A stretch of 35,282 bases of DNA from Actinocrinis puniceicyclus (GTDB taxonomy: Bacteria > Actinomycetota > Actinomycetes > Streptomycetales > Catenulisporaceae), in NCBI RefSeq assembly GCF_018283645.1, contig NZ_JAGSXH010000066.1:1-35282 (forward strand), in the 5' to 3' direction. Positions 1 through 35,282 of the stretch are shown here, in pieces (position 1 is the first letter of the stretch; every line of letters starts with the position of its first letter). The notes below the pieces were generated by a model. It saw only the letters and a program-made list of their open reading frames with translations. It was not told the origin of the DNA and searched no databases. A program made the position numbers and the translations under genes.

Positions 1-650
1 CCCGTACCCCCGCCGCCATAGCCGCCGCCCCCGACGGGATAGACGGGCATGGGCATGACCGGCGGATTGTTGTTTCCCCCGTCCCCATTGCCATCCGTCG
101 GATCCTTATATTGACCCAAGGTTGGCTCACTATTTGGCAACTGCTGCTGTGCCGACGAGTACGCGCTCGCCAGCTGCGTCATCGTGCTGACGGCCTGCTG
201 GTGCCTCTGCGCGATGTCATGCTTGGCGATCTCCGAGATGATATTCGCCTCGCCGCCCGTCAAAAGTCCGGCGACAATCCCGGTAGCCGCGTTCGAGTCG
301 ATGTTCGCCGCCTGCTGCTCCGCCCACGACGGCGGGCTCGGCATGTTACCGCGCGCCCAACTGAGCGCACTCGCCGTATTGGTGACCGCGACACTTGTAT
401 TCGAGGCGTTATCGGCGTGAGTCTGCATCTTCGTCGCCACGGTCTGCGAATGCTGGAAATACGTATCCGCAGCCGCGCCCTGCCACTGAGACTGAATCGC
501 CGTCAGGTTCGTCTGCAGCTCCTGCGTCGCCTCCTGCAACTGCGTCGCATGCGACTGCCAAGCCTGCGCCGTGTCGCTCATCGCGTTCGGATCGCCGGAC
601 TGCACGTAGTTGTACAGCTCCTGGTGACTCACGTTGCTGTAGTCGGTCAT
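1..650 (-). CDS. WXG100/PPE-like type VII secretion-associated protein, 3' end outside window
   Basis: The gene reads leftward from an ATG at 650 and leaves the window still open, so only the first 216 residues are visible. A clear GGAGG lies just upstream of the start. The N-terminal ~100 residues are helical, rich in Gln, Ala and Ser, and carry a W-Q-G turn at residues 56-58 between two predicted helices. That is the hallmark of the ESAT-6/WXG100 superfamily exported by type VII secretion systems. Residues ~100-180 are again helical and Ala/Gln-rich. From ~190 the chain becomes Pro/Gly/Asn-rich, ending in Gly-Gly-Tyr-type repeats at the window edge. It follows the next gene upstream by only 12 bases, so the two are probably co-transcribed. 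A WXG100-like N-terminus on a longer body suggests a secreted substrate rather than a small 100-residue chaperone-like partner. No EccC or other secretion gene is visible here. The family assignment is inference from fold-like pattern. Confidence 0.75.
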   Translation of the reverse strand, partial: MTDYSNVSHQELYNYVQSGDPNAMSDTAQAWQSHATQLQEATQELQTNLTAIQSQWQGAAADTYFQHSQTVATKMQTHADNASNTSVAVTNTASALSWARGNMPSPPSWAEQQAANIDSNAATGIVAGLLTGGEANIISEIAKHDIAQRHQQAVSTMTQLASAYSSAQQQLPNSEPTLGQYKDPTDGNGDGGNNNPPVMPMPVYPVGGGGYGGGGT

Positions 651-662
651 CTCGCCCGCCTC

Positions 663-1271
663 CTACGCCGCGCCGGACGACGTGTTGCCGTTCGCGCCCG
701 ATCCCGAACCTGAACCCGAACCCGATCCCGAGCCGGAATCCGAGCTTGAGCTTGAGCTTGAGCTTGAGCCCGAGTTCGTCGCCGTGGGCGACGAAGAACC
801 CGTGCCGGGCTGCATGGCGTACTGCGCCCCGCTGTTCTGCGGGTAGTACGTCGTACCGCTCGCGCCCGTCGCCGAGTTCGTGCCCGCCATCGTGGCGGTC
901 CCACTCGACGTGTACGACGGCACCGGGGTGTCGCCGTACTGCTGCAAAACGGCGTTGAACTTCGCCGTGATGTCCTGCTCCGTCTGCCGATACCTGTTCG
1001 CGTCCGCCCCCACGACGTTGATCATCGTATTGACCAACTGGGTGACCTCGTTGAACGAGTTAATCAGATCCTGCTTCGTCTGCTCATACGCCGCGGAGAA
1101 CGCCTGCGCCTCGGGGAAACTCCCGAAGCTACCCGTCCCGTCCGCCATCCTCATCACGCTGTTGTCCTGCTCAAGCCCCTGCAGGATCCCGGTGAGCTTC
1201 TGCTGGAACGTCTCCAGCGACTCGATCTGCACCGCGTACATCGAGCCCCCGCCGCCACCATCGATCAGCAT
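663..1271 (-). CDS. Small helical ESX-like protein with Ser/Gly low-complexity tail
   Basis: Predicted 202 residues. I chose the ATG at 1271 (MLIDGG), which has a GGGGTGA purine run about 5 bases upstream; an ATG at 1241 (MYAVQIES) is an alternative. The open frame extends further up to 1355, but that part is Arg-rich and looks non-coding. Residues ~11-110 form a helix-turn-helix-like region (MYAVQIESLETFQQKL..., then SFPEAQAFSAAYEQTKQDL) like WXG100/YxiC-type proteins, although no W-x-G is present. The last ~90 residues are low-complexity: a Thr/Gly/Ser linker, a nine-serine run, then Gly-Ser repeats encoded by DNA repeats. It lies 12 bases ahead of the WXG100-like gene on its left, so both are likely one operon and may act as a pair in type VII export. 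The family is not securely recognised, and function is unknown. Confidence 0.7.
   Translation of the reverse strand: MLIDGGGGGSMYAVQIESLETFQQKLTGILQGLEQDNSVMRMADGTGSFGSFPEAQAFSAAYEQTKQDLINSFNEVTQLVNTMINVVGADANRYRQTEQDITAKFNAVLQQYGDTPVPSYTSSGTATMAGTNSATGASGTTYYPQNSGAQYAMQPGTGSSSPTATNSGSSSSSSSSSDSGSGSGSGSGSGSGANGNTSSGAA
697..774 (-). repeat. Coding microsatellite: GGxTCx and AGCTCA serine/glycine repeats
   Basis: On the plus strand, copies of cccgaa/cccgat-type hexamers are followed by four tandem GAGCTT units (about 744-767). On the coding strand these give alternating Gly-Ser codons and alternating AGC/TCA serine codons. The repeat length is a multiple of three, so copy-number change would shorten or lengthen the tail without a frameshift. 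Confidence 0.8.
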
Positions 1272-1477
1272 GGCGTCACCCCGCTTCCCGTTCGCCGTCC
1301 ACCGCGCCCGCTCGCGCTTCCGGTCACCGCGCAGCCTGCGCTTCGTACCCTGCAATGTCTCGACTGCTCATCACCCACGGACCGGAGAGGCACCGGCGTC
1401 ACGTCGCGCGGCACCGGCGCCGCGCGGCAACCTGAAACGGCGCCGCCGGCCCGAGGGTTTCTCAGGGCACTCTAGCG

Positions 1478-1513
1478 AAAAACGGCGCCGCGCAGGAGTT
1501 CACGCGGCGCCGT
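1478..1513 (-). terminator. Intrinsic terminator of the fabG-fabI operon
   Basis: A perfect 11-bp inverted repeat (ACGGCGCCGCG at 1482-1492 and its complement at 1503-1513) has a 10-base loop. In the minus-strand direction it is followed directly by a run of five T (plus-strand aaaaa at 1478-1482). It lies 41 bases past the fabI stop, where a rho-independent terminator is expected. Confidence 0.85.
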
Positions 1514-1553
1514 CACGGCGTCTTTTCTCACGGGTCAGAGCGCAATCGGCGAA

Positions 1554-2321
1554 TCAAGCGCCCATCGCGTGCACACCGCCGTCGACATGGACGACCTCAC
1601 CCGTCGTCTTCGGGAACCAGTCGGACAACAAGGCGATCACACCGCGCGCGGCCGGCTCAGGGTCCTTCATATCCCACCCGATCGGGGCACGGGTCTCCCA
1701 CACCCCCTCGAAGCCGTTGAACCCGGGAATCGAATTGGCCGCCATCGTCTTGATCGGACCCGCCGAGATCAAGTTGCTGCGGATGCCGCGCGGACCCAGA
1801 TCCCGCGCGACGTAGCGGCTGGTCGCCTCGAGCGCCGCCTTCGCCACGCCCATCCAGTCATAACCCGGCCAGGCGACCTGCGCGTCGAAGTCCATGCCGA
1901 CGATCGAGCCGCCGCGCTCACCGAACAGCGGGCAGGCCGCCATGGCCAGCGCCTTGTACGAGTACGCCGAGACGTTCACCGCCGTCGCCACGGACTCCCA
2001 CGGCGTGTTGAGGAAGTTGCCGCCCAGCGCGTCCGCCGGGCCGAAAGCGATGGAGTGCACGACCCCGTCCAAGCCGTCGACATGCTCGCGCACCCGGCCC
2101 GCCAGCGCCGCCAGATGCTCGGCGTTGGTGACGTCGAGTTCGACGATCGGCGCGGGCTTCGGCAGCCGCGAGGCAATCCGGCTCACCAGCGAGAGCCGTC
2201 CATAACCGGTCAACACGACCTCGGCGCCCTCCTCCTGCGCCAGGCGCGCGACACTGAAGGCGATCGAGGCGTCCGTGATCACACCGGTCACCAGGACCCG
2301 CTTGCCGTCCAGGATTCCCAT
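1554..2321 (-). CDS. fabI: Enoyl-[acyl-carrier-protein] reductase (NADH), InhA/FabI type
   Basis: It catalyses the last step of each type II fatty-acid elongation cycle, the NADH-dependent reduction of trans-2-enoyl-ACP, in the cytoplasm. The 255 residues form a complete Rossmann short-chain reductase. The FabI-type dinucleotide loop is GVITDASIA (13-21). The HSIAFGP stretch places Ser90 where InhA has Ser94. MDFD at 143-146 gives the InhA-like active-site Phe145, and Tyr154-x6-Lys161 (YDWMGVAK) is the catalytic pair with the FabI spacing rather than the YxxxK of ordinary SDRs. The ATG start lies 4 bases after the fabG stop, so the two genes form one operon, the same arrangement as mabA-inhA in mycobacteria and fabG-fabI in streptomycetes. 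An intrinsic terminator follows. The overall resemblance is to InhA, the isoniazid/triclosan target. The function is secure by family. Confidence 0.96.
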   Translation of the reverse strand: MGILDGKRVLVTGVITDASIAFSVARLAQEEGAEVVLTGYGRLSLVSRIASRLPKPAPIVELDVTNAEHLAALAGRVREHVDGLDGVVHSIAFGPADALGGNFLNTPWESVATAVNVSAYSYKALAMAACPLFGERGGSIVGMDFDAQVAWPGYDWMGVAKAALEATSRYVARDLGPRGIRSNLISAGPIKTMAANSIPGFNGFEGVWETRAPIGWDMKDPEPAARGVIALLSDWFPKTTGEVVHVDGGVHAMGA

Positions 2322-2325
2322 CGGG

Positions 2326-3066
2326 TCAGTGCCCCATTCCCAGTCCGCCGTCCACAGGGATGACGGCTCCGTTGATGTAAGCCGCGTCGGGCGAGGCCAA
2401 GAATTTCACGACCCCGGCTACCTCGTCCACGCTGGCGTAACGGCCGAGCGGCACCTGCGAAACGATCTGCGCCCTGCGCTCCTCGGTGAGCACCGCGGTC
2501 ATCTCGGTGTCCACGAAACCCGGTGCGACGACATTGGCGGTGATCGAACGCGAACCCAGCTCGCGGGCCAGCGAACGGGCCATACCCACCAGCCCGGCCT
2601 TCGACGCGGCGTAGTTCACCTGACCCGCCGAACCGGACAAGCCGACCACGGAGGAGATGAAGATGATCCGGCCGCGGCGCATCCGCAGCATACCCTTCGC
2701 GGCGAGCCGCGCGACCCGGAACGAGCCCTTGAGGTTGGTGTCGACGACCGCGTCGAAATCCTCGTCGCTCATCCGCAGCACCAGCGTGTCACGGGTGATC
2801 CCGGCATTCGCGACCAGCACCTCGACCGGCCCATGGGCCTGCGCGACCTCCTGGAACGCGCGCTCGACGTCCTCGGGGACGGTGATGTCGCAGCGCACCG
2901 CGAGGAACGAACCCTCACCCTTGACCGGCACCGCCGGTGGCTCGCCGGAGCGGTACGTCACCGCGACCTTGTCGCCCTGCTCGGCGAACGCCCGGGCTAT
3001 GGCCAGTCCGATCCCCCGGTTCCCTCCGGTGACGAGTACCGACCGGGCCGCGCTGTATTCAGCCAC
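2326..3066 (-). CDS. fabG: 3-oxoacyl-[acyl-carrier-protein] reductase
   Basis: It reduces beta-ketoacyl-ACP with NADPH in fatty-acid elongation. The 246 residues form a typical SDR. The cofactor loop is TGGNRGIG (13-20), NAGI lies at 87-90, and the catalytic triad is Ser139, Tyr152 and Lys156 (NYAASKAG), with a C-terminal PVDGG motif. The start is GTG at 3066 with AAGGA seven bases upstream. It is the first gene of the fabG-fabI operon, transcribed away from tldD across a ~200-bp divergent region. Position next to an InhA-type FabI makes FabG/MabA the natural call rather than a generic SDR. Confidence 0.95.
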   Translation of the reverse strand: MAEYSAARSVLVTGGNRGIGLAIARAFAEQGDKVAVTYRSGEPPAVPVKGEGSFLAVRCDITVPEDVERAFQEVAQAHGPVEVLVANAGITRDTLVLRMSDEDFDAVVDTNLKGSFRVARLAAKGMLRMRRGRIIFISSVVGLSGSAGQVNYAASKAGLVGMARSLARELGSRSITANVVAPGFVDTEMTAVLTEERRAQIVSQVPLGRYASVDEVAGVVKFLASPDAAYINGAVIPVDGGLGMGH

Positions 3067-3266
3067 GCGTGCGTCCTTCCCTCATCGCGATGCTCATGGA
3101 TCCCCCGGGAACGCTATCGTCACCGCACCCGCGCACACCTTGCCGGGGACTACAAAAGCACCAGGACAGCATCGTGGAGTTCAGCTAGGTTCGGGACAGG
3201 CCCGCGCGCGCGGCGACACCGGGCCATCAAACGGCGACACAGTGCGATCGTGACGAGGAGCGCGGT

Positions 3267-4862
3267 GTGGATCAAGACGGGGTAACGGACGGACCGGCAC
3301 AGGAAGGCCCAACCGAGGACGGAGCGCGGATCGACCCGGCGTTTCTCGCGCCACCGCTGCGCGAGATGGCGCGGGCGGCGCTGGAAAGGGCGCGGGAACT
3401 GGGCGCCGAGCACGCCGACTTCCGCTGCGAGCGCATCCGCGAGCAGGTCATCCGGCTGCGCGACGGGCAACTGGACGGGGTGAACGAAAGCTCGGAGGCG
3501 GGCATCTCGCTGCGCGTCGTACACGAAGGCACGTGGGGGTTCGCGGCCGGGGTCGTGCAGACGCCTGCGGCGGCGGCGCGGCTGGCCGAACAGGCCGTGC
3601 AGGTGGCACGCGTGTCCCGGCCGGTGAACACCGAACCGGTGGTGCTCGCGCCGGAACCGTCCTACGGCGAGCGGCAGTGGGTGTCGGCGTACGAGATCGA
3701 TCCGTTCGACGTGCCGGACGCCGAGAAGATCGAGCTGCTGACCCGGTGGTCGCGCCGCCTGCTGGACGCCGACGGAGTCGACCACGTGGACGCCACGCTG
3801 CACGCGGTCAAGGAGAACAAGTTCTACGCGGACACCAACGGCACCGTGACCACGCAACAGCGCGTGCGCGTGCATCCGCACCTGGAGGCGGTGTCCATCG
3901 ACGCGGAGGGCGTGCACGGCACGCCCGGGGCGTTCGAGTCGATGCGCACGCTCGCCCCTCCGGCCGGACGCGGCTGGGAATACCTGGTCGGCGGAGCGGC
4001 CGGGGAGGGCGCCTGGGACTGGGACAGGGAACTGGCCGAACTGCCGGACCTGCTGGCTCAGAAGCTCGCCGCGCCCTCGGTCGAGCCGGGCACTTACGAC
4101 CTGGTGATCGACCCGTCGAACCTGTGGCTGACAATCCACGAATCGGTCGGGCACGCCACCGAACTGGACCGCGCGCTCGGTTACGAGGCCGCCTACGCGG
4201 GGACCTCGTTCGCGACGCTGGATCAGCTCGGTTCGCTGCGGTACGGCTCGGCTGCGATGAACGTCACCGGCGACCGGGTGGTGACACACGGCCTGGCGAC
4301 AGTCGGTTTCGACGACGAGGGCGTGCAGGCGCAGCGCTGGGACATCGTCAAGGACGGTGTGCTGGTGGGATATCAGCTCGACCGGCGCATCGCGCAACTC
4401 AAGGGCCTGCACGGCGGGCGCTCGAACGGGTGCGCGTTCGCGGACTCCCCGGGGCACGTGCCGATCCAGCGGATGGCGAACGTCTCGCTTCAGGCGGCGC
4501 CCGACGGCCCGACGACCGAGGAGCTGATCGGCCGGGTCAAGCGCGGGCTGTACATCGTCGGGGACAAGTCCTGGTCCATCGACATGCAGCGGTACAACTT
4601 CCAGTTCACCGGGCAGCGCGCGTACCTCATCGTGGACGGAAGGCTCGCCGGGCAGGTGCGCGACTTCGCGTATCAGGCCACGACGACCGATTTCTGGGGT
4701 GCGCTGGAGGCGGTGGGCGGACCGGGCACGTACGTGCTCGGCGGGGCGTTCAACTGCGGTAAGGGGCAGCCCGGGCAGGTGGCGCCGGTGTCGCACGGCT
4801 GCCCGTCGGCGCTCTTCCGCGGCGTGCGGATCCTCAACACGGTGCAGGAGGCTGGACGGTGA
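3267..4862 (+). CDS. tldD: Metalloprotease TldD
   Basis: TldD forms a heterodimeric metallopeptidase with TldE/PmbA that degrades unfolded peptides; in enterobacteria the pair trims microcin B17 and the CcdA antitoxin. The 531-residue protein contains the TldD active-site helix HESVGH at 291-296 (HExxxH). The start is GTG at 3267 with GAGGAG about five bases upstream; another GTG overlaps at 3265 in a different frame. The first ~30 residues are acidic and not conserved-looking, so a later start cannot be excluded. The stop overlaps the start of tldE (GTGA), consistent with equal expression of the two subunits. The native substrate in this organism cannot be inferred: no RiPP precursor gene is visible nearby. 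Confidence 0.93.
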   Translation: MDQDGVTDGPAQEGPTEDGARIDPAFLAPPLREMARAALERARELGAEHADFRCERIREQVIRLRDGQLDGVNESSEAGISLRVVHEGTWGFAAGVVQTPAAAARLAEQAVQVARVSRPVNTEPVVLAPEPSYGERQWVSAYEIDPFDVPDAEKIELLTRWSRRLLDADGVDHVDATLHAVKENKFYADTNGTVTTQQRVRVHPHLEAVSIDAEGVHGTPGAFESMRTLAPPAGRGWEYLVGGAAGEGAWDWDRELAELPDLLAQKLAAPSVEPGTYDLVIDPSNLWLTIHESVGHATELDRALGYEAAYAGTSFATLDQLGSLRYGSAAMNVTGDRVVTHGLATVGFDDEGVQAQRWDIVKDGVLVGYQLDRRIAQLKGLHGGRSNGCAFADSPGHVPIQRMANVSLQAAPDGPTTEELIGRVKRGLYIVGDKSWSIDMQRYNFQFTGQRAYLIVDGRLAGQVRDFAYQATTTDFWGALEAVGGPGTYVLGGAFNCGKGQPGQVAPVSHGCPSALFRGVRILNTVQEAGR

Positions 4863-6277
4863 CCGGGAACGGTGCGGCGACGGCGCAGCAGGTGGCCGAG
4901 CGGGCGCTGGAGCTCTCGCGCGCGGACGGCGCGGTGGTTCTGGTGTCGGAGTCCTCGACGGCGAACCTGCGCTGGGCGAACAACACGCTGACCACGAACG
5001 GGGTCACGCAGGGCCGGACGGTCACCGTGATCTCGACCGTCGCGGGCGCGCAGGGCACGGCGGCGGCGGTGCTCTCCCGTACGGGCGTCGACCTGGACAC
5101 GATCGAGGACCTGGTGCGCGCCGGCGAGCGGGCGGCGCGCGAGGCCGGCCCGGCGCAGGACGCGCAGCCGCTGGTCGGCGCGCGGCCCGGCGAGTCCGGG
5201 GCGCGCTGGGACGAGCCCCCGGCCGGCACGTCGATCGACGTGTTCGCCGGGTTCGCCCCGGCGCTCGGCGAGTCCTTCGAGGCCGCGCGCGCGGGCGGGC
5301 GGCTGCTCTTCGGCTTCGCCGAGCACTCGATGACCACGACGTACCTGGCGACCAGCGCGGGCCTGCGGCTCAAGCACGACCAGCCGAACGGGCGGCTGGA
5401 GCTGAACGCCAAGTCCCCGGACTTCACTCGCTCGGCCTGGGCGGGGACGTACACGAAGGATTTCGGCGACGTGGACGTGGCCGCGCTCGGCGGGCAGCTG
5501 GCGCAGCGGCTGGACTGGCAGAAGCGGCGCGTCGAGATGCCCGCGGGCCGCTACGAGACGCTGCTGCCGCCCTCAGCGGTCGCGGACCTGTACGTCTACC
5601 TGCTCTACACCGCCTCGGCCCGTGACGCCGCGGACGGCCGCACGGTGTTCTCGGCGCCGCGCGGTCAGGGCGCCGGCAGCGGCACGAAGGTGGGTTCGCG
5701 TATCGGCGCCGAGGGGCTGCGGCTGTGGTCGGACCCGTCCGCGCCCGGGCTGGAGACCGCGCCGTTCCACATCGCGGGCTACTCCTCGTCGAACCAGTCG
5801 GTGTTCGACAACGGCCTGGCGACGGAGCCGGTGGACTGGGTGCGCGACGGGGTGCTTGAGCGGCTGGTCACGACGCGGCATTCGGCGCTGGCCACCGGCC
5901 TGCCGCTGGCGCTCTCGCCGGACAACCTGCTCATGGAGGGAGCCGGCTCGGCGAGCCTGGAGGAGATGACCCGTGCGACGGAACGCGGGCTGCTGTTGAC
6001 CTGCCTGTGGTACATCCGCGAGGTCGATCCGCAGTCGCTGCTGCTGACCGGGCTGACCCGGGACGGGGTCTACCTGGTCGAGGGCGGCGAGGTGACCGGG
6101 GTGGTCAACAACTTCCGGTTCAACGAGTCCCCGGTCGACCTGTTGGGACGGGTCGCCGAGGCGGGCCGGCGCGAGCGGTGCCTGCCGCGGGAGTGGAACG
6201 ACTACTTCACCCGCACCGCGGTGCCGCCCCTGCGGATCGGCGACTTCAACATGTCCTCGGTGTCGAAGGCCAGCTGA
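4859..6277 (+). CDS. tldE: TldE/PmbA family subunit
   Basis: This is the partner subunit of TldD, 472 residues. It shows the family architecture: an N-terminal alpha/beta domain (residues ~1-150, with the [12 protein letters not shown] strand) and a C-terminal beta-barrel with [12 protein letters not shown] and [19 protein letters not shown]-type segments. It lacks the HExxxH motif of TldD, as expected of TldE, which contributes to the cavity but not the zinc site. The start GTG at 4859 overlaps the tldD stop by four bases, so translation is coupled. A 28-bp perfect palindrome starts two bases past the stop codon, suggesting the transcript ends there. Confidence 0.93.
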
Positions 6278-6278
6278 G

Positions 6279-6306
6279 AGCGGGTCCGGCCGCGGCCGGA
6301 CCCGCT
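6279..6306. terminator. Perfect 28-bp palindrome after tldE, probable terminator
   Basis: The sequence from 6279 to 6306 is its own reverse complement over 28 bases (14-bp arms, e.g. AGCGGGTCCGGCCG). It begins immediately after the tldE TGA. There is no T-run, but long GC hairpins without U-tracts are common transcription ends in streptomycetes. Function is inferred from position. Confidence 0.7.
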
Positions 6307-6312
6307 GCGGAA

Positions 6313-6352
6313 ACCGGACGGCCACCCCACCTCAACGGGCCGGCCGTCCGGT
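6313..6352. terminator. Second hairpin between tldE and the DUF3099 gene
   Basis: Perfect 11-bp arms ACCGGACGGCC (6313-6323) and GGCCGTCCGGT (6342-6352) are separated by 18 bases. It could back up the preceding palindrome as a terminator, or insulate the promoter of the next gene. No T-run follows. Confidence 0.5.
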
Positions 6353-6354
6353 CG

Positions 6355-6360
6355 TAGTCT
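6355..6360 (+). promoter_or_regulatory. Candidate -10 box for a leaderless transcript
   Basis: TAGTCT fits the actinobacterial TANNNT -10 pattern. It ends six bases before the GTG at 6367, the spacing expected if transcription begins on the start codon. No Shine-Dalgarno precedes that GTG, which fits a leaderless mRNA. No convincing -35 was found. Inference only. Confidence 0.4.
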
Positions 6361-6366
6361 GAAAAG

Positions 6367-6912
6367 GTGCCGAACAGCGGGAACCGCGAGGACAGCGAGC
6401 ACCGGCCGCAGGACCAGGACCAGGACCAGGTGTACGGGATCACGACCGCCGAGACCAGCCACATGCAGGAGATCACCCGGCGGCAGAAGCAGTACATCCT
6501 GACCATGCTGGTGCGGGTGGTCTCGATCGTCGTGGTGGTCAGCGTGCCCGGCATCGGCTGGCCGATCAAGATCGGCCTGTGCCTGGTCGCGACGATCATC
6601 CCTTATGTGGCGGTGGTGCGGGCGAACGGCGGTCCGACGCCCACGAAGGATCCGACGAACCTGCTGGTGGGGCCGCCCGCGCGGGACGAGCTCGGCGCCG
6701 CGCAGCGCGGATTGCCGGCGGCGGGCGAGCAGCCGGGGTTCATCAAGGGCGACTTCTTCGTCAAGGAAGAGGGGACGCAGCGCGGCTCCGGCGCGCGCGA
6801 GGCGGCCCCGGCGCGAGGACCGGCGGACGGCGGCGCGCGGGCCGAGGCAGCGAGCCAGGGTTCGATGACCGGAAACGCGCCGCGGCGCCGGCCCTCTGGA
6901 TCAGGCGCCTGA
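6367..6912 (+). CDS. DUF3099-type small membrane protein
   Basis: Predicted 181 residues. An acidic, repetitive N-terminus (DQDQDQDQ, from tandem CAGGAC units) leads into VYGITTAE..., a conserved-looking stretch. Two hydrophobic segments follow at residues ~43-60 and ~66-85 (ending IIPYVAVVRANGG). The core ITTAE...RRQKQYI...IPYVAVV matches the actinobacterial DUF3099 pattern as I remember it. The C-terminal half is charged and disordered. I kept the GTG at 6367 because a -10-like TAGTCT lies six bases upstream, fitting a leaderless start; a GTG at 6430 (VYGITT) is an alternative that removes the repetitive N-terminus. Function is unknown. It lies between tldE and the 6C-like RNA and is probably a single-gene transcript. 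Confidence 0.75.
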   Translation: MPNSGNREDSEHRPQDQDQDQVYGITTAETSHMQEITRRQKQYILTMLVRVVSIVVVVSVPGIGWPIKIGLCLVATIIPYVAVVRANGGPTPTKDPTNLLVGPPARDELGAAQRGLPAAGEQPGFIKGDFFVKEEGTQRGSGAREAAPARGPADGGARAEAASQGSMTGNAPRRRPSGSGA

Positions 6913-7034
6913 TTTCTCTGGACCGCAAGCCCTTACCCGGCGCGGCCTTCGCGGGTGCGGCACATCCGCGGCCGGGCGCGCGCCGGTCCACGCGGCCGGC
7001 CGCGGGTCGCCGGGAGCGAATTCGTTAGCGGGGG

Positions 7035-7063
7035 TTCACGAGTTATGGCGGGCATGCCATACT
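7035..7063 (+). promoter_or_regulatory. Candidate housekeeping promoter of the 6C-like RNA
   Basis: TTCACG (7035-7040) and CATACT (7058-7063) are separated by exactly 17 bases. Each matches four of six consensus positions of the -35 and -10 boxes. The predicted start, about 7068-7070, falls just upstream of the first C-rich hairpin. No open reading frame follows, so it would drive a non-coding transcript. Confidence 0.5.
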
Positions 7064-7067
7064 TCTG

Positions 7068-7212
7068 ATGCACGCCCTGCTCCCCCGTCAGGGCTGTGCC
7101 CGCGGGGCCGACCGTTATGGCGCCCCGCCTGCATGCCGGGTGGCTCCCCCCGTGGTCGCCCGGAATGCTGCGTCGGCTCGCGTCCCCCCGTGCGCGAGCC
7201 GACGCTTTTCTT
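7068..7212 (+). ncRNA. 6C small RNA (actinobacterial C-loop RNA)
   Basis: This gene-free stretch folds into consecutive hairpins whose loops are runs of C. Hairpin 1 has stem GCCCTG/CAGGGC at 7074-7079 and 7089-7094, with a loop containing five C. A GC hairpin follows (GCGGGGC 7102-7108 with GCCCCGC 7122-7128). Hairpin 3 has a nine-pair stem (7136-7144 with 7155-7163, including two G-U pairs) and loop TCCCCCCGTG. The terminal hairpin has a 13-bp perfect stem (7170-7182 with 7193-7205) and the identical loop TCCCCCCGTG, then TTTTCTTT. Two stem-loops with six consecutive C in each loop define the 6C RNA class of Actinobacteria (the class that includes mycobacterial B11). C-rich loops are thought to pair with G-rich Shine-Dalgarno regions of target mRNAs. 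The 5' end is estimated from the promoter; the 3' end from the terminator. A covariance search was not possible. Confidence 0.8.
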
Positions 7213-7213
7213 T
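7170..7213 (+). terminator. Rho-independent terminator of the 6C-like RNA
   Basis: A 13-bp perfect stem (GCGTCGGCTCGCG and its complement), a 10-base C-rich loop and TTTTCTTT downstream form the strongest intrinsic terminator in the window. It forms the 3' hairpin of the small RNA itself. Confidence 0.88.
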
Positions 7214-7231
7214 CCTCCCGGCTGTTACGGC

Positions 7232-7253
7232 GCCGTGCCGGGCCCGGCACGGC
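7232..7253. terminator. Perfect 22-bp palindrome between the 6C-like RNA and moaA
   Basis: GCCGTGCCGGG is followed directly by its reverse complement. It lies ~85 bases beyond the moaA stop (minus strand) and just past the small-RNA terminator, so it probably ends leftward transcription from moaA. No T-run is present. Confidence 0.5.
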
Positions 7254-7338
7254 CCGTGGCCCGCCCACAGCGGGCCGAGGCTGAATCATCCGGTCGGGCA
7301 CCACCCCAGGCGGGGTCAGCTCAGGGCAGGGCGGGCGC

Positions 7339-8352
7339 TCAGCCGCCGATCGCGGACATGGAACGCTGCGGCTGTACGAACCCGGGTTCCCCGATGCCGG
7401 CCGCGGCCTTCTTGCCGAGCATCGCGGTGCGCCAGGCCCGCGCTATCGCCTCGTCGTCGGCGCCGCCGCGCAGCAGGCCGCGCAGGTCCGTCTCCTCGCG
7501 GGCGAACAGGCAGGTGCGCACCTGTCCGTCCGCGGTCAGCCGGGTGCGGTCGCAGGCGGCGCAGAACGGCCGGGTCACCGACGCGATCACGCCCACCCGA
7601 CCGCCGCCCGGCGCCTCCGGGCCGCCGTCGACCAGCCAGGTCTCGGCCGGAGCGGCGCCGCGATCCGCGGCGCTGCGCGGCTCCAGCCTGAAGTGCGCCC
7701 CGAGGCTGTCGAGGATCTCCTGCGCGGTGACCATGAGCTTACGATCCCAGCCGTGCTGCGCGTCCAGCGGCATCTGTTCGATGAACCGCAGTTCGTAGCC
7801 GCGTTCCAGGCACCAGCGCAGCAGCGCCGGGGCTTCGTGGTCGTTGATCCCCCGCATCAGTACCGTGTTGATCTTCACGGGGCGCAGCCCGGCGCGCGCG
7901 GCGGCCTCGATCCCGGCCAGCACGCGCTCGTGCCGGTCCCTGCGGGTGAGCGTCTTGAACGTCTCCGGGTCAAGGGTGTCGAGCGAGACGTTGACCCGGT
8001 CGAGTCCGGCCTCGGCCAGCGGCCCGGCCAACCGTTCCAGCGCGGTCGCGTTCGTCGTGACCGAGATCGACGGGCGCGGGCGCAGCGCCGCGAGGGACGC
8101 CATGATGCCCACCAGGCCCGGCCGGATCAGCGGTTCACCGCCGGTCAGCCGCACCTCGGTGACACCGAGCCGGCCGACCGCGATCGCGGCCAGCCGCACC
8201 ATCTCGTCATCCGTCAGCAACTCCGGTCGCGGCAGCCACGGCAGTCCCTCGGCCGGCATGCAGTACGTGCAGCGCAGATCACACCGGTCGGTCACGGACA
8301 GCCGCAGGTCCGTGGCCGTCCGCCCGAAGTGGTCCGTCAGCGCCGTCCCCAT
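7339..8352 (-). CDS. moaA: GTP 3',8-cyclase MoaA (molybdenum cofactor step 1)
   Basis: This radical-SAM enzyme converts GTP to 3',8-cyclo-7,8-dihydro-GTP, committing it to molybdopterin synthesis together with MoaC. The 337 residues contain the N-terminal SAM cluster motif C24-x3-C28-x2-C31 (RCDLRCTYCM), the LTGGEPL SAM-binding turn, and the C-terminal second cluster CAACDRTRL...RTC. The chain ends in Gly-Gly, the conserved MoaA tail needed for activity. The start ATG at 8352 lies nine bases after the stop of the upstream gene, so they are probably co-transcribed. No other moa gene is adjacent. The cofactor it makes is needed by the xanthine dehydrogenase encoded 7-13 kb away. Confidence 0.96.
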   Translation of the reverse strand: MGTALTDHFGRTATDLRLSVTDRCDLRCTYCMPAEGLPWLPRPELLTDDEMVRLAAIAVGRLGVTEVRLTGGEPLIRPGLVGIMASLAALRPRPSISVTTNATALERLAGPLAEAGLDRVNVSLDTLDPETFKTLTRRDRHERVLAGIEAAARAGLRPVKINTVLMRGINDHEAPALLRWCLERGYELRFIEQMPLDAQHGWDRKLMVTAQEILDSLGAHFRLEPRSAADRGAAPAETWLVDGGPEAPGGGRVGVIASVTRPFCAACDRTRLTADGQVRTCLFAREETDLRGLLRGGADDEAIARAWRTAMLGKKAAAGIGEPGFVQPQRSMSAIGG

Positions 8353-8361
8353 GATTCGAGC

Positions 8362-10179
8362 CTAGCGCTTGTGCACTGCCACGAAGTCCCGGTCCGAGGG
8401 CTGGAAGTAGCGGCCGGCCGGCTGGACGAAGTCCCACAGCTTGGTGGGCGTCGGGTTCGCCGGATCCGGGCCGGCGTAGGTCATGAAGGAGACCCAGTCC
8501 GGGTTGATGTCCAGCTCCATGCCGTCGACCGCGCCGGCCGCCTGCAGCAGCTTGGCCAGCGTGTACACCGACAGGAAGCGGCCGCTGACGTAGACGATGT
8601 CGCCCTTGGCGGTCATGCCGACGCCCGAGCGGGCGATGAAGTACGAGTTCTTGATCGTGTAGCCCCACTGGGAGCTGGAACCGTCGCCCGGGCCGACGGT
8701 GACCTGGCCGTTGTCCACCAGGAGGCTCAGGTTCTGCCGTACCGCCTTGATCTTCGGGCCCATCGTCTCATCCCGGCCCCACTGCCCGATCTTGATCGAG
8801 CCGTCGGTGTAGAACACCTCGGCGGCCTTGCCCGTGACCAGCGGCACCGCGGTCCGCCCGTCCATGTAGAACCCGGCCAGGGCGTCGTCCGGCCGGACCT
8901 TGAAACCGCCGTTCCAGGTCGCCACCAGCCCGGCGCGGTCGCTCTGGGAGATGCTGTCAGCGGTCTGCCAGGTGCCGCCGGGCTGCTGGTAGCCGGGGTG
9001 CAGGGTGAAACGCAGTTCCTTCTGATTCATCCACACGACGTACGCCAGGTTTGAGGTGTGCTGGGCGTCGGGGCGCAGCGCCGCCTTCTCCACGATCGGC
9101 ACGCCCTGGGCGTCCATGGTCACCGGGTGCCAGATGCCCTCGCCGGCGACGGTTCCGGCGGCCAGCGGGGTGATGTTCGCCGGCAGGTCCGCCGCCTTGA
9201 CGGTCGGCGAGGGGGCCGGGGCGCCCTGAAGCTGCGCGAGCTGCCCGGAGTCCAGCCCACCGCCGGTGGGCGGCGGCTTGTAGCTGGCGTTCTCCAGCCA
9301 GGTCACCGCCCAGCCGAGGTAGTGGTCGCGGCCCCACTCGGCCACGCGCGCGGCCAGCCGGTCGGTGCCCGGGGCGGCCAGGTAGGGGTAGAGGGTGATG
9401 CCGACATAGCCGAAGAACACCAGGAACACGCCCAGCACGCTGCGCCACACTATTTTGCGGCGGCGGCGCACGTGCGGCGGCACGACCTTCTTGCCCCTGC
9501 GCCGGTTGGAGCGGCCGCCGGACTGGCCGGAGTCGTCCGGGTCCTCGGGTCCGGCCGCGCCGGGGCGGCCCGCGCCGGGGCCGGCCTGCCCGCGGCGCGC
9601 GGCGCCCGCGACGGCTCCGTTCGCGGGCAGACCGTCCTCGTCCAGGAGGCTGGTCGCGCCGAGGCGGTCACCGGTGCGGGGGCGCGCCGAACCGTAGGTG
9701 CGCCCGTCCCGCTCCCGCGGCGGGCTGGCACCGTAGCCACGCTCGCCGCCATCCGGGTATCTGCCGCCCTCGTCGTAGCCGCCGTCACCGTAGCCGCGCT
9801 CGCCGCGCGCCCGCGCCGGGCCGTCCGGCCGCCCGGCGTCATAGCCGCCGTAGCCGCGCTGCTCCTGGCCGCCGCCCTGCCTTCTGCGGCCTTGGCCGGG
9901 CTCCTGGTAGGGGTCCTCGCGCCGGCGCTGTGCCGCCTCGTCGTGGGCGCGGGTCTGGAACGGGTCGTAAGGCTCGGGGCGGCTGAAGCCGCGCGGCTGC
10001 GCTCGCCGCGTCGCGTCGCCGTAGTAGGGATCCTGCTCGAAAGCGCGGCGCTCGACGCGGTCGCCACCAGGCCCGGGGTACCCGGCCGCGTCCTGGGCCT
10101 GGTACGGGCCCGGGTGCTGCGGGTGCGGCGCCGGCGAACCGTAGTCCGGATACTCCGCACCGTCGGATCCGTAAGTCAT
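8362..10179 (-). CDS. Membrane-anchored phosphodiester-glycosidase-like (NAGPA/DUF2233) protein
   Basis: Predicted 605 residues. Residues 1-~230 are hydrophilic and disordered, rich in Gly, Arg, Tyr, Asp and Pro, ending in a basic patch (NRRRGKK...RRRRK). One transmembrane segment follows at about 243-268 (IVWRSVLGVFLVFFGYVGI), so the ~340-residue C-terminal part should lie outside the cell. That part carries the NAGPA-like core: GFYMDGR..., ...LLVDNGQV..., RSGVGMTAKGDIVYV and LAKLLQAAGAVDGMELD. In typical members the last motif runs into L-D-G-G-G; here it reads LDINPDW, so the glycine-rich active-site loop differs. The enzyme class may therefore be altered, and a sugar-phosphodiester substrate is only a guess. 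The ATG start at 10179 has a weak GGGGA upstream. It leads into moaA with a nine-base gap, an association without an obvious functional reason. Confidence 0.8.
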   Translation of the reverse strand: MTYGSDGAEYPDYGSPAPHPQHPGPYQAQDAAGYPGPGGDRVERRAFEQDPYYGDATRRAQPRGFSRPEPYDPFQTRAHDEAAQRRREDPYQEPGQGRRRQGGGQEQRGYGGYDAGRPDGPARARGERGYGDGGYDEGGRYPDGGERGYGASPPRERDGRTYGSARPRTGDRLGATSLLDEDGLPANGAVAGAARRGQAGPGAGRPGAAGPEDPDDSGQSGGRSNRRRGKKVVPPHVRRRRKIVWRSVLGVFLVFFGYVGITLYPYLAAPGTDRLAARVAEWGRDHYLGWAVTWLENASYKPPPTGGGLDSGQLAQLQGAPAPSPTVKAADLPANITPLAAGTVAGEGIWHPVTMDAQGVPIVEKAALRPDAQHTSNLAYVVWMNQKELRFTLHPGYQQPGGTWQTADSISQSDRAGLVATWNGGFKVRPDDALAGFYMDGRTAVPLVTGKAAEVFYTDGSIKIGQWGRDETMGPKIKAVRQNLSLLVDNGQVTVGPGDGSSSQWGYTIKNSYFIARSGVGMTAKGDIVYVSGRFLSVYTLAKLLQAAGAVDGMELDINPDWVSFMTYAGPDPANPTPTKLWDFVQPAGRYFQPSDRDFVAVHKR

Positions 10180-10426
10180 CGTGCGACAGTCCCCAAGGTC
10201 GTTGCGTGGGCGGCCCGCCCGCGTCGTTGATCGCTCTCTTCATGACAGACGCCGCCTCGCAAGGAGTAGTTGCCTGCGGGCGGCGCCTTTCTTCACGTTC
10301 AGCTCAGCCGAGTCTAGTAGGACGGCTTGTCGGCTGCTTGATGTCACGGGAAGCGCCGCACACGGGTTCAGTCGAAGCAACGATCGGACGCTGACGCGGG
10401 CGGGCGCCGGGGATCGCGTTCGCGGT
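10180..10426. other. Intergenic region upstream of the NAGPA-like/moaA unit
   Basis: The 247 bases separate two minus-strand units. On the minus strand a TAGACT hexamer (plus agtcta at 10311-10316) could be a -10 box for the NAGPA-like gene, with no good -35. A short ATG-initiated frame at 10243 is out of frame with the following gene and was not called. No RNA motif was recognised. Confidence 0.3.
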
Positions 10427-11266
10427 TCAGCCCTCCTGGGCGGTCGGCCGCAGCATCAGCTCATTGATCGCGACGTGCTGCGGCCGGGTGACCATGTATT
10501 CGATCGCGTCGGCGACGTCCTGGGCTTCGAGGACCTTGACCCCGGCGAAGCGCCGGACCTGGGCCTCACGGACCTCCGGGCGCAGGTGGTCGCGCAGCTC
10601 GGTGTCCACGGCGCCCGGCTCGACGAGGCCGACGCGCAGGTGGCGGCCGGCGAACTCCTGGCGCAGCGATTCGCTGAACGCCCCGACCCCGAACTTGGTG
10701 GCGTTGTACACGTTGCTGCCCAGCCGGGCCACCCGCCCGGCGATCGAGCTGACGTTCACCAGGTCGGCCACCTGCCGCGGGCCGGACTCGGCGGCGCGCA
10801 GCAGGTGCGGCAGCGCCGCGTGGGTGGCGGTGAGCAGGGCGGTGAGGTTGAGGTCGACCATGCGCCGCCAGTCGTCGAGGCTGGCGTCCGCGGCGGGGCC
10901 GAGCAGCATGATCCCGGCGTTGTTGACCAGGATGTCGATGCGGTCGTGGCCGAACGTCCCGGCGGCGGCATCGACGGCTTCGCGCAGCCGGTCGGCGTCC
11001 GTGACGTCCACGGGCATCGGATACGCGGCGCCGCCGTCCGCGCCGATCTCCTTGACAAGCCGCTCCAGCCGGTCGGCGCGGCGCGCCATCACCACGACGG
11101 CGGCTCCGCGCGCGGCCAGCGCCTTGGCGGTGGCCGCGCCGATTCCGCTGGAGGCTCCGGTGACCACGGCGGTGGTGCCGTCGAGGCGGCGGGCGGACCC
11201 GCTGCTCGCGGCGTGCGCCCCGGCGGGTGCCGCGTCTTGTTCGAGGGGTGCGAAGTCTTCGGTCAA
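10427..11266 (-). CDS. SDR-family NAD(P)-dependent oxidoreductase
   Basis: A 279-residue short-chain dehydrogenase if started at the TTG at 11266, which has GAAGGA seven bases upstream. The frame stays open to 11326, overlapping the upstream gene, but those residues look unlike protein. The cofactor motif is TGASSGIG, NNAG follows, the catalytic Ser lies in VNVSSIAG, and YNATKFG supplies Tyr-x3-Lys. GLVEPGAVDTEL is typical of the classical SDR subgroup that resembles YdfG/serine 3-dehydrogenase-like enzymes. A ~20-residue Ala-rich N-terminal extension precedes the fold. Substrate unknown. It sits immediately after the Ddn-like reductase gene (stop at 11271), so the two form a two-gene operon. 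Confidence 0.85.
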   Translation of the reverse strand: MTEDFAPLEQDAAPAGAHAASSGSARRLDGTTAVVTGASSGIGAATAKALAARGAAVVVMARRADRLERLVKEIGADGGAAYPMPVDVTDADRLREAVDAAAGTFGHDRIDILVNNAGIMLLGPAADASLDDWRRMVDLNLTALLTATHAALPHLLRAAESGPRQVADLVNVSSIAGRVARLGSNVYNATKFGVGAFSESLRQEFAGRHLRVGLVEPGAVDTELRDHLRPEVREAQVRRFAGVKVLEAQDVADAIEYMVTRPQHVAINELMLRPTAQEG

Positions 11267-11270
11267 CGGA

Positions 11271-11747
11271 TCATCCTTCGCTGAGGCGGAACACGAGCAG
11301 TTCGCGCTCGGTGGCGCGCCGTTCATATGCGGCGAAGTGCGGCCATACCCGCAAAAGCAGCTGCCACGCGGCGGCGCGCTCCGCGTCGTGCAGGACGCGC
11401 GCCACCACCTCCCGGCGCCGGCCGTTGATCTCGACCACGGCGTGCGGGCGGTCGCGCAGGTTCAGCGCCCAGGCGGGATGCCGCTGCTGGCCCCAGTTGG
11501 AGCCGACGACGAGCAGGTCTTCACCGTCGATCGCATAGGTGACCGGGCTGACGCGCGGCTCGCCGCTGCGGCGGCCCGTGGTGGTCAGCAGCAGCAGCGG
11601 CATGCCGACCGTCCCGGACAGCGAGAAACGCCCGCCGGTGGCGCGCTGCAGGCCGAGGTCCAAGCGCGGGAACACGCGTTTACCGAGGGAAGCGAACGCG
11701 ACGCTACCCAGGAGCGGAAAGGCGCGCAGACGGCCGGTGAAACGCAT
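11271..11747 (-). CDS. Deazaflavin (F420)-dependent nitroreductase family protein (Ddn-like)
   Basis: About 158 residues. The core LLLLTTTGRRSGEPRVSPVTYAIDGEDLLVVGSNWGQQRHPAWALNL matches the split-barrel FDOR-A/DUF385 family that includes mycobacterial Ddn; TTGRRSG and SNWG...HPAW contact the F420 cofactor. This family uses reduced F420 to reduce quinones and other substrates, often at the membrane, and the N-terminal ~30 residues here are amphipathic as in Ddn. The ATG at 11747 is preferred; a TTG two codons earlier (11753) is possible. Neither has a good Shine-Dalgarno. An 18-bp imperfect palindrome lies directly upstream and may be an operator. The next gene overlaps its end, forming a small redox operon. 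Confidence 0.87.
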   Translation of the reverse strand: MRFTGRLRAFPLLGSVAFASLGKRVFPRLDLGLQRATGGRFSLSGTVGMPLLLLTTTGRRSGEPRVSPVTYAIDGEDLLVVGSNWGQQRHPAWALNLRDRPHAVVEINGRRREVVARVLHDAERAAAWQLLLRVWPHFAAYERRATERELLVFRLSEG

Positions 11748-11753
11748 GTTCAA

Positions 11754-11771
11754 TATCGTAGATCATCGATA
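11754..11771. promoter_or_regulatory. Operator-like 18-bp imperfect palindrome
   Basis: TATCGTAGATCATCGATA matches its reverse complement at 14 of 18 positions, with perfect TATCG/CGATA ends and a central GATC. It lies 7 bases upstream of the ATG of the Ddn-like gene, an A/T-rich island in a GC-rich region. A repressor would block initiation from here. The binding protein is unknown. Confidence 0.4.
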
Positions 11772-11865
11772 CCGGCCCCGTCATGCGGCCGAGAGCGCCG
11801 CGCGCGGACGGCTCGTTCCGGTTCTGTTTCGGTGCCGTCGTTTCCGGTGCCGTCGCCGCATCAAT

Positions 11866-12918
11866 TCAGCCGGTCTGCTGCCAGCGCCGCGTCAGCGCGT
11901 CGAGCGCTTCGCGGGTGAGCGTGCCGAGGGCGCGCAGCCGCGCGATCCCGCCGTCGGGGTACACGTCGAGTCGCAGGTGTGTCGCAGGGTCCGCATCGCG
12001 GATCAGGAATCGATGAGCCGCGTCCGGTTGCAGCCTGGTCTTGGGCAGCAGAACCGTCCAGTCGTGCTCGTCCGGCAGCTGATCGCCGTCAGCGCGCGTG
12101 GCCGAGACCCGGACCCTGTCCGGAGCGTTGCCCTTGAAGTGCGTCGTGTCGATCTCCAGCACCTGAACGACGCCCTCGCCGATGAGCCGGACTTCCGCCC
12201 GGTCGTTGCCGCCGTCCCGGCGCCGGGCGTTCTCCCAGCCGTCGCCCATGGTCCGGGCGAGACCGGGCATCAGCATGTTCTCGGCGCGGCCGAAGTACAT
12301 GTCGCTGCACGCTGTGACGCGTGCGCCGTCGATCAAGGCGGCCAGGTTCACGGTCAGGCCGGCGAGGAAGGCGGGATCGGGCAGCGGCTGCGCGTGAACG
12401 CGCAGGCGCGCCACGCCGCCGTCCGGCAACAGGTTGAGACGGACGTGGCTGAAGCGACGTTCGATGCCGGGGACCGGGATGTGGTGCGGCCGGCCGCCGC
12501 GTAGCGCGGTGGCGGGCGCGAGCTCGGTCCAGCGGGCTTTGCCGAGGCGCTTGGGCGAGGGGTGGCCGGCGCACCAGGTCGCGTCGATCGAGCAGCGCGG
12601 CGGGTGGTTGCCCAGGAAGTGTGTGGTGTCCACGACCACGCCGCGGATCAGGCCGGGTGCGGCCAGCCGGATGATCGCGCTGTCGTGTTCGGTCCCTGCG
12701 ACGCCGGGGGCGCCGGGTCTGCGCCTTCGGGTCTCCCAGCCGTCGTACAGCTGGCCCTTCGGGGTGAAAGTGGCCGGGTGGAAGACCGGCGGCTCGGGGT
12801 TGACCAGGTTCTCCTTGTCCGCGAAGAACTCGTCGTTGGCCCAGACCACGGCGCCGCCGAGGGCGCGTGAGGCCAGGTCGGGCAGGCCGGTGAACTCGGG
12901 GTTCGCGTCGCGGTTCAT
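11866..12918 (-). CDS. alc: Allantoicase
   Basis: It hydrolyses allantoate to ureidoglycolate plus urea. The 350 residues contain two copies of the allantoicase (jelly-roll) repeat. Repeat 1 has ASRALGGAVVWANDEFFADKENL, with DGWETRRRR and VVDTTHFLGNHP. Repeat 2 has VTACSDMYFGRAENM, DGWENARRR and EIDTTHFKGNAP. The repeated DTTHFxGN motifs, one per half, are characteristic. The start ATG at 12918 overlaps the allantoinase stop (ATGA), so translation is coupled; there is no strong Shine-Dalgarno. It is the last gene of the purine-degradation run. The urea product links it to the ureFGD genes beyond pucR. The frame remains open far upstream, but that portion only shadows allantoinase and is not coding. 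Confidence 0.94.
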   Translation of the reverse strand: MNRDANPEFTGLPDLASRALGGAVVWANDEFFADKENLVNPEPPVFHPATFTPKGQLYDGWETRRRRPGAPGVAGTEHDSAIIRLAAPGLIRGVVVDTTHFLGNHPPRCSIDATWCAGHPSPKRLGKARWTELAPATALRGGRPHHIPVPGIERRFSHVRLNLLPDGGVARLRVHAQPLPDPAFLAGLTVNLAALIDGARVTACSDMYFGRAENMLMPGLARTMGDGWENARRRDGGNDRAEVRLIGEGVVQVLEIDTTHFKGNAPDRVRVSATRADGDQLPDEHDWTVLLPKTRLQPDAAHRFLIRDADPATHLRLDVYPDGGIARLRALGTLTREALDALTRRWQQTG

Positions 12919-14345
12919 GTCCGTGGTCGCGCCGCCGCGGGCGCGAGGGACTGCGCGGGCGGCGGTGCCGCCGGGGGTGCGCCGCCGATTCGTCGCAGGA
13001 CTTTGCCGTGCGGTTTCTCGCCGACCCGCCGGCCGCGCAGGTACGTGGCCTGTACCAGGCCGGTCAGGGTTCTGCCGTGGTAGGGCGTGATCGGGTGGCG
13101 GTGGGCGAGCCGGGCGGTGTCGACCGTGAACTCGGCGTCGGGATCGAACACGACCAGGTCCGCGTCGCAGCCCACGGCGATGCGTCCTTTGTGCGGCAGG
13201 CCGGCGAAGTCCGCGGTGCGCCGGGACAACAGCCGCACGACGCGGTCCAGAGCCCATCCGCGCGCTCGCGCCTCGGTCCAGAGCGCCGGCAGGGTCGTTT
13301 GCAGGGAGGCGATCCCGCCCCAGGCGGCCGCGAAGTCGCCGTCGCCGCGGTTCTTCAACTCGGCGGGGCAGGGCGAGTGGTCGGAGACGACGAAGTCGAT
13401 CAGGCCGCTGTCGAGGGCGGCCCAGAGCGCCTCGCGGTTGGCCACGGAACGGATCGGCGGGCAGCACTTGTACTCGGTCGCGCCGTCCGGGATCTCCCGG
13501 TCCGCGAAGATCAGATAGTGCGGGCACGTCTCGACGGTCACCGCGATCCCCCGCGCCTTCGCGGCCTCGATCAGCGGCAGGCACTGCGCCGAGGAAAGGT
13601 GCAGGATGTGCACACGCGCTCCGGTGCTCTCGGCGACGGTCAGCGCCTCGGACACGGCCGCGGTCTCGGCGGCGTCCGGCCGCGAGGCGAGGAAGGACGC
13701 GTAGTCGGCGGCAGGGTCTCCGGTGCGTTCGGCGGCCGGCCGTGCCTCGGCGTATTCGTCGAGCACGTTCTGGCTTTCGGCGTGCACGAGCAGCCGCGCG
13801 CCGAGTCGCGCGGCTGCTCGGCCGGCGGCCTCGAACCCTGCGAAGTCCAGGGCCGGGAACTCGGGCACGCCCGAGTCGGCCAGGAAACACTTGAAACCGA
13901 ACGCCCCCGCCTCGTGCAGCGCGGCCAGCTCCGGCAGGTTTCCGGGTACCGCGCCGCCCCAGAAGCCGACGTCGACCATGCACTGTTCCTTCGCGGCAGC
14001 TCGCTTCTCGGCGAGCGCCTCGGGGGTGGTGGTCGGCGGGATCGAGTTGAGCGGCATGTCGATCAGGGTGGTCACGCCGCCGAGCGCGGCCGCCCGCGTC
14101 GCGCTGGCGAATCCCTCCCACTCGGTGCGGCCGGGCTCGTTGACGTGCACGTGCGTGTCCACCAGGCCGGGCAGCAGCGCAAGATCGCCCAAGTCCCGCT
14201 CGCGCGCGGCCGCGGCGGGGGCGTCGTGGGGCAGGACCGCGGCGACCGCCATCCCGGACACACACACGGCCGCCGGGCGCTCACCGTCCGGCAGCAGGAC
14301 GCGGCGGGATCGCAGGACCAGGTCGAAGGTGCGGCGCGGCGCCAT
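12915..14345 (-). CDS. allB: Allantoinase
   Basis: This amidohydrolase opens the allantoin ring to allantoate. The 476 residues include VDTHVHVNEPGRTEWEGF (metal-binding HxH and substrate loop), FGFKCFL with the lysine expected to be carbamylated, LVHAE, HILHLSS, and SDHSPC with the catalytic-type Asp. A C-terminal ~25-residue Pro/Ala-rich tail extends beyond the usual end. The start ATG at 14345 follows the preceding stop by one base, with GAGGAG four to nine bases upstream. It is coupled to allantoicase by an ATGA overlap. The cyclic imidase family also includes dihydropyrimidinases, but the NEPGR motif and the neighbours point to allantoinase. Confidence 0.95.
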   Translation of the reverse strand: MAPRRTFDLVLRSRRVLLPDGERPAAVCVSGMAVAAVLPHDAPAAAARERDLGDLALLPGLVDTHVHVNEPGRTEWEGFASATRAAALGGVTTLIDMPLNSIPPTTTPEALAEKRAAAKEQCMVDVGFWGGAVPGNLPELAALHEAGAFGFKCFLADSGVPEFPALDFAGFEAAGRAAARLGARLLVHAESQNVLDEYAEARPAAERTGDPAADYASFLASRPDAAETAAVSEALTVAESTGARVHILHLSSAQCLPLIEAAKARGIAVTVETCPHYLIFADREIPDGATEYKCCPPIRSVANREALWAALDSGLIDFVVSDHSPCPAELKNRGDGDFAAAWGGIASLQTTLPALWTEARARGWALDRVVRLLSRRTADFAGLPHKGRIAVGCDADLVVFDPDAEFTVDTARLAHRHPITPYHGRTLTGLVQATYLRGRRVGEKPHGKVLRRIGGAPPAAPPPAQSLAPAAARPRT

Positions 14346-14346
14346 C

Positions 14347-14805
14347 TCACTCCTCGCTCGGGCCGGCGGACGCCGGCGGTGCCGTGTGGGAGCGCCAGTC
14401 TGCGTGGTCTGAGATGTCGCGGTAAAGTCCGGGCGGTTCGGCGTAGGCGCGGCGGCGGATCATCGACAGGCAGCCCGAACCGTCTTCCAGTTCGATGACG
14501 CCGAGTTCGAGGCCGGCCGGCTCGGCGGGCAGCAGGGCGTCTCGCAGGACCGGCCACGGCACGTCATACAGCTCGCCGAGCACCGACACGCCCGCGGGCT
14601 GCTCCCCCGCCGCCGCTTGTGGATTCGCGGTTCTGCGCGGACCCATTGGGCCTGTTATCTGTGCGAGCGCCGGGTACCGGTCCTCCGCCGAGTAGAACCG
14701 GTACCGCGGCGCCGTGCGCACCGGGCCGACGAACCGGGCGCCCGCCAGCAGGTGGTGCAGCGGTCCGCCGCGCATCGCCGCGCCGTTGAAGAACATCAGC
14801 GGCAT
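14347..14805 (-). CDS. Allophanate-hydrolase C-terminal-like (GGCT-fold) protein
   Basis: Predicted 152 residues. The sequence begins MPLMFFNGAAMRGGPLHH, followed by TAPRYRFYSAEDRYPAL, VLGELYDVP and LELGVIELEDGSG, ending near DISDHADW. This order matches the C-terminal domain of AtzF-type allophanate hydrolases, a gamma-glutamylcyclotransferase-like fold, here without the amidase half. In the fused enzymes this domain is reported to decarboxylate N-carboxycarbamate. The ATG at 14805 lies inside the 3' end of xdhC (10-base overlap) with AGGAG five bases upstream, so expression is coupled; allB starts one base after its stop. Placement between XdhC and allantoinase suggests a role in ureide breakdown, for example after allantoicase. 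That role is inference; it could also be a binding protein. Confidence 0.75.
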   Translation of the reverse strand: MPLMFFNGAAMRGGPLHHLLAGARFVGPVRTAPRYRFYSAEDRYPALAQITGPMGPRRTANPQAAAGEQPAGVSVLGELYDVPWPVLRDALLPAEPAGLELGVIELEDGSGCLSMIRRRAYAEPPGLYRDISDHADWRSHTAPPASAGPSEE

Positions 14806-15692
14806 GACATCTCCTGCGCGCCGGAGGGCTGGCGCCGGTGCAGCGGCCCGTCCACGTCCCGCAGCGGCCGGCCGCTACCGCCCCGCGCCACGGCCACGAT
14901 CTCGGCGCAGATCGACAGCGCGACCTGCTCGGGCGTGCTCGCGCCCAGGTCCAGGCCGATCGGCGCGCGCAACCGCGCGATCCGCTCCGGTTCGAGCCCC
15001 GCTTCCCGCAGCCGCCGGGCCCGATCCGCGCAGGTGCGCCGCGAACCGAGCGCGCCGACGTCGCCCGCCGGCGAGCGAAGCGCGGCCAGCAGCGCCGGCA
15101 CGTCGAACTTCGCGTCGTGTGTCAGCACGCAGATCGCGCTGCGGCCGTCGACCTGCGTGCCCGCCAGATACCGGTCCGGCCACTGGACGACCACCTCGTC
15201 CGCGTCGGGCACCCGTTCGGGCGTCGCGAACACCGCACGCGCGTCGCAGACCGTCACCCGGTAGCCGAGGAACCTGCCGGCCGCGGCGAGCGCGTCCGCG
15301 AACTGCACCGCCCCGAAGATCAGCAGCCTGGGTCGCTCCCGCCCGTCCCGCGCGGCGCCGGGCGGCAGCGGATCGGCGGCGGGATCGACGCGCCGGATCG
15401 CGACCTCGATCGCCCCGCCGCAGGGCAGCCATGGCGCGAAGGGCTCGTCGGGGTCGGGGGCGAAGCGGCGGCGCGACGGCCGCCCGGTACGCAGGGCCTC
15501 GCGGCAGAGTTCGTAGACCTCCGCGTCGACGCAGCCCGCTGACACGGTCCCGGCCGCGGCGCCGGCGCGGTCCACGGCCAGGGCGGGGCCGGTCCGGCAC
15601 GGGGCGCTGCCGGTCACCTCGGTGACCGTGGCGAGCGCGTAGGGCTCGCCGGCCGTGTGCCAGCGGCGCAGGGTTTCCGCCAGGTCACGCAT
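14796..15692 (-). CDS. xdhC: XdhC-family molybdenum cofactor insertion protein
   Basis: XdhC proteins bind the molybdenum cofactor, help sulfurate it and hand it to apo-xanthine dehydrogenase. The 298 residues show the N-terminal XdhC/CoxI domain (LATVTEVTGSAP...VSAGCVDAEVYE, with Ala where most members have SGGC), a Rossmann-like part (RLLIFGAVQFADALAA...GYRVTVCDAR) and the C-terminal segments THDAKFDVPALLAAL, GALGSRRT and PIGLDLGASTPEQVALSICAEI. The start ATG at 15692 overlaps the xanthine dehydrogenase stop by eight bases and has AGGAGG nine bases upstream. Direct coupling to the molybdenum subunit fits a dedicated chaperone. Confidence 0.92.
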   Translation of the reverse strand: MRDLAETLRRWHTAGEPYALATVTEVTGSAPCRTGPALAVDRAGAAAGTVSAGCVDAEVYELCREALRTGRPSRRRFAPDPDEPFAPWLPCGGAIEVAIRRVDPAADPLPPGAARDGRERPRLLIFGAVQFADALAAAGRFLGYRVTVCDARAVFATPERVPDADEVVVQWPDRYLAGTQVDGRSAICVLTHDAKFDVPALLAALRSPAGDVGALGSRRTCADRARRLREAGLEPERIARLRAPIGLDLGASTPEQVALSICAEIVAVARGGSGRPLRDVDGPLHRRQPSGAQEMSCR

Positions 15693-18096
15693 CCGTGTTC
15701 GCCTCCTGCGACAGCGGCGCCGGCCCGGGCGGCGCGGCGTTCTCGGGCGACGCGCTCTGCGGCGACGCGCTCTCGGGCGGCGGGTTCCCTGGCCGTTCCC
15801 CTGGCAGCGCGATGTGCTCGGGCCGGATCGGCACGCGGGTGAGTGCGAGCCCGGTCGCGGCGCGCACGGCCGCGGCGATCGCGGGCGTCGACGAGAGCGT
15901 CGGGGGTTCGCCGGCGCCGCGCAGGCCGTAGGGCGAGGCCGGATCCGGGTGTTGCAGGATCCGCATTCCCAGCGGCGGCATGTCCAGGATGGTGGGGATC
16001 AGATAGTCGGTGAAGGACGGGTTGCGCACCTTTCCGCCGTCCGTGACGATCTCCTCGAGCACGGCCAGGCCGAGTCCCTGCGCGGTGCCGCCCTGGATCT
16101 GCCCCTCCAGCGCGAGCCGGTTGAGGATCCGCCCGACGTCCTGCACGACGTCCAGCCGCACCACCTTGATCAGGCCGAGTTCGACGTCCACGTCGACCAC
16201 GGCGCGGTGCACGGCGAAGGCGAACTGCACGTGCGAGCCGCCCTGGCCGGTGAGCCGGTCGAGCGGCCCGGTGGGACGGTGGCGGTATTCGCGCGTCTGC
16301 TCGACCACCCGCCCGCCCAGCACCGCGGCCAGGTCCGCCAGCGGTTCGCCGCGCGCGGAGACGAGTTTGCCGCCGAGCAGCGCCGCGTCCCGCGGCACCG
16401 CGATGCCGCGTTCACGGGCCAGTTCGAAGACCTGGTCGCGTACCGCTTCGCACGCGGCCTTGACCGCTCCCCCGGTCATGTACGACTGCCGCGACGCGGA
16501 GGAGGACCCTGACGAGCCGGCACGGGTGTCGGCCGGTTCGACGCTCACCTGCTCGACGCCCAGTTCGGTGCGCGCGATCTGCCCCTGAACCGTGACCAGG
16601 CCCTGGCCGACTTCCGCCGCGGCGGTGCGCACGGCGGCGACCGGCTCGCCGTGCTCGACGGCCAGGCGCACGCGCGCGGTCGAGTAGTCGTCGAAACCCT
16701 CCGAGTAGCAGATGTTCTTGATGCCGACGCCGTAGCCGACGCCGCGGCGCACGCCCTCGCCGTGCGTGGTGTTGCCGTAGCCGCCGGGCGGCAGCGCCGC
16801 GGGGTCGTGCTCCGGCGGCAGCGGCATGGCGCGCAGTTCGCCGAACATCGCGGCCAGCGGCGCCGGGGAGTCGATCACCTGACCGGTCGCGATGGTCGAA
16901 CCCTGTTTCACCGCGTTGCGGGCGCGCAGGTCCAGCGGATGGATGCCGAGCGCGGCGGCGAGCGCGTCCATCTGCGCTTCGTAGGCGAAGCACGCCTGTA
17001 CCGCGCCGAATCCGCGCATCGCGCCGCACGGCGGGTTGTTGGTGTAGGCGCCGTAGGCGTCGATCGCGACGTGTTCGACCTCGTACGGACCCGCGCCGAG
17101 CGACGACGCGTTGCCGACGACGGCCTCGGTGGTCGAGGCGTAGGCTCCGCCGTCCAGCAGGATCTCGGCGATGACGTACACCAGCCGGCCGTCGCCGCGG
17201 GCGCCGTGCGTGTAGCGCAGGACCGCGGGATGGCGGTGTACGTGCCCGAAGAAGGACTCGCGCCGGTCGTACACCATGCGCACGGGTCTGCCCGTGCGCA
17301 AGGCCAGCATCGCCGCGTGGATCTGGACCGAGAGGTCCTCGCGGCCGCCGAACGCGCCGCCGACTCCGGCCAGCGTCACGTGGACCTTCTCCTCGGGAAG
17401 GCCGAGGCAGGGGGCGACCTGTTCCCGGTCGGCGTGCAGCCACTGGGTCGCCACGTGCAGGTGGACGCCGCCGTCGGGCAGGGGGTACGCGAGGCCGGCT
17501 TCGGGGCCGAGGAACGCCTGGTCCTGCATGCCGACCTGGTATTCCCGGGTGATGTGCACCGCGGCCTGCGCGCGCACCGCGGGATCGTCCGGGCGGCCGC
17601 GGCGGATCGGCTGGTGGCGCACGAGGTTGCCGCCGGGATGCACGCGCGGGCTGTCCGGGTCGAACAGCGCGCCGCGAGGGTCGGTGACCGGCGGCAGGAC
17701 TTCGTACTCGACGACGATCGCGCCGGCCGCGCGGCGGGCCGTCCCGGCATCGTCCGCGGCGACGACGGCGACCGGTTCACCCTGGTAGCGGACCTGGTCG
17801 ACGGCGAGCACCGGGCAGTCTCGCACGATCAGGCCGTAGTGCTTGCGGCCGGGCACGTCCTGGTGCGTCAGGACCGCCCGCACGCCCGGCAGGGCGAGCG
17901 CGGGCGCGACATCGACGCGCTTGATCAGGGCCCTCGGGTGCGGGCTGCGCAGCGTCGCCCCGCAGAGCATGCCCTCGGCGGTCAGATCGGAGGCGTACGG
18001 GAACGTGCCGAGCACCTTGGCGGTCGCGTCGGGGCGCGGCGGGCTGTCCCCGATCGTGCCGGGCCGCGGCTGCGGTGTGCGGCTGCCGGCGTCCAC
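15685..18096 (-). CDS. Xanthine dehydrogenase, molybdopterin-binding subunit
   Basis: This is the catalytic subunit that hydroxylates hypoxanthine and xanthine to urate. The 803 residues contain the N-terminal aldehyde/xanthine dehydrogenase hammerhead domain (RPDATAKVLGTFPYASDL, VRYQGEPVAVVAADD) and the cofactor-binding region with GVGGAFGGREDLSVQIHA, then AMRGFGAVQACFAYE. The active-site LRGAGEPPTLSSTPAI gives the catalytic Glu at about residue 730. A ~45-residue Pro/Ser/Ala-rich tail (repeated SASP) extends past the domain. The start is GTG at 18096, four bases after the deaminase stop, with AAGGAG eight bases upstream. Separate FAD and 2Fe-2S subunits lie upstream in the same run, giving a three-subunit enzyme as in Bacillus PucCDE. 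The neighbours make xanthine the likely substrate rather than CO or aldehyde. Confidence 0.94.
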   Translation of the reverse strand: MDAGSRTPQPRPGTIGDSPPRPDATAKVLGTFPYASDLTAEGMLCGATLRSPHPRALIKRVDVAPALALPGVRAVLTHQDVPGRKHYGLIVRDCPVLAVDQVRYQGEPVAVVAADDAGTARRAAGAIVVEYEVLPPVTDPRGALFDPDSPRVHPGGNLVRHQPIRRGRPDDPAVRAQAAVHITREYQVGMQDQAFLGPEAGLAYPLPDGGVHLHVATQWLHADREQVAPCLGLPEEKVHVTLAGVGGAFGGREDLSVQIHAAMLALRTGRPVRMVYDRRESFFGHVHRHPAVLRYTHGARGDGRLVYVIAEILLDGGAYASTTEAVVGNASSLGAGPYEVEHVAIDAYGAYTNNPPCGAMRGFGAVQACFAYEAQMDALAAALGIHPLDLRARNAVKQGSTIATGQVIDSPAPLAAMFGELRAMPLPPEHDPAALPPGGYGNTTHGEGVRRGVGYGVGIKNICYSEGFDDYSTARVRLAVEHGEPVAAVRTAAAEVGQGLVTVQGQIARTELGVEQVSVEPADTRAGSSGSSSASRQSYMTGGAVKAACEAVRDQVFELARERGIAVPRDAALLGGKLVSARGEPLADLAAVLGGRVVEQTREYRHRPTGPLDRLTGQGGSHVQFAFAVHRAVVDVDVELGLIKVVRLDVVQDVGRILNRLALEGQIQGGTAQGLGLAVLEEIVTDGGKVRNPSFTDYLIPTILDMPPLGMRILQHPDPASPYGLRGAGEPPTLSSTPAIAAAVRAATGLALTRVPIRPEHIALPGERPGNPPPESASPQSASPENAAPPGPAPLSQEANTDA

Positions 18097-18100
18097 GCGG

Positions 18101-19579
18101 TCAGCTCCTTCCCTTCATCCGCAGGCTGGCGTAACGGGCGGCGCGGGCCAGTTCGACGGTGTCCGCGGTGCGCAGTTGCCCGTCCTCGACGATCGGCCGG
18201 CCGTGCACGGTGAGCAGCTTGAGCGGGGCGGGCGGGCCCAGGACGAGCGCGGCGACCGGGTCGGCGATGTCGGCGTGGCCGAGCCCGTCGAGCCGCCACA
18301 GCGCCAGGTCCGCGCACTTGCCGGGTTCCAGCGAGCCGATCTCGTGCTCGCGGCCGAGCAGCCGGGCGCCGTTGTAGGTGCCGATGCGCAGCGCGGCGCG
18401 CGCGTCGAGGGCGCGGGCGGGGTCGGCCGCCTCGGCGCGCAGCCGCGAGACGTACACCGCGCTGCGCAGTTCCTCGACGAGCATCCCCGACTCCTGCGAC
18501 GCGGCGCCGTCGACGCCGAGGCCGACCGGGACGCCCGCGTCGATCAGGGCTTTGACGGGCGCGTGGCCGGCGCCGAGCCTGGCGTTGGAACTCGGGCAGT
18601 GCGCGACGCCGGTTCCGCTGGCCGCCAGGCGCTTGACCGCGGCGTCGGACAGGTGCACGCCGTGCGCGATCCACACGTCGCGGCCGAGCCAGCCGAGCGA
18701 TTCGGCGTATTCGGCGGGAGTCAGGCCGAGCGCGGCGACGCAGTGTTCTTCCTCGTCGGCGGTCTCGGCCAGGTGCGTGTGCAGCCGCACGCCGCTGTCG
18801 CGGGCCAGTTGCGCGGTGCGCAGCATCAGCTCGCTGCTGACCGAGAAGGGCGAGCAGGGCGCCAGCGCGATGTGGGTCAGCGCCCCGGGGCGCGGGTCGT
18901 GGTAGCGGCCGATGGCGTCCTGGCCGGCCGCGAGGATGGTGTCCATGTCCTCGACCAGTTCGTCCGGGGGCAGGCCGCCGGCCGAGCGGCCGCGGTCCAT
19001 GCCGCCGCGGGTGGGGTCGAACCGCAGGCCGATGCCGCGCGCCGCCGCGATCGTGGCGCCGAGCAGGTCTCCGGCGCCGCGCGGGAACAGGTAGTGGTGG
19101 TCGGTGCTGGTGGTGCAGCCGCTCAGGGCCAGCCAGCCAAGGCCGGCGTGCGCGGCGGCGTATACGGCCTCTTCGTCGATGCGCGCCCAGCGCGGGTAGA
19201 GCTCGGTGAGCCATTCGAACAGGGCCTTGTCCTGCGCGAGGCCGCGGAAGATCCACTGGTAGAGGTGGTGGTGGGTGTTGACAAGGCCGGGGGTGAGCAG
19301 GCAGCCGGAGCCGTCGACGACGCGGGCGGCGCGGGCGCGGCCGCCGCTCAGGCGCGCGATCGCTTCGTGCGCCTCGCGCGGAGCCGGGCCCGGGCCCACC
19401 GCGTCGATCACGCCGCGCGCGACCACGACGTGCCCGGTCTCGTACTCGGCGCCGTCGGCGTTCACGGTCGCCACCGCGCAGCCCTCGATGATCAGCGACG
19501 GCCCGATGTCAGGGTTCAGTGACGTCGCCGGGCCGTCGGCGGGGTCGGGCGTCGGCCGGCCGGCCGTGCCGCCGCTCAT
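18101..19579 (-). CDS. 8-oxoguanine deaminase / guanine-deaminase-like amidohydrolase
   Basis: The 492-residue protein belongs to the TrzA/ATZ branch of amidohydrolases. Zinc ligands are seen in NTHHHLYQWIFRG, HTHLAETADEEEH, the IAHGVHL region and GLGVDGAASQES. HCPSSNARLGAG completes the active site. This pattern best fits proteins annotated as 8-oxoguanine deaminase (8-oxoguanine to urate) or hydroxyatrazine-type deaminases. In a purine cluster it would funnel guanine or 8-oxoguanine into xanthine or urate. Which base is used cannot be told from sequence. The start ATG at 19579 overlaps the 2Fe-2S subunit stop (ATGA). The frame continues open upstream to 20026, but that part only shadows the ferredoxin-like subunit. 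Confidence 0.88.
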   Translation of the reverse strand: MSGGTAGRPTPDPADGPATSLNPDIGPSLIIEGCAVATVNADGAEYETGHVVVARGVIDAVGPGPAPREAHEAIARLSGGRARAARVVDGSGCLLTPGLVNTHHHLYQWIFRGLAQDKALFEWLTELYPRWARIDEEAVYAAAHAGLGWLALSGCTTSTDHHYLFPRGAGDLLGATIAAARGIGLRFDPTRGGMDRGRSAGGLPPDELVEDMDTILAAGQDAIGRYHDPRPGALTHIALAPCSPFSVSSELMLRTAQLARDSGVRLHTHLAETADEEEHCVAALGLTPAEYAESLGWLGRDVWIAHGVHLSDAAVKRLAASGTGVAHCPSSNARLGAGHAPVKALIDAGVPVGLGVDGAASQESGMLVEELRSAVYVSRLRAEAADPARALDARAALRIGTYNGARLLGREHEIGSLEPGKCADLALWRLDGLGHADIADPVAALVLGPPAPLKLLTVHGRPIVEDGQLRTADTVELARAARYASLRMKGRS

Positions 19580-20280
19580 CGCACGGCTCCCTGCGGGTGG
19601 TCGCGGTACTGTCCGGTGTCGCGCGGTTCGGTGTCGCGCGGTTCGGTGTCGCGCAGTTCGGCGTCGCGCAGTTCGGCCGCGGCGCTGAACACGGCGTCGA
19701 TGATCTTCTCGTATCCGGTGCACCGGCACAGGTTCCCGGCCAGCGCCTCGCGGATCGCCGCCTCGTCCAGAGCGGTCGGCGCGCCGCCGCCCGCGGGGGC
19801 GGCCAGGGCTCGACGCACCAGATCGTGCGCCGCGACGACCAGTCCCGGAGTGCAGAAGCCGCACTGCACCGCGCCGCACTCGACGAACGCGCGCTGGACC
19901 GCGTCCGGCACGCCGTTTTCGGCGAGGCCTTCGACGGTGCGCACCCGGCGGCCTTCCGCCTGCCCTGCGGCCACGAGGCAGGAGCAGACCGGTTCGCCGT
20001 CGAGGTAGACGGTGCAGGATCCGCACTCGCCCTCCTCGCAGGCGTTCTTGGTGCCGGGCAGCGCGAACTGCTCGCGCAACGCGTTCAGCAGGCTCGCGCC
20101 CGCGGGCACGTCCGGGGCGGTGCGCGGCCGCCCGTTGAGCGTCATCGTCAGGCGCAACCGGCCGGGCGCGGTGCGGGGGCCGGTGCCTGCGCCGATGTCT
20201 GCGCCCGTACCGATGCCGCCGCCGATGCCAGTTTCGCAGCCTCCTGACATGCTGTGGTCACTCCTCGCACCCGCGGTCAT
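19576..20280 (-). CDS. Xanthine dehydrogenase, 2Fe-2S subunit
   Basis: It transfers electrons from the molybdenum centre to FAD. It is 234 residues long if started at the ATG at 20280, which overlaps the FAD-subunit stop (ATGA). An ATG at 20250, with GAGGAG ten bases upstream, is an equally good alternative and would drop a Gly-rich leader. The plant-type cluster motif is CEEGECGSCTVYLDG...C, and the helical-domain cluster is CGFCTPG...CRCTGYEKI. The last ~25 residues are a repeat of five-residue units (RDAEL, RDTEP) from four 15-bp DNA repeats, beyond the normal end of the family. The N-terminus also carries a Gly/Thr-rich stretch. Both ends look like recent low-complexity growth on a normal ~170-residue core. 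Confidence 0.93.
   Translation of the reverse strand: MTAGARSDHSMSGGCETGIGGGIGTGADIGAGTGPRTAPGRLRLTMTLNGRPRTAPDVPAGASLLNALREQFALPGTKNACEEGECGSCTVYLDGEPVCSCLVAAGQAEGRRVRTVEGLAENGVPDAVQRAFVECGAVQCGFCTPGLVVAAHDLVRRALAAPAGGGAPTALDEAAIREALAGNLCRCTGYEKIIDAVFSAAAELRDAELRDTEPRDTEPRDTGQYRDHPQGAVR
19616..19675 (-). repeat. Four tandem 15-bp repeats at the 3' end of the 2Fe-2S subunit gene
   Basis: Units start at 19616, 19631, 19646 and 19661. The first two are GTGTCGCGCGGTTCG; the third and fourth differ at one and two positions. They encode RDTEP, RDTEP, RDAEL, RDAEL. Fifteen is a multiple of three, so copy change keeps the frame. Confidence 0.9.
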
Positions 20281-21146
20281 GCCGGCACCGGTTCCCTGTC
20301 TTGGTCGGCGGCGGTGCGGATCCAGCGCAGCGCCCGGGTTGCCAGCACGGCCAGCGCGTGGCGGCGGTAGGCCGCGGTGCCGCGCACGTCGTCGATGGGG
20401 TTCGCGGCGTCGGCGACCAGTTCGCCGAATCGGCGCGCCGCCGAGACCGGCACGCTCAGGGTGCCCCAGTCCAGCGCCCCGGCGAGGAAGCGTTCGGCGC
20501 CGCGCGCGGCCAGCGGGGTCGGTCCCGCCGAGCCGATGCCGGTGCCGACCGTGCGCCGGTCCAGGTCCAGGGCGAGCGCGAACGAGCACACCGCGATCAC
20601 CATGGCGTTGCGGGAGCCGACCTTCGCGAACTGCTGCGGCCCGGCCGCCGTCGGGATCAGCACCGCGCGGATCAGTTCGTCGGGGGCCAGCGCGCAGCTC
20701 TTGACGCCGGTGAAGAAGCCGCCGATGGGTATCTGCCGCAGGCCGCGGAACGATTCGGCCTCCACCACGGCGCCGGTGGCCAGCAGCGCGGGGTGCGCGT
20801 CGCCGGCGGGCGAGGCGGTGCCGAGGTTCCCGCCGACCGTGGCGCGGTTGCGGATCTGCGGGGAGCCGACGGTACGCGCGGCCATCGCCAGGGCCGGCAG
20901 GCGGTCGGCCAGGTCGCGGATGATCCGTGCGTAGGGCACCGCGGCGCCGAGGTGGACGGTGCCGCCGACCACGTCCCATTCCTTCAGTTCGCTGATCCTG
21001 CCCAGATCGAGCAGCGCGCTGGGCCGGCGCAGGTCGAAGTTGAGCTCGACCATCACGTCCGTGCCGCCGGCGATCGGCACCGCGTCGGGGCGGGCCGCCT
21101 TGGTCTCCAGTGCCTCGGCCCAGCTGGCGGGGGCGAAGAACTCCAT
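20277..21146 (-). CDS. Xanthine dehydrogenase, FAD-binding subunit
   Basis: It carries the FAD that passes electrons to NAD+. The 289 residues show the CO-dehydrogenase-flavoprotein fold: MEFFAPASWAEALE, the FAD loop IAGGTDVMVELN, then VGSPQIRNRATVGGNLGTASPAGD, which holds the second FAD-binding motif. The C-terminal domain runs from ~170 and ends ...DDVRGTAAYRRHALAVLATRAL as in xanthine dehydrogenases. The start ATG at 21146 has GAGGAG eight bases upstream. It follows the uricase gene after an 87-bp gap, the largest inside the run, and is coupled by ATGA to the 2Fe-2S subunit. Confidence 0.94.
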   Translation of the reverse strand: MEFFAPASWAEALETKAARPDAVPIAGGTDVMVELNFDLRRPSALLDLGRISELKEWDVVGGTVHLGAAVPYARIIRDLADRLPALAMAARTVGSPQIRNRATVGGNLGTASPAGDAHPALLATGAVVEAESFRGLRQIPIGGFFTGVKSCALAPDELIRAVLIPTAAGPQQFAKVGSRNAMVIAVCSFALALDLDRRTVGTGIGSAGPTPLAARGAERFLAGALDWGTLSVPVSAARRFGELVADAANPIDDVRGTAAYRRHALAVLATRALRWIRTAADQDREPVPA

Positions 21147-21161
21147 GGGGCGCTGCTCCTC

Positions 21162-21200
21162 GGTTCGGTTCGCTTCGATCGGGTTCGCTTCGGTTCGTTC
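21162..21200. repeat. TTCG-rich direct repeats between uricase and the FAD subunit
   Basis: GGTTCGCTTCG occurs at 21167-21177 and 21182-21192, 15 bases apart, flanked by further GGTTCG copies. This is the widest gap inside the purine run (21147-21233). It could hold an internal promoter or regulator site, or be a simple repeat. No promoter hexamers were recognised. Confidence 0.5.
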
Positions 21201-21233
21201 GCTGTCGGTCGCGGTGCGGCGGGCGGCCCGCGA

Positions 21234-22184
21234 TCACTGCCAGGCCGCGGGATCAGGCGGTTCGCCGCGGCGCGCGAGAGATCCCTCGATCAGCCCGTAC
21301 GGCCGGTCCGCGGCGTGGAAGACCTCGTTGTCGTTGGTCAGGCCGAAGGGCGCGAGGTCCACGGCGACGTGGTGCCGGTTCGGCAGGGTGAGCCTGGCCT
21401 CCGCGATCGCGTCGTCGTGCTCGAGCAGCCGGCGGCCCATCGCGTAAAGGGTCTGCTGCAGGGAGAGGCTGTGGGTGTCGGCGAACGCCGTCATCAGCGC
21501 GGCCCGCGCGCGGGCGTAGGACTTGTCCCAGTCCGGCTCGCCCGCCGCGCCGCCGCGGCGCCATCTCGCGTCGATCGCGGTGGCCAGCACGCGGTCGCTG
21601 GTTTCGGCGAGCGTGGTGTATTCGTCCTCGTAGAAGCCGTGGAACTCGGAGCCCGCGGTGTTGAGCACGACGAGGTCTTTCAGGCCGCTGACGACGCGGC
21701 TGGCGCCGTCCGCGTCGGCGTGGACGAGCGCGGTGCGGGTTTCGCGGCCGCCGCGCACGAACGAGTGCCGGCTCTCGGCGCCGGGAATGCGGTCCCAGCC
21801 GTATTCCTCGATCCCGATGCGCGCGTGCGTGATGTAAGGGCACGTGGTCAGGAAGTGCTGGGCCAGCAGCAGGGCGAACTGCTCGGCGCTGGCCACTCCG
21901 TGCCGCTTGGCGAGCGCGTAGACGGCGTTCTTCTGCGCGTCGGTGGTCAGTACCTTGGCGTTGTCTCCGGTCAGGTGGGTGTCGGCCTGATCGCCGGACA
22001 GGGCGATGCTCACGTTGAGGTCTTTGAGCGCGTGCTCGGCCGCGCCCCGGGTCACGCGCACGATCCGCACCTCGGCCTTGCCGTAGCGGGTGGGGCCGAG
22101 GACGACGGCTGGGGCGTGCCGGTCCGGCGCCGGCTGCCGGCCGCCGGGCGCGGTTTCGCCGTCCAGGACCTGTTTGCGGTCCAT
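21234..22184 (-). CDS. Urate oxidase (factor-independent urate hydroxylase)
   Basis: It oxidises urate to 5-hydroxyisourate with O2 and no cofactor. The 316 residues form the two-domain uricase (T-fold) repeat. RYGKAEVR contains the catalytic Lys36, and NAKVLTTDAQKN holds the Thr partner (about 80-81). The family signature lies around 200 (LVVLNTAGSEFHGF). NRHHVAVDL supplies the catalytic His near the C-terminus. A ~30-residue disordered leader precedes the first strand. The start ATG at 22184 lies five bases after the uraH stop, with GGGAG nine bases upstream. Unlike fungal and animal uricase it has no peroxisomal signal, as expected in bacteria. Confidence 0.96.
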   Translation of the reverse strand: MDRKQVLDGETAPGGRQPAPDRHAPAVVLGPTRYGKAEVRIVRVTRGAAEHALKDLNVSIALSGDQADTHLTGDNAKVLTTDAQKNAVYALAKRHGVASAEQFALLLAQHFLTTCPYITHARIGIEEYGWDRIPGAESRHSFVRGGRETRTALVHADADGASRVVSGLKDLVVLNTAGSEFHGFYEDEYTTLAETSDRVLATAIDARWRRGGAAGEPDWDKSYARARAALMTAFADTHSLSLQQTLYAMGRRLLEHDDAIAEARLTLPNRHHVAVDLAPFGLTNDNEVFHAADRPYGLIEGSLARRGEPPDPAAWQ

Positions 22185-22189
22185 CGCCG

Positions 22190-22555
22190 TCAGCTCCCCC
22201 GGTAGGTCGAGTACGCGAACGGGCTCAGCAGCAGCGGCACGTGGTAGTGCGCCGCCGCGTCGCCGACCGTGAAGCAGACGGCGACCTCGGGATAGAAGAA
22301 GTCGGTGACGCCGCGGCGCGCGAAGTACCCCGCGGTGTCGAACACCAGCCGGTATCTGCCCTCATGCGCCGCGCCGCTTCGGAACGGGTGCAGTTCGACG
22401 CCACCGAACGCCTCGCGCACGCGGCCGTCCGGGTCGGTGCGGCCGTCGGCCAGGGCACTCCAGCCGTGTGCGGCGGCCGCGTCGAGGCGTACCGTCAGCG
22501 CCGCCGCCGGCCGGCCCAGCGCCGCGTCGAGCACGTGTGTGGACAGGCTCGCCAT
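22190..22555 (-). CDS. uraH: 5-hydroxyisourate hydrolase
   Basis: This transthyretin-related enzyme hydrolyses 5-hydroxyisourate to OHCU. The 121 residues start MASLSTHVLDAALGRPA, with the first catalytic His in STHVLD. They contain DGRVRE and end HYHVPLLLSPFAYSTYRGS, where YRGS is the signature C-terminus that separates these enzymes from true transthyretin. I chose the ATG at 22555, which shares its A with the uraD stop (TGATG). GTG codons at 22558 and 22564 are nearer to the GGAGGGG upstream and remain possible. It is translationally coupled to uraD. Confidence 0.95.
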   Translation of the reverse strand: MASLSTHVLDAALGRPAAALTVRLDAAAAHGWSALADGRTDPDGRVREAFGGVELHPFRSGAAHEGRYRLVFDTAGYFARRGVTDFFYPEVAVCFTVGDAAAHYHVPLLLSPFAYSTYRGS

Positions 22556-23151
22556 CACGGCCACGTCCCCTCCGCGAGGCCGAGAAGCAGCTTGTCGAGC
22601 CGCAGCCGCACGATCTGGTTCAGCTCATCGCGTACCACCGCCTGTTCCGTCGAGGGATCGTTGCGCAGCCGGCCGAGTGCGGCGTCGAGCATCTGCTCAG
22701 CGGTGCGCCCGGTCGCGCGGATCAGGAAGACGTGGCCGAACGCGGCTTCGTATGCGGCGTTCGCCTCGGCCAGTTGCCGGGCTGTGCGCGCGTCGGGGCC
22801 GTCCGCGGCCGCCTGCTCCGCGCGCGACCACGCCGCCGCGGGCGACGCGCGGTCCGCGGCGCGTGTGCCGATGCGCGGGTGCGCGGTGAGGGCTTCGAGA
22901 ACGTCGGGCCAGTCGAGCCGGGCGACTTCCACTGCGGCGATGCGGTACAACTGCGCGGCGTCTGCGTAGGGGCGGACGGCGGCGATAGCCGCAGCCCAGC
23001 GGTGTGACGCGCAGCACGCCGCGAGGGCGGCCGCCGCCTCAGGCGCCGACAGCGCATTGAGACGCTCCAGGCCGGCACGGGCGTGGCCGGGCGCACGCAC
23101 GGGCGCGGGGGCGCCCGCGCCCGCGTCCGCACCACTTGCCACCGCGACCAC
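22555..23151 (-). CDS. uraD: 2-oxo-4-hydroxy-4-carboxy-5-ureidoimidazoline (OHCU) decarboxylase
   Basis: It decarboxylates OHCU to S-allantoin. The 198 residues include LTAHPRIG with catalytic His91, WSRAEQA, FGHVFLIRATGRTAEQML and LRNDPSTEQAVVRDELNQIVRLRL, all family hallmarks. The N-terminal ~25 residues (Ala/Gly/Pro-rich) look like a non-conserved extension. The start GTG at 23151 has GGGAG six bases upstream. It is the first gene of the minus-strand purine run, read away from pucR. The stop overlaps the uraH start. Confidence 0.93.
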   Translation of the reverse strand: MVAVASGADAGAGAPAPVRAPGHARAGLERLNALSAPEAAAALAACCASHRWAAAIAAVRPYADAAQLYRIAAVEVARLDWPDVLEALTAHPRIGTRAADRASPAAAWSRAEQAAADGPDARTARQLAEANAAYEAAFGHVFLIRATGRTAEQMLDAALGRLRNDPSTEQAVVRDELNQIVRLRLDKLLLGLAEGTWP

Positions 23152-23390
23152 CGGCCGCTCCCGTCCTCACGCGCCGCACTCGCCGTTCGGTCCGTCCGCG
23201 GTCTTCCTGTGCGCACCAGTCAAGTCCTCGCTGACCTCGGCTTCCATGGGCCGATGGCACGAAGCCCCGGGCCGTGGCGGCGTGCGCGCCTTGGAGGTTC
23301 CTACGAGACGCCCTGGCGGCTACTGTGCTGGGTAAAGGCAGCAACATCCAACCGTGACGGAAACCTGCCGCGGGAAGGAGAACCGCCCGG
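23152..23390. promoter_or_regulatory. Divergent control region between uraD and pucR
   Basis: The 239 bases must hold the promoters of both the purine-degradation run and pucR. For pucR, TACTGT at 23321-23326 fits TANNNT, with TTCCTA 17 bases upstream (weak). For the leftward run, the minus strand has TTGACT at 23223-23218, five of six for a -35, but no convincing -10 at the right distance. No clear palindromic operator was seen. AAGGAG at 23376-23381 is the pucR ribosome-binding site. Confidence 0.5.
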
Positions 23391-25133
23391 ATGCGTCTGC
23401 GGGATCTGGTCGAGGCGTCGCCGCTGGGCCTGACGGCCGTCGCCGCCGCGCCCGGCCTGGACCGGGAGCTCGGTTCGGTGATGGTGACCGACCTGCCGGA
23501 CCCGAGCCGGTATCTGCGCGGCGGGGAGCTGGTGGTTTCCGGTCTGGTGTGGCTCAGCGATCCGCGCAGGTCGGCGGCGGAGCACTGCGAGCTGTTCGTG
23601 GGCGCGGTGGCCCGCGCCGGTTGCGCGGGGCTGGCCGCCGGAGACACCACGGACGCGCCGTTGCCGCCGGAACTGCTGGACTCGTGCACGCGGTACGGCG
23701 TGCCGCTGCTGCATGTGCCGGCGCAGCTGGCTTTCGCGGAGCTGACCGAGTGGATTTCCGGGCAGATCTCGGCGCAGCGGGTCGGGGACGCGGGAGAGCT
23801 GCTGGCCAGGCACCGGCTGTTGGTGGCCGCGGAGACGCAGCAGGGGCTGGCCGGGATCGTGCGGCTGATCGGGCAGGAGACCGGGATGGCCTGCTGTGTG
23901 CTCACGGCGGCCGGGGATCTCGTCGCCGCGTGCGGTGGCGCGCCGACAGCGGCGGCGCGCACGGTCATCGCACGCGAGGTGTTGCGCACGGGGGCGTCAC
24001 AGGAGCGGCTGGTCGAGCATCGCGGCCGGGCGTACTCGGTGTACACGGTGCATGGTCGGCCGGGCACCGCGATCACCGACTGGCACGCGGTGTTCGAGGG
24101 CGATTGGCGCACGTGGCCGCGGCAGCGGCGCGAGGCGGCGCGCGGCGCGGCCCGGCTGATCGGCGCCGAGCGGGCGCGGCTGGCCGAGGGGCGGCGGGTG
24201 CTGCGCCGGGTCGGCCGCGAGTTGGTGACGCTCGCCGCGGCGGGCGCGCCGGCGGCGGAGATCGGGGCGCGGCTGGCCGTGGCCGGGCTCGATCCGGCGG
24301 CGGGGCTGCGCGCGGTGGCGGTCGCGGTCACCGGCGCCGGCGCCGGAGTTGGCGGCCTCGACGCGGGCACGGGAACAGGCGCGGGCGCGGGGGAAACATC
24401 GTCGGGCCGCGCGCTGGCGGGTCGGCTGGCGCGGGTGCTGGTGGAGCACGCCGAGGCGCGGGCACCGGTTCCGCTCGCGGTGTTTCATCCGGGCTCGCCT
24501 GCGGCCGCACGTGAACAAGGCAGCGGCGAGGACGCGGAAGGCTCGGGATGGTTCGGCGCGGCGTACGCGGTGGCGCTGTGCACGGATACGGATACGGATG
24601 CGGATACACCCGGCACGTCGGACGACGAGCCGGGTGGCGTGCCCTGGGTGAGCGCGGCGGCGCTGCGCGTGCGTCTGGCGGCGCTGGGCCCGGGTCTCGG
24701 CCGACAGCGGGTCGCAGTGGGCCTGAGCGACCGTTTCACGCAGGCGGCCGAGCTGGCCGGAGCGATCGAGGAAGCGCGGCTCGCGCTGCGGGTGGCGCTG
24801 CGCCGTCCGGGCCGGATCGAGCTGACCGAGCACAGCGAGCTCGCCTCGCACCTGGTGCTGCTCGCGCACGTGCCGGACGAGTTGCGCCGCGGGTACCGCG
24901 ACCGGTTGCTCGGCCCGCTGCGGGCGTACGACGCGCGCCACCATTCACGGCTGGAGGAGACGCTCGACCGTTTCCTGGGCTGCTCGGCGTCGTGGAGCAA
25001 ATGCGCGCAGGAGCTGCACATCCACGTCAACACGCTGCGCTACCGGATCGAGAAGATCAACCAGCTGACGGGCCGGGATCTGGCCCGGCTGGAGCACCAG
25101 GTCGATTTCTACCTCGCGTTGCGGGCGCGGTGA
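23391..25133 (+). CDS. pucR: PucR-family transcriptional regulator of purine catabolism
   Basis: The 580-residue regulator has three parts. An N-terminal PucR sensor-like domain (MRLRDLVEASPLGLTAVA...GGELVVSGLVWL...YGVPLLHVP) occupies residues ~1-125. A central GGDEF-like/CdaR-type region ends in the ~430-500 segment (RVAVGLSDRFTQAAELAGAIEEARLAL). A C-terminal helix-turn-helix lies at ~515-575 (CAQELHIHVNTLRYRIEKIN). The ATG at 23391 has AAGGAG nine bases upstream. In the middle are Gly/Ala/Thr-rich and DTDTDADT low-complexity insertions, encoded by short DNA repeats near 24350-24390 and 24585-24606. It is divergent from uraD and overlaps the MocA-like gene by GTGA. By family and position it probably activates the purine genes in response to allantoin or a related intermediate; sensing is inferred. 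Confidence 0.92.
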   Translation: MRLRDLVEASPLGLTAVAAAPGLDRELGSVMVTDLPDPSRYLRGGELVVSGLVWLSDPRRSAAEHCELFVGAVARAGCAGLAAGDTTDAPLPPELLDSCTRYGVPLLHVPAQLAFAELTEWISGQISAQRVGDAGELLARHRLLVAAETQQGLAGIVRLIGQETGMACCVLTAAGDLVAACGGAPTAAARTVIAREVLRTGASQERLVEHRGRAYSVYTVHGRPGTAITDWHAVFEGDWRTWPRQRREAARGAARLIGAERARLAEGRRVLRRVGRELVTLAAAGAPAAEIGARLAVAGLDPAAGLRAVAVAVTGAGAGVGGLDAGTGTGAGAGETSSGRALAGRLARVLVEHAEARAPVPLAVFHPGSPAAAREQGSGEDAEGSGWFGAAYAVALCTDTDTDADTPGTSDDEPGGVPWVSAAALRVRLAALGPGLGRQRVAVGLSDRFTQAAELAGAIEEARLALRVALRRPGRIELTEHSELASHLVLLAHVPDELRRGYRDRLLGPLRAYDARHHSRLEETLDRFLGCSASWSKCAQELHIHVNTLRYRIEKINQLTGRDLARLEHQVDFYLALRAR

Positions 25134-25783
25134 CGACGGCGGGCCGCACCGTACGGGCCGATCGCGCCGGGAGCGCCGCGGCGCTGATCCTGGCGGCCGG
25201 CGCCGGCGCGCGCTTGGGCGGTCCGAAGGCGCTGCTGTGGTTTCAGGGCCGGCTGCTGGTGGAGCGCGCGGTCGAGGCGGCGGGCTCGGGCGGGTGCGGC
25301 CGGATCGTGGTCGTCCTCGGGGCGGGGGCCGACGAGGTGATGCGGCGCGCGGACCTGGGCCCGGCGCGCTCGGTGCTGAACCGCGGCTGGAGCGAGGGGA
25401 TGGGTTCCTCGCTTCGCGCCGGGCTCGCGGCGCTCGACGCGCCGCCGGACGGCGCCCCGGCCGACGCCGCGCTGGTGCTGCTTGTCGACCAGCCGTTCGT
25501 GGGCGCCGCGGCCGTGCGCGCGGTGCTCGCGGCCTGGCGCGCGGGTGCGCGGTTGGCGGCGGCCTCGTATGGGGGCAGGCGCGGGCACCCGGTGCTGTTC
25601 GCCCGCGAGCACTGGGCGGCGGTCGCGCGCGCTGCGACGGGTGACGCCGGCGCCCGGGGCTTCCTCGCGTCGCACGCGGCGCAAGTCCTCCTCGTTCCGT
25701 GCGACGCCGTCGCCGATCCGCAGGACCTGGACACGCCCGAGGACCTCGACAGACTCGCCCGGCCCGGTACGCCGGGTGCGTGA
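25130..25783 (+). CDS. MocA-like molybdenum cofactor nucleotidyltransferase
   Basis: The 217 residues form a MobA/MocA-type nucleotidyltransferase: LILAAGAGARLGGPKALLWFQG (NTP-binding loop, with GGPK), then WSEGMGSSLRAGLAAL, LLVDQPFV (metal-binding Asp) and GHPVLF. WxxGMxxSLxxG and RxGHP-type motifs favour MocA, which makes molybdopterin cytosine dinucleotide, over MobA. The start GTG at 25130 overlaps the pucR stop (GTGA). Such enzymes commonly accompany XdhC and xanthine dehydrogenase. I infer that this one finishes the cofactor for the enzyme encoded across the divergent region. CTP or GTP preference cannot be proved from sequence. Confidence 0.88.
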   Translation: MTTAGRTVRADRAGSAAALILAAGAGARLGGPKALLWFQGRLLVERAVEAAGSGGCGRIVVVLGAGADEVMRRADLGPARSVLNRGWSEGMGSSLRAGLAALDAPPDGAPADAALVLLVDQPFVGAAAVRAVLAAWRAGARLAAASYGGRRGHPVLFAREHWAAVARAATGDAGARGFLASHAAQVLLVPCDAVADPQDLDTPEDLDRLARPGTPGA

Positions 25784-25796
25784 CGGCGGGTCAGTT

Positions 25797-25828
25797 CGGC
25801 GGCCGGTCAGTTCGGCGGCGGGCCGCCG
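25797..25828. terminator. GC hairpin after the MocA-like gene
   Basis: Arms CGGCGGCC (25797-25804) and GGCCGCCG (25821-25828) flank a 16-base loop containing one of two GGTCAGTTCGGCGG copies. It is 14 bases past the stop and lacks a T-run. It may separate pucR-mocA from the ureFGD transcript. Confidence 0.4.
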
Positions 25829-25962
25829 GAAAGATCGCGGTACCTTCATGCGCGCAGCGCCTTCATGTCCGAGCCCTGCCTCGTCGATGGGGCACTGCTC
25901 CGGCGCGCGCGGCGGCCGCGGGGTCGGCCGCTGACGGTGGATACCGATACTGTCTTTCTCCG

Positions 25963-26667
25963 ATGAGCCTGATTCCTCTGCTGCTGCTCGCGGACAGCCG
26001 CCTGCCCGGCGGGACGCATGCGCACTCCGGCGGGCTGGAGGCGGCCGTGGCCGCCGGCCGGGTCCACGACGGCGAGACGCTGCGCGCCTTTCTGCTCGGG
26101 CGGCTGACCGGCGTCGGGTTCACGGCGGCCGCGTTCGCCGCTGCGGCCGCGCTGGAGTTGAGCGGCGGGCTGGTGGTCGGCGAGCGCGGCGTGCAGACCC
26201 GCGAGGCGGCGGCCCTGGACGCCGAGTACGACGCGCGCACGCCCTCCCCGGCGCAGCGCGCCACGTCGCGCGCGCTCGGGCGGCACCTGCTGTGCGCGGT
26301 GCGCGCGGGCTGGCCCGGCGTGCTTCTCGACGCGGTCGCCGGGCTGCATCCGGACGGGCCGCACCACCCGATCGCTTTCGGCGCGGCGGCCGCGGTGGCG
26401 GGGGTGGACCCGGGCGGCGCGGCCGAGGCGGTGGCGCTCGGGTCGGTCACCGGCCCCGCGCACGCGGCCCCGCGGCTGCTCGGACTCGATCCGGACGCGG
26501 TGACCGCGGTGCTCGCCTCGCTGGCCGCGCAGGTGGAGCAGGTCGCCGCCGCGGCGGCGAAGGCGGCGCGCGGCCCGGTCGAGGAACTGCCGGCGGTGGG
26601 CGCGCCGCTGCTGGAGATCGCGGCGCAGCAGGTCCGCGGCGGGCAGGTGCGCTTCTTTGTCTCGTGA
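25963..26667 (+). CDS. ureF: Urease accessory protein UreF
   Basis: UreF joins UreD and UreG in the complex that loads nickel into apo-urease, acting as an activator of UreG GTPase. The 234 all-helical residues begin MSLIPLLLLADSRLPGGTHAHSGGLEAAVAAGRV, the UreF signature (LLxLADxRxPxGxxxHSGG). Helical segments continue to the end (...AVGAPLLEIAAQQVRGGQVRFFVS). The ATG at 25963 has no Shine-Dalgarno; GATACT and TACTGT hexamers lie just upstream, so a very short or absent leader is possible. The 179 bases before it hold only a hairpin and short repeats. The stop overlaps the ureG start. No ureA, ureB, ureC or ureE gene is present in the window. Confidence 0.9.
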   Translation: MSLIPLLLLADSRLPGGTHAHSGGLEAAVAAGRVHDGETLRAFLLGRLTGVGFTAAAFAAAAALELSGGLVVGERGVQTREAAALDAEYDARTPSPAQRATSRALGRHLLCAVRAGWPGVLLDAVAGLHPDGPHHPIAFGAAAAVAGVDPGGAAEAVALGSVTGPAHAAPRLLGLDPDAVTAVLASLAAQVEQVAAAAAKAARGPVEELPAVGAPLLEIAAQQVRGGQVRFFVS

Positions 26668-27328
26668 GGCGGTGGCGCGGCAGGGCGCGGGGCGCGGCGG
26701 CGGAACGCTGCGGGTCGGGATCTGCGGCCCGGTCGGCGCCGGCAAGACCAGCCTGATCGCAGGGCTCTGCGGCGCGCTGGGCACCGAGCTGTCCCTGGCC
26801 GTGCTCATGAACGACCCTGATGTGCAGGCCGAGGAGCCGTTGCTCACGCACCAGGGCCTGGACGCGCGGCGGATCGCCGCGGTGCGCACCGGATGCAGCC
26901 CGCAGGCCGCGATCCGGGACGACATCCGCGCCAACGCCGCCGCGGCCGAAACGCTGGAGTCGCTTTTCGCTCCGCTGGATCTGCTGCTGGTCGAGGCGGG
27001 CGGCGCGGATCTGGGCGCGAACTTCAGCAGGGCACTGATCGACCGGCAGATCTTCGTGCTCGACGCCGCGGCCGGGGACCGCACGGTGCGCAAGGGCGGC
27101 CCGGGCGTCACGCAGGCGGATCTGCTGCTGGTCAACAAGACCGACCTGGCCGCGGCGGCGCGCGCCGATCTGGAGCGGATGCGCCGGGACGCGGCGGCTC
27201 GCAGGGGCGAATCGCCCACGGTGTTCGTCTCGCTCGCCGAGCATCCCGGGGCGCCGGCGGTGGCCGACTGGGTCCGCAAGCTGATGGCGCAGCGGCGGCT
27301 GACCGCGACAGGGCAGGAGCGGCGATGA
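26657..27328 (+). CDS. ureG: UreG-type urease accessory GTPase, divergent metal site
   Basis: UreG is the GTPase that delivers Ni2+ to urease. The 223 residues keep the P-loop GPVGAGKTS, LLLVEAGGADLGANFS, RKGGPGVTQADLLLVNKTDL (guanine-specificity NKxD) and the general length. Several conserved UreG positions are changed. The TNDIYT-x-EDAEFL region reads MNDPDVQAEEPLL. More strikingly, the nickel-binding C-P-H motif (normally TG-x-CPHTAIR) reads TGCSPQAAIR, so the Cys is displaced by one and the His is Gln. The start is TTG at 26657 with AGGTG about eight bases upstream, overlapping ureF by 11 bases; GTG at 26672 is a weaker choice. It is ATGA-coupled to ureD. It may be a functionally shifted UreG paralogue. 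Confidence 0.87.
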   Translation: MSREAVARQGAGRGGGTLRVGICGPVGAGKTSLIAGLCGALGTELSLAVLMNDPDVQAEEPLLTHQGLDARRIAAVRTGCSPQAAIRDDIRANAAAAETLESLFAPLDLLLVEAGGADLGANFSRALIDRQIFVLDAAAGDRTVRKGGPGVTQADLLLVNKTDLAAAARADLERMRRDAAARRGESPTVFVSLAEHPGAPAVADWVRKLMAQRRLTATGQERR

Positions 27329-28143
27329 GGGCTTCCGCGCGGATCGTGGCCCGCTGCCAGGCGGACGGCTCGACCCGGCTGACCACGCTGGCCGGGGAGG
27401 CGCCGCTGCTGCTGCGGCGGGCGGCGCGACAGGGCGCGAAACAGGCGCCGGACGAGGGCGCGCCACCGGACGGCGCCGGCACGGGCGGGCCGGCGCGGGT
27501 GTACCTGGCGGGCGGCACGGCGGGCCCGCTGGGGGGCGACGAGCTGCGCTGCTCGGTGGACCTCGGTCCCGGGGCGCGGCTGGAGGTGCACGGCGTGGAC
27601 GCCTCGGTGGCGCTGCCCGGGCCGCACGGGCGCGAGTCCGCCCTGGAGATCCATGCCCGCGTGGGCGAGGGCGGCGCGCTTTCCTGGTCGCCGCGGCCCC
27701 TCGTCGCCGCGCGCGGGGCGCGCCACCGCACGGTGGCGCGGGTCGAGCTGGCCGCGGACGCGCTTCTGGTCTGGCGCGACGAGCTGATCCTCGGCCGCGA
27801 CGGCGAGGACCCGGGCTCGGTCTCCACGCGGCTGCGGGTGTTGCGGGCCGGGCGCGTGTTGCTCGACCGCGAGGTCGCGTTCGGTCCGCGGCATCCCGGT
27901 TCGCTCGGCCCGGCCGGCAGCGGCGCGCACCGCGCGATCGGTTCGCTGCTGGTGGTGGATCCGGCGTGGGCATCCGCACCCGTGGACGGGGTGCCTTCCG
28001 GCAGCCCGCTGTCCAGGCTGACGCCGCAGGACGAGCCGGCCGTCGCGGTCGCGGTGTTGCGCTTGTCCGGGCCGGCGGTGCTGGTCACCGCGGCGGCTTC
28101 GGGCGCCGCCGCGCTCGCCCGCGTGCTGGACGGTGCGATCTAG
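27325..28143 (+). CDS. ureD: Urease accessory protein UreD/UreH
   Basis: UreD is the scaffold that contacts urease in the UreDFG activation complex. The 272 residues show the family's beta-rich pattern: TRLTTLAGEAPLLLRR, VYLAGGTAGPLGGDELRCSVDLGPGARLEVHG, LSWSPRPLVAARGARHRTVARVELA, LLVWRDELILGRDGEDPGSVSTRLRVLRAG. A Gly/Pro/Ala insertion at ~35-55 lengthens the first loop. The ATG at 27325 overlaps the ureG stop (ATGA), with AGGAG six bases upstream. Its end is followed by the sigma-R-type promoter of trxA, so it closes the ureFGD unit. Confidence 0.9.
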   Translation: MRASARIVARCQADGSTRLTTLAGEAPLLLRRAARQGAKQAPDEGAPPDGAGTGGPARVYLAGGTAGPLGGDELRCSVDLGPGARLEVHGVDASVALPGPHGRESALEIHARVGEGGALSWSPRPLVAARGARHRTVARVELAADALLVWRDELILGRDGEDPGSVSTRLRVLRAGRVLLDREVAFGPRHPGSLGPAGSGAHRAIGSLLVVDPAWASAPVDGVPSGSPLSRLTPQDEPAVAVAVLRLSGPAVLVTAAASGAAALARVLDGAI

Positions 28144-28190
28144 TGTCCCGCGGTGCGCCGTGGTCCGCTGCGGTCTGCGGGCTCCGGGAC

Positions 28191-28218
28191 GGGGAATGCG
28201 CGCGGCGCTGGGTATGTT
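28191..28218 (+). promoter_or_regulatory. Sigma-R-type (thiol-oxidative stress) promoter of trxA
   Basis: GGGAAT at 28192-28197 is separated by exactly 18 bases from GTT at 28216-28218. This fits the GGGAAT-N18-GTT consensus of Streptomyces sigma-R and mycobacterial SigH. The start of transcription would be near 28225, leaving a leader of about 40 bases. Thioredoxin genes are classical members of that regulon, which strengthens the reading. Confidence 0.72.
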
Positions 28219-28265
28219 CCTGGGACGACGGCGCAAGCCGCAGTAAGCCGAACAGGGAGATTGTG

Positions 28266-28646
28266 ATGGCGACGGTCGAGCTGACCGCGGAGAACTTCGA
28301 GGAGACCGTGTCGGGCTCCGGGATCACGCTGGTCGACTTCTGGGCGGCCTGGTGCGGGCCGTGCCGCATGTTCGGGCCGGTGTACGACCGGGTGTCCCAG
28401 CGGCACGAGGACATCGTGTTCGGCAAGGTCGACACCGAGGCGCAGCCGGACCTGGCCGGGGCGTTCAACATCACCTCGATCCCGACGCTGATGATCGCGC
28501 GGGACGGCGTCGTGGTGTACGCGCAGGCCGGGGCGCTGCCCGAGCAGGCGCTCGAGGAGCTGATCGGCAAGGCGCGCGAGCTGGACATGGACGAGGTGCG
28601 CCGGCAGATCGAAGCGCAGGACTCAGCGCAGAGCAAGGGCGCCTGA
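28266..28646 (+). CDS. trxA: Thioredoxin
   Basis: This 126-residue cytoplasmic thiol-disulfide reductant has the canonical fold. VDFWAAWCGPCRM carries the WCGPC active site (Cys at about 32 and 35), KVDTEAQPDLAGAFNITSIPTLMI includes the cis-Pro (IPT) and buried loop, and the C-terminal helix extends ~20 residues beyond classic thioredoxins as an acidic/Gln-rich tail (MDEVRRQIEAQDSAQSKGA). The ATG at 28266 has GGGAG about seven bases upstream. A sigma-R-like promoter lies ~40-75 bases upstream, so induction by diamide-type stress is expected. It converges with pruA across a strong hairpin. Confidence 0.95.
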   Translation: MATVELTAENFEETVSGSGITLVDFWAAWCGPCRMFGPVYDRVSQRHEDIVFGKVDTEAQPDLAGAFNITSIPTLMIARDGVVVYAQAGALPEQALEELIGKARELDMDEVRRQIEAQDSAQSKGA

Positions 28647-28688
28647 GCGCGGCGCCGACGAGCGGCGGTTGGAAGACGCCGCGCGCCG

Positions 28689-28721
28689 CCGGCCGGTTTC
28701 AGTTGTTCCGAAACCGGCCGG
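28689..28721. terminator. Bidirectional hairpin between trxA and pruA
   Basis: Perfect 12-bp arms CCGGCCGGTTTC (28689-28700) and GAAACCGGCCGG (28710-28721) have a nine-base loop. It lies between converging stops at 28646 and 28761 and is a probable terminator for both, without a long T-run. Confidence 0.7.
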
Positions 28722-28760
28722 GAGCAGTCCGGCGAGCCGCCTCGTCAGCGCCTCTGTCGG

Positions 28761-30386
28761 CTACCGCATGTGCGGGTAGCCGTACTCGGTCGGCGGCACG
28801 AAGGTCTCCTTGATGGAGCGCGTGCTGGTCCAGCGCAGCAGGTTCTGCGCCGAGCCGGCCTTGTCGTTGGTGCCCGATGCGCGGCCGCCGCCGAAGGGCT
28901 GCTGGCCGACGACGGCGCCGGTGGGCTTGTCGTTGATGTAGAAGTTCCCGGCGGCGAAGCGCAGGCGCTCGGCCGCGCGGGCGGCCACGGTGCGCTCGGT
29001 GGTCATGATCGACCCGGTCAGCGCGTAGGGCGAGGAGGCGTCGATCCGGTCCATCACCGCGTCGAAGTCCGGCTCGTCGTAGACGAACACCGACAGGATC
29101 GGCCCGAAGTACTCGGTGGTGAAGATCTCGTCGTCCGGATCGGTGCCGGTCAGCAGGGTCGGGCGCACGAAGTAGCCGGTGGCGTCGCTGTAGCCGCCGC
29201 CGGCCTGGACCGTGATCGTGTCGGTGGCGCGGGCCCGGTCGATCGCGGCCCTGTGCTTGTCGAAGGCGCGCCGGTCGATGACCGCGCCCATGAAGTTGGA
29301 CAGGTCCGTGACCGGTCCCATGCTCAGCCCGTCGATCTCGGCGATCAACTCCTCGCGCAGCCGGTTCCACAGGCCGCGCGGCAGGTAGGCGCGGGAGGCC
29401 GCGGAACACTTCTGCCCCTGGTACTCGAACGCGCCGCGGGTCAGCGCCGTCTTCACCGCCGCCGGATCGGCGCCGGCGTGTACGAGCACGAAGTCCTTGC
29501 CGCCGGTCTCGCCGACCAGCCGCGGGTAGGTGCGGTAGCCGGCGATGTTCTCGCCGACGGTGCGCCACAGGTGCTGGAAGGTCCGGGTCGAGCCGGTGAA
29601 GTGGATGCCGGCCAGGTCACGGTGGCGCAGGGCGACCTGGGAGACCGGGATGCCGCTGCCGGTGACCACGTTGATCACGCCGGGCGGCAGGCCCGCCTGT
29701 TCCAGCAGGCGCATCAGGAAGTGCGCGGAGAACTGCTGGGTCGGCGAGGGCTTCCACAGCACGGTGTTGCCCATGAGCGCCGGGGCGGTCGGCAGGTTCC
29801 CGGCGATCGCGGTGAAGTTGAACGGGGTGATCGCGTAGACGAAGCCCTCCAGCGGCCGGTGGTCGGTGCGGTTCCACACCCCGGGGCCGCTGATCGGCTG
29901 CTCGGCGAGGATCTGCCGGGCGAAGTGCACGTTGAAGCGCCAGAAGTCGGCCAGTTCGCAGGCGGAGTCGATCTCGGCCTGCTGCGCGCTCTTGGACTGG
30001 CCGAGCATCGTGGCGGCGTTGAGGGTGGCCCGCCAGGGGCCGGCCAGCAGGTCGGCGGCCTTGAGGAAGATCGCGGCGCGGTCGTCGAAGGACAGGGCGC
30101 GCCAGCCCGGGGCTGCCGCGGCGGCGGCGTCGATCGCGGCGCGCGCGTCCTCCTCGGTGGCCTCGGCCAGGGTGCCGAGCACCGCGCGGTGGTCGTGGGG
30201 CTGGACCACGTCGAGTTTGCCGCCGCCGCCCATGCGCTGTACGCCGCCGATGGTCATGGTCAGGTCGACGGGATGCCCGGCCAGATCGCCGAGGGCGCGC
30301 ACGAGGCGTGCCCGCTCCGGGCTGTCCGGGCCGTAGCCGAGCACCGGTTCGTTGGCGGGGACGGGGACCTGGGTTACGGCGTCCAT
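28761..30386 (-). CDS. pruA: L-glutamate gamma-semialdehyde (1-pyrroline-5-carboxylate) dehydrogenase
   Basis: It oxidises glutamate semialdehyde to glutamate with NAD+, the second step of proline degradation. The 541 residues form a full aldehyde dehydrogenase of the P5CDH type. Key parts are FVYAITPFNFTAIAGNLP, the nucleotide loop FTGSTRTFQHLW, the catalytic Glu in LVGETGGKDFVLVH, the catalytic Cys in EYQGQKCSAASRAYLP, and the C-terminal GQQPFGGGRASGTNDKAG. The motif order and length match stand-alone PruA rather than the fused PutA. The ATG at 30386 has CAGGAG four bases upstream. It lies 124 bases downstream of the proline dehydrogenase gene; the gap holds two tandem 18-bp repeats just before the ribosome-binding site. 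Confidence 0.95.
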   Translation of the reverse strand: MDAVTQVPVPANEPVLGYGPDSPERARLVRALGDLAGHPVDLTMTIGGVQRMGGGGKLDVVQPHDHRAVLGTLAEATEEDARAAIDAAAAAAPGWRALSFDDRAAIFLKAADLLAGPWRATLNAATMLGQSKSAQQAEIDSACELADFWRFNVHFARQILAEQPISGPGVWNRTDHRPLEGFVYAITPFNFTAIAGNLPTAPALMGNTVLWKPSPTQQFSAHFLMRLLEQAGLPPGVINVVTGSGIPVSQVALRHRDLAGIHFTGSTRTFQHLWRTVGENIAGYRTYPRLVGETGGKDFVLVHAGADPAAVKTALTRGAFEYQGQKCSAASRAYLPRGLWNRLREELIAEIDGLSMGPVTDLSNFMGAVIDRRAFDKHRAAIDRARATDTITVQAGGGYSDATGYFVRPTLLTGTDPDDEIFTTEYFGPILSVFVYDEPDFDAVMDRIDASSPYALTGSIMTTERTVAARAAERLRFAAGNFYINDKPTGAVVGQQPFGGGRASGTNDKAGSAQNLLRWTSTRSIKETFVPPTEYGYPHMR

Positions 30387-30396
30387 GGCGCTCCTG

Positions 30397-30432
30397 TGTG
30401 CAAGGGATCGGATCTGTGCAAGGGGTCGGACG
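30397..30432. repeat. Two tandem 18-bp repeats upstream of pruA
   Basis: Units TGTGCAAGGGATCGGATC (30397-30414) and TGTGCAAGGGGTCGGACG (30415-30432) match at 15 of 18 positions and abut directly. A third, weaker copy (GGGCGATCGGACGG) follows near 30436. They end 10 bases from the pruA start codon. They could be regulator half-sites or a chance duplication. Confidence 0.75.
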
Positions 30433-30510
30433 GGCGGGCGATCGGACGGCTGCGGTGGTTCGGTTGCCTGCCGGCGGGGGCGCCGGCGGACGATTCGGCG
30501 GCTCAGCGGC

Positions 30511-31443
30511 TCAGCGGCCGAGCAGGGCGCGCAGGAAGAACGCGACGTTGGCCGGACGTTCGGCGAGCCGCCGCATGAAGTACGCATACCAATCCGTACC
30601 AAACGGTACGTAAACGCGCACCCGTTCGCCTTTGTGCGCGAGCTGGCGCTGGAGGTCGGTGCGGATGCCGTAGAGCATCTGGAACTCGTATTCACCCGGT
30701 TGGCGGCCCGCGTCGCGGGCGGCGCGCTTGCCGGTCGCGATCATCCGCGGGTCGTGGCTGGCGATCATCGGATAGCCGCCGCCGGACATGAGGATCGCCG
30801 CGCATTCGCCGAAGGCCGCGTCCACGTCGGCCTTGCGCGGGTGGGCGACCTCGGGCGGTTCGGCGTACGCGCCTTTGACCAGGCGCACCCGCGAGCCCGG
30901 ATACGCGAGGTCCCGGCAGTCCTGCGGGGTCCGCAGCAGCATCGACTGCATCACCGCGCCGACCCACGGGAAGTCCTGGCGCAGTTCGCGCACGATGTGC
31001 AGGGTCGACTCGACGGTGGTGTGGTCCTCCATGTCGAGCGTGACGGTGGTGCCGGCGGCGGACGCGGCCTCGCAGATCGCGCGGGCGTGCTCCAGCGCCA
31101 GTTTCTCGCCCGCGTCGGGCAGCGCCTGGCCGAGCGCGGAGAGTTTGACCGAGACCTCGACCGCGTCGGCGAGTGCGTTGCGGTGCAGCACCGTCAGCAG
31201 CTCGATGTAGGCGTCGCGGATGGCTGCGGCCTGCGCGGCGTCGCGGGTGTCCTCACCGAGGTGGTCGAGGGTCGCGTGCAGGCCGTCGGCCCTTAGGGCC
31301 CGCACCGCGCGGATCGCCGACTCGATGCTCTCCCCCGCGACGAAGCGGTCGACGACGCGCCGCGTGACCGGGAATCCGACCATCGCGTCGCGCACCCGGG
31401 GGCTGCGCGAGGCTCGGAGCAAGAAGGACGAGAGCACGGACAC
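30511..31443 (-). CDS. Proline dehydrogenase
   Basis: This FAD enzyme oxidises proline to pyrroline-5-carboxylate, feeding electrons to the membrane quinone pool. The 310 residues form the PRODH (beta-alpha)8 barrel: VEVSVKLSALGQAL, TVTLDMEDHTT, RLVKGAYAEPPEVAHPRKADVD (FAD/active site), YEFQMLYGIRTDLQ, and the C-terminal substrate helix FMRRLAERPANVAFF with the paired Arg that bind the proline carboxylate. The length fits monofunctional actinobacterial PRODH. The start is GTG at 31443 with AGGAGG six bases upstream. It is the first gene of the proline unit and faces the PucR-type regulator across 123 bases with two palindromes. Confidence 0.94.
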   Translation of the reverse strand: MSVLSSFLLRASRSPRVRDAMVGFPVTRRVVDRFVAGESIESAIRAVRALRADGLHATLDHLGEDTRDAAQAAAIRDAYIELLTVLHRNALADAVEVSVKLSALGQALPDAGEKLALEHARAICEAASAAGTTVTLDMEDHTTVESTLHIVRELRQDFPWVGAVMQSMLLRTPQDCRDLAYPGSRVRLVKGAYAEPPEVAHPRKADVDAAFGECAAILMSGGGYPMIASHDPRMIATGKRAARDAGRQPGEYEFQMLYGIRTDLQRQLAHKGERVRVYVPFGTDWYAYFMRRLAERPANVAFFLRALLGR

Positions 31444-31464
31444 CGCTGGCCTCCTGCGGACGGG

Positions 31465-31480
31465 GTCTCGGGACCGAGAC
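31465..31480. promoter_or_regulatory. 16-bp perfect palindrome near the proline dehydrogenase start
   Basis: GTCTCGG-ga-CCGAGAC gives seven-base perfect arms with a two-base spacer. It is 21 bases upstream of the proline dehydrogenase start codon. It has the same 7-2-7 geometry as the element at 31555-31570, though a different sequence. Operator function is inferred. Confidence 0.45.
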
Positions 31481-31554
31481 GGGTTACCCCGTCACCGTAG
31501 AAACCATCGCGGAACCTGGCGAGATACCACTGTCAGAGTGATCCGGCCGATTTC

Positions 31555-31570
31555 TCATACACTTGTATGA
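31555..31570. promoter_or_regulatory. 16-bp perfect palindrome at the start of the PucR-type regulator gene
   Basis: TCATACA-ct-TGTATGA has perfect seven-base arms. It covers the apparent ATG start of the regulator (31567-31569), and TACACT within it fits a -10 box. This points to autoregulation, or to the real start being the GTG at 31579. Confidence 0.5.
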
Positions 31571-32844
31571 AGGACGCCGTGGGCGGTCCGACATCCGCTC
31601 GGCGGGCGGGCCGCCCGAGGCGGGCCGGAAGGCGGCGGAAAGGCGGCGGAAAGGCAGCGTGCGCGTTGATCGGGCCGGATTTGCAGGATCTGGTGGACGG
31701 GGCGGCGCTGGTCTCCGGGGCGCCGGTGACGCTGGAGGACCGGGAGTTCAACCTGGTCGCGGTGAGCGCGCACCAGCGGCCCGGGGACGCGGTGCGTCAG
31801 GACTCGATCATGCATCGCCGCGCGACGCCGGAGGTGCGCCGCTATTTCGAGTCCTTCGGGATCGCGCACGCGGCCGATCCGGTGCACATCCCGCCGGATC
31901 CGCGGCGCGGACTGCTCGGCCGGCTGTGCGTCCCGGTGCGCTGGCAGTCCGTCACGTACGGGTACCTGTGGCTGCTGGAAGACCCGGAGGCGGGCGCCGC
32001 GGACGGGCGCCCGATGCCGCTGGCGCAACTGCTGGCCGCGGCCGGGCGGGCCGGGGTGGAGATGGCGCGGCGTTCGCGGCTGCGCGAGGACCTGGGCTGG
32101 AAGGTCGGCGACCTGCTGTCCACGTACCCGGAGACCCGGGCGCGGGCGGCCGAGGAGATCGCAGAGTCCTGGTCGCTGCCGCCGGGCACACCGGTCGCGG
32201 CGGTCTCGGTGCGGCCGGCGGGTGGGTCGGGCGCGGTGTTCGTCAACGCCTGGCGGCTGCCGCGCACGATCCTGGTCGGTTCCGGGGAGCACGCCGCCAC
32301 GGTCATCGTTCCGCTGTCCGCGCCCGGCGAGCTGTCCGCGGCGCGCGGGATGATCCGGTCCGCTTTCGCGGCGCTGACGGCCTCGGCCCCGCCCGGGGCT
32401 GCGGCGCCCACGCCGGTGGCGGGCATCGGCGGCCCGGCGGACAGCCTGGTGCGGGCGCGGGAGAGTTGGTTGCAGGCCAGGATCGCGGCGCGGGTGGCGG
32501 CGAGCCGGCGGCCGGACGGGCCCCTGGTGCTGGAGTGGCCGCAGCTGGGTGTGCACCGGCTGCTCGGGGCGGGTACGGACGCCGCGCTGCGTGAGGCGGT
32601 CGTCACCTCAGGCGTGGCCGCGCTGCTGGCGGAAGGCGGCGCGCAGCTGGTGCGCACGGCCAAGGCTTATCTCGACGAGGCGGGCAGCGCGCAGCGCGCG
32701 GCGCAGACGCTCAGCATCCACCGGCAGACTCTCTATCACCGGCTTGAGCGGATCGAGCGGATCAGCGGTCTGGATCTCGGCTCCGGGCAGGACCGCCTGC
32801 AGCTGCACCTCGCGCTGACCGTGCTGCCCGACCTGGACTTCTGA
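31567..32844 (+). CDS. PucR-type regulator of proline catabolism
   Basis: The 425-residue protein lacks the N-terminal sensor domain of classic PucR. Residues 1-~30 are basic and low-complexity. From ~35 there is a GAF/PAS-like region (LQDLVDGAALVSGAPVTLEDREFNLVAVS...GRLCVPVRWQSVTYGYLWLLED). A CdaR/GGDEF-like region follows at ~190-340, and the C-terminal PucR helix-turn-helix is KAYLDEAGSAQRAAQTLSIHRQTLYHRLERIERISG (~365-400). The ATG at 31567 has no Shine-Dalgarno; GTG at 31579 follows GAAGGA by four bases and is a good alternative. Regulators of this shape beside proline genes are known activators of proline use in actinobacteria (PutR/PruC-like). The divergent position supports that role here. 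Confidence 0.88.
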   Translation: MKDAVGGPTSARRAGRPRRAGRRRKGGGKAACALIGPDLQDLVDGAALVSGAPVTLEDREFNLVAVSAHQRPGDAVRQDSIMHRRATPEVRRYFESFGIAHAADPVHIPPDPRRGLLGRLCVPVRWQSVTYGYLWLLEDPEAGAADGRPMPLAQLLAAAGRAGVEMARRSRLREDLGWKVGDLLSTYPETRARAAEEIAESWSLPPGTPVAAVSVRPAGGSGAVFVNAWRLPRTILVGSGEHAATVIVPLSAPGELSAARGMIRSAFAALTASAPPGAAAPTPVAGIGGPADSLVRARESWLQARIAARVAASRRPDGPLVLEWPQLGVHRLLGAGTDAALREAVVTSGVAALLAEGGAQLVRTAKAYLDEAGSAQRAAQTLSIHRQTLYHRLERIERISGLDLGSGQDRLQLHLALTVLPDLDF

Positions 32845-33017
32845 GCTGAGCTGAGCTGAGCCGGGCCGGGCCGGGGCCGGCCGGGTGCGGTCGTGACGCC
32901 GCCCGCCTGGCCCGGCCCGGCCCGGACCACCGCAGACCCCGCCACAGCAGACCGGACACGTCTCCCGTCGGCCCGGCGCCTCAGGCGTATCAGGCGTATC
33001 AGGCGTATCAGGCGTCT
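32841..33017. repeat. Short tandem repeats in the convergent intergenic region
   Basis: Four CTGAG units (32841-32860) begin inside the regulator stop codon. Four nine-base units, three CAGGCGTAT and one CAGGCGTCT, occupy 32982-33017. They fill most of the 187-bp gap outside the GC hairpin. No spacers or conserved long repeats are present, so this is not a CRISPR array. Confidence 0.85.
32861..32920. terminator. GC-rich inverted repeat between converging genes
   Basis: Arms CCGGGCCGGGCC (32861-32872) and GGCCCGGCCCGG (32909-32920) are perfectly complementary, with a 36-base loop. Further GGCCCGG copies allow alternative pairings. It lies between the regulator stop and the lipoprotein stop and probably ends both transcripts. 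Confidence 0.5.
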
Positions 33018-33031
33018 GACGGTGAGATCGT

Positions 33032-34168
33032 TCATTCTTCCGACGACGAAGCCGTACCCTCAGCCGCTGCCGGACCGGCCTGCGCGAGCGCCACGGCGCC
33101 CGGGGCGCCCGGCCCACCGCCACCCTGTCCCCTCCCCCGGCGCCTGCTCCACCGCACCAGCCGGCGCAGCGGCCACCACAACACCGCGACGACGACCGCG
33201 TACGGCACCAGCCAGCCCGCCGCCGCCAGCACAGCGCGCACCACGGCGAGGAATCCGTGCCAGCCTGCTGTCAGGCCCCGCATGAATCCGCTGGCCGCCG
33301 GCGCCGGCGGCGTGGCCGGCCGGCCCTGGCTGAAGTAGCCGACGGTGATCGTCGCGAACTGCACCTGGTCGGAGAGCGCCTTCTGCTGCGCCTCCAGCGA
33401 CTCGAGATCGGACTCGCGCTGCGAGAGTGCCTGCTCGAGCGAGATCAGGTCGTTCATCGAGGCGGCCTTGTCGATCAGAGTCCGCAGTTGCGCGATCGCG
33501 TCGCGCGCGGAGGCCACCCGGCTGGCCACGTCCGCGACCTGGCCGGTCACGTCGGTCGAGGTGCGGCTCTGATAAGTGACGGTGCCCTTGCCGGCCAGGG
33601 CGGCGAGCACCGAATCCACGTTCTGCGGCGGGACGCGCAGCACCAGCACGGCCTGCTCGGAACCGTCGGAGCCCTCGACCGGCGGCAGCCCGACCGGCGC
33701 CGGCGCCGTGCCGCCGTCCGCCGAACCCGAGGTCGCGGCATCGGAGGAGACGGGGCCGGGGGCCACCGGCGTCACCTGGGTTCCGGAGCCGATCGACTCG
33801 TTCGCCACGTAGCCGCCCGCGGCCTGCGCGAGGTTCGCCGCCTTCGCCGCGGCCGCCGCGGCGTCGGCGGTCTTGACCTGGAGACCGGCCGTGACGACCA
33901 GATCCCGGCTCGGCAGCCTGACCGCCGTGCCCGAGTTCGCGGCGGCCGAACCGCCGCCGGCGTCCGCGCTCCCGGCAGAGTACTGTTTCAAAGCCTGCGG
34001 CGCCTGCGCGGATCCCGCCGCGGCGCCGCCCTCCTGCCGTCCCGCCGACGACGCGCTCGTCCGGCTCGCGCCGCTGCTGCACGCGCTCAGCGCCAGTACC
34101 CCGCCCAGAAGCACCACACCCGCGGCCGCCCGTATCCCGCGCCCGCCATCGTGCCGTCTCTCTCGCAT
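33032..34168 (-). CDS. DUF4349-domain lipoprotein
   Basis: A 378-residue exported protein from the ATG at 34168. A basic start and hydrophobic stretch (AAAGVVLLGGVLALSAC) end in a lipobox with the modified Cys at residue 30. A Ser/Gly/Ala linker follows. The DUF4349 core begins around LPSRDLVVTAGLQVKTADAAAAAAKAANLAQAAGGYV. It continues with a Pro/Gly insertion, VLRVPPQNVDSVLAAL, and a coiled-coil (~225-275, ARDAIAQLRTL...EQALSQRESDLESLEAQQKAL). A C-terminal transmembrane helix (AGWLVPYAVVVAVLWW) and basic tail follow. The protein is thus tethered twice, by lipid and by helix. The frame is open to 34270, but the leader before 34168 lacks coding character; GGAGG sits ~15 bases upstream. Function unknown. 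Confidence 0.88.
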   Translation of the reverse strand: MRERRHDGGRGIRAAAGVVLLGGVLALSACSSGASRTSASSAGRQEGGAAAGSAQAPQALKQYSAGSADAGGGSAAANSGTAVRLPSRDLVVTAGLQVKTADAAAAAAKAANLAQAAGGYVANESIGSGTQVTPVAPGPVSSDAATSGSADGGTAPAPVGLPPVEGSDGSEQAVLVLRVPPQNVDSVLAALAGKGTVTYQSRTSTDVTGQVADVASRVASARDAIAQLRTLIDKAASMNDLISLEQALSQRESDLESLEAQQKALSDQVQFATITVGYFSQGRPATPPAPAASGFMRGLTAGWHGFLAVVRAVLAAAGWLVPYAVVVAVLWWPLRRLVRWSRRRGRGQGGGGPGAPGAVALAQAGPAAAEGTASSSEE

Positions 34169-34436
34169 GACCCGTATTCCGCCCCTCCGAGGACACCCGG
34201 CGCGGTCCGTCACCGCGCTCGGCGCACCTTGGACGGGACGCAGCCCGCGGGTGTTCCACCACTGAGTCACCGTTGGGTATCGGTTCGCTCTCGGACCGGA
34301 ACCCGCGAAAACCTGAACCTGGGATCATATTTTTATCCTCACCCCCCTTTGCAAGCCCGCGGCGCGGCTCCTACGCTGCCCCAACGGCGCGGTTCACCCG
34401 CCCGGGACTGTCCCGGCTATGGAAGGCGACCACACG
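34169..34436. other. Divergent intergenic region of the lipoprotein and MFS genes
   Basis: This holds an A/T-rich island at 34324-34337. On the minus strand TATGAT (34329-34324) is a five-of-six -10 box; TTGCAA 19 bases upstream is a weak -35, so it may start the lipoprotein transcript. No clear operator or promoter for the MFS gene was found. Confidence 0.4.
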
Positions 34437-35282
34437 GTGAGCGGGAACGGCATCGACGCGGGTCTCAAGCAGGCGCGCGGCGCGCTGTTCGTCGCGTTCG
34501 GCGCGCAGGGGTTCTCGCTGATCGCGCTGACCAGCGAGATTCCGACGCTGGAGAAGCAGCTGCACATCGGGGACGGGACGGTCGCGGCGGTCATGGCCGC
34601 GGTCCTGGTGGTCGCGGCGCTCGGTTCGCTGGCCGCCGGGGCGCTGGTCGGCCGGTACGGCTCGCGGATCGTGCTGCGCGTCGCCCAGCTGCTGGTGCTC
34701 GCCGCGATCACCGGCGTGGGCGCCGCGCACGCGCTGGGTGCGGCGTTGCCGTTCCTGCTGCTGATCGGGGCCGCGATCGGCGCGGTGGACGCCACCACGA
34801 ACATGCAGGCGGTGGCGTTGCAGCGGCGCTACGGCCGCTCGATCATCCTCTCCTTCCACGGCGTGTGGGCCTTGGGCGCGGCGATCGGCTCGATCGCCGC
34901 GACGCTCGCGACGAACACGCACACCTCGCTGCTGGTCTTCTACGTCGCGGCGAGCGTGCCGCTGGCGGTGCTGCTGCTCGCGGTCGGCCGGTTCCTGCTG
35001 GCGGGCGTCAAGGACGAGACGATCGCCCTGGACGCGCGCACCGGCGCGCCGCCGGCGATCGCGTGGCGGCCGATGCTGGCGGTGTGCGCAGTGATGGCCC
35101 TGGCGTATTTCGCGGACTCCACCGTCTCCAGCGCCGGCGGGCTCTACATCCGCGACGGGCTGCGCGGGCACGGCTGGCAGATCACCATCGTCTACTTCGC
35201 CTACGCGGTGCCGTTCATGGCCGGGCGCTTCGCCGGGGACCGGCTGACCGAGCGTTTCGGCGGCGTGCGGGTGGGCCGGGCG
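34437..35282 (+). CDS. MFS transporter, 3' end outside window
   Basis: The frame runs off the right edge; ~282 residues are visible. Repeated hydrophobic helices are seen: ARGALFVAFGAQGFSLIAL, VAAVMAAVLVVAALGSLAAG followed by the loop GRYGSRIVLR (the MFS loop 2-3 motif GxxxxRxG-like), LLVLAAITGVGAAHALG, LPFLLLIGAAIGAVDATTNMQ, GVWALGAAIGSIAATLA, LLVFYVAASVPLAVLLL, a cytoplasmic loop, then PMLAVCAVMALAYFADS. AVDATTNMQAVALQRRYGRSIILSFHGVWALG resembles the YbjJ-type branch of MFS carriers. Substrate unknown. I chose GTG at 34437, with GGAAGG ten bases upstream; the ATG at 34419 is six codons earlier but has no ribosome-binding site. Confidence 0.88.
   Translation, partial: MSGNGIDAGLKQARGALFVAFGAQGFSLIALTSEIPTLEKQLHIGDGTVAAVMAAVLVVAALGSLAAGALVGRYGSRIVLRVAQLLVLAAITGVGAAHALGAALPFLLLIGAAIGAVDATTNMQAVALQRRYGRSIILSFHGVWALGAAIGSIAATLATNTHTSLLVFYVAASVPLAVLLLAVGRFLLAGVKDETIALDARTGAPPAIAWRPMLAVCAVMALAYFADSTVSSAGGLYIRDGLRGHGWQITIVYFAYAVPFMAGRFAGDRLTERFGGVRVGRA

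Follow-up and report, generated by a model that had tools for sequence, protein, structure and literature searches.

The Cys-Pro-His (CPH) motif has been called invariant in the urease GTPase UreG. The exchanges C66A and H68A in HpUreG abolished the nickel-charged GTP dimer, and the equivalent exchanges in K. aerogenes abolished maturation (PMC3792862). Likewise, UreB D336A, UreD E140A and UreF E85A each abolish activation in H. pylori (PMC10121161). A urease cluster lacking accessory genes has been described in S. coelicolor, where SCO5525/SCO5526 form an (AB)C cluster of a UreAB fusion and UreC (PMC2492869). A second urease not using nickel has a precedent in the Helicobacter iron urease UreA2B2 (PMC3816311, PMC11541087), which serves here as an analogy alone. 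The window, i.e. the whole stretch of 35,282 nucleotides of Actinocrinis puniceicyclus DNA analysed here, contains a ureG gene that codes for neither of the two CPH ligands.

A purine catabolism locus without ureABC

The ureG variant (positions 26657..27328, plus strand; 223 amino acids) has a TTG start, a GTG at 26672 being an alternative. It is overlapped by ureF (PF01730; 25963..26667, plus strand), and its stop forms an ATGA overlap with ureD (PF01774; 27325..28143, plus strand). Genes for a MobA-like NTP transferase (25181..25783, plus strand) and a PucR-type purine catabolism regulator (23391..25133, plus strand), both assigned by annotation and synteny, precede them. Divergent from the PucR gene, an OHCU decarboxylase-like gene (22555..23151, minus strand), whose name was read from the sequence and whose synteny is conserved, marks the start of a purine cluster. 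Its minus-strand genes include those for uricase (21234..22184; annotation), allantoinase AllB (12915..14345; profile match) and allantoicase (11866..12900, start approximate; synteny), the enzyme that releases urea from allantoate.

In two relatives (G010 and G012), the first arm of the locus reads allantoicase-allB-AH_C-(XdhC)-XdhB-GuaD-XdhFeS-Uox-HIU-OHCU, with XdhC matched in G010 only. After OHCU, it continues with PucR-ureA-ureB-ureC-ureF-ureG-ureD, and the UreG has CPH. The window follows the relatives' gene order except for PucR-MobA-ureF-ureG-ureD: ureABC are absent, and the MobA-like gene lies at their place. The same order PucR-MobA-ureF-ureG-ureD is found on contig C412 of genome G001, with Xdh genes upstream. 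Genomes G003 and G005 contain ureFGD with different neighbours. The window ureG is the sole UreG gene of its genome (G000; 98.85% complete, draft, 430 contigs), whose single UreF and single UreD are likewise encoded in the window. Its single UreC is encoded on contig C122. A full-length copy of urea carboxylase, the other urea route, was not found in this genome, and all matches of a plasmid search with the window UreG were below 60% identity.

Genome G001 holds a full canonical urease operon on contig C96 in addition to its variant ureFGD (L046 / L294). The C96 UreG nests among the UreGs of another genus (g3), which suggests horizontal re-acquisition. G004, G007 and G022 have a distant second type of CPH UreG, 42-47% identical to that of the window, in their ureAB-ureC clusters (L050, L051, L052); the matches in G004 and G007 each read through one TGA.

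Altered and retained sites of the variant UreG

The protein belongs to the UreGs by sequence, fold and descent. TIGR00101 (UreG) is its best family with 177.8 bits, under the curated cut-off of 204.2, which is passed by the variants of G001 and G003 and reached borderline by that of G005. The best PDB matches are the UreG structures 4hi0 and 5xkt, and a confident AlphaFold2 model (pLDDT 87.3, pTM 0.86) is closest to HpUreG 4hi0 (rmsd 1.4) and KpUreG 5xkt. By translation and alignment, the G1 P-loop GPVGAGKT (26726..26749, plus strand) and the G4 guanine-specificity motif of the NKxD type, NKTD (27134..27145, plus strand), are intact, as originally predicted. The gene order ureF-ureG-ureD in one operon and the descent within the family's UreGs complete the likeness. 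In contrast to UreG, the window protein is devoid of CPH, of the IY of switch I and of the DN of GGDN, scores below the equivalog cut-off and has no adjoining ureABC. HypB, the hydrogenase nickel GTPase, shares the fold of the G3E GTPase superfamily; this identity was rejected at 49.1 bits versus a cut-off of 121.2 (TIGR00073) and 24% identity.

In the alignment to HpUreG and KpUreG, which is ungapped at the motif, C80-S81-P82-Q83 (26894..26905, plus strand; codons TGC AGC CCG CAG) replaces x-C-P-H. Ser81 takes the position of the CPH Cys and Gln83 that of the His (C81S, H83Q). The absence of CPH had been predicted correctly; the ligands described at that time as out of place are both gone, but by plain substitution. 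Since canonical UreGs of the family have GCCPH, Cys80 is an inherited neighbour rather than a shifted ligand. The switch I segment NDPDVQAEEPLL (26810..26845, plus strand; canonical NDIYTxEDAEFL) is altered in the alignment as well, with MNDPDVQAEE in place of TNDIYTxED, in agreement with the prediction. A third site went unnoticed there: GGAD (26999..27010, plus strand) replaces the near-invariant GGDN, and D117 and N118 are changed in all four variants. Given the defects of C66A, H68A and their equivalents, nickel delivery by the established mechanism is unlikely for a UreG without both CPH ligands.

CPH is almost invariant, as had been stated: it was present in 193 of 197 distinct UreG fragments, mainly from actinobacteria, plus proteobacteria and others. 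The exceptions are three SPQ forms (window, G003 and G005) and one SPH form (G001, contig C412). All four come from one family, probably the Catenulisporaceae. These variants retain 49-56 of 64 columns conserved to at least 93% in the canonical set, compared to 61-64 in ten sampled canonical UreGs. Five near-invariant residues are gone in each of them, namely I54 and Y55 (TND-IY), C81 (CPH), D117 and N118 (GGDN). The losses are clustered in the switch segments and those of the metal interface; the motifs that bind the nucleotide are spared. When genome contigs were scanned with a profile of the variants, covering few patterns, CPH UreGs alone were among the matches listed. The open-access literature searched gave no description of a UreG without CPH, which is weak evidence of novelty.

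The four variant UreGs form one clade next to the family's canonical UreGs (support 100/96), and this clade holds with the three trait segments removed (94/90). The UreD tree gives the same grouping weakly (82/84). The UreF tree disagrees, with the window UreF grouping among the family's canonical UreFs. To the question raised at the outset, tree and locus give the answer that the CSPQ form is a conserved clade and comes with a UreF and a UreD of its own. The opposite case, a canonical second ureG next to a copy confined to one strain, does not apply, as this is the only UreG of the genome and CSPQ recurs in two others. Variant UreF and UreD retain most of their invariant columns. The tunnel Glu position of UreD is occupied by Asp in the window (seemingly as in the Klebsiella chain), by Glu in G001 and by Gln in G003 and G005. 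Loss of this Glu was rejected as a common variant trait, since only G003 and G005 have Gln and G001 keeps Glu. A phmmer search against the PDB for the position of tunnel residue E85 gave no UreF match.

The remaining urease

On contig C122, the UreC gene lies with genes for a UreAB fusion and an agmatine-deiminase-like protein. The UreC shares 80-84% identity with full-length copies from many Streptomyces. We call it SCO5526-type on the basis of the UreAB fusion and the gene order, not of a comparison with the SCO5526 sequence. As a rule, ureases of this type are found in Streptomyces that encode a canonical CPH UreG at another site; in G000, it is the sole urease. Within the family, SCO5526-type UreC occurs in exactly the four genomes with a variant UreG (G000, G001, G003, G005) and in none of ten others (Fisher p = 0.001, phylogeny ignored). 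It is the only UreC in G000, G003 and G005.

The C122 UreC reaches 609 bits with TIGR01792, under the cut-off of 680. All metal ligands, presumably His134, His136, Lys217, His246, His272 and Asp360 (K. aerogenes numbering), are present and invariant in 30 sequences. The flap residue Cys319 is replaced by Ala or Val in SCO5526-type UreC. Moreover, the acid at the mouth of the nickel tunnel (HpUreB Asp336) is Arg in 38 of 38 SCO5526-type segments, and an acid (Asp or Glu) in 121 of the 122 others, where the position was set by the motif A-x-x-R-I-R and the counts include overlapping loci.

An SCO5526-type urease is present in 103 of the 158 genomes sampled from the order, or about two thirds. 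It is more common in genomes with UreG (99/141) than in those without (4/17; p = 0.0003, relatedness ignored). The four of these 103 genomes without detected UreG (E-value 1e-15) are G019, G045, G489 and G490; in G019 and G045, neither UreG, sought also with its family model, nor UreF was found. The Streptomyces-like G019 (L169, L172; 5 contigs) has an intact SCO5526-type urease, and its canonical cluster is a remnant with a broken UreC, a partial UreD and UreF and UreG gone. As four genomes keep the urease without a detected UreG, UreG is not strictly necessary to retain it, although a dependence may exist.

The fused UreAB of G000 has a His/Asp-rich linker, GHADGHDHDHDGHGDGHGD (L004, contig C122), absent from 29 relatives compared. 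As a stand-in metal store it was rejected because it is missing in the other three variant genomes. An agmatine-deiminase-like gene follows SCO5526-type ureAB-ureC in most genomes examined (L004 433-4535; L165-L171), and none of six genomes had an AguB above the curated cut-off. UreAB/UreC-like pairs, approx. 65% identical to the SCO5526 type, lie inside NRPS clusters on Streptomyces and Embleya plasmids (L301, NZ_CP109047.1, 6282-8647; L302, NZ_CP108786.1, 6291-8677). They retain the metal ligand motifs, have Ala in place of the tunnel-mouth acid (AADRIR), are without accessory genes in the stretch and may be tailoring enzymes. Considering these relatives and the neighbouring agmatine deiminase, the substrate of SCO5526-type UreC may not be urea; N-carbamoylputrescine is a possible candidate. 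No proof of metal or substrate of SCO5526-type ureases was found in the open-access literature.

Possible roles of the variant UreG

Tentatively, and somewhat short of calling it probable, we propose that the variant UreG is a GTPase that is no longer a CPH nickel carrier and is kept for a urease loaded in another way. The sequences show the substitutions, the clade, the synteny with its lost genes, the joint occurrence in genomes and the pattern of selection; that UreG acts as a GTPase and within a complex, which client it has and how the metal travels is what we infer. The window ureG would be the family's own, inherited in a purine-catabolism/urease locus from which the canonical ureABC would have been lost in this lineage, with ureF-ureG-ureD left behind. 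UreG would then have lost the CPH ligands together with neighbouring switch and interface residues and kept its GTPase fold. With UreF, UreD and GTP, it would act on the SCO5526-type apo-urease. Nickel would no longer be carried in the CPH site through the UreF-UreD tunnel, and the metal would arrive at the active site otherwise, either directly or as another metal.

This proposal is consistent with the single clade found with or without the trait columns, the intact ureFGD of four genomes at dN/dS below 1, the conserved columns of UreF and UreD, the synteny around the missing ureABC and the function lost in the CPH mutants (PMC3792862). It is also in accordance with the restriction, within the family, of the SCO5526-type UreC to the genomes with a variant UreG, with the retention of all metal ligands and the altered tunnel mouth and flap of this UreC, and with the persistence of that urease in four genomes without detected UreG. 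The original suggestion that the GTPase works with another protein takes the form of an association with a different urease, as judged from genome distribution. However, four variant genomes from two genera are a small sample, their link to the second urease may go back to one evolutionary event, and the window UreF stands apart from the other variant UreFs in the tree. If the SCO5526-type urease manages without UreG, as in G019, the variant may even have no client. It is rather doubtful that UreFGD with a metal-free GTPase serves the SCO5526-type urease-like enzyme, the GTPase step being separate from metal carriage. We are equally hesitant to assume that in this case the metal of the enzyme, nickel or other, comes without a CPH hand-off via the UreF-UreD tunnel.

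A strong rival is slow decay. After the loss of ureABC, ureFGD would have been unneeded and would be drifting slowly towards loss, which we consider a serious possibility, if on the doubtful side. Pairwise dN/dS values (Nei-Gojobori) were raised in the variant UreGs (0.28-0.54 versus 0.06-0.26 in canonical UreGs of the family); those of variant UreF (0.17-0.44) and UreD (0.13-0.38), from genus g2 alone, were similar. Together with switch I changes that are unlike one another among the four variants, these values resemble drift. UreG is 61-84% identical across genomes where SCO5526-type UreC is 83-94% identical, and G019 lost its canonical accessory genes while the SCO5526-type urease stayed. 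Nevertheless, all three genes have intact frames in four genomes and two genera with dN/dS clearly below 1 (0.13-0.28 for ureF, ureG and ureD in G003 versus G005), and the losses are focused on the same five residues, with P-loop and NKTD retained. By these ratios, the variant UreG is under purifying selection, though less strongly than canonical UreG, which fits a changed role and slow decay alike. As to the decaying copy of the original prediction, a one-strain pseudogene is excluded, and slow decay under weakened selection is still alive.

Delivery of nickel or another metal by the variant UreG via substitute ligands, for instance the candidates Cys80 and His196 or residues of a partner, is unlikely; this would be the different metal binding suggested originally. 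In the three SPQ forms, Cys80 stands immediately before the former Cys position but is merely ancestral, and it is missing in G001, which retains the CPH His. All four variants have His196, as does 1 of 21 canonical rows, but it is not known to lie at the dimer interface, and the tunnel mouth of the client is altered too. Recruitment of UreFGD to another metalloenzyme, for instance the adjoining molybdenum or purine enzymes, is very improbable. The location in a purine cluster beside MobA-like and Xdh genes would suit it, but ureFGD of G003 and G005 lies away from these genes, the conserved UreF and UreD columns are mostly kept, and the position is inherited, as canonical ureFGD already sat at this locus. 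A sequencing or assembly error or one-strain pseudogene, conceivable in a draft genome of 430 contigs, is practically refuted: two other genomes also have S-P-Q and a third has S-P-H, and the frame is open and coupled to those of ureF and ureD.

In the current model, nickel delivery to urease begins at CPH. A clade that lacks CPH by nature, and whose only remaining client would be a urease changed at the tunnel mouth, allows a test of which elements of this model are indispensable. It also draws attention to SCO5526-type ureases, widespread as they are in the sampled genomes of the order. The soil actinobacterium Actinocrinis and its three relatives may reveal how the SCO5526-type urease gets its metal. 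The four genomes may show the metal supply of this second type because in three of them it is the only urease left.
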